Source of the DNA: Ardenticatenaceae bacterium
GTDB lineage: Bacteria; Chloroflexota; Anaerolineae; Promineifilales; Promineifilaceae
Length of the DNA: 64,000 bases
Reading direction: 5' to 3'
Assembly (NCBI GenBank): GCA_030065875.1
Contig: JASJCR010000005.1
Span: forward strand, 1-64,000
Shown: piece by piece, positions 1-64,000 of the stretch
How the letters are laid out: every line of letters starts with the position of its first letter
How positions within the stretch are numbered: the stretch's first letter is position 1
The notes under the pieces: model-generated
The model's database searches: none
What the model saw: the letters and a program-made list of their open reading frames with translations, nothing else
What the model was told of the DNA's origin: nothing
Made by a program: the position numbers and the translations under genes

Positions 1-80
1 CAATTCGATCGAGGCAAACACCTCTGTAGGGGCTTGGCTTGCCAAGCCCTTTAATCTGAAACCCATACTCGAAATAAACA
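1..80 (+). pseudogene. Fragment related to a REP-transposase internal segment
   Basis: The first ~80 bases stay open in one frame and closely match the middle of the next gene: positions 3-76 resemble 518-590, with about six mismatches over the best 50 bases, including the REP palindrome at 31-48. The encoded peptide (GAWLAKPFN) parallels GVWRAKPFN inside the transposase. I read it as the remnant or edge of a second transposase copy, cut by the window start. It could instead be only the REP repeat plus flank. Confidence 0.4.
31..48. repeat. REP palindrome (copy 1)
   Basis: GGCTTGGCTTGCCAAGCC: 8-bp arms around TT, flanked by TAGGG. Further copies lie at 419-436, 545-562 and 47178-47195. It sits just upstream of a RAYT gene, the usual partner of REP sequences. 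Confidence 0.8.
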
Positions 81-128
81 AACTGAAATACCCTCGCGGA
101 TTCAGAGAAGTAGCGGTAACATATAACA

Positions 129-806
129 ATGACCTACAACCCGGACCTACACAATCGACAATCGACCAGGCTCCAAGAATTTGACTACACGCAAGCCGGG
201 GCTTACTTCGTTACAATTTGCACCTTAAACCGCCAATGTGTTTTGGGTGAAATTAAGAACGAGAAAATGATTCTCAATGGCTGGGGAAAAATTGTCGAGA
301 ATCATTGGACCCAACTGCCTGAATTACGCCCCAACATTTCTTTGGATGTTTATCAGATCATGCCCAATCATTTTCATGGATTATTGTGGATTGTTGATGA
401 AGGTTCAACCAGTATGAGGGCTTGGCAAGCCAAGCCCCTACCTGATTCAGGGCCGCAGCTGCAGGATCAAATCGATAGCACCAACATCAAAGCCAATGAG
501 GGAATCAACCATCCCGATTCGATCGATTCATCCACCTCTGCAGGGGTTTGGCGTGCCAAGCCCTTTAATCCGAAGCCCATATTCAGTAAACCGCAAAAAG
601 GTTCGCTTGGCACAATCATTGGCGGGTTTAAATCCGGGGTTACCAAAACCGTCAACGATTTGGAACAGACTCGGGGAGCTTCGTTCTGGCAGCGCGGGTA
701 TCACGATCAAATCATTCGCAACGAACGACATCTGGCAGCCGTGCGTAAATATATTCTTGATAATCCAGTCAATTGGAAACGCGACGAATTTTATTCAATC
801 CATTAA
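129..806 (+). CDS. REP-associated tyrosine transposase (RAYT, Y1 family)
   Basis: Single-domain HUH transposase of 225 aa, within the size range of RAYTs that process REP palindromes. The N-terminus (FDYTQAGAYFVTICT) and the metal-binding HUH element (MPNHFHGLLWI, residues ~78-88) are typical of the IS200-like family. The likely nucleophile Tyr lies in RGYHDQIIRNERH near residue 193, followed by the conserved YILDNPVNW. The stretch at residues ~95-155 is not conserved in the family. It is partly encoded by two copies of the genome's own REP palindrome (419-436 and 545-562) that read through in frame as WQAKPLP and WRAKPFN. The catalytic residues are intact, so the protein may be active, acting on single-stranded DNA. 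No strong ribosome binding site precedes the ATG. Confidence 0.85.
   Translation: MTYNPDLHNRQSTRLQEFDYTQAGAYFVTICTLNRQCVLGEIKNEKMILNGWGKIVENHWTQLPELRPNISLDVYQIMPNHFHGLLWIVDEGSTSMRAWQAKPLPDSGPQLQDQIDSTNIKANEGINHPDSIDSSTSAGVWRAKPFNPKPIFSKPQKGSLGTIIGGFKSGVTKTVNDLEQTRGASFWQRGYHDQIIRNERHLAAVRKYILDNPVNWKRDEFYSIH
419..436. repeat. REP palindrome inside the transposase gene (copy 2)
   Basis: GGCTTGGCAAGCCAAGCC, perfect 8-bp arms around AA, read in frame through the transposase as AWQAKPL. It is followed by CCTA, so it is in the opposite orientation to copy 1. Confidence 0.8.
545..562. repeat. REP palindrome inside the transposase gene (copy 3)
   Basis: GGTTTGGCGTGCCAAGCC, a decayed copy with one arm mismatch, read in frame as VWRAKP. 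Its flanks (ACCTCTG before, CTTTAATC after) match the flanks of copy 1, so a larger segment is shared. Confidence 0.75.
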
Positions 807-1008
807 ACCTTAATTTCGTTATTTTGAATACTTTGGTAAAACTTATCCGGGTTTTGCAAAAAATTGGGGATGATGGTTAACATTTCAAGCATCTTGACTT
901 CCTTAATGTATGTTGTAGGGTTAATGATGTCATGAGGCTGACGTTTTGGCGATACGTTCCATTTTGGCAGTCAAACATTGGAAGCTCAAGGACTCAGGTG
1001 GCAAAAAT
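807..1008. other. Intergenic, nothing recognised
   Basis: About 200 bases between the transposase and the next gene. An in-frame ATG at 946 would extend the downstream protein, but a better-placed ATG lies at 1009. No hairpin or repeat was noticed. Confidence 0.4.
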
Positions 1009-1488
1009 ATGGAATTTGAACAGGGTGAAAAAATTGAAATTTTACTCAGCCGGCTCGACTTTCACGTGGCCGAAATCCAGCGGCGGCAGGAAAACGAAAC
1101 GCGGCTGTTTGAGTGGACCACCGCCCTGTTGCTGGCCGTTTTCGCCGTCTTGATCAGCGTCTCCGATATCAGCGCCATCTTTGCCAATCCGGTACTCGTC
1201 AAGTGGATCGCTACGGTCATGATCGGCATTCCAACGGCCGTGTTTGCGGTGCGCATTCTCTCGGAAAATCAAAGCATGGCCCGGCAGGGCAAAATCGTAG
1301 AAGCGATTCAGGAAGAGCTGCGCTTTTTTGATAAGGGGGTGTATATTCAAGATCAATCCCTCTATCCCAACCGCTGGCGGCACGGTTTTGCCCAGTCGAT
1401 GCTCACCCGCCGTACCCCCACTTATTACGTCATCGTCATCGTGGTAATGGCTTTGTGCGTGATTGCCACGCTGTGGTTAATTAAATAG
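1009..1488 (+). CDS. Small membrane protein of unknown function
   Basis: 159 aa from the ATG at 1009, preceded by AGGTGG; an ATG at 946 would add 21 residues with no better signal. An N-terminal amphipathic region (EKIEILLSRLDFHVAEIQRRQENE) is followed by hydrophobic segments at about residues 38-55 and 64-80. A soluble helical stretch comes next, then a C-terminal membrane helix (YYVIVIVVMALCVIATLWL). The topology looks like a membrane protein with three helices and a cytoplasmic domain of ~45 residues. I do not recognise the family. It is separated by two bases from the next membrane-protein gene, so the two are probably co-transcribed. Confidence 0.6.
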   Translation: MEFEQGEKIEILLSRLDFHVAEIQRRQENETRLFEWTTALLLAVFAVLISVSDISAIFANPVLVKWIATVMIGIPTAVFAVRILSENQSMARQGKIVEAIQEELRFFDKGVYIQDQSLYPNRWRHGFAQSMLTRRTPTYYVIVIVVMALCVIATLWLIK

Positions 1489-1490
1489 CT

Positions 1491-2039
1491 ATGATTGGCA
1501 ATAATATCCTTTTTCAATGGAGAGAGCCCCGAACCCTAGAACCCTTGCATCAACGCGAACTATCCTGGTGGAAGAGAGTGATCAATACACATTTGATTCC
1601 GTTCTTAGAAGGCTTTTTTACATTAGCTATCGGTGTGCTTTTGAACATACTATTTAATGACTCTCCATTAAATTTTCAAACTTTTATAAAACTATTCCCT
1701 TTTCTTCTAGGTATGGGATCAATTGTGGGTTTATTTGTTGTATTGGTGTATTGGGTTGCCGACTTCTTCCCACCAGTTGTTCGAATTAGAAAAAAAACGA
1801 TCAACTATACAAAATCTAGAGCCTGGAAACATTACGCCTACAAAGATTTAGAAGGTTTTGAAATCAGAGAAGTATTTGTTGATGACAAATTGATTGGGAA
1901 CGCATTAATCATTTATCCTAAAGGCCTTTTTGAAAAAGTTTTTTTAATAGATCCCGCAGTTAATATCAACATCATCGATGATCTGTTGGTAGCCAGGCTC
2001 AAAGAGTATAATCCGGAACTCCTGAACTCACAGCAATAA
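1491..2039 (+). CDS. AT-rich membrane protein of unknown function
   Basis: 182 aa with two strong membrane segments (about residues 38-55 and 66-90: FLLGMGSIVGLFVVLVYWVADFF) and a C-terminal soluble domain rich in charged and aromatic residues. No known motif. The gene is clearly more AT-rich than its neighbours and lacks the CGGCCG palindromes common elsewhere in the window, which suggests recent acquisition. It starts two bases after the preceding membrane-protein gene. The pair may act together, but nothing in the sequence indicates how. Confidence 0.6.
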   Translation: MIGNNILFQWREPRTLEPLHQRELSWWKRVINTHLIPFLEGFFTLAIGVLLNILFNDSPLNFQTFIKLFPFLLGMGSIVGLFVVLVYWVADFFPPVVRIRKKTINYTKSRAWKHYAYKDLEGFEIREVFVDDKLIGNALIIYPKGLFEKVFLIDPAVNINIIDDLLVARLKEYNPELLNSQQ

Positions 2040-2047
2040 GATGAATC

Positions 2048-2548
2048 ATGAATTCGATGGAGTCAAAATGCCCCGGCTGCGGCCTGATGATGCCGGCCGA
2101 CCCCCAACTCGCCTACGACGGCTATTATAACTGCACGGCCGAGTGCTGGAGCGTCTACGCTGAAGTGCTCGCCTTTGAGTACGGTAACATCGTCGCCTTT
2201 AGTCAGGCCCACCAGCTGACCGTCGACACCTATGCGGTGCAGCACGCCGGCGGCCGGCACAAGGCCAAATCGGTGGCCGTTCACCTGGCCGGTCTCTACG
2301 CCGCCTATGAGCTGGAAATGCCCCGGCCGCAAATACCCAAGCTGTTACAAACCTTCGCCAACCACTACACGAATTTCCCAGACCTCACTCCCCCACCCGA
2401 TACCGGCTCCCTGACCATTCTGGACGTGGCCCTGGCTGAAGATCAGCTCGATCACGTTACCCAGGTTAAACGCTGGTCACAGCAGGTGTGGCACGCCTGG
2501 GGTGATCATCATGCGGCCGTGGCAGCGCTGGTGGCGGAGGTGGTTTAG
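2048..2548 (+). CDS. DUF5946 family protein
   Basis: 166 aa. An N-terminal zinc-binding-like CPGCGLMMPAD is followed by the family hallmark YNCTAECWSVYAEVLAFEY, in which the C-W-x2-Y-x-E-V-L-x-x-E-Y pattern is diagnostic. Next comes a HAGG-RHKAKSVAVHLAGLY segment and a C-terminal WSQQVWHAWGDHH stretch with several His and Trp residues. The function of the family is unknown; the conserved Cys and His residues suggest metal binding. A second ATG at 2057 is an alternative start. GC-rich, in contrast with the gene before it. Confidence 0.75.
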   Translation: MNSMESKCPGCGLMMPADPQLAYDGYYNCTAECWSVYAEVLAFEYGNIVAFSQAHQLTVDTYAVQHAGGRHKAKSVAVHLAGLYAAYELEMPRPQIPKLLQTFANHYTNFPDLTPPPDTGSLTILDVALAEDQLDHVTQVKRWSQQVWHAWGDHHAAVAALVAEVV

Positions 2549-2606
2549 TTATTGGTGTATTGGTGTTTTGGTATATTAGTGTATTGGTATATTGGTGTAT
2601 TGAGGC
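2549..2606. repeat. Octamer tandem repeat TATTGGTG
   Basis: About seven degenerate copies of TATTGGTG just after the stop codon of the DUF5946 gene. A related array lies at 7407-7443. No gene is present. Confidence 0.75.
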
Positions 2607-2630
2607 AAATCGTTTCGATCAATTTTAGTT

Positions 2631-2730
2631 AAGTAGTTTACAAAAAGAATTGTTAAAAAAAGCCACGGATTAACACGGATTTCCGCAGATAGAGAGAGAA
2701 ATCTGTGTTAATCCGTGGCTGGTTTTTAAT
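2631..2730. repeat. Hairpin element with conserved tail, copy A
   Basis: Begins with AAGTAGTTTACAAAAAG, then an A-run, then a long hairpin whose arms (2661-2681 and 2700-2720) pair over 21 bp with one G-T. The arm core is CCACGGATTAACAC. An inverted relative with the same tail is at 4651-4783. MITE-like, with no coding capacity. Confidence 0.75.
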
Positions 2731-2763
2731 AGTGAGTACCATCATTAACTCAAGGAGTTGGGT

Positions 2764-3384
2764 ATGAAAATCGGTATTTTGGGTGCGGGAATTATTGGCC
2801 AAACGATCGGCCGCAAATGGGCTGCGGCCGGGCATGATCTCATGTTTGGAGTGCGCAATATAAAAAATCCGAAGCTGGAAGAATTGCAAAAGGAATTTGC
2901 CGCCTTTCCCAACACAACCACGGTTGGATCGACCATGGACGCCATCGCTTTTGGTGAAGTGATCCTGATCGCCATCCCCGGCACGGCCGTGGCCGGCATG
3001 GCCCAGGCATTCGGCAAGGGGCTCGATGGCAAAATTCTAATTGACGCCACCAATAAAGTTGGCGGTCAAACCCTCAACAGCGTCACCGACCTGCTCGAAC
3101 ACGCTCCCCAGGCGCACGTTTTCCGCGCCTTTCACACCCTCGGCTGGGAAAATTTTGCCAATCCAGCCATGAACGAGCAGACTATCGACCTCTTTTACGC
3201 GGGTCCCGACGACAACAGCCGCGAGGTAGTCGAACAACTCGTTGCCGATGTGGGGCTCAACCCGATCTATGTGGGCGGTCACGAGCAGCTGGATACGGTT
3301 GACGGGCTGACCAAGCTGTGGTTCGCCATGGCGTTTGGACAGGGCAAAGGGCGACGGTTGGCGTTTAAGATGATGACGGATTAA
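2764..3384 (+). CDS. NADPH-dependent F420 reductase-like oxidoreductase
   Basis: 206 aa from the ATG at 2764; AAGGAG at 2752-2757 fixes this start. The N-terminal Rossmann fold (MKIGILGAGIIGQTIGRKWAAAGHDLMFGVRN) places an R-N pair at the end of strand 2, typical of NADP(H) binding in the F420-dependent NADP oxidoreductase family (PF03807). The central segment VILIAIPGTAV and a C-terminal DTVDGLTKLWFAMAFGQG complete the fold at the usual length. Members either exchange hydride between F420 and NADP or act on unknown substrates; no F420-specific residue can be asserted here. Monocistronic, flanked by a hairpin repeat upstream and a heptamer array downstream. Confidence 0.8.
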   Translation: MKIGILGAGIIGQTIGRKWAAAGHDLMFGVRNIKNPKLEELQKEFAAFPNTTTVGSTMDAIAFGEVILIAIPGTAVAGMAQAFGKGLDGKILIDATNKVGGQTLNSVTDLLEHAPQAHVFRAFHTLGWENFANPAMNEQTIDLFYAGPDDNSREVVEQLVADVGLNPIYVGGHEQLDTVDGLTKLWFAMAFGQGKGRRLAFKMMTD

Positions 3385-3468
3385 CGATTTACGAAATACG
3401 ATATACGAGATACGAAATACGACATACGAGATACGAAATACGACATACGATTAACGATTTACGAAAAG
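3382..3468. repeat. Heptamer tandem repeat ACGAAAT
   Basis: About twelve degenerate 7-bp units (ACGAAAT, ACGACAT, ACGAGAT, ACGATTT) start at the stop codon of the previous gene. Smaller arrays of the same unit lie at 4589-4617, 4804-4837 (reverse orientation) and 46128-46152. Confidence 0.85.
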
Positions 3469-3554
3469 TCTAAAAGCAAGATTCATTGTTATCCAAAGGG
3501 TTTAAAAAAAATCAACCTTTGGTCGATCATCAATCGTATGTCGAAAATCTTCTG

Positions 3555-3616
3555 GTTTGTATTGCAAACTGATTTGCGATATGGTATATTTAGTTTGTGA
3601 TACAAACTAATTTGCG
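3555..3616 (+). promoter_or_regulatory. Promoter with two palindromic operators
   Basis: Two copies of a 24-bp block lie at 3555-3578 and 3593-3616, 38 bp apart. Each contains GTTTGT-N3-RCAAAC (perfect in the second: GTTTGTGATACAAAC) followed by TGATTTGCG/TAATTTGCG. Between them is a plausible promoter: TTGCAA at 3563, 16 bp, TATATT at 3585. The winged-helix regulator encoded at the end of this operon is the obvious candidate to bind here. Confidence 0.7.
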
Positions 3617-3635
3617 TGGCTTTAGGAGGTTGATT

Positions 3636-4286
3636 GTGCTTAACCCCAAAATGAATATTCCCCAGATCGAGAAACAGATCCGTCAGCATACTTTTTTAGA
3701 CGGAATTCTGGAAATCGTTCTTGGCAGCTGGCTGCTGCTGGCCGCCGCTTACTTCTGGATGAATACAACAACAAACAACTCCATCCTTCCCTTCTACATC
3801 CTCCTGATGCTGCTCCCGCTTATTCAGTTCCCCCTAATTCAATGGCTCAAAAAACGGGTTACTTATCCCCGGATTGGCCATGCGAAATATCCAGCCAAAA
3901 CCATTCGTCAACGACAGTGGCAGAACATGATCATCGCCCTGGTGCTCGGGAGCGTCATCGGTTACATCTGGGGGTTTAGCGGCCGTGGCTTCGCCTTCTT
4001 CACTTCCTCGTTTGACTGGGTGCCTCTGGTCGGGGCGTGCCTGCTGCCGGCCGCCTTTCTCTATCTGTCTGTCCAGACCGGGGTTCGTCGTTACCTGCTC
4101 TTCAGCGGCCTGCTCCTGGTGACGGGGCTGGGAGCCGCCGCGCTGTCCCACCCGTTGATATCCAGGCTTATCGCGATAATGGCCCTAGCCGGCCTGGTCC
4201 TTTCGCTTGGCGGTCTCATCACCCTGATCCTTTTTGTCAAACGGTATCCCATCGCCGATATGAGCATGGAGGAGATGACAAATTGA
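3636..4286 (+). CDS. Multi-pass membrane protein co-operonic with a regulator
   Basis: 216 aa from a GTG at 3636; AGGAGG at 3624-3629 sits six bases upstream and decides the start. About six hydrophobic segments are visible: two near the N-terminus (IVLGSWLLLAAAYFW; ILPFYILLMLLPLIQF), then MIIALVLGSVIGYIWG, WVPLVGACLLPAAFLYL, YLLFSGLLLVTGLGAAAL and a final ALAGLVLSLGGLITLILF. A basic loop lies between the second and third. I recognise no transporter motif. Its stop overlaps the start of the following regulator (TTGA), so translation is coupled. In similar pairs the membrane protein's expression is controlled by the linked regulator. Confidence 0.65.
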   Translation: MLNPKMNIPQIEKQIRQHTFLDGILEIVLGSWLLLAAAYFWMNTTTNNSILPFYILLMLLPLIQFPLIQWLKKRVTYPRIGHAKYPAKTIRQRQWQNMIIALVLGSVIGYIWGFSGRGFAFFTSSFDWVPLVGACLLPAAFLYLSVQTGVRRYLLFSGLLLVTGLGAAALSHPLISRLIAIMALAGLVLSLGGLITLILFVKRYPIADMSMEEMTN

Positions 4287-4588
4287 TCGGAGAAAATTTA
4301 CATCAGCTGACCGCGCTGGATCGCGTCATACACGAACCGGCTCGCCTGCTGCTCCTGTGTTACCTTTCTCTCGCTGAAGAAGCTGATTTTCTCTTTTTAC
4401 TGCATCAAACGGGGCTGACGCGGGGCAACCTCTCATCACATCTCACCAAGCTCGAAACGGCCGGCTACATCGAGATTCACAAAGGGTATATAGGCAAAAA
4501 ACCGCAAACGATCTGCCGCCTCAGCCCAACCGGCCAGGAAGCCCTGCAGACGTACCGGGAATCGCTAAAAGAGGCGCTGGAGCTGTAG
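4283..4588 (+). CDS. Winged-helix transcriptional regulator (HTH_34/MarR-like)
   Basis: 101 aa from a TTG at 4283 that overlaps the stop of the upstream membrane protein; GGAGGAG at 4268-4274 supports it. It has the single wHTH of the transcription-factor family that includes PF13601. The N-terminal helix DRVIHEPARLLLLCYL is followed by the recognition region QTGLTRGNLSSHLTKLETAGYIEIHKGYIGKKPQTICRLSPTGQEAL, with the wing Y-I-G-K-K-P-Q-T. Length is typical. It probably dimerises and binds the two GTTTGT-N3-RCAAAC boxes upstream of the operon as an autorepressor (inference from location). Confidence 0.8.
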   Translation: MIGENLHQLTALDRVIHEPARLLLLCYLSLAEEADFLFLLHQTGLTRGNLSSHLTKLETAGYIEIHKGYIGKKPQTICRLSPTGQEALQTYRESLKEALEL

Positions 4589-4650
4589 AATTACGATTTA
4601 CGAAATACGATTTACGAAGGGTTGATGTTTTTTGAGGATTTCTAGAAAAT

Positions 4651-4783
4651 AAGTGGATCACAATAAGTTTTATTATAAAAACAGCCGCGGATGGCACGGA
4701 TTGACTCTGATTTTTCTCTTCTAATCTGTGAAAATCCGTGTTAATCCGTGGCTTTTTTTAGCAATTCTTTTTGTAAACTACTT
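4651..4783. repeat. Hairpin element with conserved tails, copy B (inverted)
   Basis: Both ends are recognisable: AAGTGGATCACAATAA at the left and, on the minus strand, AAGTAGTTTACAAAAAG at the right, identical to the tail of copy A. Between them lie CCGCGGATGGCACGG and CCACGGATTAACACGG arms that pair. With heptamer repeats at 4589-4617 and 4804-4837, the whole 4589-4836 gap is repetitive and holds no gene. Confidence 0.75.
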
Positions 4784-4836
4784 GATAAGTATTCTCCCTT
4801 AGACATTTCGTAAATCGTCAATCGTATTTCGTCAAT

Positions 4837-7365
4837 CTAAAGTCTCGGATCGACCGGCTCACTCTCCAACGCCAGCACCCCAAACACACATTCATGAACC
4901 CGACGCAGCGGCTGCCGGGCCACAAAACGCGCCAGCGCTTCAAGCCCCAACGCAAATTCGCGAATGGCTAACGACCGCTTAGGCCGCAGGGCTCGTTTGC
5001 GCAGGCGGTTGATATGGGCGGTGTATTCCGGCCCGTAAATGATGCGCAAATATTCCGGACCCCGACATTTAATGGCCGGCTGCAGCAGCCCTCGATGATC
5101 TTTTTTGATGAAGTCAAGCGGTTTGACAACCATCCCCTCGCCCCCGGCCGTCGTCATCGTTTCCCACCAGGTGACCGCCTCTTGACGGCTGATCGGATCA
5201 TCCACATTAACAATTTTATATGGGGTTGCCAGCAGCAAATCGCCGGCGGCGGCACAAATTCGGCCGAGCGTCTCCATGTGCCAGCGGTGGTCCTTGTCAC
5301 TGTGAACCGCCCCTTCAGAGGCCAGCAGATGAAACGGGGCCAGCTTCATATCCTCTAAGCCGTCAACCGGCCAGCAATAATGACCATACGCGTCGATATA
5401 GCGGCCCAAATTTTCTCGCCGCAGTTCAATCTGTTCCTGTAAGTGAGCGACATCGAGTCCGCGCCCGGCCGTTTGGGCCAGCACCGCGGCAGCATCGCTC
5501 AGGGCATTTTGCCCGGCCGCTCCCACGGCCGCATACTGCTCGCGCAGCAGCCCCTGTGCCTTGGCCGACCAGGGCATCAGCTCACAGTCGAGGAGCAGCC
5601 ACTCCGTTTTTAATTCCTCCCACAATCCGGCCGCTTCAACCGCCTCCCCGACCCGCTTGATCAGCTGCGCTTCTAAATCAATATCGGTGAAGAAGCGCCG
5701 GCCGGTTCGCGTATAAACAATCCCCTGCTGCTTGTTTGCCACCCCGAAGCGAGTATGGGCGGCTTCGGGGTAGCGACAAACAATCACGACCGCCCGGGAT
5801 CCCATATGTTTTTCTTCACAGATGACCTGCTCTACTCCCCGGCTGCGATAGTAATCAAACGGCTGATCCGGATACTCGAGGTATCGTTCCAGCCGGCTGG
5901 TTTTCGTGGGTGACATCGTGGGCGGCAGGTAAACGAGCCAGCGCGGATCAACCGCAAAGCGGCTCATGACTTCGAGGGCAGCGGCGCTGTTCTCAGCCCG
6001 AATGGTAATACGCGGCAGCAGCCCGGTATCAACGATGCGTTTGCCGATCACATCAGCTATATCAAGGAAATCATCGTGTTCCTGCTGTGAGGTTAACGTT
6101 GATTCGCTGCGAAGCGGCTTGATCGGATCGGCGTATGTTTCGCGAGCAGCCACCGCCACCAGTTCGTCCTCCGGGTAGCGCAGGGCGGTTAAGGCACCAC
6201 CAAAAACGCAGCCGGTGTCGATGTTGATGGTGCTGTTGAGCCACTGCGCCCGGGCAACCGGGGTATGACCATAAACCACCTTGGCCCGGCCGCGATAGTC
6301 GGCCGCCCAGTTGATCCGTTCCGGCAGGCCAAATTCGTCGGTTTCACCAGTCGTTTCTCCATACAGAGCAAACGACCGCACCTTTCCCGAGGCCCGGCCG
6401 GCCAGCTCCTCTTTCATACCGGCGTGAGCGACGATCAGCCGGCCGTCATCAAGCACGTAATGGCTGATCAGCCGGTCGAGAAATTCAGCCACCTCTTTTT
6501 TAGTCTCATCCGACTCATCCGCCAGCTGTTCCAGCGACTTGTCCAGCCCGTGGGCGATGCGCACCTTTTTGCCGCGCAAGGCCCGTACCAGCTTTACGTC
6601 GTGATTGCCGGGCACGCACAGCGCCCGACCGTCGCGGACCATATTCATAACCAGGTTGAGCACCTTGACCACGCCCGGCCCGCGATCGACAAGATCCCCC
6701 AGAAAAATCGCCCGCCGCCCCTGCGGATGAGCGGCCGAATTCCCTTCCATCACATAGCCAAGCTTGTGGAGCAGTTCAGCCAGCTCGTCGTAGCAGCCGT
6801 GCACGTCACCAATGATGTCAAACGGCCCATGCTCGTCTGTTTTGTCGTTCCACAGGCGGGTTCGCTCGATTTCAACCGCGCCGACTTCCGACTCGGTGTG
6901 CAAAATGGAGGTATAGCGAAATCCTTCCCGCTTTAGGCTGCGCAGCGAACGTCGCAGCTGGGAGCGCTGACGAGCCACAACCGCCCGGCCAAAGCTGCGA
7001 TCCGGCCGCTCACGATTGCGCGCCACGCAAACGCGTTCCGGCAAATCGAGGACGATAGCGGCCAATTGGGCGTGGTAATCGCGCGCCAGCCTGACCAGCG
7101 ACTTGCGCGATTCCGCCTGCACGTTGGTGGCATCGATGACCGTCAGCTTCTTGTTTTTGAGCCGTTTGGCGGCGATGGCATGAAGAATATCAAACGCATC
7201 CTGGGTCGCTTCCTGGCTGTTGGGATCATCACTTACCCATCCGCGGCAGGTATCTGACGAGATGATCTCCGTGGGTAAAAAGTGCCTGGCGGCAAATGTC
7301 GATTTTCCGCTGCCGCTTGCACCAATGAGCACGACCAGAGAGAATTCAGGGATTTTTATTAACAT
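4837..7365 (-). CDS. pnkp: Polynucleotide kinase-phosphatase-ligase (bacterial Pnkp)
   Basis: Trifunctional RNA end-healing and sealing enzyme of 842 aa, close to the ~870 aa of characterised bacterial Pnkp. Three modules are visible. The 5'-OH polynucleotide kinase has P-loop GASGSGKSTFAARHF at ~15-29 and a DATN motif. A calcineurin-type 2',3' phosphatase follows (GDVHGCYDEL, GDLVDRGPG, GNHDVKL, HAGMKEEL). The C-terminal adenylyltransferase has its nucleotide-binding Lys in EEKHMGSRAVVIV (~515) and downstream motifs DCELMPW and EGMVVKP. Known family biology: it repairs RNAs cut by ribotoxins, with Hen1 marking the repaired end by 2'-O-methylation. The hen1 gene lies just upstream on the same strand, matching this system. 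The 3' end runs into a heptamer repeat. Confidence 0.95.
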   Translation of the reverse strand: MLIKIPEFSLVVLIGASGSGKSTFAARHFLPTEIISSDTCRGWVSDDPNSQEATQDAFDILHAIAAKRLKNKKLTVIDATNVQAESRKSLVRLARDYHAQLAAIVLDLPERVCVARNRERPDRSFGRAVVARQRSQLRRSLRSLKREGFRYTSILHTESEVGAVEIERTRLWNDKTDEHGPFDIIGDVHGCYDELAELLHKLGYVMEGNSAAHPQGRRAIFLGDLVDRGPGVVKVLNLVMNMVRDGRALCVPGNHDVKLVRALRGKKVRIAHGLDKSLEQLADESDETKKEVAEFLDRLISHYVLDDGRLIVAHAGMKEELAGRASGKVRSFALYGETTGETDEFGLPERINWAADYRGRAKVVYGHTPVARAQWLNSTINIDTGCVFGGALTALRYPEDELVAVAARETYADPIKPLRSESTLTSQQEHDDFLDIADVIGKRIVDTGLLPRITIRAENSAAALEVMSRFAVDPRWLVYLPPTMSPTKTSRLERYLEYPDQPFDYYRSRGVEQVICEEKHMGSRAVVIVCRYPEAAHTRFGVANKQQGIVYTRTGRRFFTDIDLEAQLIKRVGEAVEAAGLWEELKTEWLLLDCELMPWSAKAQGLLREQYAAVGAAGQNALSDAAAVLAQTAGRGLDVAHLQEQIELRRENLGRYIDAYGHYCWPVDGLEDMKLAPFHLLASEGAVHSDKDHRWHMETLGRICAAAGDLLLATPYKIVNVDDPISRQEAVTWWETMTTAGGEGMVVKPLDFIKKDHRGLLQPAIKCRGPEYLRIIYGPEYTAHINRLRKRALRPKRSLAIREFALGLEALARFVARQPLRRVHECVFGVLALESEPVDPRL

Positions 7366-7518
7366 AATCTATCGAACAATATTCCGAACGCTAGTTCATA
7401 ATTCGTTATTGGTATATTGGTGTATTAGTTTATTGGTGTATTTTGTCATCCACTTACACCTATCACCCATCACCTATCACCCATCACCTATCACCCATCA
7501 CCTATTACCCAATACCCA
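7366..7518. repeat. Two tandem repeats between pnkp and hen1
   Basis: Degenerate TATTGGTG units at 7407-7443 are followed by a 7-bp array of ATCACCC/ATCACCT at about 7448-7530. The array runs into the last codons of hen1 (minus strand), where it supplies the GGTGAGGGGTGA containing the stop. Confidence 0.8.
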
Positions 7519-8916
7519 TCACCCCTCACCCAACCGAAACACCGCCATTTGCGACGGCGCGCCCAGCTGATCTTCAACCGGTCCCACCGGCTTGATGGTT
7601 ACCTCGTACCCGAATCGCGTGCCGACATCGGCCGTCCACGCCTCAAACTCGGCGCGGGTCCATTCAAAACGATGATCCCGATGGCGGAGGGTGCCGGCCG
7701 GCAGCGTTTCCCACACGGCGTTGTATTCGCGGTTGGGGGTAGTAAGCACGATCAGATTCGGCCGGGCAAATTCAAACAGCGCCCGCTCAAAGGCGGCCAG
7801 TCGTTCCGGTTCCAGATGCTCAATCACCTCAACCACTGCGGCCGCGTCGTACCCTTTCAGGCGCGCATCCCGATAGGTCAACGAGCCCTGAATGAGCTGA
7901 ATCCGCTGTCGCTGGCGTTCCGACAGGCGATCCAGATGAAGCCGCTGAGCGGCCCGTTCAAGAGATAAGGTGGACACATCCACACCCACAATTTTTTGAA
8001 AGTGTGGTTCCTTGAGCAAGCGCTGCAGCAGCTGCCCTTCCCCACAGCCAAGGTCCAGAACCCGCTGCGCCCCATCATCCTTGAGCACTTGAAAGACGGC
8101 AGCGAGCCGCTGTTGGTGCAGGCTTAGCGGCCACTCCAGCATCGCCTCTTCTTGATCTTGTGCCTCAACCTCATTATCGGCCGGTGGATCATCGGCGGTC
8201 AGCCGCTCAACCGCCAGCCGCTGCAGCGACCGCTGATATTTGAGGTAGCGACGTATGATCACCTCACGCAGCGGATGTTCCTTGAGCCACCCTTCTCCTT
8301 TGGTCAGCAGCTTGTCCACTTCATGATCGCCGACATAATAATGTTTTTCATTATCCAGTACCGGAATCAGAACATACAGGTGAGTTAGCAGTTCCGCCAG
8401 AGTAATCGTTTGAGCCAGGGTCAGTTGGTAGATATGGCTGTTTCCCCATTCGGGAAACCGTTCGTCCAGCGTCATACGTGCGGTTTTGACCCGGTATCCC
8501 AGCGGCTCAAACAAATCATAGAGTAATTTTTCGCCCGTCTGGCACGGCACGGCGGCCAGCGTAACCTCAAGAGGAATCGGGGTTTTGACTAATAAAGGCC
8601 GGTCCTTGCAGCGGCCGTTTAGGGCGGTGCCAAGCACCTGGGCGATGGCCACACTCAAAAATGAAGAGGCCACATACGGCCGATCGTTGACGTACTGTTT
8701 GAGAGCAAAATCCTGCCGCTTGCGGCCGCGGACTAGATCAACGGGGTTGATTTCCATTAGTAGAGCGGCCGTACAGCGCTCGGCCGTCGCTTCCGGATAA
8801 AACACGTGGGCCTTTCCAAAGGCCAACTTAAATTTTTGCACGCGATCCGGATGCTTGTGCAGCAGATAACCCAAATCAGTGGCCGGTTGATGTGTGGTAG
8901 TGATCGTCAGAAGCAT
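7519..8916 (-). CDS. hen1: Hen1, 3'-terminal RNA ribose 2'-O-methyltransferase
   Basis: 465 aa, matching the length of bacterial Hen1. The N-terminal half (MLLTITTTHQPATDLGYLLHKHP, then VDLVRGRKRQ, YVNDRPYVASSFLSVAI) is the Pnkp-ligase-activating Hen1 N domain. The C-terminal half is the SAM methyltransferase: VLDLGCGEGQLLQRLL binds SAM, and EVIEHLEPERL supplies the E-x2-E-H metal ligands. TTPNREYNAVW and RHRDHRFEWTRAEFEAW carry the distal His ligand. In the known system it methylates the 2'-OH at the break before Pnkp seals it, preventing re-cleavage. First gene of the hen1-pnkp minus-strand unit. Confidence 0.95.
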   Translation of the reverse strand: MLLTITTTHQPATDLGYLLHKHPDRVQKFKLAFGKAHVFYPEATAERCTAALLMEINPVDLVRGRKRQDFALKQYVNDRPYVASSFLSVAIAQVLGTALNGRCKDRPLLVKTPIPLEVTLAAVPCQTGEKLLYDLFEPLGYRVKTARMTLDERFPEWGNSHIYQLTLAQTITLAELLTHLYVLIPVLDNEKHYYVGDHEVDKLLTKGEGWLKEHPLREVIIRRYLKYQRSLQRLAVERLTADDPPADNEVEAQDQEEAMLEWPLSLHQQRLAAVFQVLKDDGAQRVLDLGCGEGQLLQRLLKEPHFQKIVGVDVSTLSLERAAQRLHLDRLSERQRQRIQLIQGSLTYRDARLKGYDAAAVVEVIEHLEPERLAAFERALFEFARPNLIVLTTPNREYNAVWETLPAGTLRHRDHRFEWTRAEFEAWTADVGTRFGYEVTIKPVGPVEDQLGAPSQMAVFRLGEG

Positions 8917-9074
8917 AATGAGATCAAATCTTTCTTTCCATCCTCAGCGCCAATCATATCATCAACAAGGGATATTTTCCGGCAAAAACGACTATGCGAC
9001 ATAATTCAGACGCCTCTGATCATCGATATGCGGATTCCAAAGCCCTGCTGCCAGGCCCAATCAGGTCGAGTTAC

Positions 9075-9104
9075 TTTAGTGTACTCAGGTGTACATTAGT
9101 AAAC
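9075..9104. repeat. Decamer array 1 (GTAC boxes)
   Basis: Three consecutive decamers ending in GTAC, GTAC and AAAC: TTTAGTGTAC, TCAGGTGTAC, ATTAGTAAAC. They share phase and core with arrays 2 and 3. Confidence 0.6.
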
Positions 9105-9236
9105 CTAGCCAAAATAACCAATCATCAACAGTCAATAATCAATGGTCAATGAAATCCTTTAGCGAGTTTATCTCTATGATCTCAATGCTTTGTAACAAAT
9201 GTTTTCCCAACTTTTAACCTTGTTGCCACCTTTCTT

Positions 9237-9344
9237 GGCCGATGAATAAATCCATCGGCCATGGAGACCGAAACCGGATAAATCCGGTTATTAACGCGAT
9301 TTATTGCGTTTCGGTTTCCATAGCGGCCGAATTTATTCGGCTGC
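9237..9344. repeat. Multi-stem element with TAAA/TTTA loops
   Basis: Four hairpins in 108 bases. 9237-9244 pairs with 9253-9260 (8 bp). A 13-bp outer stem, 9261-9273 with 9309-9321 (one G-T), encloses CCGGA-TAAA-TCCGG (9274-9287) and a stem with loop TTTA (9295-9308). 9323-9331 pairs with 9336-9344 around TTTA. The short direct repeat TTTGTAACA lies outside at 9189-9197 and 9384-9392. A degenerate relative is at 28364-28430. Confidence 0.75.
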
Positions 9345-9540
9345 GGCAAAGAGGCGTATCTAAAATAAAAAGTTAAGGCAATTTTTGTAACAGTGTACTC
9401 AAAATCTTTGTTTAAAGAATTTGAAGACATTCGCTCATTGGAACGACCCAGAAACCGTTAAAGCAGTTGCTAAATGACCATTGATGATTGGCTATTGACA
9501 ATTGATTATTGGTTATTGTGTTATACAAATGAACACCAAA

Positions 9541-9600
9541 GTGTACTTAGGTGTACCTTCGCTTACTAGAGTTTATCCTAGGTTATCAAAGTGTGCTGAC
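9541..9600. repeat. Decamer array 2
   Basis: Six 10-bp units beginning GTGTAC, GTGTAC, GCTTAC, GTTTAT, GGTTAT, GTGTGC, each followed by four variable bases. The exact 10-bp phase puts every core on the same face of the helix. Confidence 0.65.
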
Positions 9601-9915
9601 CATTGCCTCTACATGCCAGACTCGGAACGTCAAAGCATCGGAAGTGACATGGAACCTGTCAGCCAAGGGGGTCGATTTGCCGATCCGGTCGCCTTCCAGG
9701 CCTGGCATTCGATCCTTTGTTCTGATTTCGGCCGCCACTTGTTCTAATTTCGAATATTTGGCCTCCATTTGCGCGTTTAGATTCTTTTGCGCGATACAAG
9801 CCACTTTTAAGGTTTCAACCATTTATGGGCCAATTTTCGCAGGATTCCACTCCCCTACTGACGGCGGATGTCACTCATCAAGAAAATTGAGCCTGATTTT
9901 GCCCAATAATATCAT

Positions 9916-9995
9916 GTGTACTTATGTACACTTTTGTAATTGTTAGTAATCTTTAGTAAGTCATTGTAATACTTGGTAATTTAGTGTAATATTTA
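9916..9995. promoter_or_regulatory. Decamer array 3: candidate centromere/operator of parA
   Basis: Eight 10-bp units start at 9916, 9926 and so on to 9986: GTGTAC, GTACAC, then six with GTAA. It ends 74 bp before the parA start, where RHH partition proteins commonly bind to serve as both centromere and operator. Assignment is by position and periodicity. Confidence 0.65.
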
Positions 9996-10069
9996 ACACG
10001 TCTTTGCACACTGCGGTATACATCATATTACTCTTTGTTCTAAAACCGCATCACGATAAGGAATATAAG

Positions 10070-10828
10070 ATGGCAAGAATTTTTGGCGTGGTTTCCCAAA
10101 AAGGGGGAGTCGGAAAAACCTCACTGGTGCAAAACTTGGGGGCAGAGCTGGCCCTGGCCGGCCGGCGGGTGCTGCAGGTGGATCTCGATCCACAGTCAAA
10201 CCTGACCGTTGGCTGGGGGATCGACCCGGTTGAAGAGCGGCTGACCGTTTATGATGCCCTGGAAAACCCGCAACAAACGGCCAACACCATTATCGGCCTG
10301 CGCGATAATCTCGATCTCATCCCGGCTGATCTCGATCTGGCAGCGGCCGAATTGGCCTACATCAATGCCATCGACCGCAACCACAAACTCAAAAAAGCGC
10401 TGACTCCAGTGGCCGATTATTATGATATCATCATGATTGACGCTCCACCCAGTTTGGGCTTCTTTACCGTCAACTCCCTGGCAGCGGCCAGCGACATCTT
10501 GATCCCACTGCAGGTGCATCCCTATGCGTACAAGGCGATCAATCAACTGTTTATCATTATCGACCAGGTGCGCGAAATAAATCCGGATCTCAACCTCTTC
10601 GGGCTTATTTTAACGATGTGGGATCAGCGAAATTCGCTTACGGGAGCGATTGAACAGGAGGCTCGACGCCGTTTTGAAGATCTGGTGTTTAGCAACGTGA
10701 TCCCGATCAACGTCCGGATCCCGGAAGCCACGCTGGAGGGGTTGAGCGTGGGTGAGTATGAAAGCAGCAGCAGTGGGGCCAAAGCGTATAAGGCGCTGGC
10801 TCAGGAGATGATTCACTATGGCGCGTAA
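10070..10828 (+). CDS. parA: ParA family partition ATPase
   Basis: 252 aa from the ATG at 10070 (AAGGAATATAAG upstream); an upstream in-frame start at 10004 lies in repeat DNA and is unlikely. The deviant Walker A KGGVGKTSLVQNLG with its signature Lys is at residues ~11-24. VDLDPQSNLT (A') and IIMIDAPPSLG (Walker B) follow. There is no N-terminal DNA-binding domain, so it is the small ParA/Soj type (type Ib-like when paired with an RHH protein). It would move plasmid or chromosome cargo along the nucleoid. Its stop overlaps the start of the downstream RHH gene by 11 bases, which indicates an operon. Phased decamers upstream are the likely centromere. Confidence 0.93.
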   Translation: MARIFGVVSQKGGVGKTSLVQNLGAELALAGRRVLQVDLDPQSNLTVGWGIDPVEERLTVYDALENPQQTANTIIGLRDNLDLIPADLDLAAAELAYINAIDRNHKLKKALTPVADYYDIIMIDAPPSLGFFTVNSLAAASDILIPLQVHPYAYKAINQLFIIIDQVREINPDLNLFGLILTMWDQRNSLTGAIEQEARRRFEDLVFSNVIPINVRIPEATLEGLSVGEYESSSSGAKAYKALAQEMIHYGA

Positions 10829-11192
10829 AGATGAATTGGCCAGTCGGTTGGGCAGCGGGTCGCAACCGCGCCGCCGGCCGTCCTGGCAAGACACAATCTC
10901 CGGACCGGCCGCCCCACCTGATGCCGACGTCAGCAGTGAAGAACCGGCCGAGACACCCAAGCCCCGCAAACCCCGAAAAGCCAAGGCGAAAAAGGCGGCC
11001 ATGGTCCGCAAAACCTATATTCTGACCCCGGATTTGGTCAACCGCGTGGCGAAAACCGCCGGCCGGGAACGGGTCAAAATCAACGACCTGGTGCGCTTCC
11101 TGCTCATCTCTTCGCTCGATATGCTCGATTCGGGAGAGCTGGAACTGCCGACCAAACCGGCCATGAGAGAGATTAATTTTGAGGAATTTTAG
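10818..11192 (+). CDS. Ribbon-helix-helix partner of ParA (ParB/ParG-like)
   Basis: 124 aa. The N-terminal ~55 residues are disordered, rich in Arg, Pro and Lys (RLGSGSQPRRRPS; PKPRKPRKAKAKK), like the flexible ParA-stimulating tails of ParG and Omega proteins. The C-terminal half is a ribbon-helix-helix fold: MVRKTYILTPDLVNRVAKTAGRERVKINDLVRFLLISSLDMLDSGEL, with strand VRKTYIL and two helices. Such proteins bind short direct repeats cooperatively and act as centromere-binding protein and autorepressor. The start ATG overlaps parA by 11 bp, with GGAG upstream. The assignment as centromere binder is an inference from domain and context. Confidence 0.8.
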   Translation: MARKDELASRLGSGSQPRRRPSWQDTISGPAAPPDADVSSEEPAETPKPRKPRKAKAKKAAMVRKTYILTPDLVNRVAKTAGRERVKINDLVRFLLISSLDMLDSGELELPTKPAMREINFEEF

Positions 11193-11203
11193 AGAAGGGT
11201 TTA

Positions 11204-11312
11204 CGGTGAAAGGTAGAAAGTAGAAGGTGAAAGGTATAAGGTGAAGGGTTATTTTTAAGTCACCCTATCTTATACCTTAAACCCTACACCTTAAACCCTA
11301 TGCCTTAGACCC
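11204..11312. repeat. Heptamer repeats GGTGAAA and CCTTAAA/ACCCTA
   Basis: Purine-rich units (GGTGAAA, GGTATAA) at about 11206-11250 face pyrimidine-rich units (CCTTAAACCCTA) at about 11258-11312, so the two halves can fold back on each other. They separate the partition pair from the DinD-like gene. Confidence 0.7.
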
Positions 11313-11325
11313 TAACTAGGAAAGC

Positions 11326-11340
11326 GTGACAATTTGTCAC
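11326..11340. promoter_or_regulatory. Inverted repeat GTGACA-N3-TGTCAC
   Basis: Perfect 6-bp arms around ATT, 18 bases before the DinD-like start. A likely operator, possibly SOS- or self-controlled; it does not match the classical LexA boxes. Confidence 0.5.
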
Positions 11341-11357
11341 GGGTTCAAAAAAAAGCT

Positions 11358-12203
11358 ATGTCTGAAGAAAAAAACAGCGAAATTGATTTATTTGAACAGG
11401 CGATTCGGCGCACGTGGGATCCGGATGAGGAAAAATGGTACTTCTCCGTTTCAGATGTCGTTGGCGTTTTGACCGACAGCAAGGATGCCAAGGCGTACTG
11501 GCGGACGATGAAGAGACGAGAGCCGCAGGTGGCTGAAGTCGCCAAAGGGTATCGCCTAATTGCGGCCGATGGCAAACGACGCATTGAAGATTGCGCCCAC
11601 GCCGAAGGGGTGCTGCGCGTCATCCAGTCGATTCCCAGCCCCAAAGCGGAACCGTTTAAGCGGTGGCTGGCCGAAGTTGGCTACCAGCGGCTGGAAGAGG
11701 TGCAAAATCCGGAGCTGGCCATCGACCGCATGCGCGAAGAATATCGCCTGCGCGGCTATAATGAAGAGTGGATCAACCAGCGCATCCAGTCAAAAATCGT
11801 GCGTGACGAGCTGACGGATGAATGGTCAAAACGAAAGGTGAAAGCCGGCCGGGAATACGCCATCCTGACCTCCATCATTTCCAAAGAAACATTTGGCATT
11901 ACTCCTTCAAAACACAAAAACATCAAGGGATTGCAAAAAGAAAATTTGCGCGATCATATGACCTCCCTCGAGCTGGTTCTAACGATGTTGGGGGAGGCAG
12001 CCACAACGGAATTTACCCGTCAGGATGATGCTCAAGGGTTTAACGAAAACAAGAAAACCGCCAGCAAAGGTGGCCAAATCGCCGGAAATGCCCGCCGTCA
12101 AATCGAAGCGGAAACCCGCCGCTCTGTGATCAGCTCCTCAAATTTTCTCCCCAAACCGGATGATGATGGGGAGCCTGAAGTTGATGATGACGTTCCATTC
12201 TAG
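11358..12203 (+). CDS. DinD-like protein with BRO-N domain
   Basis: 281 aa from the ATG at 11358; an upstream TTG at 11334 lies inside a palindrome. The N-terminal ~100 residues form a BRO-N/antirepressor domain (EQAIRRTWDPDEEKWYFSVSDVVGVLTDSKDAKAYWRTMKRR), known from phage antirepressors and DinD. The central part (ELAIDRMREEYRLRGYNEEWINQRIQSKIVRDELTDEWSKR; TFGITPSKHKNIKGLQKENLRDHMTSLELVLTMLGEAATTE) matches the DinD core, and the acidic tail EPEVDDDVPF is also DinD-like. E. coli DinD (274 aa) is SOS-induced and antagonises RecA filaments. Its place after the partition pair suggests plasmid or phage ancestry. Confidence 0.8.
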   Translation: MSEEKNSEIDLFEQAIRRTWDPDEEKWYFSVSDVVGVLTDSKDAKAYWRTMKRREPQVAEVAKGYRLIAADGKRRIEDCAHAEGVLRVIQSIPSPKAEPFKRWLAEVGYQRLEEVQNPELAIDRMREEYRLRGYNEEWINQRIQSKIVRDELTDEWSKRKVKAGREYAILTSIISKETFGITPSKHKNIKGLQKENLRDHMTSLELVLTMLGEAATTEFTRQDDAQGFNENKKTASKGGQIAGNARRQIEAETRRSVISSSNFLPKPDDDGEPEVDDDVPF

Positions 12204-12343
12204 TCTAGGTGATTTTTCGGAAAAGCCACTAAAAATCAGCCGCGGATTGCCCGGATTAACTCTCGGCAATCTGCGGATTTCTGCCTTATTCTTCGGTCGT
12301 GCTCATAGCAGGTTCTGCCGATAATCGCTCGTAGTTAATTTTT
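12204..12343. repeat. Fragment of the CCGCGGATT repeat family
   Basis: About 12238-12285 carries CCGCGGATTGCCCGGATTAAC followed by CTGCGGATTTCTGCC, part of the hairpin family seen at 2631 and 4651. The rest shows nothing. Confidence 0.5.
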
Positions 12344-12648
12344 TCATAGCTTCGCTTGCACCGTCCCCTTGAGTCTGTTACGGTTACACACATGAGTAAA
12401 CTTGTGTACACTCGCTATTGAATGGCGTACGCATCCTTGATCCTGCCGTGTGTAAGGACGTCCTCTGCGTACGCGATCTCCCCAATCAATTAAGCCAAAC
12501 CGTGCGCCGAGCGCCGGCTCCTCAAGGAGCATTTGGCTGTTGAGGAAAATCCCTCATCACCCTCGTCAACTTAATAAGCTCTGCTACCCGCAACCGGGAC
12601 GCTTGGTGTGCAGAGGCGGTTGTACACCATAAAAAAGGGAAGTGAAAT
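12344..12648 (+). ncRNA. Structured leader upstream of phnD (candidate cis-regulatory RNA)
   Basis: Several stems precede phnD. AGCCAAA 12493-12499 pairs with 12532-12538 and encloses GCTCC-TCAA-GGAGC (12517-12530). CTCTGC 12579-12584 pairs with GCAGAG 12610-12615 and encloses CCCG-CAAC-CGGG. Competing pairings are visible: TGAGG 12541-12545 with CCTCA 12552-12556, or GTTGA 12539-12543 with TCAAC 12566-12570. GGTGT 12605-12609 can also pair with ACACC 12624-12628, next to the ribosome binding site. GTTAC/GTGTAC boxes occur near 12376-12410. It matches no riboswitch I recognise. Confidence 0.45.
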
Positions 12649-13554
12649 ATGACGAGATGGTTTATGACCGGTCTAATGGTCGTGTTGACGATGATTTTGG
12701 CTGCCTGCAGCGGCCCGCAGGAACAGGAAAGTGAGGCCAGCTTTGTGATTGGGGCGATACCTGATCAAGACCCGGAGATTTTACAGCGGCGTTACGAGAC
12801 GCTGTCGGCATACCTGGAAGGGGAGTTAGGCGTACCGGTTGAATACCGGCCGGTCACCGATTACGCCGCCTCCGTTTCCGCTTTTCGGGTAGGGGATCTC
12901 GATATGGTGTGGTTCGGGGGGTTGACCGGGGTGCAGGCCAGACTGCAGGTTGAAGGAGCAGAGGCGCTGGTTCAGCGAGATATTGACGAACAGTTTACCT
13001 CGGTTTTTATCGCCAACGTCGACAGTAGCTTAACCCCTTTTTCCGATATCCAGGATTTGCGGCAGCTGGCCGGCCGAACCTTTACGTTTGGCAGCGAATC
13101 ATCAACCTCCGGCCGCCTGATGCCCCAGTCGTTTTTGTCACAGGCCGGGGTATCGTTGACCGATTTCGCCGGGGAGCCCGGCTTCTCCGGAGCCCATGAT
13201 ACAACGATCGCCCTGGTTGAAGCAGGGACCTACGAGGCGGGAGCGCTCAACGCCAATGTATGGCAAAGTCGGGTGGAATCCGGCGATGTGGATCTCAATC
13301 GCGTGGTCTTGCTGTGGACAACGCCCCCATACCACGATTACCACTGGGTTATTAGGCCGGAGGTCACCGAACGCTATGGAGATGATTTTCCTCAGCGCGT
13401 CATCGACGCCTTTGTGCAGCTCAACCCATCAATAGAAAACGAAAAGGAAATTCTGGATATGTTTGGGGCCGAAAAGTTTATGGCCACGAGCAACGATAAC
13501 TATGTCCAGATCGAGGCGGTCGGCCGTGAAATCGGGCAAATTGTGGACAATTAG
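12649..13554 (+). CDS. phnD: Phosphate/phosphonate-type ABC transporter substrate-binding lipoprotein (PhnD family)
   Basis: 301 aa. Lipoprotein signal MTRWFMTGLMVVLTMILAACSG with lipobox LAAC (Cys at ~20), so it is anchored outside the membrane. The body has PhnD-family features: FVIGAIPDQDPEILQRRYETLSAYLEGELGVPVEYRPVTDY near the N-terminus, then DLDMVWFGGLTGVQAR. The serine-rich ligand loop TFGSESSTSGRLMPQSFL is typical of phosphonate/phosphite/phosphate binders, and GAHDTTIALVEAGTYEAGALNANVW follows. It delivers a phosphorus oxyanion to the PhnC/PhnE importer encoded downstream. The ligand cannot be told from sequence. GGGAAG precedes the ATG, and a structured leader lies upstream. Confidence 0.88.
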   Translation: MTRWFMTGLMVVLTMILAACSGPQEQESEASFVIGAIPDQDPEILQRRYETLSAYLEGELGVPVEYRPVTDYAASVSAFRVGDLDMVWFGGLTGVQARLQVEGAEALVQRDIDEQFTSVFIANVDSSLTPFSDIQDLRQLAGRTFTFGSESSTSGRLMPQSFLSQAGVSLTDFAGEPGFSGAHDTTIALVEAGTYEAGALNANVWQSRVESGDVDLNRVVLLWTTPPYHDYHWVIRPEVTERYGDDFPQRVIDAFVQLNPSIENEKEILDMFGAEKFMATSNDNYVQIEAVGREIGQIVDN

Positions 13555-13870
13555 CCGATGAATTATGAAGCGTAAAACATTATTTCAGTCATATAGTCGT
13601 CATTCCCGTGAAGGCAGGAATCCATGGCTTTGTTACCGGTAGATCCCCGCTTCCGCGGGGATGACGGCCTGTTATTAAAGCTGATCGGATAATCCCATCA
13701 ACTTTAATTATTCATCGAGAAGATAGAGTGGCAACTTGGGCTATAAGTATTGTGAAAAAAGGTGTCCGCAGAGCGCGCAGCGCAGAACCAAAGGTTCGCA
13801 AATTTTCGCAGATTGAAGAGGAAATCCAGGTCAATCTGTGCCGTCCGCGGCCAAACATTAGAAGTAAATT
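13555..13870. repeat. REP-type hairpin and CCGCGGATT-type element between phnD and phnC
   Basis: 13601-13672 is a long imperfect hairpin with ends CGTCATTCCCG and GATGACG and an inner CCCCGC-TTC-CGCGGGG, a widespread bacterial REP type. 13755-13855 is a degenerate member of the TCCGCAGA/CCGCGG family. There is no gene in this 316-bp gap; short frames here are repeat translations. Confidence 0.7.
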
Positions 13871-14611
13871 ATGGCGCCAGCATTTAAATTGCATCAGGTC
13901 TCAGTTGAATACAGCGGGTTTCCCGCCCTCAACGACATTAGTTTAACTATACATAGAGGAGAACGCATCGCCCTGGTCGGTCCCAGTGGGGCAGGCAAAA
14001 CGACCCTGCTTCATTTGCTCAACGGGCTGCTTCAACCAACAAGCGGCACCGTCGAAATTTTGGGGGATAGACTTCCCAATCTCTCGATCTCTCAACGGCG
14101 AAGTGTACATCGTCAGATCGGCACAATTTATCAACAGTTTCACCTGGTTGGTAATCTGCGGGTGATTCACAACGTCAATGCCGGTCAGCTCGGCCGCTGG
14201 TCGCTGGCCAAATCGCTGCTTTCATTGATTTGGCCGCAGCAGGTCGATCAGGCGCAGTCAGCGTTGGCCAAGGTGGGAATCCCGGAGAAGCTGCTGACCC
14301 GCACCGATCAGCTGTCTGGCGGTCAGCAGCAGCGGGTGGCGATTGCAAGGGTTCTCGTTCAAGATCCGGCCGTCATTTTGGCGGACGAGCCGATCGCCAG
14401 CCTTGATCCAGAGCGCAGCCGCCAAATCATGAGGCTGCTGGCGGATTTGGCGCAAACGCTCCACAAAACCCTGGTCGTCAGCGTTCACGAAATCGAGTAC
14501 GCGATGGCCCATTGTGATCGTCTGATCGGGCTGCGTGAGGGCAAAATCGTCTTTGATCAACGTCCAGAAAGGATTCAACCTTCAGCGATTAACGCGCTCT
14601 ACGCCCTATGA
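13871..14611 (+). CDS. phnC: Phosphonate-type ABC transporter ATP-binding protein (PhnC family)
   Basis: 246 aa, the standard PhnC length. Walker A GPSGAGKTTLLHLLNG is at ~37-52, the Q-loop in IGTIYQQFHLVGNLRVIHNVNAG, signature LSGGQQQRVAIARVL, Walker B VILADEPIASLDP and switch His in VVSVHEIEYAM. The QQFHLVGNLRVIHNV(N) sequence is typical of PhnC. It energises import by the fused permease encoded next. Its stop (CCCTATGA) lies one base before the permease ATG. It is separated from phnD by 316 bp of repeats, so the operon may have been split by repeat insertion. Confidence 0.9.
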   Translation: MAPAFKLHQVSVEYSGFPALNDISLTIHRGERIALVGPSGAGKTTLLHLLNGLLQPTSGTVEILGDRLPNLSISQRRSVHRQIGTIYQQFHLVGNLRVIHNVNAGQLGRWSLAKSLLSLIWPQQVDQAQSALAKVGIPEKLLTRTDQLSGGQQQRVAIARVLVQDPAVILADEPIASLDPERSRQIMRLLADLAQTLHKTLVVSVHEIEYAMAHCDRLIGLREGKIVFDQRPERIQPSAINALYAL

Positions 14612-14612
14612 T

Positions 14613-16310
14613 ATGAAATCGCTCGAAAAATTCGCCCCCTCCCACCCACAAAAAACGCGGATCCTGCCGCGAACAAAACGGTGGGGGTGGTGGCTCCTTT
14701 TGGGAATCGCCACCGTTTTTTCATTCGTCCAGATAGCAGGAGACGGCCGGCGGCTGATCAACAGCGGGGGCTGGACGCTCTTCTGGCGCTTCTGGCGGGC
14801 CGCCTTGCGGCCGGACCTCACGTCAGAATTTCTGGAAATTACCCTGCAAGCGGTCGGTGTAACTTTGAGTTACGCCGCTTTCGGAACGTTTCTGGCTCTG
14901 GCTGTCGGGTTTGCAGGCGGTATCGTCCTTTCCGAGCGGTGGTGGGAGGGGGTAGAAAACCATTATCGGGGAAGGGGGCGGCAAAAGGGGTTTGAATTTC
15001 GGATGGCGCGTACCCTCCTGCGGGTGCTTCTTGCCGTGCCGCGAGGGATCCACGAGCTCATTTGGGGGTTAATTTTGCTTAATATTCTGGGGCTCGATCC
15101 TTTAACCGCCGTACTGGCCATCGCCATCCCGTTTGGCGCGATCACCGCCAAAGTTTTTGCCGAGCTGCTCGACGAAACCGTGCCGGCCGCGTTTTTGACG
15201 CTTATCAACAGCGGCACCCGACCTGGCAGCGCTCTGTTTTACACCCTCGTGCCTCAGACCATTACCGATCTGCTGGCTTACGGCTTTTATCGTTTTGAAT
15301 GTGCCGTAAGGTCTGCGGCCGTTTTAGGCATTATCGGGGCGGGCGGATTAGGGTATCAAATTTTGCTCAGCCTGCAGTCGCTGCGCTACAACCAGCTGTG
15401 GACGCTCTTCTTTGCTCTCTGTCTCCTGAGCGGAGCAATCGACCTTTGGAGCGGCCTGGTGCGGCAGCAGATGCGTGACGGGAAAGCAGAGAAGTCATCA
15501 TCAGGCGGCGGCGTTGGGAAAAAGGGGAGCCGTCTCGGGATATCGCTGTGGGCGGCCGCGGCATTAATTCCCTGGTCGTTTTATTTTCTCCAGCCCCAAC
15601 TGTCTCTTCTCTGGTCGCCGAGAACCAGCATGTTGATCGGTCAGATCGGCCGGGAATCCTTCCCGCCCCGATTACCGGATGGGGGGGTCATGGTTCTGTT
15701 CGACCTGGCAGGACAAACCCTGGCCATGTCTGTTATGGCCGCTCTGCTGGCCGCGGCGATCGGCATTTTCTTTTCAGTTCCGGCCGCCCGCCTTTCGATC
15801 ACGCTTTCAGGGTATCCTCAAGCCCTGTCGCAGCCGGTTTTTGTCGTCAGCCGCATCATTTTGCTGTTTATGCGGGCTATCCCTGCCCCGATTTGGGCGC
15901 TGGTTCTGCTCTTCATTTTGTTTCCAGGAATTTTGCCCGGGGCCATTGCTTTGGCCCTTTACAACGGGGGCGTATTGGGGCGCCTGATGGCGGAGGTCAA
16001 TGAGAATCAGGATTTACGGCCGCTGCTGGCGCTGCAAACCCACGGAGCGAGCTGGGGGCAGGTGGTTTTTTACGGCATTTTCCCAGCTGGGTGGCTTCGC
16101 TATCTGGCGTATGCCCTTTATCGGTGGGAGATCGCCATTCGGGCCACCGTTATTGTTGGATTGGTGGGGGCCGGGGGGCTCGGCCGTCTGCTAACCCAGC
16201 AGGTAAGCGCCTTTGATTATCGGCGGTTGCCATTCACCCTTTTATTTTACATTGGGTTGACTTTGATTGTTGACCTTATGAGCGGTTGGGTGAGGAGAAT
16301 GATGAGGTGA
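14613..16310 (+). CDS. phnE: Fused double phosphonate-type permease (PhnE-PhnE)
   Basis: 565 aa from the ATG at 14613, about twice the usual PhnE length (~270). Each half is a complete binding-protein-dependent permease domain. Half one (~60-300) carries the EAA-type loop VFAELLDETVPAAFLTLINSGTRPGSALFYTLVPQ and IGAGGLGYQILLSL. Half two (~330-560) carries LGRLMAEVNENQDLRPLLALQTHGASWGQVVFYGIFP and VGAGGLGRLLTQQV. A hydrophilic linker (DGKAEKSSSGGGVGKKGSRLG) joins them. In many PhnCDE systems two PhnE proteins form a heterodimer; here both are on one chain. It starts immediately after phnC. The 3' end is followed by a GACTACA array. Confidence 0.9.
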   Translation: MKSLEKFAPSHPQKTRILPRTKRWGWWLLLGIATVFSFVQIAGDGRRLINSGGWTLFWRFWRAALRPDLTSEFLEITLQAVGVTLSYAAFGTFLALAVGFAGGIVLSERWWEGVENHYRGRGRQKGFEFRMARTLLRVLLAVPRGIHELIWGLILLNILGLDPLTAVLAIAIPFGAITAKVFAELLDETVPAAFLTLINSGTRPGSALFYTLVPQTITDLLAYGFYRFECAVRSAAVLGIIGAGGLGYQILLSLQSLRYNQLWTLFFALCLLSGAIDLWSGLVRQQMRDGKAEKSSSGGGVGKKGSRLGISLWAAAALIPWSFYFLQPQLSLLWSPRTSMLIGQIGRESFPPRLPDGGVMVLFDLAGQTLAMSVMAALLAAAIGIFFSVPAARLSITLSGYPQALSQPVFVVSRIILLFMRAIPAPIWALVLLFILFPGILPGAIALALYNGGVLGRLMAEVNENQDLRPLLALQTHGASWGQVVFYGIFPAGWLRYLAYALYRWEIAIRATVIVGLVGAGGLGRLLTQQVSAFDYRRLPFTLLFYIGLTLIVDLMSGWVRRMMR

Positions 16311-16313
16311 GGA

Positions 16314-16382
16314 AGACTACAGACTACAGACTACAGACTACAGACTACAGACTACAGACTACAGACTACAGACTACAGACTA
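16314..16382. repeat. GACTACA heptamer array, ten near-perfect copies
   Basis: Almost perfect GACTACA units from 16314 to 16382, directly after the phnE stop. The near identity of units implies recent expansion or active slippage. Confidence 0.9.
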
Positions 16383-16421
16383 CTACAAAAAGTTTAGCCT
16401 ACTTTCACCTTATGTCAACCC

Positions 16422-16465
16422 CGCTGATGTCTGATGTCTGATGTCTGATGTCTGATGTCTGTGGT
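16422..16465. repeat. TCTGATG heptamer array
   Basis: About five TCTGATG units ending at the cmoB stop (minus strand). Together with the preceding array it fills the convergent phnE/cmoB gap. Confidence 0.85.
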
Positions 16466-17449
16466 CTAAGGTTTTATGGCGGAGAATGCCGCCCGCGTCG
16501 GAGCGGGATACCCCTCAACCGTGCGGGTCGGATCATCCGGGTTGAGGAAGTTTTGCAGAGAATGAAAGCGCATCCAGGGGGTTGAGCGCTGCTCTTTCGG
16601 GGTTGTGACGTTGACGTCAATCAACTCAATTTGGTTGAAGCCGCACTTGCGCAGCCAGCTTTCGAGGGTTAGTGGGGTTGGCAAAAACCACACGTTGCGC
16701 ATTTGGGCATAGCGCCCTTCCGGTACCAGAATTTGGCCGGGTCCACCGTCAATTACCAGGGTTTCCAGGATAAGCTGGCCGCCCGGCCGCAGGGCGTCGT
16801 GGAGCTTTAGTAGATGATCAAACGGGGAGCGAGCGTGATAGAGAACGCCCATCGAGAAAACGGTGTCAAATGATTTGAGATCGGCCGGCATCTGCTCAAA
16901 GCGCAGCGGCAGCACGCCGGCATTGTGCTGCTGGATATACCGTTTGAGCGCCTCAAACTGAAAAAGATAAAGCCACATCGGTTCTAACCCAACGACCGTC
17001 CGGGCACCGGCGCCAACCATGCGCCAGATATGGTATCCACTGCCGCATCCGATATCGAGAACGGTCCTTCCCTGAAGGGGATGGAGCGCCGGCCGGATGC
17101 GCTCCCATTTCCAATCAGAGCGCCATTCGGTATCGATCAAAATATCAAATAGAGAAAAGGGGCCTTTGCGCCACGGGTGCAGCAGCTGAAGCTGTTGTTC
17201 AAGGTGGGCGATCTCTTCCGGTGAGCCATCAGCGGCCGTGCCTACCTTGACCTGATCGACTAAATCAATTTGGGAGGGGTGGAGGGGAGGCATTTGGGCC
17301 ACGGCCGCAGCCCAGTGGGGAACCTGACCATGGCGTTGGATTTCAGACCGGGCGACCTGCTCTTTTATTTCGTATAGTTGTGGTTGCAGGGCTGTTGAAG
17401 CCAGATAGTCGAGAAATGGCTCATAAATCGGCCGCGCTTCTTCTGCCAT
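16466..17449 (-). CDS. cmoB: tRNA U34 carboxymethyltransferase CmoB
   Basis: 327 aa, close to E. coli CmoB (323 aa). It transfers the carboxymethyl group of carboxy-SAM to 5-hydroxyuridine at tRNA position 34, giving cmo5U. Seen in sequence: the N-terminal region with HGQVPHWAAAVAQMPP; WRKGPFSLFDILIDTEWRSDWKWERI; the SAM motif VLDIGCGSGYHIWRMVGAGARTVVGLEP; and VFSMGVLYHARSPFDHLLKLHDALRPGGQLILETLVI. The family-specific tail YAQMRNVWFLPTPLTLESWLRKCGF is also present. It is encoded 30 bp after cmoA on the same strand, the natural operon. The pathway is best known in Gammaproteobacteria, so transfer is possible. Confidence 0.93.
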   Translation of the reverse strand: MAEEARPIYEPFLDYLASTALQPQLYEIKEQVARSEIQRHGQVPHWAAAVAQMPPLHPSQIDLVDQVKVGTAADGSPEEIAHLEQQLQLLHPWRKGPFSLFDILIDTEWRSDWKWERIRPALHPLQGRTVLDIGCGSGYHIWRMVGAGARTVVGLEPMWLYLFQFEALKRYIQQHNAGVLPLRFEQMPADLKSFDTVFSMGVLYHARSPFDHLLKLHDALRPGGQLILETLVIDGGPGQILVPEGRYAQMRNVWFLPTPLTLESWLRKCGFNQIELIDVNVTTPKEQRSTPWMRFHSLQNFLNPDDPTRTVEGYPAPTRAAFSAIKP

Positions 17450-17479
17450 AAAATCGTCTCTGCAGCGATTTTTTCGCGC

Positions 17480-18205
17480 CTAATTTTTGATCGCCAGGAG
17501 GGAAATGAAGTTGATTCCCTGAAACCACTGCTCGCAGGTACCAAAGCCCGCCCCCTGGATTCGGCGGCAGTGGTCAGCGGCCGTTTCCGGTACCAGCACA
17601 TTTTCCAGCGCCTTGCGCTTCTGGCTGACCTCCAAATCGGTGTAGCCGTTATCCCGTTTAAAGTCGTGATGAATATCGATAAAGCGCTGATTTTGCTCGG
17701 GATCGGGGAAGACGATTTTCTCAGAAAGAACCAAAACACCCCCTGGCAGCAAGCCGTGAAAGATGCGCTGCATAAGGATTGTGCGCTGCTCTACAGGCAA
17801 AAACTGCAAGGTAAAATTAAGAACAACCATCGAAGCGTTTTCAATTTCGACTTCCTGCAAATCGCTTTCGACAAGCGTTACTTTTGCTTCATGCGGGTCT
17901 GCAGCCACGAGTTCACGACACCGCTTGATCATCGCCGGGGAATTGTCCACGCCAATTAAGGTCACCCCAGGTTGGGTGATCCGGGAGCGCATCGCCAGCA
18001 GGCAGGCCCCAAGAGAGCTGCCTAAATCATAAATGCGGCTGTGGGGTTGGGCGTAGCGAGCCGCCAGTAAGCCGATCACAGGCAGGGTCAGGTCGTATCC
18101 AGGTACCGAGCGGCCGATCATGTCGGGAAAAACGTCAACCACCGCTTCGTCAAATTCAAATGGTGAAACGGTTGGGTGAGGATGGGCATATACGCGATCG
18201 TGCAT
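17480..18205 (-). CDS. cmoA: Carboxy-S-adenosylmethionine synthase CmoA
   Basis: 241 aa from the ATG at 18205, which has GGAGAAG just upstream; an ATG at 18217 is the alternative. It makes carboxy-SAM from SAM and prephenate for CmoB. Family features in order: FEFDEAVVDVFPDMIGRSVPGYDLTLPVIGLLA, SAM loop IYDLGSSLGACLLAMR, VDNSPAMIKRCRE, VVLNFTLQFLPVEQRTILMQRIFHGLLPGG, LSEKIVF and DFKRDNGYTDLEVSQKRKALENVLVPE. The last is the CmoA-specific block containing the Arg that recognises carboxy-SAM. Immediately upstream of cmoB. Confidence 0.94.
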   Translation of the reverse strand: MHDRVYAHPHPTVSPFEFDEAVVDVFPDMIGRSVPGYDLTLPVIGLLAARYAQPHSRIYDLGSSLGACLLAMRSRITQPGVTLIGVDNSPAMIKRCRELVAADPHEAKVTLVESDLQEVEIENASMVVLNFTLQFLPVEQRTILMQRIFHGLLPGGVLVLSEKIVFPDPEQNQRFIDIHHDFKRDNGYTDLEVSQKRKALENVLVPETAADHCRRIQGAGFGTCEQWFQGINFISLLAIKN

Positions 18206-18295
18206 CAACTTCTCCATAAATTAAATCCAGCCACAGAATCTACAACTACTTTGCGGTAAAAATTTTTATTACGATTCAGCTGCATGTGAAAATCC

Positions 18296-18331
18296 GCCTT
18301 CGACAGGCTCAGGCTGCTAAATTTAGCGGCG
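18296..18331. repeat. Short REP fragments upstream of cmoA
   Basis: CTTCGACAGGCTCAGG (the common bacterial CTTCGACAGG/CCTGAGCGAAG REP) is followed by the perfect palindrome GCTAAATTTAGC at about 18315-18326, whose TAAATTTA centre recalls the loop-type elements at 9237. The palindrome lies at the end of the P450 gene. Confidence 0.55.
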
Positions 18332-19669
18332 AGTATTCTTGCCAGATCGTGGTGCAAACGAAACCGGCAGCCCGTTAATCGGCAAAGCGGTCCAATATCC
18401 CCCGTGAGTAGGGGAGGAGTCCGCCGGAATTTCCACTTCATAATGACGCAGCAGATGAGCCGCCAGAACCTTGACCTCGATCATGGCGAAATTTAACCCG
18501 ATACACACCCGAGGTCCACCGCCAAACGTGACCAGGCTGTAGGGAGTGGCCCGGTCTTCGCGCCGTGGAGGAGCAAAACGCAGGGGATCAAAGTGCTCCG
18601 GTTCTGAAAATGAATCGGGTAAAAGATGGGAGGCCGCCAGATTGAGCCGCACGTTGGTTCCCTTTGGGATAACGGTATCGTGGAAAACAAAATCACTCAA
18701 GGTCCCCCGGGGGACCATAAAGACCGGCGGATAAAGGCGCCCGACCTCTTTTATAAAATATTCAAGCTGGGTCATTTTGGCGATCGCCTCAACCGGAATC
18801 GACCGGGCGGTATCTCCAATGGGAATATCCGCTAAAACCTCGTCCACTTCGGCCCTCAGCTTGTGCCTCCATTCTGTTTCCGTAGCCAGTTTGTGCATCA
18901 GCCAGGCGCTTAATGAAGTGGTCGTTTCATGACCGGCGATCAGCAAAATGTTGAGGTGGCCAAGGATTTCGATATCCGAAAGCGGCCGGCCGTCATCATC
19001 TCTGGCGTGAACAATCAAGCCCAACACGTCGGTAGCCGCCGCCTCGGGATCCATCAAACGGCGCTCGCTGATTAAACCCAGCAGCATTTGGGTCACGCGG
19101 CCGCGGACGGTCGTCAAACGGGTCCAAAATTCTTCAGGTGTGTCCGCATCAAATCCATGGAGCATCATCCAAAACATCTCGCGCAGCTGATCCATATCCG
19201 GTCCGCGGGTTAATCCGCCAAGCGCAGCAGCGGCGATATCAAAGGTGATTTCCTGGGACTCCTGATGGGCGTTGATGAACCCCCGGCCGCTCCAACCGCT
19301 GACTCGCTCCTGAATGACCTGGTGCATCACCGGAATATACGTTTGGAGATAAGCTGCGGTAAACGCCGGATTCCACATCTTGCGGTGAGCAGCATGCGGA
19401 GGGTCATCCATGTTGAGCAGCCCCTGACCCGCCATTTCTCCCACGATGGGGGTCCATCCCTGTTCGTGACTAAAGTGGTGCCGGCCGGTATGCATGACAA
19501 AGCGATTGGCTTCCGGGCCCACCATCATGACGGCGGATTGAAAATCAACCTCATACCGGAAGATCGGGCCATGGGCCATGGCAAAATCCGCCGCGAGGCG
19601 GGGCAGGCGGCCGGTGAGGTAAACGTCGGCCGGAAGGTGAAGGAGCGGGAGGTCGGTTAAGTGGTTCAT
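18323..19669 (-). CDS. Cytochrome P450
   Basis: 448 aa, class-I bacterial length. Soluble haem mono-oxygenase. The I-helix oxygen-binding motif is AGHETTTSLSAWL, the K-helix ExxR is in KEVGRLYPPVFMVPRG, and the meander includes FDPLRFAPPR. The haem loop FGGGPRVCIGLNFAMIEVK carries the axial Cys. The C-terminus runs into REP-like DNA. No ferredoxin or reductase gene is nearby, so redox partners must be encoded elsewhere. The substrate cannot be inferred. No strong ribosome binding site precedes the ATG. The 217-bp region upstream (19670-19886) shows nothing recognisable. Confidence 0.93.
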   Translation of the reverse strand: MNHLTDLPLLHLPADVYLTGRLPRLAADFAMAHGPIFRYEVDFQSAVMMVGPEANRFVMHTGRHHFSHEQGWTPIVGEMAGQGLLNMDDPPHAAHRKMWNPAFTAAYLQTYIPVMHQVIQERVSGWSGRGFINAHQESQEITFDIAAAALGGLTRGPDMDQLREMFWMMLHGFDADTPEEFWTRLTTVRGRVTQMLLGLISERRLMDPEAAATDVLGLIVHARDDDGRPLSDIEILGHLNILLIAGHETTTSLSAWLMHKLATETEWRHKLRAEVDEVLADIPIGDTARSIPVEAIAKMTQLEYFIKEVGRLYPPVFMVPRGTLSDFVFHDTVIPKGTNVRLNLAASHLLPDSFSEPEHFDPLRFAPPRREDRATPYSLVTFGGGPRVCIGLNFAMIEVKVLAAHLLRHYEVEIPADSSPTHGGYWTALPINGLPVSFAPRSGKNTRR

Positions 19670-19886
19670 ATAAAAAAGTTTAAAGTCCTGAGTCCTATCT
19701 GAGTTTAAACAGCATAGGAGGAGATTCCTCGCTAACGCTTGGAACGACAGGTGGTTTGCTTAATGACCTAATTAATCTGAACAACATCAATTTTAGCTTA
19801 AAAGCAGCGAAACTCTTCATCATTGGGGTCGAAGTCATAGGAGTGACTAGTATCTTTGTTTTTTTGTACCCCATGAAAATTGCGTT

Positions 19887-20471
19887 TTAACTCGTTATTA
19901 AAACAGTAGCTAACGCGCTACGAGCAAGTTCTGATTCCCAATCATCAGATGAATAATCACCTCCAGTCTTTCGGTATACCGTGCGTCCAAGGCAGCCGAT
20001 TATGAGGGCTCCGTGCAACGCCGCGGTCATCGCTATTGGGTCTCCATTGCGTACAGTGCCGGCGCGTTGACCCGCCTGTAAAATAGCCACTGTATCTTCA
20101 ACGACTCTGGCTAGAGGCAGAAACTCAGCCTCATCGATTCGTCCTGATTGATCGAGAAATTCATGCGCGATGATGGCCAGTGCGTTCGGCCGATCCCGGT
20201 GCAGAGAGAGGAGGCCGTCGATCAATCCGTTGAGCTTTTCTACCTCGCTAATGGAGGGGGCGTCAACGAGATAGCGTGTGTTAAGGTCGGCTGCAATGGC
20301 TTCAAGCACCGCTCGATAGAGGGCTGCTTTGGAGGGAAAGTGGTGAAGCAACCCGGCGTTACCAAGACCGACGGCAGAGGCGATGCTCGCCAGACGGGTT
20401 GCAACAAAGCCGTGTCGTCCGAAGAGCCGCTCCGCCTCAGTGAGGATGCGATCACGTGTATTGACGCTCAT
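19887..20471 (-). CDS. TetR family regulator of the adjacent enoyl-CoA hydratase
   Basis: 194 aa. The N-terminal HTH (TRDRILTEAERLFGRHGFVATRLASIASAVGLGNAGLLHHFPSKAALYRAVLEAI) is a classic TetR DNA-binding domain, with GNAGLLHHF as recognition helix. The ligand domain is unassigned. Its ATG overlaps the stop of the upstream hydratase gene (ATGA), so the two are translated together. The palindrome AACCAACTAGTTGGTT at 21408-21423, in the operon promoter, is the likely operator. The ligand may be an acyl-CoA, by analogy with other TetR/hydratase pairs. Confidence 0.88.
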   Translation of the reverse strand: MSVNTRDRILTEAERLFGRHGFVATRLASIASAVGLGNAGLLHHFPSKAALYRAVLEAIAADLNTRYLVDAPSISEVEKLNGLIDGLLSLHRDRPNALAIIAHEFLDQSGRIDEAEFLPLARVVEDTVAILQAGQRAGTVRNGDPIAMTAALHGALIIGCLGRTVYRKTGGDYSSDDWESELARSALATVLITS

Positions 20472-21370
20472 ACTTTAATGACGTTGTTGGGATTTGGACG
20501 GCGATCTGAAGGGGCCTGGCTGTAATCCCCAAACGGCCCGTCACGCTCTATGATCGCCTGTCGTACACCTTCTTGACTAGCCTTGTCAATCCACCTTAAT
20601 GCGTCTGGTGTGTTGCGCATAATCCCATCCAAAATAGGGCCAAGCGTTTGGACAGCACCAACGCCCATCTGCTCATACGCATGATTAACAACCATTTTCT
20701 GGGCGGCTAACTGCGACCAAGGGATAGTCTTGAGTTTTGCGGCGACCTCAGCAACGGTCGATTCGAGCTGGTCAAACGGTACGGCTTTGTTTATTAGGCC
20801 AATGTCGGCCGCTTCCCGGCCGGTAAAGGGTTCTCCCGTCAAGGCACGCCACTTTGCCTCTGCAAGCCCAAGCCGATAGATCCACATCCCTGTCAGGTAG
20901 GCTCCCCACATCCGTGAGTAAGGCGTGCCGATGACGGCGTCCTCGCTGGCGATCACAATATCTGCTGAAAGCGCATTATCACTCCCTCCACCAACGCACC
21001 AGCCATGAACTTGGGCGATAACCGGTTTGGGTGATCGCCACATTGAGAAAAATTGCTGATGGGGGCTTGTAAATTTGTTTGTGCCCCAGCTGGCATCTTT
21101 CGCTGGGTCCCATCGGCCGTCACTCGTCAGCTTTTCGTCCCAGTGATGGAAACCCTCACCAAAATCGTAGCCCGCACAGAAGGAGCGGCCTGCACCCCTT
21201 ACAACGACTACGTGCACATTTTCATCGCGCGACGCCACAGTCATCGCGTGCTCAAATTCTTCCGGCATGGGGGGAACAATCGTATTCAATGACTTCGGCC
21301 GATTCAGAGTAATGGTGAATATGCCATCTTCAAGGTCTGTCAAAATCGTTTCATAGGTAATCTCTTGCAA
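20468..21370 (-). CDS. Enoyl-CoA hydratase/isomerase (crotonase) family protein
   Basis: 300 aa from a TTG start with AGGAG seven bases upstream. Crotonase signatures: FTITLNRPKSLNTIVPPMPEEFEHAM at the N-terminus, oxyanion-hole strand VVVVRGAGRSFCAGYDFGEG, and VIAQVHGWCVGGGSDNALSADIVIASEDAVIGTPYSRMWGAYLTGMWIYRLGLAEAKWRALTGEPFTGREAADIGLINKAVP. The second catalytic Glu region is not clearly of the classic hydratase type, so hydratase, isomerase or hydrolase chemistry are all possible. It is translationally coupled to the TetR regulator downstream. Confidence 0.88.
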   Translation of the reverse strand: MQEITYETILTDLEDGIFTITLNRPKSLNTIVPPMPEEFEHAMTVASRDENVHVVVVRGAGRSFCAGYDFGEGFHHWDEKLTSDGRWDPAKDASWGTNKFTSPHQQFFSMWRSPKPVIAQVHGWCVGGGSDNALSADIVIASEDAVIGTPYSRMWGAYLTGMWIYRLGLAEAKWRALTGEPFTGREAADIGLINKAVPFDQLESTVAEVAAKLKTIPWSQLAAQKMVVNHAYEQMGVGAVQTLGPILDGIMRNTPDALRWIDKASQEGVRQAIIERDGPFGDYSQAPSDRRPNPNNVIKV

Positions 21371-21407
21371 AATTTTTCTCCTATTCTTATACTAATCAAC
21401 CAGCACC

Positions 21408-21423
21408 AACCAACTAGTTGGTT
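21408..21423. promoter_or_regulatory. TetR-type operator AACCAACTAGTTGGTT
   Basis: Perfect 16-bp palindrome 38 bases upstream of the hydratase-TetR operon start. Size and symmetry are typical of TetR operators. Confidence 0.7.
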
Positions 21424-21527
21424 AGTATACGTGCAATCGACTTTGGTGGCAAAAATCAAATTAAACTAGGAGAGCAAAGATGACGATTTGTATCGAAAAA
21501 GGTCAGTATGTAAGAGGCTTCTTTTGA

Positions 21528-22019
21528 TTAATCAAGGAAATGGGGGGTCCGGGTATAAGTGTAGTTTCCGATTATTTCCTCTGAGTAATTGCCCTGCAAA
21601 TGATATTTTTCAACCGGATTAATTACTCTGAAGACAATTTGATACTCTGCAGCATCAATTGAACCAAAAAAATCCTCTTCCAATATGCGGCTAAGGGCTT
21701 GAATTCTGGCAGTATCCTCCCGGTAAACCGCAATACCCAACCGGTTAATCACCTGCTGCCCATCATATATTTGTTCATCGGCAATCCAATTTTCCGCCTC
21801 GGAAAAGTAGAGCGGTGCAGGAAAGGTCTGCCCATTAATGGAAATAAACCGCAAATCATAATGAGAACCGCTTTCCGGTTGATCGGAGGCAAATGTGAGA
21901 TCAAACTGAGGAAACCATCGACTTGGATTAAGCTGGGCCTGATTAAATGCCAAAGCATAAATCGACAGGATAACGATGACGGAGAGTTGAAATATTTGAC
22001 GATTTTGCGAATCGTTCAT
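21528..22019 (-). CDS. Membrane-anchored exported protein of unknown function
   Basis: 163 aa from the ATG at 22019 (a TTG at 22040 is the alternative). One N-terminal hydrophobic helix (IFQLSVIVILSIYALAF) is followed by a ~140-residue domain probably outside the membrane. It contains the patterns SHYDLRFISINGQTFPAPLYFSEAENW and YQIVFRVINPVEKYHLQGNYSEEIIGNYTYTR. No family recognised. Same strand as the next gene, with a gap of ~80 bases. Confidence 0.55.
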   Translation of the reverse strand: MNDSQNRQIFQLSVIVILSIYALAFNQAQLNPSRWFPQFDLTFASDQPESGSHYDLRFISINGQTFPAPLYFSEAENWIADEQIYDGQQVINRLGIAVYREDTARIQALSRILEEDFFGSIDAAEYQIVFRVINPVEKYHLQGNYSEEIIGNYTYTRTPHFLD

Positions 22020-22100
22020 AACCACACCCGATAATGACAAAAATCTTTTCCGGTGTGGGTATTGTAAATGACCCGAGGTGGATTTTGCTTGTACTTATCG

Positions 22101-22502
22101 TCAACGTTTATTTTTCTGACCGGCCGTTTCGCTCCAGCCTAACCAAACTCCGATGATCATCCCCATAGTGACGCTCATGAGAACCACGGCCAAGCGGCCG
22201 CCCAAATCATGCGCAAAATGGCGACATTCTAGAACGGCCAGAATGATCATGTATTTGCCCATGTTGCGGCCAAACTGAGTGAGGATGGAACCTTCCCGTC
22301 GAAAATAAGACAGGACGGCCAACCCCAGGGCGATCAAGAAGCTGAGCCCAACGACAATCAGAATACTGGGTTCCCTAACCGGCCGAAAAAACCAGCCAAA
22401 ATATAGGCCAATCGCCCCCCCGACCCAAAAATAACGGCGCAAATTCGGTGCAAGAAAGAACAAAAAACCTGATGATCGATGGGCTTTGATTGATTGCTTC
22501 AT
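22101..22502 (-). CDS. Small membrane protein at the end of the hexitol operon
   Basis: 133 aa with about four hydrophobic segments (YFWVGGAIGLYFGWFF, ILIVVGLSFLIALGLAVLSYF, a weaker one near MGKYMIILAVLE, and LAVVLMSVTMGMIIGVWLGW). It starts nine bases after the PfkB kinase stop on the same strand and is probably co-transcribed with it. No family recognised and no direct link to sugar metabolism visible. Confidence 0.55.
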   Translation of the reverse strand: MKQSIKAHRSSGFLFFLAPNLRRYFWVGGAIGLYFGWFFRPVREPSILIVVGLSFLIALGLAVLSYFRREGSILTQFGRNMGKYMIILAVLECRHFAHDLGGRLAVVLMSVTMGMIIGVWLGWSETAGQKNKR

Positions 22503-22511
22503 GTCAATTTT

Positions 22512-23441
22512 TTACCTCTCATTTTTGTCAAGGGGAGTAACCTCACACTGTTGAACCAGCTTCTCAATGTCTTCATTCTGACCAAAGTTTGTGCCCGGCA
22601 GCGCCGCAGCCGCGGCCCCACACGCAGCTCCCCACTTGAGCGCCTCCTCCGGCGGCCGGCCTAGAGAAAGTTGGTAAACAACGCCGCCAACCAGGGCGTC
22701 TCCGGCACCTATCGGATTTTGCTCGCGGATGGGCGGAGAAGCGATACACAACTGTTCCCGATCTGAAAAATAATATGCCCCATCTTTTCCTAGAGAGACA
22801 ATAACCTGCTCAAGCCCCATTTGCCGCAGAGCCAGCCCGGCTTTTAAGCCATCCGGCTGTCCGGTGATGGCTATCGCCTCATCAGCATTGGGTTTAATCC
22901 AATCTGGCCGGGCCTCACATCCCAACCGCAGCGGCTCACCACTGGCATCGAGAAAAACGCGACATCCCGCTTCCTGCAGCAGCGCGATTATCGTGGCGTA
23001 GATCGACCGGGGGCAGCCACCGGGCAGGCTCCCGGCCAGCACCCACCAATCTCCTCGGCGGGCTAACTTCTTTATTAAATCAAGGAGTTGTTCAACATGA
23101 CCGACCGTCAACTCCGGCCCCCCTTCATTCACCTTGATATATTGCTTGCCTGTAGGGGTGACGATGGTTGTATTGACCCGCGTTTCCGTTTGAATTTCCA
23201 AAAATTCTGTCTGAATTTGCAGGCTGGCTAACCGGCCGGCAAGCCACCGGCCGGCAGCCCCTCCTACAATCCCCACCGCGGCACTTTGCCCACCCAATCC
23301 GGCAATCATGCGGGAGACGTTAAATCCTTTTCCACCCGGATCATTGCGCACCGCATCAGCGCGCAAAATTTCATTAAATTCAATCGCCGGCACCCGATAT
23401 TCGCGATCAACGGCCGGATTTAGGGTCAGCGTGTAAATCAT
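22512..23441 (-). CDS. fruK: PfkB-type sugar-phosphate kinase (1-phosphofructokinase/tagatose-6-phosphate kinase group)
   Basis: 309 aa, the usual length. MIYTLTLNPAVDREYRV is the hallmark start of the FruK/LacC/PfkB hexose-phosphate kinase subfamily. DPGGKGFNVSRMIAGLGGQSAAVGIVGG follows, and the C-terminal anion hole/base motif is NPIGAGDALVGGVVYQL, with the catalytic Asp in GAGD. It phosphorylates a ketohexose phosphate to the bisphosphate. Its ATG overlaps the dehydrogenase stop (ATGA), so the substrate is probably the ketose phosphate made by that enzyme. Fructose-6-P and tagatose-6-P kinase remain alternatives to fructose-1-P. Confidence 0.85.
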   Translation of the reverse strand: MIYTLTLNPAVDREYRVPAIEFNEILRADAVRNDPGGKGFNVSRMIAGLGGQSAAVGIVGGAAGRWLAGRLASLQIQTEFLEIQTETRVNTTIVTPTGKQYIKVNEGGPELTVGHVEQLLDLIKKLARRGDWWVLAGSLPGGCPRSIYATIIALLQEAGCRVFLDASGEPLRLGCEARPDWIKPNADEAIAITGQPDGLKAGLALRQMGLEQVIVSLGKDGAYYFSDREQLCIASPPIREQNPIGAGDALVGGVVYQLSLGRPPEEALKWGAACGAAAAALPGTNFGQNEDIEKLVQQCEVTPLDKNER

Positions 23442-25192
23442 AACAACGCTTCAGCTGTAGACCACATTTTCTCGATTAAGGCGATCTCCGCTTCTGAGGT
23501 CCAACTCCCACCCGGACCCAATCGGGCCGCAATATCAGGGTATAGATCAGCTAATTGATCCAATCCAAGCAGCGGCAAATCGGGAATTTGAGGAAAAATG
23601 ACAATTTTGCCCGGAAAACGGCCGTCCATCATCGCCTGTAATCCCTCAATCACCGCATTCATACCGCCGATGGCCGCCACCGAGCGGCCAGGAGACAAAG
23701 TCTCGGCTAGCGCTCGCTCCATCACCTGGGCCTGGTCCTCCAACGTCAATCCGCTCGTGCCGGTGTATTGGGCATTGTGCAGGTAGACCTGGCTCAAATC
23801 CAGGGGAGCCTCGGTGCCGTTGGGAACGCCGGCAAACAGCACCAGCATGCCGCTGACGTTCATTAATTGGGCCGCTTCGGCCATTAATCCGGCCGACGGC
23901 ACGCTGACCACCACATCATCCGCTCCGGCACCGCCGGTCAGCTTCATTACCAGCTGCTTTAAGTCCGGTTGATCGGCGGCCGTGGGGTTGACCAGCACCA
24001 GCTGCCGCCCGTTTTCGGCGGCCAATTCCCCAAAACGCTCGTCCAAAGCGGTCAAGCGATCGTGATTAACGTCCGTGGCGATCACGATCGTTGGCCCGTT
24101 GGGCAGCTCCAGAGCCCGCTGCACGTGCATTTGCCCCATCGGACCCCCGGCACCGATAAATACAGCGGTGCCGTTGGCCTGGAGTTCACAGCGATTCCGA
24201 CTTTCTCCATAGGCGGCGGCGATATCTGAACCGCTGTGACCCACAAAAGCGATGTAATCATAATGCAGTCGACCAACATCCGCCTGCACCAGACCGTCTA
24301 GCGGCCGTTTACCAATCAGATTAAGCGTTCCCCGTCGAGCGATATGGCGGGCGATTTCGCTGACCGCCTCGCTTGAAGACGGGTCCAGAACCACGATGTC
24401 GTCAAACCCGCGCTCACCCGTTAACTCAGCCGCCAAAGATGCATAATCAGCGGGCGTCAACCCGTTTCTCACCAGCACATCAGCCGCTGAAGAAACGGCC
24501 ATGTCAGCCAAATTCTGGGGCACATCGGTGAGCACGATCAGCCGCGGGCGATCTAAATATTGGGTAAATTGATACGCTTCATCAAGCCCGGGGTGCCCAA
24601 CAAGCCACATCACCCCATCAGCTAAGGGCGTCAACCGCCGGCGCTGGGTGTAAGCGGCCATCACACACCCCCATGGCTCCAGCAGGGCCGCTTCCGCATA
24701 CCCCATCTGTCCGGCCAGCGGCAGCACGCACGCCCCGGCATCGGTTTCAAGCACCTCCGGGCCAATCAAATGATACTGGATTAATCCCCCAGGTACGGTA
24801 TATCCGTAAGCGGTTGACCGCCCATCCTGGTAAATATCCGGCTGAATCGCCAGCCGCTGCCCCGGTTGGTAACTTTCACGCAGATTTTCACCTACTTCGA
24901 TCACCGTAATCGCTGCCTCATGACCGAGCCGGGTTGGCTCCTGGGCCAAATTGCGATGGTACAGTTTGGGGTGCTCACCTCCCTGTTTGATCAGCTTAAC
25001 GTCAGAAAAACACATGCCAACCGTGTCAACCCGAACCAGCATTTGATCGGGTCCCGGCTGGGGGATCTCCAGCAGCTCCGGCTGGCTGTCCCGGCCGATA
25101 TTTTCCAAACCGGGTCCATACATATTCCAGGCGAGTGTCTCTTCCGGCCGTGTGTCGTCACCGGAAGCATATCGTTTGTACTTACTGTTCAT
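23438..25192 (-). CDS. Zinc-type alcohol dehydrogenase relative with two nucleotide-binding folds (putative hexitol-phosphate dehydrogenase)
   Basis: 584 aa, far longer than typical MDR enzymes (~350). The N-terminal GroES-like domain keeps a catalytic zinc site (GMCFSDVKLIKQGGEHP and GHEAAITVIEVG) but lacks the four-Cys structural zinc loop. Two successive Rossmann-like domains follow. The first (~190-310, starting VMWLVGHPGLDEAYQF) has a degenerate glycine loop. The second (~340-500) has an intact one (AVFIGAGGPMGQMHVQRAL). Placed between PTS genes and a PfkB kinase, it most likely oxidises an imported hexitol-phosphate to a ketose-phosphate. The specific substrate (mannitol, sorbitol or galactitol phosphate) is not decidable. 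Confidence 0.75.
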   Translation of the reverse strand: MNSKYKRYASGDDTRPEETLAWNMYGPGLENIGRDSQPELLEIPQPGPDQMLVRVDTVGMCFSDVKLIKQGGEHPKLYHRNLAQEPTRLGHEAAITVIEVGENLRESYQPGQRLAIQPDIYQDGRSTAYGYTVPGGLIQYHLIGPEVLETDAGACVLPLAGQMGYAEAALLEPWGCVMAAYTQRRRLTPLADGVMWLVGHPGLDEAYQFTQYLDRPRLIVLTDVPQNLADMAVSSAADVLVRNGLTPADYASLAAELTGERGFDDIVVLDPSSSEAVSEIARHIARRGTLNLIGKRPLDGLVQADVGRLHYDYIAFVGHSGSDIAAAYGESRNRCELQANGTAVFIGAGGPMGQMHVQRALELPNGPTIVIATDVNHDRLTALDERFGELAAENGRQLVLVNPTAADQPDLKQLVMKLTGGAGADDVVVSVPSAGLMAEAAQLMNVSGMLVLFAGVPNGTEAPLDLSQVYLHNAQYTGTSGLTLEDQAQVMERALAETLSPGRSVAAIGGMNAVIEGLQAMMDGRFPGKIVIFPQIPDLPLLGLDQLADLYPDIAARLGPGGSWTSEAEIALIEKMWSTAEALL

Positions 25193-25476
25193 GAGGTTAA
25201 TAGATTAAGAAGCTTACAAAAAGAATTGTTCAAAAAAAAGCCACAGATTATCACAGATTTTTCTTTCTCAACAGCGGATTTCAGCATAACCCTTTGTCAT
25301 TCTGAACGGAGCGCAGCGGAGTGAAGTATCCCGTCAGCAATCACTAAAATGGACCCCAAATGGAGAGAGGCGATCCTTTCAGCCATTTGTGCCTGAGCGT
25401 GAGTTGGCCAGATTCTTCGCGAAGCCTGTCCTGAGCGAAGCCGAAGGGCTCAGAACGACAGGTGCAGCGCTGCAGA
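25193..25476. repeat. Truncated hairpin element C plus REP copies
   Basis: 25208-25260 carries the conserved tail (TTACAAAAAGAATTG, an A-run, GCCACAGATTATCAC) without its second arm. A CATTCTGAACGGAGCGCAGCGGAGTGAAG-type REP (about 25298-25326) and a GCGAAGCCTGTCCTGAGCGAAG-type REP (about 25417-25440) follow. The ptsHI gene ends within a further CGCAGATTAG fragment. No gene. Confidence 0.65.
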
Positions 25477-27513
25477 TTAATCAGATTTTCGCAGATTAGA
25501 AAGATTCCGAACTTCAGCGGCCGTGCGGCAGTGCAGCGCCTGCTGGGCGATCTTCCGACAGTCGGCAAACGAAAGCGTTCGAATCTGGGCTTTTACCATT
25601 GGCAAGGCGCTGGTATTGACGCTCAATTCGTCGACCCCCAGCCCTAGCAAAACAGGTAGTGCCGCCGGGTCAGCCCCCAACTCCCCGCAGACGCCAACCC
25701 ACTTGCCGTGGGCGTGAGCGGCAGCCACCGTGCGCGCAATGAGCTGCAGCACGGCCGGGTGCAGCCCATCCGCCTCGGCCGCCAGAATCGGATGCTGGCG
25801 GTCGATGGCCAGGGTGTATTGGGTCAAATCATTGGTCCCAATGGAGAAAAAGTCGATTTCAGGGGCAAAGGTCTCGGCCAGCAGGGCGGCTGAGGGAACT
25901 TCGATCATCATGCCGACCTCGACGGCCGGAGCGCCGACTTCCTGCCGCACCTCCTCCACCATCTGGCGGGCAGCCTGCCATTCGTGATATTGACCAATCA
26001 TGGGAAACATAATCCGCAGGGAACCCTGCGCAGCCGACCGCAAAATCGCGCGCAGCTGCGTCTTAAGGAGCTGAGGACGATTGAGGGCCAGACGAATGCC
26101 CCGTTCACCCAAAAATGGATTTTCTTCTTTTTCAATGTCGATATAGGGCACCGGTTTATCCCCACCGATATCGAGGGTGCGCAGGATCACCGGCCGCCCG
26201 TTCATTTCACTGGCAATTGCGGCGTAAATTTCAGTTTGTTCTTCTTCCGTTGGGGCGGTTTGAGCCTGAATAAAGATAAATTCGGTGCGCAGCAGGCCGA
26301 TGCCGTCTGCTCCGGCGGCCGCGGCCTTTCGGGCGTCTTCGACCGAACCGGCATTGGCGGCCACTTCAATTTTTCGCCCATCAACGGTGATCGCCTCCAG
26401 ATGGGCGGTTTTTCGGGCTTCGGCGGCCGCCATGTCAGCTGCCTGGTGCCGTTTTTCCGCCTCCTTGAGCTCCGAAGCTGTGGGAGAGATGTTCAAAACG
26501 CCCGCCTGCCCATCGAGGATGGCCATCTGGCCAACCGGGGCCTTCAGGAGTGAATCACCCATTGCGACCACGGCCGGTATGCCCAGGGCGCGGGCGATAA
26601 TGGCTGAATGGGCGTTCGGTCCACCGGCGACCGTGGCGATTCCAATCACCTTGCTTTTATCGAGCTGGGCGGTGTCGGAGGGGGTTAGATCACGAGCCAC
26701 CAGGATCACCGGCTCGACAATTTCCCGGGTCCAATCCGTTTGAGCACCCTTGCCCAGCAGGTGGTTCAGCACCCGCCGGCCGATATCGCGCACGTCGGCC
26801 GCCCGAGCAGACAGCAGTTCATCTTTCACCTGGGCCAGTTCATTAGCCTGGTCTTCGATCTCACTCCACCACGCCTGCGGGGCGTTCGTCTTTTGTTTGA
26901 TGCGGGCCTGAACAGCCTGTTTGAGCTGGGGGTCGTGCAGCATTTCTGAATGAGCGGCAAAAATCTCCGCTTCGGCCGCTGCATTTTGGCTCAACATGTG
27001 CTCGTGCAGCGCCTCAACTTCATCAGCGGCACTGGCAATGGCTTCCACGAGAGCGGCTGATTCTTTTTCTACCCCTTGAAAATCTGTGGGGAGTTCAAAA
27101 TCGCGGCTTTTCAGTTGAAAAAGTCGGCCGGTGACGATGCCGGTTGAAGCGCCAACCCCCTGCAGCAGATGTTCCGGCTGCTTTTCCGCCTCGGCCGGTA
27201 GTACTTCTTTGGGAGGGGAGCTGTCGGCAGCCGGTGTTTCGGTCACCGTTCCTTCTCCCAAACCATTGTGAACCGCGTGGCTAATTTCTTCGGAGGCCTG
27301 CTGCTCATCCGGCCCGGCAATATGCACCTCAATCTCGCTGGAAGTTTTTACACCCAACTTCAAGATCGAGATCAAGCTTTTGGCGTTGGCCACTTTTTCA
27401 CCATAGTGAATCGATACGTCCGATTCAAACCGCTTGGCTAGATTGACGAGATATTTGGCCGGTCGAGCATGCAGCCCGGTTGGATTTTGAATAACCAGTG
27501 ATAATGCTTTCAC
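25477..27513 (-). CDS. ptsHI: HPr-Enzyme I fusion of the phosphotransferase system
   Basis: 678 aa from a GTG start. Residues ~1-88 are HPr: IQNPTGLHARPAKYLVNLAKRF with the phosphorylated His, and AKSLISILKLGV around the Ser-46 region. A Pro/Glu-rich linker leads to Enzyme I (~115-678). Its swivel His lies in GGPNAHSAIIARALGIPAVV, and the PEP-binding barrel has LLRTEFIF, RTLDIGGDKPVPY, FSIGTNDLTQYTLAIDR and GVCGELGADP. It passes phosphate from PEP to the EIIA encoded next upstream. Fusing both general components inside a sugar operon makes the system self-contained, useful in a lineage where PTS genes are uncommon. Confidence 0.93.
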   Translation of the reverse strand: MKALSLVIQNPTGLHARPAKYLVNLAKRFESDVSIHYGEKVANAKSLISILKLGVKTSSEIEVHIAGPDEQQASEEISHAVHNGLGEGTVTETPAADSSPPKEVLPAEAEKQPEHLLQGVGASTGIVTGRLFQLKSRDFELPTDFQGVEKESAALVEAIASAADEVEALHEHMLSQNAAAEAEIFAAHSEMLHDPQLKQAVQARIKQKTNAPQAWWSEIEDQANELAQVKDELLSARAADVRDIGRRVLNHLLGKGAQTDWTREIVEPVILVARDLTPSDTAQLDKSKVIGIATVAGGPNAHSAIIARALGIPAVVAMGDSLLKAPVGQMAILDGQAGVLNISPTASELKEAEKRHQAADMAAAEARKTAHLEAITVDGRKIEVAANAGSVEDARKAAAAGADGIGLLRTEFIFIQAQTAPTEEEQTEIYAAIASEMNGRPVILRTLDIGGDKPVPYIDIEKEENPFLGERGIRLALNRPQLLKTQLRAILRSAAQGSLRIMFPMIGQYHEWQAARQMVEEVRQEVGAPAVEVGMMIEVPSAALLAETFAPEIDFFSIGTNDLTQYTLAIDRQHPILAAEADGLHPAVLQLIARTVAAAHAHGKWVGVCGELGADPAALPVLLGLGVDELSVNTSALPMVKAQIRTLSFADCRKIAQQALHCRTAAEVRNLSNLRKSD

Positions 27514-27565
27514 AACACCCTCTGTCCTTTCCTAACACCCTGATAAGTCAATCTTCTTTTACTTC

Positions 27566-28009
27566 TTAACTTTCAACCACTGTCTCCCCATTCAGGACCG
27601 CTAAAATCGCCTTGGGATCCGATGTTTTGGCCAGGCGCATGACCTGTTCTTCATCTTCAACGGCGTCGGCCAAATTGGATAGAATTTCAATATGTTCATC
27701 CGATCCGGAAGCGATGCCGATAACCAGATAAACCGGTTCATCGTCTTCCCAAACGACCCCATCGGGAATTTGGACCACGGATATGCCGGTCTTTAAAATA
27801 TCCGGCAGGTTTTCATGCATACCGTGAGGGATAGCCACCCCATTCCCCAAATAGGTAGACATCGCTTCCTCGCGGGTCAACATGCCGTCTACATAGGATT
27901 CTTTGACCCGGCCGCTGTTTACGAGGAGCATTCCGGCCTGGCGGATCGCCTCTTCCTTGTTTTGGGGGGCCATACCCAATGCAATACAATCAAGCGCTAA
28001 AATACTCAT
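27566..28009 (-). CDS. mtlF: PTS EIIA component, mannitol/fructose type
   Basis: 147 aa, standard length for MtlF-like EIIA (PF00359). It contains the family start region (NKEEAIRQAGMLLVNSGRVKESYVDGMLTREEAMSTYLGNGVAIPHGMHENL). The phosphoryl-accepting His lies in IPHGMHE, followed by GVVWEDDEPVYLVIGIASGSDEHIEILSNLA. It carries phosphate from HPr to the separate EIIB. It begins four bases after the EIIB stop. Confidence 0.92.
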   Translation of the reverse strand: MSILALDCIALGMAPQNKEEAIRQAGMLLVNSGRVKESYVDGMLTREEAMSTYLGNGVAIPHGMHENLPDILKTGISVVQIPDGVVWEDDEPVYLVIGIASGSDEHIEILSNLADAVEDEEQVMRLAKTSDPKAILAVLNGETVVES

Positions 28010-28013
28010 GGTT

Positions 28014-28340
28014 TCAACTCACTGTATTTACAATCGGCCGATCTTCGGCAAATGAATTGACCAGGGTATCAAAAGCCGGGTCGTTCAGAAAATGGTTAAA
28101 GGTGATGATGACCGCCGACGGTGCCTTTTTGCGCACCGTTTTGGCCAATCCTTTGTGCACGATGATCAGCTTAGCATCGGCCGGCACCGCTCGCGCCGGC
28201 TTGTGCACAAGTTTGACGCCGGTGACCTTGGCCTTTTTCAACTTTTTCTTGATCGAATTGACAACCATCAAGCTCGATCCCATGCCTGCTTCACAGGCCA
28301 TGATAATGGTATTTACTTCTGAAGGTTTAACTGTATCCAT
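28014..28340 (-). CDS. PTS EIIB component, mannitol type
   Basis: 108 aa. IIMACEAGMGSSLMVVNSIKKKLKK contains the phosphocysteine (Cys in ACEAGMGSS) in the arrangement of MtlA EIIB. The rest (KLIIVHKGLAKTVRKKAPSAVIITFNHFLNDPAFDTLVNSF) matches the domain to its end. In E. coli MtlA the B domain is fused between C and A; here the three are separate genes in the order C, B, A. Confidence 0.9.
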   Translation of the reverse strand: MDTVKPSEVNTIIMACEAGMGSSLMVVNSIKKKLKKAKVTGVKLVHKPARAVPADAKLIIVHKGLAKTVRKKAPSAVIITFNHFLNDPAFDTLVNSFAEDRPIVNTVS

Positions 28341-28363
28341 ATTTTTACTCTATGCTGATTGTG

Positions 28364-28430
28364 GCAGAAGGTGTTTCGGTCAGCCTGCTAAATTGCGAAG
28401 GGAGTTTATTCCAACCGAAACCACCTCTGC
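28364..28430. repeat. Hairpin element between EIIC and EIIB genes
   Basis: GCAGA-GGTG-TTTCGGT (28364-28380) pairs with ACCGAAA-CACC-TCTGC (28414-28430) over 16 bp with two bulges. It encloses GGAG-TTTA-TTCC (28401-28412) and a TAAA-looped stem around 28388-28394. It resembles the element at 9237-9344 and could modulate expression of EIIB relative to EIIC. Confidence 0.6.
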
Positions 28431-28444
28431 GTGGTAAACCGGTT

Positions 28445-29512
28445 TTAGGTCAAACCGGGTACACCCTCCATGATTTCCTCTTCACTTTCTTCTTCTTCGC
28501 CAACCGTAACCGGCCGGAACCGCAAGATTCCAATGCCCACCGCGGCGGAAACAACTGTCCCAATGGCAACGCCGGTCATCACCGCAAAAAACTGACCTGG
28601 TGGGGTGACGGCAATATAGGCTAAAATCGACCCGGGTGATGGGGTAGCCACAAGACCGGCCCCGGATATCGTGAACCACAAGTCGGCTGCAAAGCCACCG
28701 GCAATGGTGGCCAGGATCATAATCGGATGGGCCAGCACGTAGGGAAAATAAATTTCGTGAATGCCACCCAGGAAGTGAATGATCATCGCCCCCGGAGCGG
28801 ATTGTTTCATCATGCCCTTCCCGGCTACATAGTAAGCGATGAGCAGACCCAAACCCGGACCGGGATTGGTTTCCAGCAGGAAATGAATCGCCCGGCCGGA
28901 TTCTTCTGCCGCGGCCACCCCAAGGGGAGCCAACACGCCGTGATTTAGAGCGTTGTTGAGGAACAACACCTTGGCCGGCTCGATGATAATGGCCGCCAGG
29001 GGCAGCAGACGAGCGTTGATCATGACGTCGACAATCCCACCCAGGAAGTTGCTGATCGCTTCAACAACCGGGCCGATGGCGATCAGGGCGATCATGGCCA
29101 GAACGGTGCCGATAATGCCAATCGAGAAGTTGTTAACCAACATTTCAAAACCAACCGGGATCCGATCTTCAACCGCCTCATCAACCTTCATCATGATCCA
29201 GCCGGCCAGCGGACCGACTATCATTGCTCCAAGAAACATCGGAATATCAGCCCCGACAACAACCCCCATCGTCATGATCGCCCCCAGCACGCCACCGCGA
29301 TGGCCGTGTATCATCTTGCCGCCGGTGTAGCCGATCAAAATCGGCAGAAGGTTCAAAATCATTGGGCCGACCAATTCGGAAAAGGTCTCGTTGGGCAGCC
29401 ACCCTGTAGGAATAAAGATAGCTGTAATCAATCCCCAGGCGATAAACGCCCCGATGTTGGGGATGATCATGCCGGCCATGAACCCACCAAACTGCTGCAA
29501 TCGTTCTCTCAT
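28445..29512 (-). CDS. mtlA: PTS EIIC permease, mannitol type
   Basis: 355 aa from the ATG at 29512, chosen because AAGGAG lies seven bases upstream; an earlier in-frame start adds 22 unlikely residues. It has the MtlA IIC signatures: RLQQFGGFMAGMIIPNIGAFIAWGLITA at the N-terminus, GYTGGKMIHGHRGGVLGAIMTMGVV, NNFSIGIIGT, VLFLNNALNHGVLAPLG and the substrate-site motif FLGGIHEIYFPYVL. About eight membrane segments. It transports and phosphorylates a hexitol with EIIB/EIIA. The C-terminus ends with an acidic tail (GEEEESEEEI) instead of a fused B domain. Confidence 0.92.
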   Translation of the reverse strand: MRERLQQFGGFMAGMIIPNIGAFIAWGLITAIFIPTGWLPNETFSELVGPMILNLLPILIGYTGGKMIHGHRGGVLGAIMTMGVVVGADIPMFLGAMIVGPLAGWIMMKVDEAVEDRIPVGFEMLVNNFSIGIIGTVLAMIALIAIGPVVEAISNFLGGIVDVMINARLLPLAAIIIEPAKVLFLNNALNHGVLAPLGVAAAEESGRAIHFLLETNPGPGLGLLIAYYVAGKGMMKQSAPGAMIIHFLGGIHEIYFPYVLAHPIMILATIAGGFAADLWFTISGAGLVATPSPGSILAYIAVTPPGQFFAVMTGVAIGTVVSAAVGIGILRFRPVTVGEEEESEEEIMEGVPGLT

Positions 29513-29652
29513 TTTGCTCTCCTTATCTTCAAAATATCCTTCACAATTTTTATGTGTCCAGAATGAACAGCCAGGCAAGAATGCTCAGCCATGTTGACTT
29601 GATTGATTTATTTCATTCGGCTTTGATTATTTATAGTCGGATCAGAATGCGC

Positions 29653-31215
29653 TTATTGCGCGAGCCAGTTGGTAATGGCATTAATATCCTCTGGCAGAAG
29701 CAGGGGATGAACCTGAATCACCTTCACCTGCAGCGGTATGGTTTCTAATGGAACGGTGGTGATGATTAAATCGGCTAATTTCTGACGGCTGGCGGTTAAT
29801 TCGCGCAGCGAGATCACGGTCAGATGGCCCAATCTTGGAAAACGGGCCTTTAATCGGGCCACCAGCAGCTGGGCGGTGGCCATCCCGCTGGGGCAAACAA
29901 CCAGCACATCTTTTAATTCATGCGGCCGTTCACGAATGTACGCCGCGCGCAGCAGCAGCACCAGGTTATTGATATCGTGTTCCGGAAGATGAATGCCGGT
30001 TGATCGGCTAATTTCTTCAGCCAGAGCGTTGGCTACTTCATATTCAAAAGCGTACTTTTCACTTGATAGTGAATTAATCTGATTGGGGGTCGGTGCCCAC
30101 AGTTCAAACAAATTTCGCAAATATGCCGGGACAAGGTTGGCGATCAGGCCATCCCGCAGCGTGGCGTCATAATTAATCGTCGGCATCTCATACGCTTCTG
30201 CAGCCAGGCGCAGCAGCTTTGAAATGAGTTTCTCAAATGATCTTTCTGTTTCTGAGTCACTGGGCCAGCGATCATTTTTGGCGCTGGACAACAAATGAAT
30301 CGTGATCGCGGCCGTCTCGTAGTTGACAACTGGGGACTCATTTTCGAGCGCGGGAAATTGGGAAAGGAGCATATTCCGGGCCACATTCCACACCGCGCCA
30401 TCTTCGAACTGGGCGATCAATTCCAGGCGCCCCGGCATCGCGCTTAAGCGGTTTGCCCGAGCGATCTGATCAAACTGGATGGCAAAAGCCAGGGCGAGGT
30501 GCCAAACCTCGTGGTCGGTAAAGCGGCCGCCGATATCGGCTTCGGCAAAAGCGACCTGGTCCATCGCCACATCCAGGTAAAGATCATTTAAATACCCGTG
30601 AACCACTTTGAGAATCGGCATGAGTTCAACATCTTTTATCAGCGTAAATTCAAGGTATCCGGCTTGATTAACCGACCAAATCGGATCTTCAAACGGAACC
30701 TCACCCCACAGCAGGGCGGTTAAAGCCTGACGCTGCTTATGTTCGGAGCCGCTGATCCAGATGCCATAATTTGGCCGGCGCTCAACGGTCAGGTCGAAAC
30801 TCTTCAGCCACGCCTCAACGCGCTCCATATCTTTTAAGATCGTTGACCGGGATACCTGGTTATCGTTTTGCAGGTTGATCAAATTAAGCGGCTGGTCAGC
30901 ACGGAGCAGCGTCAGGGCGATCAGCTGATGCCGTTGACCGGCCGTTAAAATTAAATCAACTCGCTGTCCCGCCTGCAGCTCCGCAAGCAGCTGCGACCGC
31001 TCGGCCGCTGTACAGCTTAAATCGATCCCAATCCCCGGTGAAATGTGGATATCAATATTTCTTTGCCCCAACCATTGACGAACCCCTTTTAAACCATAAT
31101 TGATTTGCCGGGGGGTCAAGTTCAATCTGTCTGCGAGGTCAGCAATGACCACGACACCGTCTGTCTCCAGCAGCATTCGCAGCATATCTCGCTGTCTCGT
31201 ATTAAGAGATATCAT
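29653..31215 (-). CDS. mtlR: PRD-containing PTS regulator (MtlR/BglG-type activator)
   Basis: 520 aa from the ATG at 31215; a TTG at 31242 is less likely. It has an N-terminal HTH (RQRDMLRMLLETDGVVVIADLADRLNLTPRQINYGLKGVRQWL), a second HTH region (NLINLQNDNQVSRSTILKDMERVEAWLKSF), and two PRD regions in which HEVWHLALAFAIQFD and FELWAP mark the repeats. A GatB-like EIIB domain follows (VLVVCPSGMATAQLLVARLKARF) with a Cys. There is no C-terminal EIIA domain, unlike full-length MtlR. PTS-dependent phosphorylation of PRD His and EIIB Cys would set its activity. It is the first gene of the hexitol operon. Confidence 0.87.
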   Translation of the reverse strand: MISLNTRQRDMLRMLLETDGVVVIADLADRLNLTPRQINYGLKGVRQWLGQRNIDIHISPGIGIDLSCTAAERSQLLAELQAGQRVDLILTAGQRHQLIALTLLRADQPLNLINLQNDNQVSRSTILKDMERVEAWLKSFDLTVERRPNYGIWISGSEHKQRQALTALLWGEVPFEDPIWSVNQAGYLEFTLIKDVELMPILKVVHGYLNDLYLDVAMDQVAFAEADIGGRFTDHEVWHLALAFAIQFDQIARANRLSAMPGRLELIAQFEDGAVWNVARNMLLSQFPALENESPVVNYETAAITIHLLSSAKNDRWPSDSETERSFEKLISKLLRLAAEAYEMPTINYDATLRDGLIANLVPAYLRNLFELWAPTPNQINSLSSEKYAFEYEVANALAEEISRSTGIHLPEHDINNLVLLLRAAYIRERPHELKDVLVVCPSGMATAQLLVARLKARFPRLGHLTVISLRELTASRQKLADLIITTVPLETIPLQVKVIQVHPLLLPEDINAITNWLAQ

Positions 31216-31260
31216 GATTGTGGTTGTGGTTGGGTGGATCAAAGTAAATGACCTTGCGTA

Positions 31261-31300
31261 ACGAACTCATTAACCTTTTGTTAACATTCAACGAGTTCAT
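31261..31300. promoter_or_regulatory. Nested dyad upstream of the mtlR operon
   Basis: GAACTC 31263-31268 pairs with GAGTTC 31293-31298, and inside it TTAAC 31271-31275 pairs with GTTAA 31280-31284. It lies ~45-85 bases upstream of the first operon gene, a reasonable operator for the PRD activator. Confidence 0.5.
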
Positions 31301-31395
31301 TGTAGCAAATCATTTGGGCAATTTGTACTAAAAACTCCTGCACCTTTTTGTGCAGATCTTTTGACAAAAGTAGATGATTTGATGGTTGGGGGAGG

Positions 31396-31746
31396 CTATT
31401 TGGGCAATCTGTGATCCAGGTGGGCGTAAAACCAGGTGACAACGGTCTTTAAAACCCCTTTTCTGGCCCCAAACATGAGCTTTTGGCCGACCGCATTTAA
31501 GGGATAAGCGGTTAAATTAAGCGTTGTTTGCCCCTCTTGAGAGGGGACAAGTTCAATTTTCAGCCAGCTACGATCACCCAAAGTCTTGCCTAAAATGGTT
31601 TTGTGAAACTGGGCAACCAGAACACCCTGCTCAGAATCATTTTCCTGGAGCTGGCCCTCCAAACCCAAGATCGCCTCTTTAGCGGCTTCAAATACAACGG
31701 CTGACGGGTGTGTATAAACTTTGCTTTCTTCTATAGTAAGTGACAT
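31396..31746 (-). CDS. Conserved small protein of unknown function
   Basis: 116 aa from the ATG at 31746, with AAGGAGAAAA directly upstream. The pattern VYTHPSAVVFEAAKEAILGLEGQLQENDSEQGVLVAQFHKTILGKTLGDRSWLKIELV resembles small START-like/lipid-binding-fold proteins that track cell-envelope or polyketide families, but I cannot assign one. The C-terminus (GARKGVLKTVVTWFYAHLDHRL) forms a likely amphipathic helix. Cytoplasmic. Monocistronic. Confidence 0.6.
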   Translation of the reverse strand: MSLTIEESKVYTHPSAVVFEAAKEAILGLEGQLQENDSEQGVLVAQFHKTILGKTLGDRSWLKIELVPSQEGQTTLNLTAYPLNAVGQKLMFGARKGVLKTVVTWFYAHLDHRLPK

Positions 31747-31859
31747 GTTTTTCTCCTTGAAAAATCCCGAAGCTGTCTTTAATTGTAAACCGCAGGAGAG
31801 CCGCAAACTATAGTGACCTTTGTTGGCAAAGTTGTGACAAAGGTGAATGAATGGGGTGG

Positions 31860-32489
31860 TTAATCAAAGCGAGTTGGGCCGCGCCCGTTTTGGATCATGG
31901 CCACCGCGTCCTGGATTTGGTGGGGGAGAACTCGGGCCAGCGAGAGTTCCGGAAGCGCATCTGGGGGGAAAAAGGCGACTTCGCTGGCTTCTGCGTTGGG
32001 GGTCGGCCGGCCGCCGGTAATTTCACAGTGAAAGAAAAGTTTGTATATATGGTAGGGAGCAGGCGGCAAATGCCCCTGTTTTTCACGATCGTAGACGGCC
32101 AAAACGCGGCGGACATCCACTTCAAAGCCGCTTTCCTCCCACATTTCCCGTCGAACCGCTTCGGCCGGAGAATCGTTGACATCGGCCCAACCTCCCGGTA
32201 AGGTCCAGCGACCCTGATCGGCAATTTCGCGCACCAGCAAAACCTGACCCTCACGCAGGGCCACGCCGCGGACATCAACTTTGGGAGTGGCATAACCGTA
32301 TTCGAGATCAAACAGATTGCGAATCCAGGCCGGCTCGGTATCGCTGTACGCCCCCATCATCTCGGCCGCAATATTGGCGATCTGCTCGTATCGCTCTCGA
32401 TCGTATTGGTTTTCATTGAAGTGCAGGCCGGTTTGGCTGATCGCCTGCAGGGCTTTGGCCCAGTTAAGCCATTGGGAGGAAGATGACAT
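31860..32489 (-). CDS. Nudix hydrolase with N-terminal Nudix_hydro_N domain
   Basis: 209 aa. Residues ~1-60 (WAKALQAISQTGLHFNENQYDRERYEQIANIAAEMM) match the helical N-terminal domain found in a nucleoside-diphosphate-linked hydrolase subfamily. The Nudix box follows at ~105-128: GGWADVNDSPAEAVRREMWEESGF. The first Glu of the consensus is Asp here, as is usual in this subfamily, and REMWEESGF is intact. KVDVRGVALREGQVLLVREIADQGRWTLPGG precedes it. Likely substrates are nucleotide sugars or ADP-ribose. Metal-dependent and cytoplasmic. Confidence 0.88.
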   Translation of the reverse strand: MSSSSQWLNWAKALQAISQTGLHFNENQYDRERYEQIANIAAEMMGAYSDTEPAWIRNLFDLEYGYATPKVDVRGVALREGQVLLVREIADQGRWTLPGGWADVNDSPAEAVRREMWEESGFEVDVRRVLAVYDREKQGHLPPAPYHIYKLFFHCEITGGRPTPNAEASEVAFFPPDALPELSLARVLPHQIQDAVAMIQNGRGPTRFD

Positions 32490-32548
32490 AGTTGAAAGTC
32501 CTGAGTTAAAAGTCCTAAGGAAAAAGACGAGAGACGGGAGAAGGGTTG

Positions 32549-33490
32549 CTATCTCGGGTCTCCTGTCTCCCGTCCCTTGTCTTTCGTCTGTGGTCTGTAG
32601 TCTGAGGTCTGTAGTCTTTTCAACATTTTTTGATTGATGAGTGTATCCGTGCTGGCCCGTTGGGCACAGGTGTAGCGGGCCACGATTTGCCCACGATTCA
32701 CCGACTCGATCAGCGGCCGTTTTTCGAGAACATAGCTGGTTAAAAAACCCACCGCCAACCCGTCACCCGCCCCATTGGTATCAACAACCGGTAAATCAAG
32801 GGGAATCGGCGGTAAAAATTGAATGTCGTCCACGGTGCCAACGGCCGCTCCCTTAGCCCCCAGACCGCTCACCACAATCCGGCCGGGCTTATTAGCGAGC
32901 AAAAGGCACATCAGTGGTGCGGGATCCTCATGGTTGGTGGCGGAAAAGAATAGGATATCGGCCAGATCAACAAATTCACGCCGGTAGGGATCTTCCGGAT
33001 CTACCACATCCTGAATATCGCAGGCGATGGTTACCCCGGCCGTTCTGGCCAGCGGCAGCAGGTGTCGCGCCCAGTTAGGGATATTGAAGTGGGCCAGTTT
33101 GGCCCCGGCAAAAAGTTTTTTGGCGATCTCAAGGGGGGGAGAAAGTTCCATATGCCCTTTGCCATCGTAAAAATTTTTGCGCCGGCCGTCTTTGTACATG
33201 ATGTTGACGCTGCGGGCGGTGCCGGAAGGGTCGACGAGCAACCCGGTGCAGTCGATCTGATCGCGGGCGAACGCCTCTCGCACCATCCGGCCGGCCGCAT
33301 CGTCACCAACGTGACCGATAAAGGCGGTTTTACGCCCCAGCTGCGCATATCCCCGTGCCGCATACCCTCCGGCCTGTCCGACATAATCGATATTTTCGGT
33401 GAAGTTGGCTTCGACCGAGAAATCGACCTCCTCTCCATGCAAATACACGTTGGTGTCGATTCCCACATTTCCAACAACGACTACACCCAT
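32549..33490 (-). CDS. PfkB family carbohydrate/nucleoside kinase
   Basis: 313 aa from the ATG at 33490, preceded by GGAATGGAG; the longer frame from 33577 crosses an operator. Ribokinase-like features: MGVVVVGNVGIDTNVYL, GQAGGYAARGYAQLGRKTAFIGHVGDDAAG, and the C-terminal DTNGAGDGLAVGFLTSYVL with the catalytic Asp in GAGD. The conserved G-G of the N-terminal substrate loop is present (QAGGYA). Substrate unknown. The last ~22 residues (RLQTSDYRPQTKDKGRETG...) are encoded by a degenerate TCTGTAGTC-type heptamer repeat, so the natural C-terminus has been extended or replaced by repeat DNA. Confidence 0.85.
   Translation of the reverse strand: MGVVVVGNVGIDTNVYLHGEEVDFSVEANFTENIDYVGQAGGYAARGYAQLGRKTAFIGHVGDDAAGRMVREAFARDQIDCTGLLVDPSGTARSVNIMYKDGRRKNFYDGKGHMELSPPLEIAKKLFAGAKLAHFNIPNWARHLLPLARTAGVTIACDIQDVVDPEDPYRREFVDLADILFFSATNHEDPAPLMCLLLANKPGRIVVSGLGAKGAAVGTVDDIQFLPPIPLDLPVVDTNGAGDGLAVGFLTSYVLEKRPLIESVNRGQIVARYTCAQRASTDTLINQKMLKRLQTSDYRPQTKDKGRETGDPR
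32575..32622. repeat. Heptamer repeat (TCTGTAG/TCTGAGG) in a gene 3' end
   Basis: Units CTGTGGT, CTGTAGT, CTGAGGT, CTGTAGT form a 7-bp array that encodes the C-terminal tail of the minus-strand PfkB kinase. It is the same unit family as 16314-16382 and 41735-41820. Confidence 0.75.
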
Positions 33491-33528
33491 GACTCCATTC
33501 CTATTAACTTGACAATAACGAAACCGCT

Positions 33529-33692
33529 CAGTATACTTTCGTATATGATACTTGAAAGTATCATACCCTGATTGCATATGCTTTTGCTGCTTATGTCAAT
33601 CGCGAGCCACCAACTTCACAATTTATGTCAACTAAACCCCTTGACACGCCACCCAATTTAACATAAAATTACATTATTATACTTTCAAGTAT
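33529..33692. promoter_or_regulatory. ATACTT-N2-AAGTAT operator boxes in a divergent promoter
   Basis: ATGATACTTGAAAGTATCAT (33545-33564) and ATACTTTCAAGTAT (33679-33692) share one inverted core; a degenerate third copy (ATACTTTCGTATA) is at about 33532. They flank the divergent intergenic region between the PfkB kinase and the AAA ATPase, one next to each start. The regulator is unknown. Confidence 0.6.
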
Positions 33693-33711
33693 TATACCGA
33701 GCGTGTATATT

Positions 33712-35262
33712 ATGGGTAAAACAATCTTTAAAGGCCGGTCGGCCGAACTTCAACTGCTCGATGAGCTCTGGGATCTGCCCCGCAGCACCCTTTTGATCCT
33801 TTACGGCCGTCGCCGCGTTGGCAAAACCCGTTTGCTGACCCACTGGCTGGAAAAGGTTCCGGAGAATTCCCTCTACTGGGTGGCCGAACCCACCTCAGCC
33901 TATGATCAGCTGCGCTCGTTTTCGCAGGCGCTCTACAATTATGCCCATCCCGACACGCCCGCACCACCCGAATTCACCTATGCCACCTGGGAACAGGCGT
34001 TTCAGCAGCTGGCCCGCATGTCCGAAGAGCAAAAAATTGCGATTTTTATCGATGAGGTAACCTATCTCATCGACGTGAACCCCAAATTTGTCGGGACCCT
34101 GCAAAAAGTGTGGGATCATTATCTCTCGGAAGCCAATTTGCTGATGGCCCTTTCCGGATCCCAGATGGGCATGATGCAAAAGCAGGTGCTCTCTTATGAT
34201 GCGCCGCTGTACGGCCGGGCCACCGCCCAGGTCAAGCTGCCCCCGCTGCCGTTTGACGTCACCACCCAATTTTTCCCGGATTATTCCGCCAAGGAGCGCG
34301 TGGCCCTTTACGGCATTTTTGGCGGCATTCCCGCCTATTGGGAAAGGCTGGATCCCCAGGCAACTATTTTTGAAAACATTTACGCCCAGCTGTTGACCTC
34401 CAACTCGCTGATGCAGGAAGAGCCGCGACTGCTGCTGCAGGATTTCCTCACCGATCCATACAATTATGTCAGCATCATGCGGGCGATCGCCCACGGTGCC
34501 AATACACAGAGCAAGATCGGCCGTCGCACCGGACTTTCACAGGGTCACGTTTCCAAGTATCTGGGGGTGCTGCGCGAAACCGGGTTTGTTGAGCGGCAGG
34601 TTCCGGTCACCGAATCGGCTGAAACCTCGCGCCGCGGCCGCTACTTTGTGACCGATCCCTATCTGCGCTTTTACTATCGCTTTTTGTCAACCAACCAGGC
34701 CCAGCTGGCGATGGGTGGTCAACAAAAAACGTTGCAAACCATTCAAGAACAGCTCGATGATTTTGTCGAGCAAAATACGTGGCGCGATTTGTGCCGGGAA
34801 TGGCTGAGTAAAGCCAGTCAAACCGGCATGCTGCCGTTTGATCTGGAAAAAGTGGGCGGGGCCTGGACCCGGTCACAGGAAGCCGGTCTGGCCGCCATCG
34901 ATCGGCCCGGCGGGCGCCTGATTTTAGGGGATTGTTTCTGGGGCAGCGAACTGGCATCCGGTCAATCCCTGCAGTCACTGATTCGCCGTACCCCTTCACT
35001 GCTGCCCAAAACGGGCGAGTGGGAAGTGTATTACATTACTTTTTCAAGTGCCGGATGGACCGATGAAGCGCAGGCGCTAGCCAGACAATTTGCCATGCGG
35101 GGAGAGCAAGGCAAACGTTGGAGAGCGGCCGGGGTGGAACTGGTCGAATTAAGCCGCATCAACGAGGATTTAGCCGCGTGGGGAGCGGGGCAGCAATCGC
35201 TCGTTGGTAGTCAGCTGATGGCGCCGGTGATTCAGCCGCGCCTGTTTAACGGGGTATTCTAA
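33712..35262 (+). CDS. AAA ATPase with C-terminal DUF234-like domain
   Basis: 516 aa from the ATG at 33712 (a GTG at 33703 is an alternative). N-terminal archaeal-type ATPase: FKGRSAELQLLDELW, Walker A LYGRRRVGKTRLLTHWL, Walker B KIAIFIDEVTYLID, sensor LLMALSGSQMGMM and the family-typical GIFGGIPAYWERLD. A winged-helix segment follows (NTQSKIGRRTGLSQGHVSKYLGVLRETGFVERQVPVTE), then the DUF234 nuclease-like region (GRYFVTDPYLRFYYRFL; AAIDRPGGRLILGDCFW). Families of this architecture are often mobile and of unknown role. The C-terminal domain is PD-(D/E)XK-like but I cannot point to all catalytic residues. Confidence 0.85.
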   Translation: MGKTIFKGRSAELQLLDELWDLPRSTLLILYGRRRVGKTRLLTHWLEKVPENSLYWVAEPTSAYDQLRSFSQALYNYAHPDTPAPPEFTYATWEQAFQQLARMSEEQKIAIFIDEVTYLIDVNPKFVGTLQKVWDHYLSEANLLMALSGSQMGMMQKQVLSYDAPLYGRATAQVKLPPLPFDVTTQFFPDYSAKERVALYGIFGGIPAYWERLDPQATIFENIYAQLLTSNSLMQEEPRLLLQDFLTDPYNYVSIMRAIAHGANTQSKIGRRTGLSQGHVSKYLGVLRETGFVERQVPVTESAETSRRGRYFVTDPYLRFYYRFLSTNQAQLAMGGQQKTLQTIQEQLDDFVEQNTWRDLCREWLSKASQTGMLPFDLEKVGGAWTRSQEAGLAAIDRPGGRLILGDCFWGSELASGQSLQSLIRRTPSLLPKTGEWEVYYITFSSAGWTDEAQALARQFAMRGEQGKRWRAAGVELVELSRINEDLAAWGAGQQSLVGSQLMAPVIQPRLFNGVF

Positions 35263-35304
35263 TGATGATTAAATGGTTTGGAGATTTACCGATGCCATAG
35301 ACGC

Positions 35305-35337
35305 AAAAAAAAACAAGCCACGGGGGAGACGTGGCTT
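35305..35337 (-). terminator. Rho-independent terminator of the small RNA
   Basis: On the minus strand, AAGCCACG pairs with CGTGGCTT (8 bp, 7-nt loop), followed by G and nine T residues (35313-35305). Confidence 0.85.
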
Positions 35338-35390
35338 GGCGGAATGTGACGGGACGCCTTAGTCAGGCGCTATTCGTCACTGCTGTGTTT
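35305..35390 (-). ncRNA. Candidate small RNA antisense to the initiator upstream region
   Basis: About 85 nt on the minus strand, bounded by a consensus promoter (35396-35424) and a textbook terminator (35305-35337). The body folds as a two-part stem: GTGACG 35346-35351 with CGTCAC 35375-35380, enclosing CGCCT/AGGCG around a 5-nt loop. It has no start codon with ribosome binding site. It lies 240 bp upstream of the replication-initiator-like gene, in the opposite direction, as plasmid copy-control RNAs often do; that role is inference. Confidence 0.65.
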
Positions 35391-35395
35391 CGTAG

Positions 35396-35424
35396 ATTAT
35401 ACCAAAATGTGCGTGAGTAAACAA
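35396..35424 (-). promoter_or_regulatory. Sigma-70 promoter of the small RNA
   Basis: On the minus strand TTGTTT (35424-35419), a 17-bp spacer and a perfect TATAAT (35401-35396) point towards the structured RNA. Confidence 0.75.
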
Positions 35425-35628
35425 GGGGATATTTGTTTATTCATCAATTTGGTCAGAGATCATTCCGCTTAGCCTCACATTATTTGTCTCCTTCAGCGGC
35501 CGCGGCCGCGTGGCAATTTGGACTCGAACGGCCGATCAGTTGGCAGCTAAATCTTACCCTTTAGCGGGTCAGAAAAACTGCTGGTGATCTAGACGTTTTC
35601 CAACTCTCAAAACGACGAAGGAGATGTC
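35425..35628. other. Leader region of the initiator gene
   Basis: No gene. It contains a GC-rich alternating block (GCGGCCGCGGCCGCG near 35497-35511) and a small hairpin GCTAAA (35547-35552) with TTTAGC (35560-35565). AAGGAG at 35618-35623 serves the downstream GTG start. No clear plus-strand promoter was found. Confidence 0.5.
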
Positions 35629-38097
35629 GTGCTCAATTCGCAGGTAGCCGAGCTCAAGCTTCTTGGCTACTATAGTCAAATCTACAACAGCATCATTCAA
35701 TCTGGCCAGGTTTGGCGGGTTAGCAAATACTTCTTGCGCCGCTGGGGACCCTATCTGGGGCCGACCCGTTTCTGGACGATCGTCACCGCGCGTCAGCTGT
35801 GCTACCGCAACCAGCATGAAGATTGGTTTGAAGGGTATGATGCGGCCGTTGCCCAGGAGATTCAGATCAGCCGCGCCCATTACCGTCGTCTAAAGGCCGA
35901 AATGGACGATCAAAACGGCCTGCTCTCTAGCTTCATCTCACGACAAGCAACCACTTATCACGTGGTGAACGGCAAAACACGGCCGAAACCCACTCTCTAT
36001 CACGTCCGGCTTGATGATCCGCTCACGCCGGCCGACGCCGCCTATCTGGCCGGCTGGCTTCGCCAACGGCAGGTAAAGCGCCGCACAGATGATGTGGTCC
36101 GCCTGCTGCACAGCGCCCGGGAAATTTCCCGCCAGGAATTACTTGACCCTCACCCTGCCCCCATCGCGTGGGGCGGTACCGTCGGCTTGGAACCGGTTAC
36201 CGTCCTGCAGGTGGTGCGGCAGGTGTTTGGGGGCCATATCGCCGATCAACCGGAAATTATCAAAGCGTCTGAGGCGCTGCACGCCTATCTGACCGATAAT
36301 GACTTTGTCGGCAAACAGTATTTCCGTCACCGCTGGCTAAAGCACCTCAAGGCGGGACCGGCATTCTTGTTAATTTATCTCCGCAGCCTCTGTTACTACA
36401 ACGAACAAAGTGGGGAGCTGCGCAATGAAATCATTGTCGATCGCCAGCAGCTGGCCCAAACGCTGGCCGTCAAGCCCAACACCATTTCCGACTGGCTGAA
36501 AACATTGGCTACCATTGCCCCACAGCAAACGCTGCCCCCGTTTTTAACCCTGCAGAAAAAAGGGCGCACGGCCGAAAATACGTATGTTTTTACCTACCAG
36601 GTCGGAATGCTCGATCCACTGACCCCGGACGATCTACCGCAATATGAAGCGGCCGTTTCAGCCCACGATCCCTCATCTCCACAGCCGATCACCATCACAA
36701 ATAGGGGTCGATCCGAAAATGAGCGTCACAAGAAAGAGGAAAACACCCCATCTCAATCCGAAAATGAGATTCACAAAGAGCCTCAATTTGCCCACTCTCA
36801 ATCTGATTTTGAGCGTCACGACCCGGCCAATAGCGAGCCTCGATCCGAAAATGAGCGTCTCGCCACCCCGTCTGAATCCGAATTTGAGCATCACAACAGC
36901 GTTAAAGCCCTTGGTCGATCCGAAAATGAACGTCACGATCAAGGGCAGAATCCGAATTTGAGCGCGGCTGAACACAAAAATGATAGGGGGTCAGTGCCAG
37001 AATGCGCGTCTTTTAAATACTTCCCAACTCTTTTATCACTGCAGCAGGATGAAATAAACACCTGGCTGGCGGCGGCCGGCTGGCCATTTTCGCTGGACCT
37101 GCTGAGACAATCGTTGGTTCATGCGATTTCTCAGAATGATTTGGACACGTTCCTGGATTTTCTGGGGATCGATCCTGGTGGCCCAGCCAGACAGCGAATC
37201 AGGGCGAGCGGATTGTCAGCGGTAGAGGGCACGGCGTGGTGGCTCTACGCGCTGACCCAGCCTGGTTTACAGCGGCCGATGCATTTTGTCATTGCCCGGA
37301 TGTCGGCGGGGGTGCCGCCCCCGCGGCCGTTTGTTGATTTGGCCAACCTGTCGGTTGAAGGGTGGCTTACCTTCGCCTTAAACGAGCAGCTTCCAGAAGC
37401 ATTGCGGCTTGAGTGGGGGAGTGATCCGGTTTACGGGCATTGGTCAGAGATTTACGGCTTAGAGAGAGAGCTGCCGCTCCTGGTGATGGGTTGGGTGGAG
37501 GTGCTAGACGAGCCGCTGTACAGACACATGATTCGTGTAGTGGATAGTCAGGATAGCGTGACCGCGGATGATGCCCATCCGGCTGAGGGATGGTGGCCGG
37601 CCGCTTGTGAAATTCTTCAACAGCAGATGCCCGCATCGATATACGAAATTTTTGTCAAGCCTATACAATGTGCATGGGGTAGGGGAGCGGTGTCTTTGTC
37701 GGTGCCGGATCAAACCGCTCAAACGTACCTCGAGCAGGCGCTGCGGCCGCAGATCGAGGAGGTTCTGGCGCAAATAGCCGGCCGGTCGCTTGAGCTTGAG
37801 TTTCACGTTCAAGGTGTGAGCGAGGACCAACCAACCGGTGTCGACGAAACCGCCCGCTATCGGTCGATTTGGCAGGAGGTTAAAGAGGCGCTTTCTTTGC
37901 AAATGGCCCGGTCAACCTATGATCAGTGGCTGCACAAAAGTGAATGTATTGAAGGGAAGCCCGGTGAGCTGATTGTGGCAGTAGAGACCGCTTATGCTCA
38001 AGAATGGTTGGAAAATCGGCTGCGCCCGTTAATCGAAAAAAACCTGCGGCTCGCTGCGGCCGGTGAGGATTTCGAGGTCATTTTTGTTGTATCTTAA
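35629..38097 (+). CDS. Replication-initiator-like protein with two C-terminal DnaA domain-I modules
   Basis: 822 aa from a GTG with AAGGAG five bases upstream. The N-terminal ~330 residues hold helical DNA-binding regions, one being LRNEIIVDRQQLAQTLAVKPNTISDWLKTLATI, a winged-helix pattern as in plasmid initiators. Residues ~360-445 are a hydrophilic linker with seven SENERH-like repeats, encoded by iteron-like DNA (36708-36968). The C-terminus has two tandem DnaA_N-type domains: ~WWPAACEILQQQMPASIYEIFVKPIQCAWG...LSVPDQTAQTYLEQALRPQIEEVL and IWQEVKEALSLQMARSTYDQWLHKSECIEG...VAVETAYAQEWLENRLRPLIEKNL. DnaA domain I recruits helicase DnaB and partners. There is no AAA+ or DnaA domain IV. Its role as initiator is inferred. 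Confidence 0.75.
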   Translation: MLNSQVAELKLLGYYSQIYNSIIQSGQVWRVSKYFLRRWGPYLGPTRFWTIVTARQLCYRNQHEDWFEGYDAAVAQEIQISRAHYRRLKAEMDDQNGLLSSFISRQATTYHVVNGKTRPKPTLYHVRLDDPLTPADAAYLAGWLRQRQVKRRTDDVVRLLHSAREISRQELLDPHPAPIAWGGTVGLEPVTVLQVVRQVFGGHIADQPEIIKASEALHAYLTDNDFVGKQYFRHRWLKHLKAGPAFLLIYLRSLCYYNEQSGELRNEIIVDRQQLAQTLAVKPNTISDWLKTLATIAPQQTLPPFLTLQKKGRTAENTYVFTYQVGMLDPLTPDDLPQYEAAVSAHDPSSPQPITITNRGRSENERHKKEENTPSQSENEIHKEPQFAHSQSDFERHDPANSEPRSENERLATPSESEFEHHNSVKALGRSENERHDQGQNPNLSAAEHKNDRGSVPECASFKYFPTLLSLQQDEINTWLAAAGWPFSLDLLRQSLVHAISQNDLDTFLDFLGIDPGGPARQRIRASGLSAVEGTAWWLYALTQPGLQRPMHFVIARMSAGVPPPRPFVDLANLSVEGWLTFALNEQLPEALRLEWGSDPVYGHWSEIYGLERELPLLVMGWVEVLDEPLYRHMIRVVDSQDSVTADDAHPAEGWWPAACEILQQQMPASIYEIFVKPIQCAWGRGAVSLSVPDQTAQTYLEQALRPQIEEVLAQIAGRSLELEFHVQGVSEDQPTGVDETARYRSIWQEVKEALSLQMARSTYDQWLHKSECIEGKPGELIVAVETAYAQEWLENRLRPLIEKNLRLAAAGEDFEVIFVVS
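36708..36968 (+). repeat. Seven iteron-like repeats inside the initiator gene
   Basis: Core GATCCGAAAATGAGCGTCAC, in copies starting at 36708, 36753, 36798, 36840, 36873, 36915 and 36947. Spacings are 45, 45, 42, 33, 42 and ~33 bp, always in frame. The peptide repeat is SENERH/SEFEHH. Conservation at codon third positions, as well as in the peptide, hints that the DNA itself is a binding site. Phage lambda O is the known precedent for an origin inside an initiator gene. Confidence 0.8.
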
Positions 38098-38419
38098 ACA
38101 GTTTGTATCCAAATTGATACGAAAAATGTGTTTTTGAGCGCGGCAAACTCCTTTGGAATGCGCAAAATAATAGTACAAAAGTCCTGAAAAATTGTGGGGT
38201 TCATCAAAACAACTTTGCCACATCTCAAATTTGATGACTGCCTTTTTAAGGTAAAACCCCAACAAATGCGCAGCCAACGCCGTTGCTCCAGCCGTATCGA
38301 AGCAAATCGCCCGATTTGTCGGCTGCCCAGGCAGATGATCCGTCAAACTTGTGTACATTAAAGCTGAAAAGACGATTCTAGACAGGATCGTGTTTCGCAC
38401 AACTTTGGAGGTCGGAGAG
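38098..38419. other. Intergenic region after the initiator gene
   Basis: GTATC/GATAC dyad at about 38105-38120. TTTGAGCGCGGC at 38135-38146 is identical to part of the last iteron. Nothing else was seen; a 123-codon minus-strand frame across it overlaps the initiator gene and lacks family features. Confidence 0.4.
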
Positions 38420-38755
38420 ATGGAAGGATTTGTTGTTGTTTCTTTAGCAATCGTCGGAATCGGATTTTATTTTTTTTACTTTGACAACATCGGGTCAAAA
38501 AGCGAGAAGGTGTTTATTCCTTCAAAGGAAGAGCTGCTTGGAGAAAAAGAGCGCACCCTAAATGAACTGGTGCTGCTGGAAAAGGCATTTCGTCGCGGGA
38601 TGATAGGCAAGGGGCTGTATTTGACGCAGCGGATGCTGTTAAAAAGGCAGGCTGCGGCCACGGCCAGGCGAATGAGCCGCTATGTATTGATGTCGCGGGA
38701 AAGCCTGACCATGATGATCGACACCGATGAAGGGGTCCATCAGGCTGCGGGCTAG
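38420..38755 (+). CDS. Single-pass membrane protein of unknown function
   Basis: 111 aa from the ATG at 38420 (GGAGGTCGGAGAG upstream decides this over 38351). One N-terminal membrane helix (VVVSLAIVGIGFYFFYF) is followed by a basic, helical cytoplasmic region (SKEELLGEKERTLNELVLLEKAFRRGMIGKGLYLTQRMLLKRQAAATARRM). It looks like a small peripheral scaffold, with no named family. It ends four bases from the convergent FTR gene. Confidence 0.55.
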   Translation: MEGFVVVSLAIVGIGFYFFYFDNIGSKSEKVFIPSKEELLGEKERTLNELVLLEKAFRRGMIGKGLYLTQRMLLKRQAAATARRMSRYVLMSRESLTMMIDTDEGVHQAAG

Positions 38756-38759
38756 ATCA

Positions 38760-39188
38760 TTAGGAGGGGCGGTTGCGCCGCTCTTCTTCCCGCTCGGCCG
38801 CCTTGTGGCGCAGCGGCCGGCCCTTGTCCGGTGAAGGATCCCGGACCAGGCCGTAAATTTCGCGCCCTTCATGATCATCCGGCAGATATTCCGTGATCGG
38901 CAGGCCGTCCTCCGTGACAAAGAGCAGGCAGTGACAATATTTGTAAATCTGCATGTCGTCACAGGCACAAATCCAGGTGCGATGCTGAACTTCTTCCTCT
39001 TTGTCGGGATAATAACGGCACGGACAGAGCGGTTTGCCCAACGTTTGGTGGTTGTGAGCCAGACCAAGGATAACCCCTTCCGATACGTCATCAACTGGAT
39101 GAAGCGCCGTGCCGGATTTCTCGATGTATTTCGCTACAAATTTGCGCATCAGCGCCAAACTTTTCTGGCTAATATCTTTTTCTTCCAT
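38760..39188 (-). CDS. ftrC: Ferredoxin:thioredoxin reductase catalytic chain
   Basis: 142 aa from the ATG at 39188 (a TTG at 39200 is possible). The complete FTR catalytic signature is present: CPCRYYPD, about 16 residues on CAC, then CHC (WICACDDMQIYKYCHCLLF), giving the four Fe-S ligands and the redox disulfide. VSEGVILGLAHNHQTLGKPL precedes it. It reduces thioredoxin with electrons from ferredoxin via a 4Fe-4S cluster. No variable-chain gene is nearby; stand-alone FTR catalytic chains occur in non-phototrophic bacteria and archaea. The C-terminus has a charged extension (KGRPLRHKAAEREEERRN). It follows the peptidase gene by 15 bp on the same strand. Confidence 0.9.
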   Translation of the reverse strand: MEEKDISQKSLALMRKFVAKYIEKSGTALHPVDDVSEGVILGLAHNHQTLGKPLCPCRYYPDKEEEVQHRTWICACDDMQIYKYCHCLLFVTEDGLPITEYLPDDHEGREIYGLVRDPSPDKGRPLRHKAAEREEERRNRPS

Positions 39189-39203
39189 ATTCTTGTCCAA
39201 TCC

Positions 39204-40622
39204 TCAACTGGGTTTGATTCCTTCCGGTAAGGGGGAGACATATTCCTGCCCGTTTTTGGCGACCTCAAATTCTGCCCGCGCTCGCTGACGAAGATCCGCA
39301 TCGGTCATCAGCTCTAAACCGGCCAGGGCCATCCCCTTGGCGGCAAACATCATCCCTTTTGTACCGATATTCGACCCGGAAGAGGCCACCGTTTGCCAGC
39401 TGTGGCCGGGGGTGCCCAACGGCCAGCAGGTTGTGGTCAGTTGGCCTGTTGGGGTAATCCAGCTGACATCGCCCACCTCGGTTGAACCACCCATCAGCGG
39501 CGGATTGTCCGCGTGGAGCAGCACGCTTTCCCACAGAGGGTCTGTTAACAGGTCAGTTGACAGCTGGGTCTTTGTAGACTGCTGCATCCATTCGAATTCC
39601 CGTTCGACCGACCCTTCGGGAAAAGTGGCCTGGAGCTGGCGGCCGAATTCTCGCTCCTGCTCGGTAAACTTCAAATCATCCACTTCAGCCATCTTCTGAT
39701 GCAGGAGGTTTGACAGGGTGTCATTGGGCAGCAAGTCATAACAACCGGTTACAAATTCAATGTCGTGGGTAGTACCGCTCATCAGCGCGGCTCCTTTGGC
39801 GATATCGAGCATGCGCTCGTAGATCTCTTCCACCTGATCGCGATGGGGAGCGCGCACAAAGTACCAGATTTGAGCGTAAGCCGGCACGACGTTGGGGGCC
39901 TGTCCGCCGCTGGTCACGACGCTGTGAATGCGGGCTTCCTGTATCACGTGTTCGCGCAAATAGTTGACGCCGACATCCATGAGCATCACCCCATCGAGGG
40001 CGGAACGGCCGAGGTGAGGGGACATGCCGGCGTGGGAGGCAATACCGTGAAAATTGACTTTAAAAGAATTCATGGCCACCGAAGAGCCGTTCCAAACGAG
40101 ATTACTGCTGCTGGGATGCCAGCTGATGGCGGCGTCGAGATCGTCAAACACCCCGTCGCGGGCCATAAAAGTTTTGCCAACCAGGGTTTCCTCGGCCGGG
40201 CATCCGTAGAAGCGCACCGTGCCTGAAATATGATGGGCTTCCATCGCCTTTTTTAGAGCGATAGCTGACCCCATACAGGCGGTCCCAAACAAATTGTGGC
40301 CACATCCATGCCCTGGCCCCCCCTTCTCGATGGGATCGATCGCGGCCGAAACGGTTTGAGATAGGCCGGGCAGGGCATCATACTCACCCAAAAAACCGAT
40401 AATCGGCTTCCCGGAGCCCCATGAGGCGACAAAGGCGGTCGGCATCTGGCCCACTCCCCACTGAACTGAAAACCCTTCCTGCTCCAGCTCCTGGCCAATC
40501 AGCTTGGAAGCGAACGTTTCCTGCAGGGCGACCTGAGGACGGCTCCAGATTTCTTTGGCGATAAAGGTCAATTTTTCGTCTTGTTCGTTCAGATGTTGAA
40601 GGATGATTTCGGAAGGATTCAT
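39204..40622 (-). CDS. abgB: AbgB-like M20 family amidohydrolase
   Basis: 472 aa, typical of p-aminobenzoyl-glutamate hydrolase subunit B and relatives. Features: FIAKEIWSRPQVALQETFASKLIGQELEQEGF, GFLGEYDALPGLSQ, the metal-site GGPGHGCGHNLFG, FYGCPAEETLVGKTFMARDGVFDDLDAAISWHP, FHGIASHAGMSPHLGRSALDGV (dimerisation domain) and STEVGDVSWITPTGQLTTTCWPLGTPGHSWQTVASSG. Two-metal hydrolase of amide bonds in acyl-glutamates or dipeptides. The AbgA partner is absent; many organisms carry only this subunit type. Weak ribosome binding site. Confidence 0.88.
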   Translation of the reverse strand: MNPSEIILQHLNEQDEKLTFIAKEIWSRPQVALQETFASKLIGQELEQEGFSVQWGVGQMPTAFVASWGSGKPIIGFLGEYDALPGLSQTVSAAIDPIEKGGPGHGCGHNLFGTACMGSAIALKKAMEAHHISGTVRFYGCPAEETLVGKTFMARDGVFDDLDAAISWHPSSSNLVWNGSSVAMNSFKVNFHGIASHAGMSPHLGRSALDGVMLMDVGVNYLREHVIQEARIHSVVTSGGQAPNVVPAYAQIWYFVRAPHRDQVEEIYERMLDIAKGAALMSGTTHDIEFVTGCYDLLPNDTLSNLLHQKMAEVDDLKFTEQEREFGRQLQATFPEGSVEREFEWMQQSTKTQLSTDLLTDPLWESVLLHADNPPLMGGSTEVGDVSWITPTGQLTTTCWPLGTPGHSWQTVASSGSNIGTKGMMFAAKGMALAGLELMTDADLRQRARAEFEVAKNGQEYVSPLPEGIKPS

Positions 40623-40800
40623 GATGGGTACCTGCCTTGGGATGTGAATTTAAATCACAAAAACACAAAAAGCACAAAAATTCAAGTGGTCTGTGCAGAA
40701 GAGTGTAAGAGGTTTTGCGCGGCCGGGCAAAAAATTTGCGTCTTGACTTTCACACTGTGTCAAGCTGTATCGTTGAGGTATCAAGAAAAGGAGTGAGGTC

Positions 40801-41766
40801 ATGAACGCAAAACACGTTATTTTGGGGACCGGCCAGCTGGGCCTGGCCATCATGGATGAACTGGTTGGTGAGGGTGTATCGGTCAAGTTAGTGAATCGAA
40901 GCGGCCGGGTCAATGAGCCCTTGCCAAACGGGGTGGTTTTAGCACAGGCTGACGTTACTGATCCGTCACAGGTTGCCGCGGTTACGGCCGGGGCATCATA
41001 CGTCTTTTTTTGTACGCAGCCGGCGTATCATCAGTGGCCTGAACGATTTCCGCAGATGACGGCCGCCGTTATTGACGGGGTGGCCCAAAGTGGCGCAAAG
41101 CTCATCTTTGGCAGCAATGTGTATATGTACGGAGAAAGTCACGGCCGGCCGCTGACCGAAGATCGCCCTTACGCCGCGGAAACTCGAAAAGGGAAAGTGC
41201 GCGCTCAGATGGCCCGCATGCTTTTTACCGCCCATCAGGAGGGGCGGCTGCCGGTGGTCATCGGCCGCGCTTCAGATTTTTACGGGCCGCGAGTAAAAGA
41301 TTCGGCGTTGGGTCAGCTGGTGTTTGAGTCTGCTCTGGCCGGGAAACCGGTAAATCTGGTCGGCAACATTGATTTGCCCCACTCCTATACTTACATTCGC
41401 GACTTTGCCCGCGCCCTGATCAATTTGAGTCGAGAAGAAGAAGCGTACGGCCGGGCGTGGCATGTGGTCAACGCCCCCGCTCAGTCCACCCGGAAATTTA
41501 TCGATATTTTGGAAGATGAAATTGATCGGCCGGTTAAAACCCGTTTGGCTGGATCATTTATTCTGCGAGTGATGGGTTTGTTTAATCCCGAAGTCAAAGA
41601 AATCGTCGAAATGCTTTACGAATTTAATGAACCTTTTGTCGTCGATCACACCGCGTACGCCGCGCGTTTTGACCATCAACCAACCCCCATTAAAGAGGGA
41701 ATTCGGGAAACGGTTCGATGGTATAAGAAGACAACAGACAACAGACGACAGACTTCAGAAAAGTGA
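40801..41766 (+). CDS. NAD-dependent epimerase/dehydratase family protein
   Basis: 321 aa; AAGGAGTGAGG precedes the ATG. Extended SDR fold: HVILGTGQLGLAIMDELVGEG is a GxGxxG-type loop, VVLAQADVTDPSQVAAVTAGASYVFFC and LIFGSNVYMYGESHGRPLTEDRPYA (Ser/Thr and Tyr region) follow, then GRASDFYGPRVKDS. The spacing suggests an atypical SDR whose YxxxK is not clearly intact, as in many NmrA-like or reductase-type members. The C-terminal residues TTDNRRQTSEK are encoded by a CAGACAA-type repeat shared with the convergent neighbour. Confidence 0.8.
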   Translation: MNAKHVILGTGQLGLAIMDELVGEGVSVKLVNRSGRVNEPLPNGVVLAQADVTDPSQVAAVTAGASYVFFCTQPAYHQWPERFPQMTAAVIDGVAQSGAKLIFGSNVYMYGESHGRPLTEDRPYAAETRKGKVRAQMARMLFTAHQEGRLPVVIGRASDFYGPRVKDSALGQLVFESALAGKPVNLVGNIDLPHSYTYIRDFARALINLSREEEAYGRAWHVVNAPAQSTRKFIDILEDEIDRPVKTRLAGSFILRVMGLFNPEVKEIVEMLYEFNEPFVVDHTAYAARFDHQPTPIKEGIRETVRWYKKTTDNRRQTSEK

Positions 41767-41822
41767 TTGTTTCACCAAGTGCTATTCTGTGGTCTGATTT
41801 CTGAGGTCTGTTGTCTTCTCGG
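41735..41822. repeat. Degenerate heptamer repeat between convergent genes
   Basis: ACAACAGACAACAGACGACAGACTTC on the left and GGTCTGATTTCTGAGGTCTG on the right are inverted relative to each other. It encodes the C-terminal tails of both the epimerase (plus) and the Gfo/Idh protein (minus). Confidence 0.75.
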
Positions 41823-42795
41823 AGGGGTATTTCACCCCCCAATCCGCCCGCAGCTGGTCCATCAGAGCCATCATTTTGAGGGTCTCAGCGTGGGACATGA
41901 GGTCACTTTCAAGCTTTCCGGCGCGCAGACAGGCGTGGACCTCTTCTACTTCATGAATGTAACCGTTGACCCGATAAGGCTTGTCGATCGTTTTGGCAGG
42001 CATCCCGTTCAGGTGAAGGGTCAGCTTATCCGGTCTGAAAAAAATGTCGTGAACCTTGATATACCCTCGAGACCCCACGATAAACGCCTCTCGCGGTTTA
42101 TCGATGCGCATGCTGCTGGTTAACTGGGCAATCGCCCCTGACTGGTAGCGCAGGGTGATGGCGTTAAGTTCGTCTATACCGGTTTCCCCTAAAACGACCT
42201 GACTGCTGTGATGCTCCGGAAAGCCCAGCAGCATGGTAGCAAAGGATAGCGGATAGATGCCGATGTCGAGCAGCGCTCCGCCGCCCAGATTCGGGTCGTA
42301 TAGTCGATGATGGGGATCAAAAGGCAGTTGGAAGCAAAAATCGGCTGTAATGAGGCGAATATCACCTAAAATACCTTTATTCATCCACTGCCGAATCTGG
42401 TCAATGGCCGGAAAGAAACGCATCCACACCGCTTCCATTAAGAAGAGCCCTTTTTCCTGGGCCAATTCAATACATTCGGCCGCCTCGCGTGCGTTTAGGG
42501 TCAGTGGCTTTTCGCATAGAACGTGTTTCCTGGCGTTGAGACAGAGCTTCATATTGTCAAAATGGTTGCTGTGGGGGGTAGCGATATAAACAATATCGAT
42601 ATCCGGATCGGCGGCCAAAGTTTCATAGCCGGCGTAGCGACGAGGGATGTGCCACCGCTCGCCAAAAGCATTGGCTCGCTCCTGATCGCGGGAGGCTACC
42701 GCCAATAATTCAGCATCTTCTGCGGCATTTAATGATTGGGCCATCGAGCCGGCAATATTGCCCGTGGCGATGATTCCCCAGCGAAATTTGTCCAT
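41782..42795 (-). CDS. Gfo/Idh/MocA family oxidoreductase
   Basis: 337 aa from the ATG at 42795, fixed by GGAGGTAAA. N-terminal Rossmann fold FRWGIIATGNIAGSMAQSLNAAEDAELLAVASRDQERANAFGERWHIPRRY, then DIDIVYIATPHSNHFDNMKLCLNARKHVLCEKPLTLNAREA, whose EKP motif holds the catalytic Lys region. The C-terminal sheet domain includes GGGALLDIGIYPLSFATMLLG. It oxidises or reduces sugar or inositol derivatives with NAD(P); the substrate is unknown. The tail EKTTDLRNQTTE comes from the repeat at 41735-41822. Confidence 0.88.
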   Translation of the reverse strand: MDKFRWGIIATGNIAGSMAQSLNAAEDAELLAVASRDQERANAFGERWHIPRRYAGYETLAADPDIDIVYIATPHSNHFDNMKLCLNARKHVLCEKPLTLNAREAAECIELAQEKGLFLMEAVWMRFFPAIDQIRQWMNKGILGDIRLITADFCFQLPFDPHHRLYDPNLGGGALLDIGIYPLSFATMLLGFPEHHSSQVVLGETGIDELNAITLRYQSGAIAQLTSSMRIDKPREAFIVGSRGYIKVHDIFFRPDKLTLHLNGMPAKTIDKPYRVNGYIHEVEEVHACLRAGKLESDLMSHAETLKMMALMDQLRADWGVKYPSEKTTDLRNQTTE

Positions 42796-42891
42796 TTTAC
42801 CTCCGAATTTTACGGGTCTGACCGGATTATTCACTCACCCTCAGTCGATTGTATCAGTGCTTTATTTCATAAAAATTTTTAGCCACAGATT

Positions 42892-42997
42892 AAGTGGTTT
42901 ACAATAAATGTTATGAGAAAAATTGTCCGCAGATTACGCAGATGGCCGCAGATTACAGAGAAAAATCTGCGGACAATTTTTTTATTAACCACTAAAT
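42892..42997. repeat. Hairpin element with conserved tail, copy D
   Basis: Starts AAGTGGTTTACAATAA (42892-42907). A hairpin with arms TTGTCCGCAGATT (about 42922-42934) and AATCTGCGGACAA (about 42964-42976) follows, then TTAACCACTAAATTA, which roughly inverts the start. A full member of the family seen at 2631 and 4651. Confidence 0.7.
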
Positions 42998-43013
42998 TAT
43001 AGATGAAGTTTAC

Positions 43014-43520
43014 CTAAGAAGGCAGCAGCGCCATCCATCTCCGGCGAAATTCCGGGTCTTCCAGGGCTTTATCCAGTCCGGGACCAGGTTCAATTTTTAC
43101 CTGATGGATATCAATCGGCCGACCGCTGTTCTGATCGACTAAGATCGGCCGTAAAGGCTCACCCGTTTGGCGATCCACATAGTTAAGCGGCGGTCCATCA
43201 TCGCCCGCCATCCATTTGTCGCCCCATTGTACCAGGGTCATGATAATTGGATAGAGCTCTTTCCCCTTTGCCGTCAGGCGATATTCATGGCGAGTGGGTC
43301 TCTCCTGATAGGGGACTTTGTGTAAAATGCCGTGATCGTGCAGCAGGTTGAGCCGGTCGGTTAGCAGATGACGGGTCACGTCCAGCTGGCGCTGAAAGTC
43401 GTCAAAGCGGCGCATGCCTAAAAAAGCGTTGCGCAAAATGAGCAGGGTCCAGCGATCACCGATAATCGATAAAGTTCGGGCGATTGAGCAAGGTTCGTGT
43501 TTGATGTCGTTCCAGCGCAT
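43014..43520 (-). CDS. HxlR family transcriptional regulator
   Basis: 168 aa from the ATG at 43520. It has the HxlR signature: EPCSIARTLSIIGDRWTLLILRNAFLGMRRFDDFQRQLDVTRHLLTDRLNLLHDHGILHKVPYQERPTRHEYRLTAKGKELYPIIMTLVQWGDKW, with the single conserved Cys near the N-terminus that can sense electrophiles or redox changes. A C-terminal extension of ~55 residues (DRQTGEPLRPILVDQNSGRPIDIHQVKIEPG) is common in one HxlR subgroup. It is divergent from the molybdopterin oxidoreductase, with an inverted repeat beside its start. Confidence 0.9.
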   Translation of the reverse strand: MRWNDIKHEPCSIARTLSIIGDRWTLLILRNAFLGMRRFDDFQRQLDVTRHLLTDRLNLLHDHGILHKVPYQERPTRHEYRLTAKGKELYPIIMTLVQWGDKWMAGDDGPPLNYVDRQTGEPLRPILVDQNSGRPIDIHQVKIEPGPGLDKALEDPEFRRRWMALLPS

Positions 43521-43536
43521 AAGATTAATCCTTGAC

Positions 43537-43555
43537 AAGTTCCAAAAAAGAACTT
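43537..43555. promoter_or_regulatory. Inverted repeat AAGTTC-N7-GAACTT
   Basis: Perfect 6-bp arms 17 bases upstream of the HxlR start, in the divergent promoter region. The spacing fits an HxlR dimer site for autoregulation. Confidence 0.6.
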
Positions 43556-43602
43556 ACTATCGACCGTAGGTTAACAAAAAGAGAGCGGTTGTGCAATTAT
43601 TT

Positions 43603-43738
43603 TCCCCATCCCCCTGCCCCCTTCCCCAAGGAAGGGGGTGATTGGCTGCGGTTGTTGGGGGCGCAAGGCGCCCCCAACAACCGCTGGTTTAGTTCCCCTC
43701 CCCCGCATCGGGGGAGGGGTTAGGGGAGGGGGTGCAAA
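43603..43738. repeat. Cluster of strong GC hairpins
   Basis: Central perfect 16-bp hairpin: 43648-43663 with 43669-43684, loop CAAGG. It is flanked by CCCCCTTCCCC/GGAAGGGGG on the left and CCCCTCCCCCG-CAT-CGGGGGAGGGG on the right. It separates the HxlR regulator from the oxidoreductase and would be a strong barrier in mRNA. REP-cluster-like. Confidence 0.8.
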
Positions 43739-43766
43739 ATTTCTTTAAAAGAAAAAGGAGTAAGAA

Positions 43767-46085
43767 ATGTCCGTTTCTTCCCGTTCGAAGCGTGAGCAAT
43801 ACAACGATATCCCCTGGCAGCAAACCTGCTGTATTTTATGTGCCCTCAACTGCGGTATCGAAGTCAAGGTCAAAGATGGTGAATTTGTCAAAATTCGAGG
43901 GGACAAGTCACATCCGGTTTCTGAGGGATATCTATGTCAGAAAGCCGCTCGTCTAAACCATTATCAGAACCATTTGCGACGGATCAGACAGCCATTAAAG
44001 CGGCAGCCCAACGGGGAGTTTCAGCCGCTGGATTGGGGATCAGCTATCAAAGAAATCGCCGGCAAAATTAATCAGATCAAAAATGAGCATGGGGGAATCG
44101 CCTTTGCTTATTACGGGGGTGGGGGACAAGCCAACCATTTACCCGGGCTACACGCCTCGGCTTTGCGAGCGGCGATCGGCACCCCGTATTACTATAGCTC
44201 ACTGGCCCAGGAAAAAACCGGGGATTTCTGGGTAAACGGCCGTCTCTTCGGCCGGCAAACCTGCCATGTGACCGAAGGGATTCACGAGGCTGATTTTGTG
44301 ATGCTGATCGGCACCAACTCATTTCAATCGCACGGCTTTCCTCAGGCGCGAAAAGTGCTCCGAGAAATTTCAAAAGACCCCAATCGGACCCTGGTTGTGG
44401 TGGATCCCCGACGGACCAAGACGGCTGATTTGGCTGACGTACATTTGCCGATCAAGCCGGGCACAGACGCTTTCTTGATGACCGCCATGCTGGCCCAAAT
44501 GGTGCAGGAGAATTTGGTCGATCACGATTTTATCGCTGCCCGTACGGTTGGGTTTGAGCAGCTGGCCGATTTGCTGGGGGACGTCGATGTGTCCGACTAC
44601 ATCGCTCGCTGCGAACTGGATGAGTCGGTTGTTCGGCAGGTGACCCGCGATTTGGCGGCGGCCACGGCCGCCAGCACCCGTCACGATTTGGGGGTGGAGA
44701 TGAGCCTACACAGTACCCTCAACACGTATCTGGAAAAATTGCTCTTTTTATTTACCGGTAACTTTGGCAAGCCGGGTGCCAACAATCTGCATACTCAATT
44801 TGCTCCGCTAATCGGTCACTCGCCGGATTTTCACCACCAGGGAAATCGCAGGACCAAGGTGAGCAACATGGCCGAAATTAGCAAAATTTATCCGCCAAAC
44901 ATACTGCCTCAAGAGGTGTTGAGCGATCAGCCGGACCGCCTGCGAGCGCTGATCGTTGACAGCTCTAATCCGATGCAAACCGCAGCTGACACCCAGGCGT
45001 ACCGGGAGGCATTTGCAGCGCTCGATCTGGTCGTCGTCATCGATGTGGCCATGACTGAAACGGCCGAACATGCAGATTATATTTTGCCCGCTCAAACCCA
45101 GTATGAAAAAAGCGAAGCGGCGTTTTTTACCTTTATGTTTCCGGAAAATTTCTTTTATCTGCGCAAGCCGATTGTTGAACCGCAAGGGGATACGCTGCCC
45201 GAACCGGAAATTTATCGCCGTCTTCTCGTGGCCATGGGTGAACTCCCGGATGATTTCCCCGAGCTGGAAAAACTGGCCAGAGAGTACGTGGCTCAGCCAG
45301 AATCTGGATCGTTTGCCATGGCGTTTCAGATGGCCCTGGCTCAAAATAAAAATTGGTCTTCGCTGGCCTCGGTGATTCTTTATGCGACGTTAGGAAAGGC
45401 GCTCCCGCCGGAAAAACAGTCTGCGGCCGCTTTGTGGGGCGTATGTCAATTTTATGCGCATCGATATCAGGAACAGGTTCGCCGGGCCGGTTATGACGGG
45501 GTGGGCCATATGCTGGGTGAAAATTTATTTCGGGCGATATTGGACGATCCTACTGCCGTGCCGATTAGCAAACACACCTATGAAGAGGCGTGGTCGTTGA
45601 TTCGCCACGATGATGGAAAAATTCACCTGTGGATTCCCGAAATGGTTGAAGAAATCCTCGACTTGGCGGTTGAAGAAGCCGTGCTTGATCCCGATTTTCC
45701 ACTCATCCTAGCGGCTGGTGAGCGGCGAGATTACAACGCCAATCAAATTGTGCGCGATCCAAACTGGCGGCGAAACGACCGGGATGGAGCCCTGCGCATT
45801 CACCCTGACGATGCAGCGGATTCCGGAGTTGTTGATGGGGCGCGGGTGCGGTGTGAAACCTCGCGCGGTGGCATTGAAGTGACGGCCGCCATTGACCCTG
45901 CGCAGCGTCGCGGCTTTTTGTCTTTGCCGCATGGATACGGATTGGAATACCCCGATTTACAATCTGAAGAGATGGTTCAGGTTGGCCCTCGACTCAATGA
46001 AATTACCTCGGCCGCGTGGTGTGACCCGATTGCCAAGACGCCGTATCATAAGTATATTCCGGTGCGGGTTCAGCCGGTGGGGTAA
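43767..46085 (+). CDS. Molybdopterin oxidoreductase (formate dehydrogenase-like, DMSO reductase family)
   Basis: 772 aa; AAGGAGTAAGAA precedes the ATG. N-terminal 4Fe-4S domain CCILCALNCGIEVKVKDGEFVKIRGDKSHPVSEGYLCQKAARLNHY, with the C-x2-C-x3-C ... C pattern. Mo-bis-MGD domains follow: GTPYYYSSLAQEKTGDFWVNGRLFG, VMLIGTNSFQSHG, LVVVDPRRTKTADLADVHLPIKPGTDAFLMTAML, and the C-terminal LRIHPDDAADSGVVDGARVRCETSRGGIEV. The position where formate dehydrogenases carry Cys/Sec cannot be assigned safely (RQTCHVTEG is a candidate), so the substrate is open. No twin-arginine signal, so cytoplasmic. The next gene is FmdE-like. Confidence 0.88.
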   Translation: MSVSSRSKREQYNDIPWQQTCCILCALNCGIEVKVKDGEFVKIRGDKSHPVSEGYLCQKAARLNHYQNHLRRIRQPLKRQPNGEFQPLDWGSAIKEIAGKINQIKNEHGGIAFAYYGGGGQANHLPGLHASALRAAIGTPYYYSSLAQEKTGDFWVNGRLFGRQTCHVTEGIHEADFVMLIGTNSFQSHGFPQARKVLREISKDPNRTLVVVDPRRTKTADLADVHLPIKPGTDAFLMTAMLAQMVQENLVDHDFIAARTVGFEQLADLLGDVDVSDYIARCELDESVVRQVTRDLAAATAASTRHDLGVEMSLHSTLNTYLEKLLFLFTGNFGKPGANNLHTQFAPLIGHSPDFHHQGNRRTKVSNMAEISKIYPPNILPQEVLSDQPDRLRALIVDSSNPMQTAADTQAYREAFAALDLVVVIDVAMTETAEHADYILPAQTQYEKSEAAFFTFMFPENFFYLRKPIVEPQGDTLPEPEIYRRLLVAMGELPDDFPELEKLAREYVAQPESGSFAMAFQMALAQNKNWSSLASVILYATLGKALPPEKQSAAALWGVCQFYAHRYQEQVRRAGYDGVGHMLGENLFRAILDDPTAVPISKHTYEEAWSLIRHDDGKIHLWIPEMVEEILDLAVEEAVLDPDFPLILAAGERRDYNANQIVRDPNWRRNDRDGALRIHPDDAADSGVVDGARVRCETSRGGIEVTAAIDPAQRRGFLSLPHGYGLEYPDLQSEEMVQVGPRLNEITSAAWCDPIAKTPYHKYIPVRVQPVG

Positions 46086-46154
46086 GGGTTGGTTATTGGT
46101 GTAGTTGTGTAAAGGATCAATCGAACTAATCGTAAATCGTATTTCGTATCTCCT

Positions 46155-46787
46155 ATGTCTTTCGATCACATTCACGTTGATATCAGCGAAGTAGATCTTC
46201 AGCCTCGGCTTGAGCCACTGCTGCAAAAAGCGGCCGCCTGGCACCATCATCTCTGTCCGCGGCAGGTGTTGGGGGTGCGTATTGGCCTGGCTGGCGCGGC
46301 CGCGTTGGGGTTTGAGGTGCCGCGCAACGATAAAAAGATGGTTGTTTTTGTAGAAACAGACGGCTGTTTTATTAGCGGCGTTCAGGCGGCGACCGGTTTA
46401 AGCGTCAATCGGCGGACCTTGCGCATCATCGACCTCGGCCGAATCGGGGTTACTTTTGTCAACGTCAAAAGTGAGAAAGCTGTGCGCGTAGCGCCGCAGC
46501 TGGACGTGCGCGAGAAAGTATGGCGTTATGTGGGGAAGGATCAACGGCGTCGATATTTTGCCATGCTTGAAGGGTATCAGAAGATGCCGGATCGTGAATT
46601 ACTGCATATCGAGAAAGTTCGGCTTTCCAGTACACTACGCGAAATATTAAGCCGGCCGGGCGTGCGCGTGAACTGCCAGCAGTGCGGCGAAGAAATCATC
46701 AACGAACGCGAAGTGATGATCGATGGGCAAGTGTTGTGCCGGGCGTGTGCGGGGCAAGGATATTATCAAATAATCAATCGTCAATAG
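46155..46787 (+). CDS. FmdE family protein with C-terminal zinc ribbon
   Basis: 210 aa. FmdE/formylmethanofuran dehydrogenase subunit E-like N-terminal domain: AAAWHHHLCPRQVLGVRIGLAGAAALGFEVPRNDKKMVVFVETDGCFISGVQAATGLSVNRRTLRIIDLGRIGVTFVN, with the H-x-C-P and C residues of the family. The C-terminal zinc ribbon CQQCGEEIINEREVMIDGQVLCRACAG is DksA/TraR-like. FmdE proteins accompany molybdenum or tungsten enzymes, consistent with the molybdopterin oxidoreductase 70 bp upstream; a role in its cofactor supply or maturation is inference. No ribosome binding site is visible: an ACGAAAT repeat abuts the start. Confidence 0.85.
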   Translation: MSFDHIHVDISEVDLQPRLEPLLQKAAAWHHHLCPRQVLGVRIGLAGAAALGFEVPRNDKKMVVFVETDGCFISGVQAATGLSVNRRTLRIIDLGRIGVTFVNVKSEKAVRVAPQLDVREKVWRYVGKDQRRRYFAMLEGYQKMPDRELLHIEKVRLSSTLREILSRPGVRVNCQQCGEEIINEREVMIDGQVLCRACAGQGYYQIINRQ

Positions 46788-46798
46788 TCAATTGACCA

Positions 46799-47125
46799 TT
46801 ATTCTGATTTTGCGCGCACGGCCGCATCAAAGGCGATTTGACCCCAATGCCGCGCTTCAGACGGCTCATCATAAATGACTTCAGGAGCGGTGTAGTACGA
46901 CATTTTGACCATTTTGCCCCCTTTGTCATACATAAAAGGGGACATCCCTTCCGCTTCAAACAGGGGCTCACTTTGGGCGTCGACCTTCAAATACAGGACA
47001 TCATCGGCCACGAGGCCAAACATCAACCCGTCGCGATAGATGCCGTACCCACCGAACATCTTCCGGGTTTTAATCGCGCCGAATTCTTGAAAGACGTCTT
47101 TTAGATAAGTGATAAATTCGCTCAT
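46799..47125 (-). CDS. TfoX N-terminal domain protein
   Basis: 108 aa, consisting only of the TfoX-N domain: YLKDVFQEFGAIKTRKMFGGYGIYRDGLMFGLVADDVLYLKVDAQSEPLFEAEGMSPFMYDKGGKMVKMSYYTAPEVIYDEPSEARHWGQIAFDAA. In Gammaproteobacteria full-length TfoX/Sxy controls competence; stand-alone N domains are widespread with no known role. AAGGGAAACG lies upstream of the ATG. Cytoplasmic, monocistronic. Confidence 0.9.
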   Translation of the reverse strand: MSEFITYLKDVFQEFGAIKTRKMFGGYGIYRDGLMFGLVADDVLYLKVDAQSEPLFEAEGMSPFMYDKGGKMVKMSYYTAPEVIYDEPSEARHWGQIAFDAAVRAKSE

Positions 47126-47177
47126 TTATTCGTTTCCCTTGCTGTAAAATTTGCAGCAATCTGTGTGGGTGTGTAAA

Positions 47178-47195
47178 GGCTTGGCTAGCCAAGCC
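47178..47195. repeat. REP palindrome (copy 4)
   Basis: Perfect 18-bp palindrome GGCTTGGCTAGCCAAGCC followed by CCTAC, the same family as the copies at 31, 419 and 545 next to the RAYT gene. The rest of 47126-47303 shows nothing. Confidence 0.85.
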
Positions 47196-47303
47196 CCTAC
47201 ACCGGTTTCATCCTGGCCGCCTGTCCATAGCCTGAACGCGACAAGGACGGTCGGCATTGTGAAGAAGCGCAAAAAGCAAATTTACAAAATTTTGCGAAAA
47301 GAA

Positions 47304-48791
47304 TCAACGGGTGACCAGCGGCAGGAAGAGCTCATCGGTCACTTCCCCCGGGGTGAGGGTGCGATTGAGGAACCCGAGAGGCATTTGCTTGGTGGACACA
47401 TCATAGAAGCGGCCGATATTCGGGAAGACCATCGGCAGATCGCTGGGAGCGACCCCCAACCACATGGCCAGCTCGGCAAAATATTCATCACACGAGGTCG
47501 TGGGGATTAATCGGCCGCGGCCGGTATCAAGCGGATTGTCTTCATAAAGGGCTGGATACTCCCCATAAATATTCCCGCCGTTTACCGCAGCGCCCATGAC
47601 CATGTGATTGCCGCCCCAGGCGTGATCCGATCCTTGCCCATTGGATGTCAGGGTGCGACCAAAATCACTGGCTGTAAATGTCGTGACCGCATGCTGCAGG
47701 TTGATCTCCCCAAGCGCATCGTAAAACTCTTTTAACCCCTTACTGACAATGGACAACATCTCCACCTGATTGTTGAGGACTTCATCGTGATGATCCCAGC
47801 CGCCAAACAAAATGAAGTAGGTTTGGCGCCGGAAACCAAGCGTTTGACGAGCGGCAATTGATTTAGCCACCATCGACAGATCATTTGAAAGCTCATTATC
47901 TGAAAACTGGGTGGCAAAAGGGGATACGTTGGCAATAGAAGTGGCGAATAAATCTGCCCCATCAATAGCTGAGCGGGTGGTGTTGGCAAACGTTTGTTCA
48001 AAGAGGTTTTGATATTGCAAATCAAGCATCGATTCGATGGCCGCATTTTGGAACACGTGTCGTGACCACGAATTATCATCATGACCGTGAATTTGAATGG
48101 CCCCATTTCCAGATGAGGAGATGCTATATTCGGTCAAAGAGGTGCCGGTTTGGAACAAGTTGGTGCCTGCCAGCGAGATATTCATCGAAATTTTGTCGCT
48201 GTCGTTTAGCGAGTGGAGCAAATCGGCCGTTCGGCCGCCCCAGCCAAACCCGGTGCGCTTATCGGGCACGGACGTTTGCCAATGCATAATTTGATCGCTG
48301 TGAGAGTAGAGACCAAGCGGCAGCTTATTTAAACCTGATTCGTACCCCGACTTGGTGGTTGGTTCGACGAGGGTGCCAACATTGGCCACAAACGCCAAAT
48401 TGCCATCGTTGAACAGTTGGGCGACCTCAGGCATCGATGGATGAAGCCCAAATTGCCGTCCTGGCTGGTTTCCAGGCGTGATCGGCAGCAAATTTCCTTT
48501 CGGTAACGCTAAATCGGCCCGGATCTGAGCATATTCGCTGTAGCCGCTGTCGTCGCTCGGCACCAGCATATTAAAGGAGTCGTTGCCACCCGCCAGAAAA
48601 ATACACACGAGCGCTCGAAAATCATTTCCGAAGGCCAGTGAATCAGCCGAAGCCGAGGGAGCGCGCAGCGTTTCGGCCGCCGCTGAGTTGGCCATGCGCA
48701 AATTGAGCAGGGTTGAATAAAGAGAGGCCGAGCCCACGGCCGCGCAGCTGGCGCTGCCCAAAAATTGTCGTCGATTGATCTTAGTTGTCAT
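47304..48791 (-). CDS. DUF1501 family exported protein
   Basis: 495 aa. Tat-type signal NRRQFLGSASCAAVGSASLYSTLLNLRMANSAAA at residues 6-39. The body shows DUF1501 features: FRALVCIFLAGGNDSFNMLVPSDD, QFGLHPSMPEVAQLFNDGNLAFVANVGTL, SHSDQIMHWQTS, and FTASDFGRTLTSNGQGSDHAWGGNHMVMGAAVNGG. The last is the alkaline-phosphatase/sulfatase-like metal motif (D-H-x-W-G). The C-terminus LTPGEVTDELFLPLVTR carries the LPLV-type tail seen on other exported proteins here. DUF1501 and DUF1800 genes are almost always adjacent, as here; their joint function is unknown. Confidence 0.92.
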   Translation of the reverse strand: MTTKINRRQFLGSASCAAVGSASLYSTLLNLRMANSAAAETLRAPSASADSLAFGNDFRALVCIFLAGGNDSFNMLVPSDDSGYSEYAQIRADLALPKGNLLPITPGNQPGRQFGLHPSMPEVAQLFNDGNLAFVANVGTLVEPTTKSGYESGLNKLPLGLYSHSDQIMHWQTSVPDKRTGFGWGGRTADLLHSLNDSDKISMNISLAGTNLFQTGTSLTEYSISSSGNGAIQIHGHDDNSWSRHVFQNAAIESMLDLQYQNLFEQTFANTTRSAIDGADLFATSIANVSPFATQFSDNELSNDLSMVAKSIAARQTLGFRRQTYFILFGGWDHHDEVLNNQVEMLSIVSKGLKEFYDALGEINLQHAVTTFTASDFGRTLTSNGQGSDHAWGGNHMVMGAAVNGGNIYGEYPALYEDNPLDTGRGRLIPTTSCDEYFAELAMWLGVAPSDLPMVFPNIGRFYDVSTKQMPLGFLNRTLTPGEVTDELFLPLVTR

Positions 48792-48828
48792 GGTAATTAT
48801 TCTTTCAGCAGGTGGCGAAGATTAGGGT

Positions 48829-48852
48829 TAGAAAAATCCGTGCCATCCGCGG
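48829..48852. repeat. CCGCGG repeat fragment between the DUF1501 and DUF1800 genes
   Basis: AAAATCCGTGCCATCCGCGGC is a half-arm of the hairpin family found at 2631, 4651 and 56495. Confidence 0.5.
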
Positions 48853-48882
48853 CTAAATATATTTATTTATGATATAGAGCAC

Positions 48883-50604
48883 TTAAACCTGAATGGCATA
48901 TTCCGGGCACATCATAAAAAGAAACATGGCGAATTGGACGATCCGTTCTTGATTCGATGTGCTGTTCGCGTAGCCGCTGACGGCCGTTTTAATGATCGCC
49001 CGCATTTCGCTGGACATCGTCCCGTATGTCAAAAGAAGGTCGAGATGATCGAGTAGGCTGTCAATATCGTTGACCAGCGTTAGCTCATAACTCAAATCGG
49101 CTTCCGGTTGATCGATCGTGTGAATTTGTCCTTTGACCGGCTGCTGCGGGCCGGGCAAATTGAACACGTAATTCCAATCAATGCGTGAATACCAAAAATT
49201 GATTGTCGAGATGGCGCTGTAGCTGTTCATCAGCTGAAATTCCGGTCCGGTAAGCCCGGCCGCTCCCATCGCCCCCGGCGGCCGATAATCGGGTGAGAAG
49301 AAATTAAAAACGCTGGGTGAGTTAAACATATACTGCAAGAGGTCCTCTTCCGCGCTCCAACCGCCATCCCAAAATTTGTTTTGGGGATTATCGTAGTGAA
49401 ATGTCCGCAGCAGCTGAGTAAACCGGAAAAACGGTTCGCGCAGTTTCCCGTTGTGCTGATCGGTAATAAAAGCGGGATTGCGTGCCTCATCGTCAAGCAG
49501 GATCGCTTTGATGACCGCCTTCATGTCACCGCGCACGTTGGACCCGTTGTTATTAAACACCGCGGTGACTCGGGCGATATACGCCGGTGATGGGTTGGAT
49601 TTAACCAGGCGCTGGATGAGCTGCCGGCCGATAAATGGCCCGACGTTGGGGTGATTAAATAGATGATCGAGGGCTTCATTGACGTCTTGCATGCCGGTTT
49701 GCCCGGCCGAGACCACATAATTGTTGAGGAGCGTCTTTGATCCTGGCTCATGTTCATCATTCCACATTTTCATCGGCCGAGTGGCGGTATAGGGGTTGAG
49801 CCAGCCGCTGGTAAACGAGGGGTTCCAGAAAATGTGAGGATCCCCTTCAAAATCATAGGTCAGGCCGGTAAAGATTTTGGCAAATTCGGTGATGTGGGAA
49901 TTGTCATACGTGGGGATCGGATTTGAATTGCCATCGAGGATTTGGCTGCCGTCGTCATTGAGCAAAAAGAGCCCGATGGTAAACAACTGCATCAATTCCC
50001 GAGCGTAATTTTCATCCGGAAAACGGTTGGTGGCCACGTCGGTTTTGCGGTTCCCGGCATGACTCAAATAATTTCCCATCAGTGGACTTAAGGTTACGTC
50101 CTGCAGCAAATCGCGGAAGTTGCCAAAGGCGTTGCGCAGCAGCATGTCGTACCAGTCGGCCGCACCGTTGGCGACCCCCCAAATGTCGTCTTTTTCGGTA
50201 GAAATGACAAAAATTTCGCTTAGGGCCAGGGCCACCCGCTGCCGCAGCAGATCGGTGCCGTTCATGATCATGTCCCACATCGCGTAGCGAAACAGGCGAC
50301 GTGGGGCCTGCTCTTCCCCGATCGTCGACTGGTCGAAGAGGTGGGTGTTCAGGTAATTGAGGATTTGACTTTGGGGCAGGGAAAACTGCTGGTCAATCCA
50401 ATTTTCAATACCGCCTGATGCCACCTGCTGGATCAAAGCAAGATCAGCCCCCAGAGTGGCCTGTGCCAAAAAGCGGGAGGCGTTTTGCTCGGCCGTGAGC
50501 GTGGCGTTCCGCACCGCGGCCGTCTTGGCCTCCGTATCCCCCGGAGAGGAAGAAGGTTTGATCATTTGCCGGAAAAACGTGCGGCGGTCGGTCGTTCTAC
50601 TCAT
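48883..50604 (-). CDS. DUF1800 family protein
   Basis: 573 aa; AGGAGAAGAG precedes the ATG. Features: ASRFLAQATLGADLALIQQVASGGIENWIDQQF, FRYAMWDMIMNGTDLLRQRVALALSEIFVIS, DWYDMLLRNAFGNFRDLLQDVTLSPLMGNYLSHAGNRK, the near-invariant PDENYARELMQLFTIGLFLLNDDGS, and FNHPNVGPFIGRQLIQRLVKSNPSPAYIARV. No strong signal peptide; an Arg-rich N-terminus (SRTTDRRTFFRQM) may be a weak Tat signal. Partner of the DUF1501 gene 91 bp downstream. Family function unknown. Confidence 0.92.
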   Translation of the reverse strand: MSRTTDRRTFFRQMIKPSSSPGDTEAKTAAVRNATLTAEQNASRFLAQATLGADLALIQQVASGGIENWIDQQFSLPQSQILNYLNTHLFDQSTIGEEQAPRRLFRYAMWDMIMNGTDLLRQRVALALSEIFVISTEKDDIWGVANGAADWYDMLLRNAFGNFRDLLQDVTLSPLMGNYLSHAGNRKTDVATNRFPDENYARELMQLFTIGLFLLNDDGSQILDGNSNPIPTYDNSHITEFAKIFTGLTYDFEGDPHIFWNPSFTSGWLNPYTATRPMKMWNDEHEPGSKTLLNNYVVSAGQTGMQDVNEALDHLFNHPNVGPFIGRQLIQRLVKSNPSPAYIARVTAVFNNNGSNVRGDMKAVIKAILLDDEARNPAFITDQHNGKLREPFFRFTQLLRTFHYDNPQNKFWDGGWSAEEDLLQYMFNSPSVFNFFSPDYRPPGAMGAAGLTGPEFQLMNSYSAISTINFWYSRIDWNYVFNLPGPQQPVKGQIHTIDQPEADLSYELTLVNDIDSLLDHLDLLLTYGTMSSEMRAIIKTAVSGYANSTSNQERIVQFAMFLFMMCPEYAIQV

Positions 50605-50820
50605 GGGCGCTCTTCTCCTGAATTTAAAAACCCTGCACCATTGGTAATAAAACCCTGTTTATCAATTCTTGGCGATAAATCTTATTACAGGAAAAGTGTC
50701 AATAAAAGTTGCAGGAAATATAAAATTGAGGACCAGGGTTAATTATTGGTATGGTTTAACCGATATTTCGAGGCATAATTGTGAATCAGTCATTTCACCT
50801 CAACATCAAAGAAAAAAACC
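50605..50820. other. Divergent promoter region
   Basis: AT-rich 216-bp region between DUF1800 and the alcohol dehydrogenase. No repeat or clear operator was seen. Confidence 0.4.
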
Positions 50821-51906
50821 ATGAAAGCTGCAATTTGCTATGATTTTTCCAAACCCCTTGTTGTAGAAGAGGTTACCCTCGATCCACCCCAAGTGGGGGA
50901 GATCAAGGTTAAAGTCGCGGCCTGCGCCATTTGTCACAGCGATATTCACGCCATAAAAGGCTCCTGGGGAGGGAATTTACCCCTTGTGGCCGGTCACGAA
51001 GCGGCCGGTGTTGTGGCTGAGATCGGTCCCGGGGTTGATCGAGTCAAGGTCGGAGACCATGTAGTGATTACCCTGCTGCGCTCCTGTGGACGCTGTTTTT
51101 ACTGCGCGGCCGGCCGGCCGTACAACTGCGAAGGAGAATTTGCCCTATCGCGGGAAACGCGTCTCTTTAATCAAAACCGAGAGCCGCTGGTTCAGGGATT
51201 AAACACCGCGGCATTTGCCGAATATACCGTTATCGATCAATCACAGGTGGTTACGGTTCCGGCCGATTTGCCTTTTGATCAAGCTTCTTTGCTGGCTTGC
51301 GGGGTGATTACCGGCCTGGGCGCAGTGGTTAACACGGTGCAGATCGAAACCGGGAGTCAGGTGGTGGTGATCGGCTGTGGGGGCGTGGGCTTAAACAGCG
51401 TTCAAGGTGCGGTTTTATCTGGAGCAAGCAAAATTATCGCCGTTGATCTACTGGACGACAAGCTGGAAGCGGCCCATCAATTTGGCGCCACGCACGGAAT
51501 TAACGGCCGGAAGGTCGACGCCGTTAAAAGGGTCATGGAAATAACCAATGGCCGAGGAGCTGACTACGCTTTTGTAGCGGCCGGCAGTTCCCGGGCGATC
51601 CAGCAGGGGAGCGAAATGGTGCGTCCTGGAGGGACGGCCGTCATTGTCGGCATGCCGGCCAATGATGACGTGACCGTGCCGATTAACGCCCACACGATGA
51701 CGTACGGCCGCACCCTGATCGGCAGCAAGATGGGCTCCACGCGGCTGACCCATGATGTGCCGTTTTTGGTGGAATTACACCGGCAGGGCCGTCTCAAACT
51801 GGCCGAATTAATCAGCGGCCGCTATTCGCTTGACCAGATTAACGAGGCCATTGCCGATGTTACGGCCGGGAATGCCCTGCGTAACGTGATTGTCTTTGAC
51901 GATTGA
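50821..51906 (+). CDS. Zinc-dependent alcohol dehydrogenase (MDR family)
   Basis: 361 aa. Catalytic zinc: CAICHSDIHAIKG (Cys) and GHEAAGVVAEIGPGV (His-Glu). The structural zinc loop LRSCGRCFYCAAGRPYNC has four Cys. Coenzyme fold: VVVIGCGGVGLNSVQGAVLSGASKIIAVDLLDDKLEAAHQFGATHGIN, where Asp after strand 2 indicates NAD. The sequence resembles the class III/aryl-alcohol-like branch (TNGRGADYAFVAAGSSRAIQQGSEMVRPGGTAVIVGMPA). It is followed 34 bp later by a galactarolactone cycloisomerase-like gene, so it may oxidise a sugar acid or aldose in the same pathway. Confidence 0.9.
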   Translation: MKAAICYDFSKPLVVEEVTLDPPQVGEIKVKVAACAICHSDIHAIKGSWGGNLPLVAGHEAAGVVAEIGPGVDRVKVGDHVVITLLRSCGRCFYCAAGRPYNCEGEFALSRETRLFNQNREPLVQGLNTAAFAEYTVIDQSQVVTVPADLPFDQASLLACGVITGLGAVVNTVQIETGSQVVVIGCGGVGLNSVQGAVLSGASKIIAVDLLDDKLEAAHQFGATHGINGRKVDAVKRVMEITNGRGADYAFVAAGSSRAIQQGSEMVRPGGTAVIVGMPANDDVTVPINAHTMTYGRTLIGSKMGSTRLTHDVPFLVELHRQGRLKLAELISGRYSLDQINEAIADVTAGNALRNVIVFDD

Positions 51907-51940
51907 CCTGCTAATCCATCGCAATGGGTGACACCCAACT

Positions 51941-53131
51941 ATGAAAATCACCGATATTAAAACATTTGTTGTCGAAAATCCGCCGCCCCATTTTGGCGGC
52001 CCGTACTTCATTTTTGTCAAACTCATCACCAGTGGAGGTCTTGAGGGGGTCGGTGAAGCATACGGCGTGCCGTTTGGTCCCCATACGGTGGCACGAATGA
52101 TCGAAGATGTTGGCGAACGATTTGTCATCGGGTTTGATCCGTTCAAAATTGAGTCGCTGTGGCGCATTGTTTATTCAAGCGGTTATACACAGCATCCGGA
52201 TTTGTCGTTGATGGGGGTGTTGAGCGCTATCGAAATGGCCTGTTGGGACATCATCGGTAAATCGCTCGACAAACCGGTGTATGAGTTACTCGGTGGGCAA
52301 ATTTACGAAAAACTGCGTTCGTATACGTATTTGTATCCCGCGGCCGATCAAGCTGATGACGAATCGGTTTATTATGAGGCGGATTTGGCGGCCGAACGGG
52401 CGGCTGCCTATGTCGAAATGGGATTTACGGCCGTCAAGTTTGACCCTCTTTATCCGTACACCGCCTTTGACCCTCGCCAGCCGTCTATGACCTTGCTTGA
52501 TAGAGCCGAAGCGTTTGTCAAAAAGATTCGGGAAGCGGTTGGCAGTCGGGCCGACCTGCTGGTCGGGACGCACGGCCAGTTTACAACCGCGGGTGCGATT
52601 CGGGTGGCGCGGCGGATTGAACCGTATGATCCCCTGTGGTTTGAAGAGCCGGTTCCACCGGAAAATGAAAATGAGATGGCGAAAGTGGCTGCAGCCACTT
52701 CTGTGCCCATTGCAACTGGCGAAAGATTAACCACCAAATACGATTTTGCCCGAATTTTGCGAGCGGGATCCGCTTCGATTTTGCAAATGGATCTGGGGCG
52801 GGTTGGCGGGTTGCTTGAAGCGAAAAAAATTGCCGGAATGGCCGAAGCACACTATGCGCAAATTGCCCCTCACCTCTACTGCGGCCCGATCGTTGGCGCG
52901 GCCAATATCCAGCTGGCCGCCTGCAGCCCCAATTTTCTAATTCTGGAAGGGATTGAAACGTGGGGCGGGTTTCACGCCAAAATCTTAAAAAAATCGATCG
53001 TGTGGCAGGATGGGTACATCTTACCTCCAACTGAACCCGGTTTGGGGGTCGAATTAAATGAGGAGGTGGCGGTTCGTTACCCGTATGCCGGTCACGACCG
53101 CCATCTTAACCCGCAAGAGCGGCCGCTATAA
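51941..53131 (+). CDS. gci: Enolase-superfamily enzyme similar to D-galactarolactone cycloisomerase
   Basis: 396 aa, mandelate racemase/muconate lactonizing fold. N-terminal capping domain MKITDIKTFVVENPPPHFGGPYFIFVKLITSGGLEGVGEAYGVPF; barrel with LLVGTHGQFTTAGAIRVARRIEPYDPLWFEEPVPPEN, ATGERLTTKYDFARIL, ILQMDLGRVGGLLEAKKIAGMAEAH and AQIAPHLYCGPIVGAANIQLA. The GTHGQFT...LWFEEP...ATGERL...GRVGGLLEAKKIA series, and a C-terminal TEPGLGVELNEEVA, match what I recall of Gci of the oxidative galacturonate pathway, which opens galactarolactone to 2-keto-3-deoxy-galactarate. The dehydrogenase upstream could supply the lactone. Other sugar-acid dehydratases of the family remain possible. Confidence 0.8.
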   Translation: MKITDIKTFVVENPPPHFGGPYFIFVKLITSGGLEGVGEAYGVPFGPHTVARMIEDVGERFVIGFDPFKIESLWRIVYSSGYTQHPDLSLMGVLSAIEMACWDIIGKSLDKPVYELLGGQIYEKLRSYTYLYPAADQADDESVYYEADLAAERAAAYVEMGFTAVKFDPLYPYTAFDPRQPSMTLLDRAEAFVKKIREAVGSRADLLVGTHGQFTTAGAIRVARRIEPYDPLWFEEPVPPENENEMAKVAAATSVPIATGERLTTKYDFARILRAGSASILQMDLGRVGGLLEAKKIAGMAEAHYAQIAPHLYCGPIVGAANIQLAACSPNFLILEGIETWGGFHAKILKKSIVWQDGYILPPTEPGLGVELNEEVAVRYPYAGHDRHLNPQERPL

Positions 53132-53944
53132 TTTGACCCTTTGCCGGGCCTCTAAATTTGCAACAGCGTTGGTGAACATGATGCCGTTTACCAGGCGCAT
53201 GAGCGAAGGGGGAGCAAGTCGATCAAAAATCCGGAACAGCAGGCCCGAAAGATGGATTGGCCGGTTGGCTTTAAGCGCGCGCAGCCCCTCTGCAGCTGTT
53301 TGGGCAGCCGACAGCGGTTTGAGGGGCAATTTTTCCAGATCAAAACCGAATTTTTCCAACACAGGAGTATCCGTCGGGCCGGGCTGCAAGACCGTGACGT
53401 GAACCCCGTGTGGTTTCCATTCGGCATTGAGGGCCTGCCCAAATCCATCGATGTACGATTTTGTCCCGGAATCGTTGGCCATAAATGGGATCCCGCTTTG
53501 CGCCCCCATGGCTGAGACAAGCAAAATTCCTCCATAACCTTGGGTAATAAACCGTTGGCCAAAATGATGGGTCAGCTTCATCGTTGCCACGACGTTGAGA
53601 TGAATGATGTTCATCAGGGTTTGCTGTTTGAGCTCGGCAAATTGACCCGGTTGGCCGGTGCCGGCGTTGGATATCAAGGTGCCGATGGAAAGGTTTTTTG
53701 TCTGGTGAATGATCTGTTCAACGGCTGCCTCTTCAGTTAAATCGGCGGCGATGACCAGTGTTTGCACCCCAAATTGCTCTTCGAGGGTGGCTGCCAATTG
53801 ATGAAGGCGGTCTTCGCGTCGGGCGATCAGCACCAGATGAAGGCCGTTTTTGGCCAGATGATAGGCAAACGCCTCGCCAATACCGGCCGAGGCACCGGTG
53901 ATAACTGCCCAAGGGCCAAATTTATTCTTATCTATCTTAACCAT
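53126..53944 (-). CDS. Short-chain dehydrogenase/reductase with altered active-site Tyr
   Basis: 272 aa; AAGGAG nine bases upstream of the ATG. NADP-type Rossmann start WAVITGASAGIGEAFAYHLAKNGLHLVLIARREDRL, NAG motif LISNAGTGQ and catalytic Ser in ILLVSAMGA. The usual YxxxK reads D-S-G-T-K (PFMANDSGTKSYIDGFGQALNAEW), so the catalytic Tyr is Asp. This may be a low-activity or non-catalytic member, or one that uses Tyr in KSYID. The last six bases overlap the convergent cycloisomerase gene. It lies downstream of a TetR gene, and both promoters share one operator type. Confidence 0.85.
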   Translation of the reverse strand: MVKIDKNKFGPWAVITGASAGIGEAFAYHLAKNGLHLVLIARREDRLHQLAATLEEQFGVQTLVIAADLTEEAAVEQIIHQTKNLSIGTLISNAGTGQPGQFAELKQQTLMNIIHLNVVATMKLTHHFGQRFITQGYGGILLVSAMGAQSGIPFMANDSGTKSYIDGFGQALNAEWKPHGVHVTVLQPGPTDTPVLEKFGFDLEKLPLKPLSAAQTAAEGLRALKANRPIHLSGLLFRIFDRLAPPSLMRLVNGIMFTNAVANLEARQRVKL

Positions 53945-53963
53945 AAAATTGAGTCTCCTTTTA

Positions 53964-53985
53964 TTTCAGAATATAAATTCTGTAA
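53964..53985. promoter_or_regulatory. TetR box upstream of the SDR gene
   Basis: TTTCAGAAT-ATAA-ATTCTGTAA, the same inverted half-sites as the box at 54593-54614 (one mismatch). Just upstream of the SDR ribosome binding site. Confidence 0.7.
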
Positions 53986-54006
53986 TTGATAAAAAAATTT
54001 AGCGGA

Positions 54007-54585
54007 TTATTTTAACGTTTCAAGAGCGACCAAAATTAAATGGTCAATCGAATCCGCTGAGTCCTGAGCACGCAGACCGGCCAAATACCCTCTGACGACA
54101 CCTACCAAAAAATCCGCCTGTCTTTCAACATCCATCGAGCTGGAAATTTCTGCAGCCTGTTGAGCGTTGGTCAGCGCGTGAACAAATGCGTGCTTCAGCC
54201 GGCCAAAGTGGGCGGTTATCGCAGCCACAACAGCCTCTGATGGCCGGCTTAATTCAAGTGAACTATTGCCGATCAAACAACCCCTGGGTGAATCACTATA
54301 GACATCTTGTTGGAGCAGCTCAAAGTAGTGAATGACGCTGGACAAGGCCGCTTCGGGCGCCTCTAGTGGGGCAATCATATTCGAGATAAAATGATCCGCA
54401 TAAAATTGTATCGCTTTTTCAAATAACGCTTCTTTATCGCCAAATTCAGTGTAGAGGCTGTAGCGGTTGACCCCCGTGGCCCTTACTATATCGTCAATTG
54501 ACGTGGCCCTGTATCCATTCTGCCAGAAAAAAGCCATTGTTTTCTGTAAAGCTTCCTGGGGATCAAAATTTCTGGGTCTTGCCAT
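54007..54585 (-). CDS. TetR/AcrR family regulator
   Basis: 192 aa. HTH: RNFDPQEALQKTMAFFWQNGYRATSIDDIVRATGVNRYSLYTEFGDKEALFEKAIQFY, the N-terminal signature of the TetR subgroup that has a C-terminal AefR-like domain. Conserved QDVYSDSPRGCLIGNSSLEL, with the family Cys-L, follows. It probably represses itself and the downstream SDR through the TTTCAGAAT-N4-ATTCTGAAA boxes next to both genes. The ligand is unknown; members of this subgroup often respond to aldehydes or aromatics. Confidence 0.92.
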   Translation of the reverse strand: MARPRNFDPQEALQKTMAFFWQNGYRATSIDDIVRATGVNRYSLYTEFGDKEALFEKAIQFYADHFISNMIAPLEAPEAALSSVIHYFELLQQDVYSDSPRGCLIGNSSLELSRPSEAVVAAITAHFGRLKHAFVHALTNAQQAAEISSSMDVERQADFLVGVVRGYLAGLRAQDSADSIDHLILVALETLK

Positions 54586-54592
54586 ATGCTTG

Positions 54593-54614
54593 TTTCAGAA
54601 TTAATATTCTGAAA
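54593..54614. promoter_or_regulatory. TetR box at the regulator promoter
   Basis: TTTCAGAAT-TAAT-ATTCTGAAA, perfect 9-bp half-sites, eight bases upstream of the TetR start and between it and the divergent VOC gene. Confidence 0.75.
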
Positions 54615-54723
54615 TAGAATACAATGCAATGGCCATCTTGTCAATATGATCACCTTTGACAAAGTTGATAAGATAATTATGATTTAGATCATATGTTCTG
54701 TGTGATAGTTTAGAGAGGATGTC

Positions 54724-55089
54724 ATGAAGGTATTGGGTATTCGTTTTTCAGTAGTAAACAAGGAAGCCAGCGCTCTGGCTGATTTTTTGGGTTCAAATGG
54801 ATTGGGTCTGCCGGAACAGGATTTGGGAATGGGGGATGCGGAAGGATTTTTTGGCGCGGTATTCCCGGCCGGGGAGCACAGCTGGATTGAAATGTGGCAG
54901 GAAGGGGAAGGTATGGAGGCGACCATCATGCTCCACATCGTCACCGATGATGCTGACGCGTGGGCGGAACAGGCAAAAGCGAATGGACTCAACCCGCACG
55001 GCCCGACTGACGCCCATGGAGAACGGATCTATTATCTTCAGGGACCGGGCGGGCTGCCCATCGCATTTTTGTCAAAACTGCCCTCATAA
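54724..55089 (+). CDS. VOC (glyoxalase-fold) family protein
   Basis: 121 aa. Single-domain VOC protein with the two beta-alpha-beta-beta-beta modules: KVLGIRFSVVNKEASALADFLGSNGLGLP and HIVTDDADAWAEQAKANGLNPHGPTDAHGERIYYLQGPGGLPIAFLSKL. Metal ligands are not obvious, as in many small members. Divergent from the TetR gene, with the operator in between, so it may belong to the same regulon. Function unknown. Confidence 0.85.
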   Translation: MKVLGIRFSVVNKEASALADFLGSNGLGLPEQDLGMGDAEGFFGAVFPAGEHSWIEMWQEGEGMEATIMLHIVTDDADAWAEQAKANGLNPHGPTDAHGERIYYLQGPGGLPIAFLSKLPS

Positions 55090-55247
55090 CGGGGTGAGAC
55101 AGGCGATATTTTTTAAAATTCACTTATGAAGCGCCTGGCAATTGATCAAACTGTTTCTTATTTTGCACTTTTCGGGTCTACTATGAAACGTTCTTTCATG
55201 GGCAATCCCCTATGATGGAAGGGCCATAGGAAATAGGAGAGAAAAGC

Positions 55248-56474
55248 ATGCAAAATAGAGCTTTGATTTATACCTGCTTGAGTTTGGTTATTGGGTTGAC
55301 GGCTGCCGTTTGGATGGGTCATCTGGCTCAGCCGGCGACGGCCGAACCGGCCGCCCCAACAGCTGCCAACTTAGTGCCCAAATATTGCGATACCTGGTTC
55401 TTATCGGGCGTAAATGTGCCCTGGCAAAATACCGGGTATGGGGCTGATTTTGGGACTGTTGAGGAGTGGGGGCAACATCTGTATTCTGCGGAACAAACCG
55501 AGGCGATGTTTGCGGAGCTGCAGGCGGCCGGGGTTAATACCGTACGCTGGTGGGTGTTTACCGACGGCCGGGGAGCACCCGAATTTAGCGCCAATAATGG
55601 TGGCACGGTGACCGGTTTGGACGCAAACTTTTTGCCCAGCATGGCCAGCGCCGTGCAGCTTGCCGATCAGTATAATATTTACATTGTGTTTAGCCTGTGG
55701 GATTTTGCCATGCTGTTTAATGACAGCACCGCTTTTGATCGAGGCGAACATGCGGGTGGCCATCGCAATCTCTTTGTCAATAGCAGCGCGCGGCAGTCGT
55801 TTATCGATAACGCCCTGCTGCCCATGCTGGCCCACCCGGTTGGTGGATACACGATAGGCACTCATCCCCATATTTTTGCCTGGGAAATTATGAATGAGCC
55901 GGAATGGACGGTATCTGAATTGGATGCGGTGGATTCACGGGTGCCACAGCCGGTTTCATTGGCCCAAATGCAGCGCTTCGTGGCTGAGCTTTCCTCGGTT
56001 ATCCATCAAAACTCAACGCAGATGGTGACGGTGGGAAGCGCTGCCCTCAAATGGAACAGCGATACGGCGCTGGGAGCAACCGGCAATATTTGGGCGGATG
56101 ATCAGCTTGCCCCCTATGCGGCCGATGGAACCCTCGACTTTTATCAGGTCCATTACTATCACTGGATGGATGGGGATGGGGTTAACTGGTCATTTTCACC
56201 CCTGGTAAACTCTTTTGCTGACGCCAGCCTCGACAAGCCGACCGTTATCGGAGAGTTTTCCGCCAATGAAGACAACATGAATCAATTTTTAACCGGTCTG
56301 CTCGATAATGGTTATGCCGGAGCATGGTCATGGGGATATGAACAGGTCGACGCCCACGGTGGCTGGGCGGACAGCAAAGCGGGGTATACCACCTTTAATC
56401 AAAATAATCGGTCGATCACCAATATCGCCAACGTGTGTACACCGGCCGCGTATATTCCAACGGTCGTTCGGTAG
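55248..56474 (+). CDS. Secreted GH5-type glycoside hydrolase
   Basis: 408 aa; GGAGAG precedes the ATG. The signal peptide YTCLSLVIGLTAAVWMGHLAQPATAEPAAP predicts export. The TIM-barrel of clan GH-A follows: GVNTVRWWVFTDGRG, the acid/base in FAWEIMNEPEW (NEP motif, ~residue 221), the conserved YHYHWMDGDG, and the nucleophile in PTVIGEFSAN (~residue 338). This resembles GH5-type beta-mannanases/endoglucanases. No carbohydrate-binding module. The C-terminus CTPAAYIPTVVR carries the short hydrophobic-Arg tail seen on other exported proteins of the window. Likely hydrolyses plant or microbial beta-glycans outside the cell. Confidence 0.88.
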   Translation: MQNRALIYTCLSLVIGLTAAVWMGHLAQPATAEPAAPTAANLVPKYCDTWFLSGVNVPWQNTGYGADFGTVEEWGQHLYSAEQTEAMFAELQAAGVNTVRWWVFTDGRGAPEFSANNGGTVTGLDANFLPSMASAVQLADQYNIYIVFSLWDFAMLFNDSTAFDRGEHAGGHRNLFVNSSARQSFIDNALLPMLAHPVGGYTIGTHPHIFAWEIMNEPEWTVSELDAVDSRVPQPVSLAQMQRFVAELSSVIHQNSTQMVTVGSAALKWNSDTALGATGNIWADDQLAPYAADGTLDFYQVHYYHWMDGDGVNWSFSPLVNSFADASLDKPTVIGEFSANEDNMNQFLTGLLDNGYAGAWSWGYEQVDAHGGWADSKAGYTTFNQNNRSITNIANVCTPAAYIPTVVR

Positions 56475-56494
56475 GGTGCTGCATTTCATAAATG

Positions 56495-56588
56495 ATATTG
56501 GCCGCGGATTTCGCGGATAATCACGATTTTTCTCTTTAATCGGGGAATATCCGTGCCATCCGCGGCTGTTTTTTAAAAGCGATCCACT
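56495..56588. repeat. Hairpin element, copy E
   Basis: GGCCGCGGATTTCGCGG at about 56501-56517 faces GTGCCATCCGCGGC at 56552-56565. On the minus strand the right end reads AAGTGGATCGCTTTTAAAAA, the family tail. It fills the convergent gap between the GH5 and glycosyltransferase genes. Confidence 0.65.
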
Positions 56589-56606
56589 TAATCTAGGGCA
56601 ATAGGT

Positions 56607-58580
56607 TTACTGGCCGATGGGCAGCCGAACGCGATTCTCTTTGAGATCAAGTGAAGGATCAACCTGTGCCGCTAGTCGTTCAATAGTCAGTGGATCATAC
56701 CATCCCAGGCCAACGGTGACGTCATCTGCGGTTAGCCCATCCGGCAAGGAAAAAGAGAAAGAATCGACGAAGCGTTCTCCTTTTCGCCACAGAACGGTTG
56801 GATAACAAGGTTGGCGATCAACCTGAAAGATCGGCGTTTCGTTTTCTTTTTCGGATAGGTAAACGTGTATAAACATCGTTTGGTCAACCGCCGGCCGGTC
56901 TAAGGCTTCCCAAACGAAGGTTAATTGATCATCAATCAACTCCCAGCGAAGCAGCTGAATATGCTCACCAAATTGGGCGGGCAGCGGCTTTCCGGCTAGC
57001 TGAGGTTTCGCCTCGGCCGGAATGGTCAGGGTTTTAAGAATCTCCCCGCCATCGCGTGGATGGATTAAGGGCGTGTCGACAACGGCCGTGGGGTAAACCG
57101 CTTGATACGGGATCAGGGCATCTTTGGCTAGCCTCTGATCGACCATGATCATGTTGATCTGCTCGATTGGAGGCAAGACCAGACACGGGGGTGAGGGGAT
57201 TGCGTGTGGTGAGGGTGGGCGCAGATTGTAAACCGGTTCTGCACCGTACAGAGTTTGGGGAATAAAATAACTGTTGATCTCTGGTGCCAGCGATTGACCA
57301 AATTGGGAGATTTCCCACTGGGCGACCTGAAAATCATCGTACAGCTGTGGATGTTCCGACCAGACGGCAAAATAATCGGAATAGGTGCGCTGAAAGCCCA
57401 GCAGCAGAAGCAGGCCGATGACGACCGTTCCAACATGACGGCGCAGCTGGTTGCCGTAGGTGGCCAGCTGCCAGGCTGCTGAACCGGCTGCAGCCGGCAA
57501 CGCGGCTGCGGCCACAAAAAAGCGGGTGTAGGTTGGTGCGCCATCGGTCAGGACGATCGGCAAAAGACCAACCACCAACCAGCACAACAGCACGCGATTT
57601 GAAAAAGAGATCCGGAACGAGCGGACCCAGGTAATCAATAAACCACCCAGACCAATCCAGAATATGAGGGACAAAAATGGATCAAATACCGGCCGACCGG
57701 GCAAATTGTGACGAGCCAGCTGATCTCCAAAGCCCGGAACAGATAAACCCGCCAACGTTCGGCCGCTGTTGCGCAGCAGGGCCAAGGGGATTGATTCGGC
57801 CCCTTCCCCAAGGGTGTTGTAGGTGGTCACGGCCGCTCGAGCGGTTAGCTGATCCCAATTTTGGCCAAAGAAGAGGAGCAGTGGGGCACCGATCAGCAGA
57901 GCGATGGCCACGATCAGCAAAAAACGTCCCAGATGGGTAGAGAACCAAAACGAGGGGAAAATCTTGTGAGGGTTAGGATTCCGGAAGGAGGGGTGCCAGG
58001 TCAAGACAAACCAGTAAACGGCCGCTGCGGCAACGGGCACGAATCGGCCGGTATCAAACGTGTAAATCGATACGCCCAGCACCACGCCCAGCAAAATAGT
58101 GCGCCACCAGCGCGGTGGTGAAACCAGCAGCCATAAGGCAACAAGGGAAGCCGGAAGCGGCAGCATCGATTCAAACCCCAGGCGGCTAAAGTGTAAAAAG
58201 GGATAGAGAATCGCCAGGATATACGCCCCGAGCAGCGCTTTTCCTTCATTTTTATGGGGGCCGTCCAGGTTAAAAATCGCCCGAAAAGTAAAAAAAGCCA
58301 GGGGAACACACAAGGTCCCAACGGTGGCAATGGCGTAGCGAATTGCGCGAGGATTGTCGCTCATCTGCTGCCATACCCGGGTCAAGTAAACCACGGCCGG
58401 GTGCATCCCCCCAAATCCGGCCGAGAAATAAATTTGATTTCCAGCGTCGCGGGCCGCCAGAGTGACCCAACCTTCATCGAACCACAACCCCGGTGGGAGC
58501 GTATCCAGCTGCCAGAAGCGGAGCCAGCCGGCCAAGAGGGTGATAGAAGTCAGATAGAGAGGAGTAGCGTAGCGGGTCAT
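56607..58580 (-). CDS. GT39/ArnT-like membrane glycosyltransferase
   Basis: 657 aa. The N-terminal region TLPPGLWFDEGWVTLAARD carries the first extracytoplasmic loop with catalytic-type Asp-Glu, typical of dolichyl/undecaprenyl-phosphate-sugar transferases. About ten membrane segments follow to residue ~400 (LGAYILAILYPFLHFSRLGFE; ILLGVVLGVSIYTFDTGRF; LLIVAIALLIGAPLLLFF). The C-terminal ~230 residues form a soluble beta-rich domain (HIQLLRWELIDDQLTFVWEALDRPAVDQTMFIHVYL). It transfers a lipid-linked sugar on the outer face of the membrane; the acceptor is unknown. A GGTGAAA-type heptamer array lies just upstream. Confidence 0.85.
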   Translation of the reverse strand: MTRYATPLYLTSITLLAGWLRFWQLDTLPPGLWFDEGWVTLAARDAGNQIYFSAGFGGMHPAVVYLTRVWQQMSDNPRAIRYAIATVGTLCVPLAFFTFRAIFNLDGPHKNEGKALLGAYILAILYPFLHFSRLGFESMLPLPASLVALWLLVSPPRWWRTILLGVVLGVSIYTFDTGRFVPVAAAAVYWFVLTWHPSFRNPNPHKIFPSFWFSTHLGRFLLIVAIALLIGAPLLLFFGQNWDQLTARAAVTTYNTLGEGAESIPLALLRNSGRTLAGLSVPGFGDQLARHNLPGRPVFDPFLSLIFWIGLGGLLITWVRSFRISFSNRVLLCWLVVGLLPIVLTDGAPTYTRFFVAAAALPAAAGSAAWQLATYGNQLRRHVGTVVIGLLLLLGFQRTYSDYFAVWSEHPQLYDDFQVAQWEISQFGQSLAPEINSYFIPQTLYGAEPVYNLRPPSPHAIPSPPCLVLPPIEQINMIMVDQRLAKDALIPYQAVYPTAVVDTPLIHPRDGGEILKTLTIPAEAKPQLAGKPLPAQFGEHIQLLRWELIDDQLTFVWEALDRPAVDQTMFIHVYLSEKENETPIFQVDRQPCYPTVLWRKGERFVDSFSFSLPDGLTADDVTVGLGWYDPLTIERLAAQVDPSLDLKENRVRLPIGQ

Positions 58581-58614
58581 CAGGTGCCAAGTTTAAAGTT
58601 AAAAGAGGAAAGTG

Positions 58615-58716
58615 AAAAGGAGATCGGGTGTTGGGTGATAGGTGAAGGGTGAAAGGTGGAAGGTGGAAGGTGATAGGTGGAAGGTGAAAGGTGGAAGGTG
58701 AAAGGTGGAAGGCGAT
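58615..58716. repeat. GGTGAAA/GGTGGAA heptamer array
   Basis: About fourteen 7-bp units (GGTGATA, GGTGAAA, GGTGGAA) lie between the divergent glycosyltransferase and NAD synthetase genes. The same unit appears in reverse at 7448-7530. Confidence 0.85.
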
Positions 58717-58824
58717 TGACAAAGGGGGGTGACTGGGCCATAATTAGTGTATTAATTACACAAAATAGACGGTTTTAAATTACCATCTCTTTTTACTTTA
58801 AACAAAGGACTCAGGACTTCTTTT

Positions 58825-60918
58825 ATGAATCTCATCACGTTGGCTACCTGCAATCTCAACCAGTGGGCCCTTGATTTTTCTGGAAACCTGGCCCGAATTG
58901 AAGAATCGATTCGCGTTTCGAAGCAGCGAGGCGCGACCTATCGGTTGGGGCCGGAACTGGAGATTCCCGGCTATGGGTGTCAGGATCACTTTTTAGAAGG
59001 GGATACGCTGCGACATTCATGGGAAGTTTTGGCCAGGATCATCGACAGCGATTTGACCGACGGTATTTTATGCGACATCGGGATGCCGGTTATGCACAAA
59101 AATGCTCGCTACAACTGCCGGGTTTTTGTCTTAAACCGGAAAATTTTGCTGATTCGTCCCAAGCTTATCCTGGCCAATGACGGCAACTACCGGGAAACTC
59201 GCTGGTTTGTACCGTGGCAGCGGCCGCGAGAAGTTGAGCCTTTTTTGCTGCCGACCCAAATTCGCGCCATTACCGATCAGAAAGAAGTGCCTTTTGGCGA
59301 TGCGGCCGTGGCCGCGCTGGATACCACCCTGGCGGCCGAAACGTGTGAAGAGCTGTTTGCGCCCGACAGCCCCAATATTTATCTGGGATTAGACGGTGTG
59401 GAAATTGTAGCCAACGGCTCCGGATCTCATCATGAATTGCGCAAATTAAACAAACGCCTCGATCTCATTCAGAGCGCGACGGGTAAAAATGGCGGAGTAT
59501 ATCTATACGCAAATCAACAGGGATGTGACGGCGGCCGGCTGTATTTTGATGGCTGTGCCCTTATCGCCGTTAATGGCCAGGTGGTGGCCCAAGGATCCCA
59601 ATTTTCGCTAAAAGATGTTGAGGTGGTGACCGCTACGGTTGATCTTGACGCCGTGCGCTCTTTTCGCGGGGCGGTGGCCAGCCGCATGGTGCAGGCCAGT
59701 CGTTCGCCAGAGGTGCCGCGGGTCAAGGTTGACGTGGCCCTGACGTCAGACGAACCAGGCGTTCGGCCGACGGCGCCGCAGCCGGTTCGCTACCATACCG
59801 CCGAAGAAGAGATCGCCTATGGTCCGGCGTGTTGGCTGTGGGATTATTTACGCCGCTCCGGGACGGCCGGCTTTTTCCTGCCGCTTTCCGGTGGAGCGGA
59901 CAGTGCGTCGGTGGCCGCCATTGTCGGTTCGATGTGCCAGCTTGTGGTGCGAGAGATACGGGCCGGCAACCAGCAGGTAATCGACGATGTAACTCGTCTG
60001 GTAGGGGAGTTTGACGGGGACGCCCAGGCGCTGGCCCATCAGCTGCTGCATACGGCGTATCTCGGCACCGACAACAGCTCGAAAGAAACGCTTGCCCGCG
60101 CCCAGCTTCTGTCAGAAGAAGTTGGAGCGTATCAGCTGACGCTCAAAATTGATGCGGTGGTGGACGCCCTGCTCAAAATATTTGTGGCCGCCACCGGCAA
60201 AACCCCACGGTTTAAGCTCAACGGCGGGAGCGCGGCCGAAAACGTGGCCCTGCAAAATATCCAGGCCCGGCTGCGGATGGTGCTGGCTTATCTGTTTGCT
60301 CAGCTGCTGCCGTGGGTGCGCGGCCGGTCGGGGGCGCTGCTCGTATTGGGGACCTCAAACGTCGATGAGGCGCTGCGCGGCTATATGACCAAATACGACA
60401 ACTCCAGCGCCGACATCAATCCCATTGGGGGGATCAGCAAGACCGACCTGCGTCGTTTTTTGCGCTGGGCGGCCGATCACCTGGGCTACAGCGCCCTAAA
60501 AGAGATTGTGGCTGCGGCCCCCACGGCCGAGCTGGAGCCGATCACCGAAAGTTATGCCCAAAAAGATGAAGTGGATATGGGAATGACATATGACGAGCTG
60601 AGCCACTTCGGCCGGCTGCGCAAGATGCAGCGCTGCGGTCCGCTGGAGATGTACGAGCAGCTGGTGCATGAATGGGACCATCTTTCCCCGCGAGAAGTGG
60701 CCGATAAAGTCAGGCACTTCTTTTACTACTACAGCATCAACCGGCACAAGATGACGGTGTTAACTCCTTCCTATCACGCCGAATCATACTCTCCGGACGA
60801 CAACCGCTTCGATCTGCGACAGTTTCTCTACAATGCGCGCTGGACGTGGCAGTTTAAGGCGATCGAGCGGCGAGTGGCAGCAGCAGAGAATGAAGTGGAT
60901 GTTTATCAACCAAGATGA
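58825..60918 (+). CDS. nadE: Glutamine-dependent NAD(+) synthetase
   Basis: 697 aa, of the long eukaryote-like two-domain type. The N-terminal nitrilase-like glutaminase has triad Glu in [14 protein letters not shown], Lys in [19 protein letters not shown] and Cys in [34 protein letters not shown]. The C-terminal ATP-pyrophosphatase has P-loop [22 protein letters not shown] and substrate-binding [38 protein letters not shown]. It converts nicotinic acid adenine dinucleotide to NAD using glutamine-derived ammonia. Housekeeping. Its last 65 bases overlap a convergent secreted-protein gene. Confidence 0.95.
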
Positions 60919-62470
60919 CAAAACTGTCCATCAGTCCTACCTGTACTTCCATCATCAGCCGGCCGTTGGGTGTTCCCTCAGGCAAATTTAGTGGAGGAAA
61001 GTCACCTCCTACATCGTCAACGGTTGTGTATTCATTTTCGCCCAGCCAAAGATTGTTGCACCCAAAATCCGTACCAAAACAAGAATCCGCAGCAGATGGA
61101 TTAAGCTCAAACTGGAATTGGTTCCGGTCGATCTGATCGTGATAGAGGAATAGAGGTGGTCTGGCCCAGGCATCGAGATCGAAGACCGAAAAGTCATACG
61201 ATTGGACGATGTCGTATTCCGTGATGAACTGCAAAGGGAGCGTAATCGTCACATACGTCATGGCATCGATATATAATGCGTCAACGGCCAAGATCCGTAC
61301 GCTGTTATCCATGACCTCGCCCATATGCCGAGCATTGGCCAGGGCGACGTGCCGCAAATTGATGTCGGTCGGTAGGTTAGCGACCGCTTCAGGCGGGCCG
61401 GCCCATATGCCAAAGCTGTTTTCTGAACTGCCACCGAGGGTAGTTACATCGAGATAAAGCGATCTAAATCCAAGGGAATCTATCGGCAAATTGAAGGTGT
61501 CCTGAGCCAGGTCAATTTCAAAGCCTCGGCCGGGGCCGGTTTGGGCTTCTGGCGATGGGTTTGGGCAGCGATCCAGATCATGTGAAACGACGTAGCCTCC
61601 AGTTGAACTGCCGCAGTCAGTTGGGACTTCTCCAAATTCATTAAACGCACCAGGGGATACCCAGCGCAAATCTGTGCCGTGATCATAATTGTCATAATCG
61701 GAATTTGGATAACCGGCCTCTTTGTACCCACTTTGGGCTGTATAGCGGGCCAGGGAAACACGTTCTTTATTTTCGTGCACGTAGTACAATTCATACAGTG
61801 TGGTTGTGCCATACTCGGTCAAATTGCCGACAAATTCGCGACACAAGCCATTCCCTGGATTGTCGCCTCGAATCTCGTCCATGCTAAGCACCCAAAAAGG
61901 ATTGATTTCGACCGCGTTTGAAATCGAAGTAGAGGATGCTAAGAAGCAAATATCGTCTCTGTTATTCGAATCACCTTGGGCTCTATCCCATTCACAGGTG
62001 TGAATTTCACAAGGATTATAGATGCCCCTTGTACACTGAGCAGTTTGGGTCAGGGGTTCAGTCGGATTGATTTCCAGCCATCTTTGGGTATGAGTGATCA
62101 CTGCCTGCTGGCTGCTGCCGTTAATCGAATCGGGGTCTAGAAGCTCGACTCGGATCATGGAACTGCCGCTCTGGGATTCATAATCCGGGGGAATCAGAAT
62201 CTCGTATTGGTAGGTATGCAAATCAGGATCGTAAGGGCTGCCCAAGGGGCTAAACGGGTCACCATACCGGGTACAGCCTTCGGGACCAAACTGCCCTAGA
62301 TGATATTGTTTGAAAACCGGCTCTCCAGGCTGCTCCTGGAATGGAAATTTGTCAGTTTGAGGGTAAATGAGATTGGGCGATGCTGTAAAACCCTCCATGT
62401 TAGAAAAAACACTCAGAAAAGATAGGAACATCACGCCAACCAGAGAAATTGTTTTAAGTAGGTTTGTCAT
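60854..62470 (-). CDS. Secreted protein of unknown function with a LLPLAAR C-terminal tail
   Basis: 538 aa. N-terminal signal [20 protein letters not shown]. The mature part is acidic, beta-rich and Cys-containing ([76 protein letters not shown]), with repeated mentions of Asp-rich loops typical of extracellular calcium-binding folds. No named domain recognised. The C-terminus [12 protein letters not shown] resembles the tails of the DUF1501 and GH5 proteins. Its end overlaps nadE by 65 bp on the opposite strand, and because the tail motif lies in the overlap, the overlap is probably real. It precedes a beta-helix protein gene in the same orientation. Confidence 0.7.
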
Positions 62471-62531
62471 GTTAACTCCTGATTTCCATTACTGCCAATT
62501 CCCCGGAAAATATTTACGGGGAATCTTCCAT

Positions 62532-64000
62532 TTACGAATTTTCCGGGGAATTAATTACAATCGGCAGATAGATATAGCAGGCAATCACCCCACAGCGGCC
62601 CACCCCCTGAAACTCAAATGCCCCGATATCGTGCAGGGGTGAGCCGGTGCCCGGGCGGGGATTCCCAGCAAAGTCGGCCGTCAAACCCATGTCAACTCCG
62701 GCATCAATAGCCGGGGAACTGAGCTGGAGGCGGAAATCACCGGCCGCGGGATCGACAAAGAGCGGGTCGGTCTCGTACAGCGAATGGCCGCCGCTGATGA
62801 CGATGCCGGAATTAGCGTCCGGAGGGTTGGTAAATATATTGTAATCTTCTTCAACCCCGATTCCTTCAGCCATGAGATCAAAGCCAGCCACAATGGTGTT
62901 GGAAATAATTATCGTATCACCGGAATAGAACGCTGGGACAGTTAACGGCAGCGAATTGGAAATGGTGGTGTTTTCGACAATTAATACGCTTTCTGTAATC
63001 GAACTTCCAACGAAGGAGTTAGCCAAAGACAGGGCGGCCGATGCAACCGGTCCATCCTGGACGATTGAATTCGACAGCTTTGCAGACCCACCATAAACAC
63101 CGATGACACCTCGATTCTCAACAGTACTGTTGTGGACAAATTTGCTATGATTGACCTGGAGAACGGGCAAAAAAGTGAGGCTCTCGCGCGCAACCATAAT
63201 GGTTGGCTGCACGCTTTTATTATTCAAAAAAGTGCTATGATTAATAGTTAAGTTACCGTCTGCCCAAATGACGGTATCTGGTTTTTCGCCCAAATAAACA
63301 TCGTTGGATAAAGTATTGGCCTCAAATAGTGAGTTCGAGATCGTCATCGTGCCAGAATAATTAACAATTCCACTAGCAAAATGGCCGGTGTTTGAAAAAA
63401 ACAGAGACGAATCTATTTTTCCAAAAGCAGCGCCATCAGACCCATACCCCGTGTTATCTACATTTGCCCCATCAAGAAAAACAGAGCCCAATCCGGCAAT
63501 ATTATTAGAAAAAGAGCTTTCAATAATGTCCACCCTTCTTCCCTTAACCACAGCTCCCCATGGCCCAACGTAATTTTCATTTAAGTTTGAGCTAAAAATC
63601 TCGATCTCGACACCGTATAGAACATGCCCATCAAAACAAGGTATTTCTAGAATTGGTGGGAAAAATGCGTCACGATCATCGCATCGTTGATTTATAAATG
63701 TACTGTTAATTATGGCAATCTTATTATCTGAATAAATTGCAGATCCATTTGCACCATCAACCGCACCGTTGTTTTGAAATGTGGAGCTGTAAATCTTGGC
63801 CAGTTGGTTCGCATATATCGCTCCCCCCTTACCATCAACAGTCCCATTTCTATAATCGTCGCCGATAACCTGATTGCTGATAAATGTGGAATTGGTGACG
63901 TGAATGGTATCAATTACGCGAAAGACGCCGCCCAGGCTGCCCACATTGCTTATAAATATTGAATTAATAACTGAAGCGTTGACGGCTAACACCGGCCCTA
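62532..64000 (-). CDS. Right-handed beta-helix surface protein with choice-of-anchor Q end (partial)
   Basis: At least 486 aa; the frame is still open at the window edge, so the N-terminus with its signal is missing. It consists of beta-helix coils with repeats such as INSTFINQ, IDSSLFFSNTGH, ISNSLFEANTLSN, INHSTFLNNKS and VENTTISNSL. It ends in a choice-of-anchor Q segment: SLYETDPLFVDPAAGDFRLQLSSPAIDAGVDMG...DIGAFEFQG. The extreme C-terminus CYIYLPIVINSPENS carries the YLPIV tail. Likely secreted or surface-attached, possibly polysaccharide-binding. It lies 61 bp upstream of the secreted 538-aa protein, probably in one operon. Confidence 0.85.
   Translation of the reverse strand, partial: GPVLAVNASVINSIFISNVGSLGGVFRVIDTIHVTNSTFISNQVIGDDYRNGTVDGKGGAIYANQLAKIYSSTFQNNGAVDGANGSAIYSDNKIAIINSTFINQRCDDRDAFFPPILEIPCFDGHVLYGVEIEIFSSNLNENYVGPWGAVVKGRRVDIIESSFSNNIAGLGSVFLDGANVDNTGYGSDGAAFGKIDSSLFFSNTGHFASGIVNYSGTMTISNSLFEANTLSNDVYLGEKPDTVIWADGNLTINHSTFLNNKSVQPTIMVARESLTFLPVLQVNHSKFVHNSTVENRGVIGVYGGSAKLSNSIVQDGPVASAALSLANSFVGSSITESVLIVENTTISNSLPLTVPAFYSGDTIIISNTIVAGFDLMAEGIGVEEDYNIFTNPPDANSGIVISGGHSLYETDPLFVDPAAGDFRLQLSSPAIDAGVDMGLTADFAGNPRPGTGSPLHDIGAFEFQGVGRCGVIACYIYLPIVINSPENS

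Follow-up and report, generated by a model that had tools for sequence, protein, structure and literature searches.

A probable counter-transcribed RNA upstream of a replication initiator-like gene in an Ardenticatenaceae bacterium

In the repABC replicons of Alphaproteobacteria, the gene for an antisense RNA is located between repB and repC; repC itself contains the origin of replication (PMC3155836, PMC6090056). Plasmids of the I-complex (ColIb-P9, IncB, IncK) and of the IncL/M group encode Inc RNA or RNAI, and the expression of their repZ or repA is pseudoknot-dependent (PMC7646527, PMC10724649). In these plasmids, a hairpin loop of the leader pairs with another part of the same molecule, which decides whether the initiator is translated, and the antisense RNA is reported to compete with this pairing (Asano and Mizobuchi 1998, cited in PMC7646527; PMC10724649). 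In Synechocystis, the abundant antisense RNA asRNA1 is found at the replication locus of plasmid pSYSA and sets its copy number (PMC9978351). The antisense RNA ArrA of Bacillus subtilis overlaps the 5' untranslated region of dnaA (PMC12112137). No antisense copy-control RNA described in Chloroflexota was found in the literature searched.

The DNA analysed here, called the window, is a stretch of 64,000 nucleotides from an uncultured Ardenticatenaceae bacterium (Chloroflexota, Anaerolineae). It carries a small RNA gene on the minus strand, ahead of a replication initiator-like gene (Table 1). This RNA is probably a plasmid-type counter-transcribed RNA that would limit the synthesis of the replication initiator.

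Table 1. Features of the window at and around the antisense RNA
Feature	Position	Strand	Remarks
ATPase promoter TTGACA-17-TAAAAT	33641..33669	+	Candidate source of the sense transcript, via read-through
ATPase_2/DUF234 gene	33703..35262	+	Co-directional with the initiator; family f1, always upstream of the RNA
Antisense RNA body	35305..35391	-	~87 nt; two hairpins; 3' end is the nine-T run
Nine T after the terminator hairpin	35313-35305	-	
RNA intrinsic terminator hairpin CAAGCCACGTCTCCCCCGTGGCTTG	35314..35338	-	9-bp stem, loop TCTCCCC
SD-mimic GGGGGAGACG	35322..35331	+	Loop of the hairpin complementary to the terminator; complementarity, predicted fold
RNA promoter TTGTTT-17-TATAAT	35396..35424	-	Sigma-70-type; best promoter of the intergenic region
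-10 TATAAT of the RNA promoter	35401-35396	-	
-35 TTGTTT of the RNA promoter	35424-35419	-	
Inverted repeat covering the -35	35413..35444		13-bp stem; possible operator
Anti-SD element TGTCTCCTTC	35485..35494	+	In the initiator leader; would pair with SD or SD-mimic; complementarity, predicted fold
Initiator Shine-Dalgarno (SD) region GAAGGAGAT	35617..35625	+	Paired with the anti-SD in the predicted leader fold
Replication initiator-like gene	35629..38097	+	822 aa; DnaA N-terminal domains, HTH region
Seven 22-nt iterons, consensus TCGATCCGAAAATGAGCGTCAC	36708..36964	+	Within the initiator gene; likely origin

Does the RNA gene stand out from chance? The initial annotation had described a consensus promoter, a structured body of ~85 nt and a terminator with nine T residues, in that order on the minus strand, and all three are confirmed. 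The promoter scores 13.9 by position-weight matrix, the maximum of the intergenic region, and only 16 sites in the 128 kb of window strand score at least 12; a stricter rule with separate limits for each hexamer missed this promoter. The RNA body folds at -32.9 kcal/mol (z -5.5), and none of 200 dinucleotide shuffles is equally stable. When both strands of the 64 kb were scanned for a promoter of at least 12 followed by a terminator 40-180 nt further on, two units were found in the whole window and none in 15 dinucleotide-shuffled windows; the second unit spans an ORF start at 54724. On account of the promoter score, the fold and the absence of units from shuffled windows, the RNA unit is real and goes beyond chance expectation. 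It has the general traits of counter-transcribed RNAs, namely its own promoter, compact stem-loops, an intrinsic terminator and a place on the strand opposite the rep leader. Its 5' end is 238 bp ahead of the initiator start, in agreement with the ~240 bp and the opposite orientation noted at the outset. Rfam gave no match to the RNA at the gathering score and chance-level matches only below it, and a DNA search with the RNA in its own and 58 other genomes returned only itself.

What kind of protein does the downstream gene encode? Pfam and NCBIfam returned only DnaA N-terminal matches (the best at 746-804, the second from about 656) and a weak HTH match, with no RepC. The N-terminal part of the protein has a mean pLDDT of 61 in its predicted structure and no PDB match at E 0.001 or better, and for these reasons no fold is claimed for it. 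The core of the iterons, AAAATGAG, is common to the window, L084 (16288-16551) and L080 (6322-6473); the arrays have a spacing of ~45 nt and all lie within the gene. Judging from the iterons, the window gene is likely to be an initiator with the origin inside its own gene. The in-gene arrays also code for repeats in a linker of the initiator protein. Relatives of the initiator were absent from plasmid and viral collections, and a search of a genome collection gave three contigs only, all already among the whole-genome matches.

At a distance of 25 kb from the initiator, positions 10004-12203 of the window encode ParA and a small ParB-like partner ORF with no Pfam match (together 10004-11192), followed by a Bro-N antirepressor-like gene. 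With these genes in the window, the contig may be part of a plasmid or chromid; its two ends were compared and do not overlap. The neighbours of the locus (parA, parB, the ATPase gene and the initiator with in-gene iterons) appear to mark a replicon backbone with a repABC-like order. The ATPase promoter lies between two palindromes, TATRATACTTKMAAGTATYATA (33544-33565 and 33675-33696), that are nearly identical and operator-like.

Is the RNA conserved together with the initiator? Five more genomes of the family also have the ATPase-initiator pair, which in two of them is interrupted by a contig end. In all five family relatives, the space separating the two genes holds at least one hairpin and a terminator behind an antisense promoter, which faces away from the initiator on the opposite strand, has a 17-bp spacer, scores 12.5-14.3 and is the best of its region. 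Two-hairpin RNAs occupy the equivalent site in L003, L004, L005 and L046. The RNAs of L003 and L005 are identical and their promoters nearly so, while the flanks have diverged. The short forms in the window, L003, L004 and L046 have the two-hairpin plan and an AAGCC/GGCTT terminator stem in common, their sequences being otherwise widely different. Covariation among relatives, which the initial annotation had proposed as a check, was seen by eye only, in the pair after AAGCC (A-U in the window and L046, U-A in L003, G-C in L004), as MAFFT misplaces hairpin 1 of the short RNAs.

A longer RNA of ~150 nt is found at the equivalent site in family f46 (L053, L055, L056), where the initiator comes after parA and parB without an ATPase gene. 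Its promoters score 15.3-15.4 with a 17-bp spacer and are again the best of their regions. The long RNA has two hairpins whose loops are equal within one RNA and covary between genomes (GTGGCA or ATGGCA). In a DNA search of 12 genomes of this family, it was found only beside the initiator, save for a 33-base reverse-strand match within the same locus. The linkage of the RNA to a replication initiator is thus found across lineages. Inverted repeats also cover the RNA promoter of L046 and, by eye, those of the f46 loci, and similar cassettes with par genes are present in L078 and L079. In f46 (L081 7714-7861, L082 9351-9427, L083 2348-2458), several hairpins in and shortly past the RNA have a UGGCA-type loop in common. 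In relatives, the stretch from the RNA to the initiator holds near-perfect palindromes, unrelated in sequence, at L078 3638-3670, in the gap of L038 (G003) and at L084 15176-15194; both arms differ between L003 and L005, and the palindromes could be operators or repetitive elements that were inserted there.

How might the RNA act on the initiator? The sense message would start either at the promoter of the ATPase gene or near 35274, where there is a weak site, and run through the RNA region into the initiator gene. In this message, the hairpin complementary to the RNA terminator would display a loop that copies the initiator SD. The loop would capture the anti-SD element, leaving the true SD free for ribosomes. 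Abundant RNA would bind the loop, upon which the anti-SD would shift to the SD and initiator translation would be turned off. As the copies of the replicon increased, the RNA would increase too, and the initiator output per copy would fall. From the sequence comparisons that follow, we infer that both strands are transcribed, that the switch operates and that copy number is controlled.

In the predicted fold of the window, the SD-mimic is an exposed loop, GGGGAGA, which is complementary to the TCTCCCC loop of the RNA. The leader is predicted to fold with a helix between TGTCTCCTTC and GAAGGAGAT, and the pairings of the anti-SD with the SD and with the SD-mimic are mutually exclusive. L003 follows an equivalent plan in different letters (TCGGGGGAA, TTCCCCCGA, GGGGAAAA). 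The elements of L046 are GCAGAGGTG, CACCTCTGT and AGACAG, with a linker used instead of the loop, and in L004 the role of the SD-mimic is taken by a hairpin arm. An opposite-strand copy of the SD that competes for the anti-SD is therefore predicted in four divergent short-form loci. The window leader fold has no unusual stability (z -0.94), the SD-mimic/anti-SD helix of the window is not unusual by itself (p 0.25), and the anti-SD by itself reaches p 0.03 in the window only. Small leader ORFs are present (e.g., 35433-35564), none of them supported.

The three-way complementarity was scored as the best pair of overlapping helices, one between the RNA complement and the leader and one between the SD and the leader, against shuffled controls. 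With the leader shuffled, p was 0.030 in the window, 0.030 in L003, 0.022 in L004 and 0.032 in L046, values of only about 0.03 each that are optimistic because the statistic was devised after the window, L003, L046 and in part L004 had been seen by eye. Shuffling the RNA complement gave 0.03, 0.04, 0.03 and 0.01 in the same order. In L004, the helices scored differ from those seen by eye. The pattern is absent from the long forms L006 (0.64), L053 (0.07; 0.068), L055 (0.09; 0.086) and L056 (0.42), of which L053 and L055 are borderline. No significant signal was obtained from the antisense strand of the four short forms (p 0.09-0.62) or from the ATPase end (p 0.22). The stronger part of the test is the matrix of cognate and non-cognate combinations: the cognate combination is the best in all four columns and the first of 24 pairings of the four short-form loci, and this ranking is stable across three SD windows and overlaps of 2-4, L046 being lost at an overlap of 5. 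What the comparisons support is an RNA gene that is conserved along with the initiator, and three elements that are predicted to compete. The resemblance to plasmid counter-transcribed copy-control RNAs that had been suggested for the locus gains support from this conservation, from the replicon backbone and from the SD-mimic opposite the RNA.

Competition by the SD-mimic is sensible only if the initiator message includes the RNA complement. Does the message cover the RNA region? The best sense-strand promoter in the intergenic region of the window scores 8.0, against 13.9 for the antisense promoter, and just upstream of the RNA there is no strong sense promoter, only a weak site near 35246-35274. 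No sense terminator was found in the window between the ATPase gene and the initiator (35262-35629), which makes read-through from the ATPase promoter possible. In L006, the RNA terminator ends ~4 nt past the ATPase stop codon, leaving no space in the gap for a separate sense promoter. The leader of L046 has one terminator-like hairpin. For the proposed competition, read-through from the ATPase gene into the initiator has to be assumed. L052 (1683-2001; G200), the locus of a distant initiator relative, has strong sense and antisense promoters facing each other and, within the leader, a strong terminator in the sense direction, the layout expected for antisense-driven attenuation.

It is rather unlikely, but the best of the alternatives, that the arrangement is divergent, with an initiator message that begins downstream of the RNA and an RNA that is not counter-transcribed and acts in trans or on other targets. 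The best sense promoters of L003, L005, L046, L055 and L056 lie between the RNA and the initiator, and a message started there would be without the RNA complement; the C-rich loop of the window RNA, UCUCCCCC, could also contact the SD sequence GGAGA. However, the window has no comparable sense promoter in this stretch (best 5.5), direct duplexes between the RNA and the initiator translation start are no better than in shuffles and do not favour cognate pairs, and a divergent arrangement leaves the competition by the SD-mimic unexplained.

A second alternative, and an improbable one, is that the RNA belongs to the ATPase gene, with the ATPase or its 3' end as partner or target in place of the initiator. 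The RNA terminator ends about 4-140 nt past the ATPase stop codon, and in G009 and G010 an ATPase gene and a long-form RNA precede a different, unrelated downstream gene. Against this, the f46 RNA precedes an initiator behind par genes without any ATPase, and the three-way pattern ties the RNA complement to the initiator leader and not to the ATPase end. In G009 and G010 (L085 2-322, L086 6239-7714), the genes that follow the RNA form pairs that are related to each other and unrelated to the window initiator; the control module could perhaps be swapped from one replication gene to another. That the act of antisense transcription matters and not its product, by interference or by insulating the initiator from ATPase read-through, is equally doubtful: a strong promoter does face the upstream gene, and two terminators (L004, L006) seem by eye to be usable in reverse too, but the RNA body keeps two hairpins despite differing sequences, RNA and promoter persist between the diverged flanks of L003 and L005, and the loops carry the SD-mimic.

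If the RNA is a counter-transcribed regulator of the initiator, as we favour, what would the locus represent? We tentatively suggest a class of Chloroflexota replicon that has not been described before. Its backbone would combine an antisense RNA with par genes, an ATPase of the DUF234 type and an initiator that has DnaA domains and iterons within its gene; it would be convergent with repABC and equipped with a new switch based on a copy of the SD. On balance, this reading remains somewhat short of probable. If true, it would provide a replicon backbone for Anaerolineae and a basis for developing vectors in a phylum that is hard to grow, and the repABC layout would have arisen independently once more. 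The SD-mimic model makes exact predictions at the level of single bases that can be tested with reporters. What appears to be new here is the SD copy opposite the RNA, predicted to compete for the leader anti-SD in the four short-form loci.

How does the locus compare with the known systems? Like pSYSA, it has an antisense RNA at a replication locus, but asRNA1 acts together with RNase E and an mRNA that is the likely primer of replication, and the initiator CyRepA1 is unrelated. ArrA also lies at the 5' side of an initiator gene, but dnaA is chromosomal and no replicon backbone accompanies it. The closest layout is that of repABC, with par genes, an antisense RNA encoded in the space ahead of the initiator and, by inference from the iterons, an origin inside the initiator gene. 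In contrast to repABC, the window has no recognised RepC domain in its initiator by Pfam and NCBIfam, and the relation thus appears to be one of likeness and not of membership. There is an extra ATPase gene between par and the initiator, iterons are present where repC of p42d has none (PMC3155836), and the RNA is ~87 nt long as against ~50 nt (PMC6090056). Nor is there a single operon: parA of the window is 25 kb away, and the par genes of relatives are near, with the ATPase or another gene between. The window leader also differs in lacking a sense terminator, for which reason control of translation is proposed and not attenuation. In the proposed mechanism, the antisense RNA competes with a pairing of a hairpin loop in the leader, as in the I-complex, and the complementarity for this is found in the four short-form loci. 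Unlike the I-complex, the loop here copies the SD and would compete directly for the anti-SD, there is no evident leader-peptide gene, the initiator is unrelated and the RNA has two hairpins. Most likely, the RNA keeps the initiator SD sequestered, which would place the logic of the I-complex in a repABC-like layout.

Follow-up and report, generated by a model that had tools for sequence, protein, structure and literature searches.

Iterons within the initiator gene are known from gene O of phage lambda (PMC7466680) and from the plasmids pAD1, pLS32, pSK1 and pSK41 (PMC3155836). In ori-lambda, an AT-rich tract comes after the iterons, in the central part of the initiator gene (PMC7466680). The initiators of the RepA_N theta plasmids (pSK41, and also pSK1, pAD1 and pLS32) have a winged-helix N-terminus, which binds central Rep boxes in their own rep gene (PMC3155836). 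For pSK41, it was reported that four boxes at the centre of rep are the binding sites of the N-terminal domain, that the part of the protein encoded by the origin is a linker, and that the C-terminal end may be host-specific (PMC5703833). The origin of the repABC plasmid p42d lies within repC, which has no iterons and only an A+T-rich region (PMC3155836).

Here, a stretch of 64,000 nt from Ardenticatenaceae bacterium GCA_030065875.1 (contig JASJCR010000005.1, positions 1–64,000, forward strand), hereafter called the window, was analysed. An original prediction had proposed that a repeat array inside an initiator gene of this DNA could be a replication origin. This proposal was supported by repeat copies in two reading frames in homologues, by an AT-rich neighbour in 18 of 18 homologues and by a skew minimum, and we consider it highly probable that the array is the initiator-binding part of an intragenic theta origin within the initiator gene.

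Initiator-like gene and its product

The gene and the domains of its product were as follows.

35629–38097, + strand: initiator-like gene, 822 aa, with a GTG start preceded by GGAGATGTC (ORF list, translation and homologues)
35629–36660, + strand: N-terminal module of two tandem winged-helix domains, residues 1–344 (AlphaFold and PDB structure matches)
37579–37815, + strand: first DnaA domain-I-like domain, residues ~651–729 (TIGR00362 stretch 656–732; VIA Z 8.8 to 2e0g)
37840–38094, + strand: second DnaA domain-I-like domain, residues ~738–822 (Pfam DnaA_N 6e-12; PDB profile 4tps 1.3e-15; VIA Z 15.7)

The N-terminal module, modelled by AlphaFold with 25 aligned members, was predicted to form two winged-helix domains (pLDDT 89.6, pTM 0.87). 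By VIA-align, its top full-span PDB match was RepE54, the RepE of plasmid F (Z 8.6, 188 residues, 4.2 Å), followed by the Rep–iteron–DUE complex 8aan (Z 8.3). Because these Z values lie at the upper edge of the background, the fold is named RepE-like and membership in Rep_3 is not claimed. Foldseek on its own gave no significant PDB match for the module.

The last C-terminal domain matched DnaA domain I (4tps) with a VIA Z of 15.7, and the two modelled DnaA domain-I-like folds are plausibly a candidate helicase-recruiting end. In other lineages the DnaA domain was found at the N-terminus rather than the C-terminus, and in one homologue (L083) the region past the linker matched a DnaD-like helicase loader (5e-4). 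The end of the initiator seems to be exchangeable helicase-recruiting gear.

Direct repeats in the linker-coding DNA

The array lies in the DNA that codes for the hydrophilic linker of the protein (~residues 345–455).

36708–36729, + strand: iteron 1, TCGATCCGAAAATGAGCGTCAC
36753–36774, + strand: iteron 2
36798–36819, + strand: iteron 3, TTTT variant
36840–36861, + strand: iteron 4
36873–36894, + strand: iteron 5, TTT variant
36915–36936, + strand: iteron 6
about 36948–36964, + strand: iteron 7, partial (16 nt), out of frame relative to the others, GAATCCGAATTTGAGC / AATCCGAATTTGAGCG
38133–38144, + strand: 12-nt echo of the last iteron past the stop codon

Seven copies of a ~20-bp unit had been predicted at 36708–36968. 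The repeats were found to be real, with six 22-nt direct repeats (TCGATCCGAAAATGAGCGTCAC, 77–100% identity) at 36708–36936 and spacings of 45, 45, 42, 33 and 42; the seventh copy is only 16 nt long and is out of frame, which had gone unnoticed. When ATCCGAAAATGAGCGTCAC was searched with up to 3 mismatches across the 64-kb window, all 5 matches fell in the array, against 0.02 expected. The units had been described as encoding SENERH-type peptides. The six in-frame units do encode similar peptides, those of units 3 and 5 being SDFERH and SEFEHH. The seventh copy GAATCCGAATTTGAGC is identical at 16/16 positions to part of unit 5, from which it is 74 nt away and therefore out of frame, and it encodes NPNLS, not SEFEH. 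As a clue from sequence for conservation of the DNA, this out-of-frame copy is the best single one. It was missed by the 20-nt PWM and was recovered only through its 16-nt left part.

The claim that conservation of the units extends to synonymous third positions was borne out. The six in-frame units shared 75.0% identity, versus 56.3 ± 2.4% after recoding with the gene's own codon usage (0/20,000), and the same recoding test gave 1/20,000 for L012 and 0/20,000 for L013. Of the echo reported past the stop codon, an exact 12-nt match, TTTGAGCGCGGC, with 36957–36968 was confirmed; the match is weak and possibly due to chance. It was given little weight because no + strand iteron copy outside the ORF was found by PWM in any homologue checked. 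Single iteron-like matches elsewhere in the same genome (L003, L005, L007 and L008) were not arrays, and no canonical DnaA box was found within 5 kb of the array.

The window also contains many tandem arrays of short units, most with a period of 7 or 14 bp, at 2539–2602, 3384–3466, 7407–7532, 16314–16467 and 58634–58712, including a perfect (AGACTAC)x10 at 16314–16383.

Homologues and their arrays

Whole-genome searches recovered same-family relatives at 30–46% identity, three of them complete (L011, L012 and L013) and three partial (L014, L015 and L016). The N-terminal profile added ~30 more distant relatives across the class, profile A2 recovered 5 loci, and a wider profile reached other classes of Chloroflexota. 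Alignment A1 was too diverse for pattern search, and the single-protein scan of genome contigs gave no matches. The window-type gene was sporadic (7/52 genomes of the family), and a homologue of any type was present in 31/396 sampled genomes of the class (~8%). No relatives were found among viral contigs or phages. The plasmid collection yielded one distant relative, on Leptolinea plasmid AP024711, which had no clear linker array; its other matches were to DnaA domain I only. On this plasmid (L123, 5491–6378), a 295-aa protein with a DnaA domain-I-like start and a winged-helix-like part is encoded behind two genes, one small and one ATPase-like, and is probably a short relative of the initiator.

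The original prediction had raised the question of whether homologues keep the DNA repeat or only the peptide. It was found that they keep the DNA repeat: a lineage-specific array was present in the same linker of 18 non-redundant homologues, almost all homologues that possess a linker carry one of their own, and the copies are often in two frames. The repeat units differed by lineage (TTGCAAAATGAGACNCAC in L012, GGAAAAAATGAGNNNCAC in L013, TGGCGCAAATG in L082, CCAAAAGGCGACAC in L083, ACTGATGAAC in L075, and GACGCAGATGGG in L087–L090 and L092). Weak arrays of 3 or 4 copies were seen in L076, L078 and L080, and no array was called in the truncated L093 or in L098.

About ten lineages have copies in two reading frames (the window, L011, L013, L016, L075, L077, L079, L081, L082, L083, L084, L085 and L086–L092). 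In L082, nine copies are spaced by 23, 22, 23, 22, 23, 22, 23 and 22, so that the reading frame alternates. The spacings were 23, 31, 23, 31, 23, 31 and 33 in L083, and 23, 31, 23, 31, 23 and 22 in L075; the six copies of L012 are all in frame. PWMs trained on copies of one frame recovered those of the other frame, with a chance expectation of <=0.017 per strand. Because copies occur in two frames, it is the nucleotide unit that is kept and not the peptide. Over 81 non-redundant spacings, the best period was 10.85 bp (Rayleigh R 0.77), and the 3-bp component was 0.30. The two-frame copies together with a period of ~10.85 bp rather than 3 bp thus indicated conservation of DNA; a peptide function cannot explain these features, but binding of a protein along one side of the helix can.

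In L254, a single-winged-helix relative from another class of the phylum (G430), 25-bp palindromes of the GTAAAGTGCCAATTTGGCACTTTAC type occur in the linker, with no direct repeats. They were not seen by the 10-mer direct-repeat scan and were spotted later by eye.

AT-rich element next to the array

The AT-richest part of the gene adjoins the array; this unwinding-element-like stretch was absent from the original prediction.

36999–37058, + strand: AT-rich stretch, candidate DNA unwinding element, containing TCTTTTAAATACTTCCCAACTCTTTTATCA; the AT-richest 60 nt of the gene

In 18 of 18 non-redundant homologues, the 60 nt with the highest AT content in the entire gene began between –30 and +75 nt from the array end, against 0.94 expected, a figure that is somewhat flattering because the range was picked after a first look at the data. 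In a homologue from G082 that was analysed afterwards (L108), the array is likewise followed by the AT maximum, with three CTCTTAA. The AT-rich stretches have 7-mers of the TTTAAA/CTCTTAA type in common, 9 of which occur in at least 5 lineages (0.6 expected); they span lineages with differing iterons, again in more than one frame. Among the ~30 relatives examined, nearly all appear, as judged from their sequences, to keep the intragenic arrangement of repeats and AT-rich stretch, even where this arrangement disrupts the reading frame.

It was also observed that GCTGCTG runs (Ala codons) are enriched 12–33 fold at ~60–110 nt past the array in 8/18 lineages (for example L012, L074, L075, L077 and L078). 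They could be a further origin element or mere poly-Ala.

Neighbouring genes and GC skew

A conserved partner gene lies upstream of the initiator-like gene.

33703–35262, + strand: gene of an ATPase_2/DUF234 AAA+ protein, 519 aa (Pfam); its homologue adjoins rep in L113, L114, L115 and L122

The outer flanks in the window are ordinary metabolic genes. No partition or transfer genes were found close by, and the scan of flanking genes at the window module and at L113 showed no parA. In the synteny and empty-site comparison, homologues of the M20 gene were found without neighbouring FeThRed_B and rep. The promoter region between the divergent PfkB and ATPase genes contains a 22-nt inverted repeat (TATGATACTTGAAAGTATCATA / TATTATACTTTCAAGTATTATA, 33544–33565 and 33675–33696), each arm of which is nearly palindromic and which looks operator-like.

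Elsewhere, the neighbours of rep support the origin reading: ParA and ParB in G340, with the order parA–parB–rep there and in the near-syntenic G317; ParA and an unknown small protein in G082, G276 and G118; an adjoining tyrosine integrase in G346; and Prim-Pol, RecA, UmuC and DnaE genes in G049. In the last case (L113, 2003–13271), the Prim-Pol, ATPase, rep, RecA, UmuC-like and DnaE-like genes form one run that resembles a plasmid replication and mutagenesis block. The closed chromosome of G082 was observed to carry two inverted copies (88% identity) of a 7-kb parA–rep island (L106, 5756–12707; L107, 7672–14620), comprising ParA, the unknown small protein, rep and another three genes; the first copy has a CcrB-like serine recombinase nearby.

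A GC-skew inflection at the array had been suggested as a check, and one was observed. The cumulative GC skew of the full contig, which at 80,459 bp is short for skew reading, has its minimum at 36,910, within the array. To the right of the array, third-position skew was positive for genes on both strands (+0.067 and +0.112); on the left arm the skew was weakly negative and uneven, with positive stretches at 10–20 kb. The depth of the V-shape was not matched in shuffles of 2-kb blocks (0/2000). No skew flip was found at the dnaA of the same genome (C99). On a 1.5-Mb contig of a related genome (G317:C4, with dnaA on another contig), the homologue at 1.225 Mb falls within the fitted origin of 1.21–1.24 Mb, in a half-circle fit that assumes a circular contig with an opposite terminus, has a two-arm pattern of p ~0.09 and was sampled more densely near rep.

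A chromosomal-origin reading was rejected for the closed Anaerolineae chromosomes G258 and G381, where the distant homologue lies away from the skew origin; an integrated copy therefore need not fire. The skew supports an origin here, short of proof, and copies elsewhere may be silent.

Interpretation of the array

The origin reading is carried by DNA-conserved repeats, their helical phasing, the adjacent AT-rich element, the predicted folds, the lineage-specific iterons and the coincidence with the skew minimum. Under this reading, the initiator would use its tandem winged helices to bind the direct repeats (iterons) in the linker DNA and would assemble there along one side of the DNA helix, thereby opening the AT-rich stretch right after the array. 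For theta replication, the DnaA domain-I-like end, present here in two copies, would then recruit or position a helicase of the DnaB type. The peptide of the linker would be a mere by-product of the origin DNA. We infer binding of the array, melting of the AT-rich stretch, helicase recruitment and activity in this genome from these features.

Other explanations were weighed against them. If the array were a protein-level feature, a SENERH-type linker peptide repeat whose DNA likeness is left from recent tandem duplication, one would expect copies in frame with similar peptides, as are six of the seven in the window and all six of L012. Nevertheless, the seventh copy, like many of those in homologues, lies in another frame and encodes an unrelated peptide, synonymous sites are conserved beyond codon usage, and the spacings track the helical repeat and not codons; this explanation is already largely refuted, and hardly any credence is left to it. 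A partition centromere, bound by ParB or a small DNA-binding partner, is suggested by the relatives from other genera that have parA and a ParB-like or unknown small protein beside rep. It is very improbable, as the array is present in the window module and L113 though no parA was seen among the flanking genes scanned, and as it always lies in rep, between the DNA-binding domains and the AT-rich element, whatever the neighbours. Iterons commonly regulate copy number too, and the module has an operator-like inverted repeat elsewhere (33544–33565/33675–33696), so the array might comprise operator, titration or handcuffing sites for the initiator or a partner, controlling expression or copy number, with the origin elsewhere. 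An operator deep within a gene would be unusual, however, and both the AT-rich element, which adjoins the array in 18 of 18 homologues, and the position of the skew minimum fit an origin; we consider such a purely regulatory role improbable.

The array may also be a former origin, now the silent relic of an integrated plasmid or island. The metabolic-gene flanks, the sporadic presence (7/52 genomes of the family) and the closed chromosomes whose distant homologues do not coincide with the skew origin point in this direction, while the open gene, the intact iterons and a contig skew that flips at the array with the sign of an active origin point away from it. Silence in this genome is a possibility to be taken seriously, though we are inclined to doubt it. 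Metabolic genes on the contig, the skew flip at the array and the fitted origin at the homologue of G317:C4 would suit a chromid, a large secondary replicon of this bacterium and related Chloroflexota that replicates from the intragenic origin; we regard this as rather unlikely. The replicon types suggested are plasmid, chromid or integrated island, all of them seen or suggested among the relatives.

With the array read as part of an intragenic origin, the locus defines a new initiator family, marked by winged helices in tandem, by iterons and an unwinding element inside the gene and by a grafted DnaA domain I; from its phylum, few plasmids have been characterised. The locus would provide a compact, self-contained candidate ori–rep unit and a possible base for Chloroflexota vectors. 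In the frame-alternating arrays, the constraint on DNA sites has prevailed over protein coding with a clarity that is unusual among natural examples, and the differences in repeats between lineages allow co-evolution of initiator and iterons to be tested directly.

Comparison with known systems

By analogy, pSK41 is the closest counterpart in its workings. As in RepA_N plasmids, the repeats of the window are central in rep, in the linker-coding part. Together with the AT-rich stretch, they reproduce the order of iterons and unwinding element seen in lambda O and in rep of pSK41. In contrast to them, there are two winged helices instead of one, a DnaA domain-I end and iterons often in two frames, and the host belongs to Chloroflexota. 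RepA_N (PF06970) had no match in the 25 members at E 0.1 or in P0001 at E 1, and RepA_N structures matched the N-terminal module over one winged helix only, with Z values near background (4pt7, 8.0; 5kbj, 7.9).

Like lambda O, the window gene has iterons and an AT-rich tract in mid-gene; the lambda O family in PHROGs had no match among 8 members. Unlike in lambda, no gene P-like helicase loader was seen adjoining, and the initiator instead carries a fused DnaA domain-I-like end. The proposed location of the origin within the initiator gene is shared with repABC plasmids and chromids of Alphaproteobacteria, as is the parA–parB–rep order of G340 and G317. Nevertheless, the window gene has iterons and repC has none, and RP-C (the RepC family) had no match in the window protein or the 25 members.

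The tandem winged-helix fold, and direct-repeat iterons beside an AT-rich element, are features of Rep_3 initiators (RepE of F and the Rep of 8aan). In the comparison of folds, 188 residues matched with Z 8.6, at the top of the background range, and Rep_3 (PF01051) had no sequence match in the window protein or the 25 members. The iterons of Rep_3 plasmids are located outside the gene. With DnaA, the protein shares the fold of domain I (4tps, Z 15.7), but in the family this domain has moved to either end of the protein, and in the window protein it is doubled; no match to the DnaA AAA+ domain or domain IV was found in the window protein. The family is set apart as a variant because it has no sequence match to lambda O, RepA_N or repABC. 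As judged from sequence, it is a broad, previously unmodelled initiator family in Chloroflexota, whose proposed intragenic-iteron origin is itself of an already known kind.
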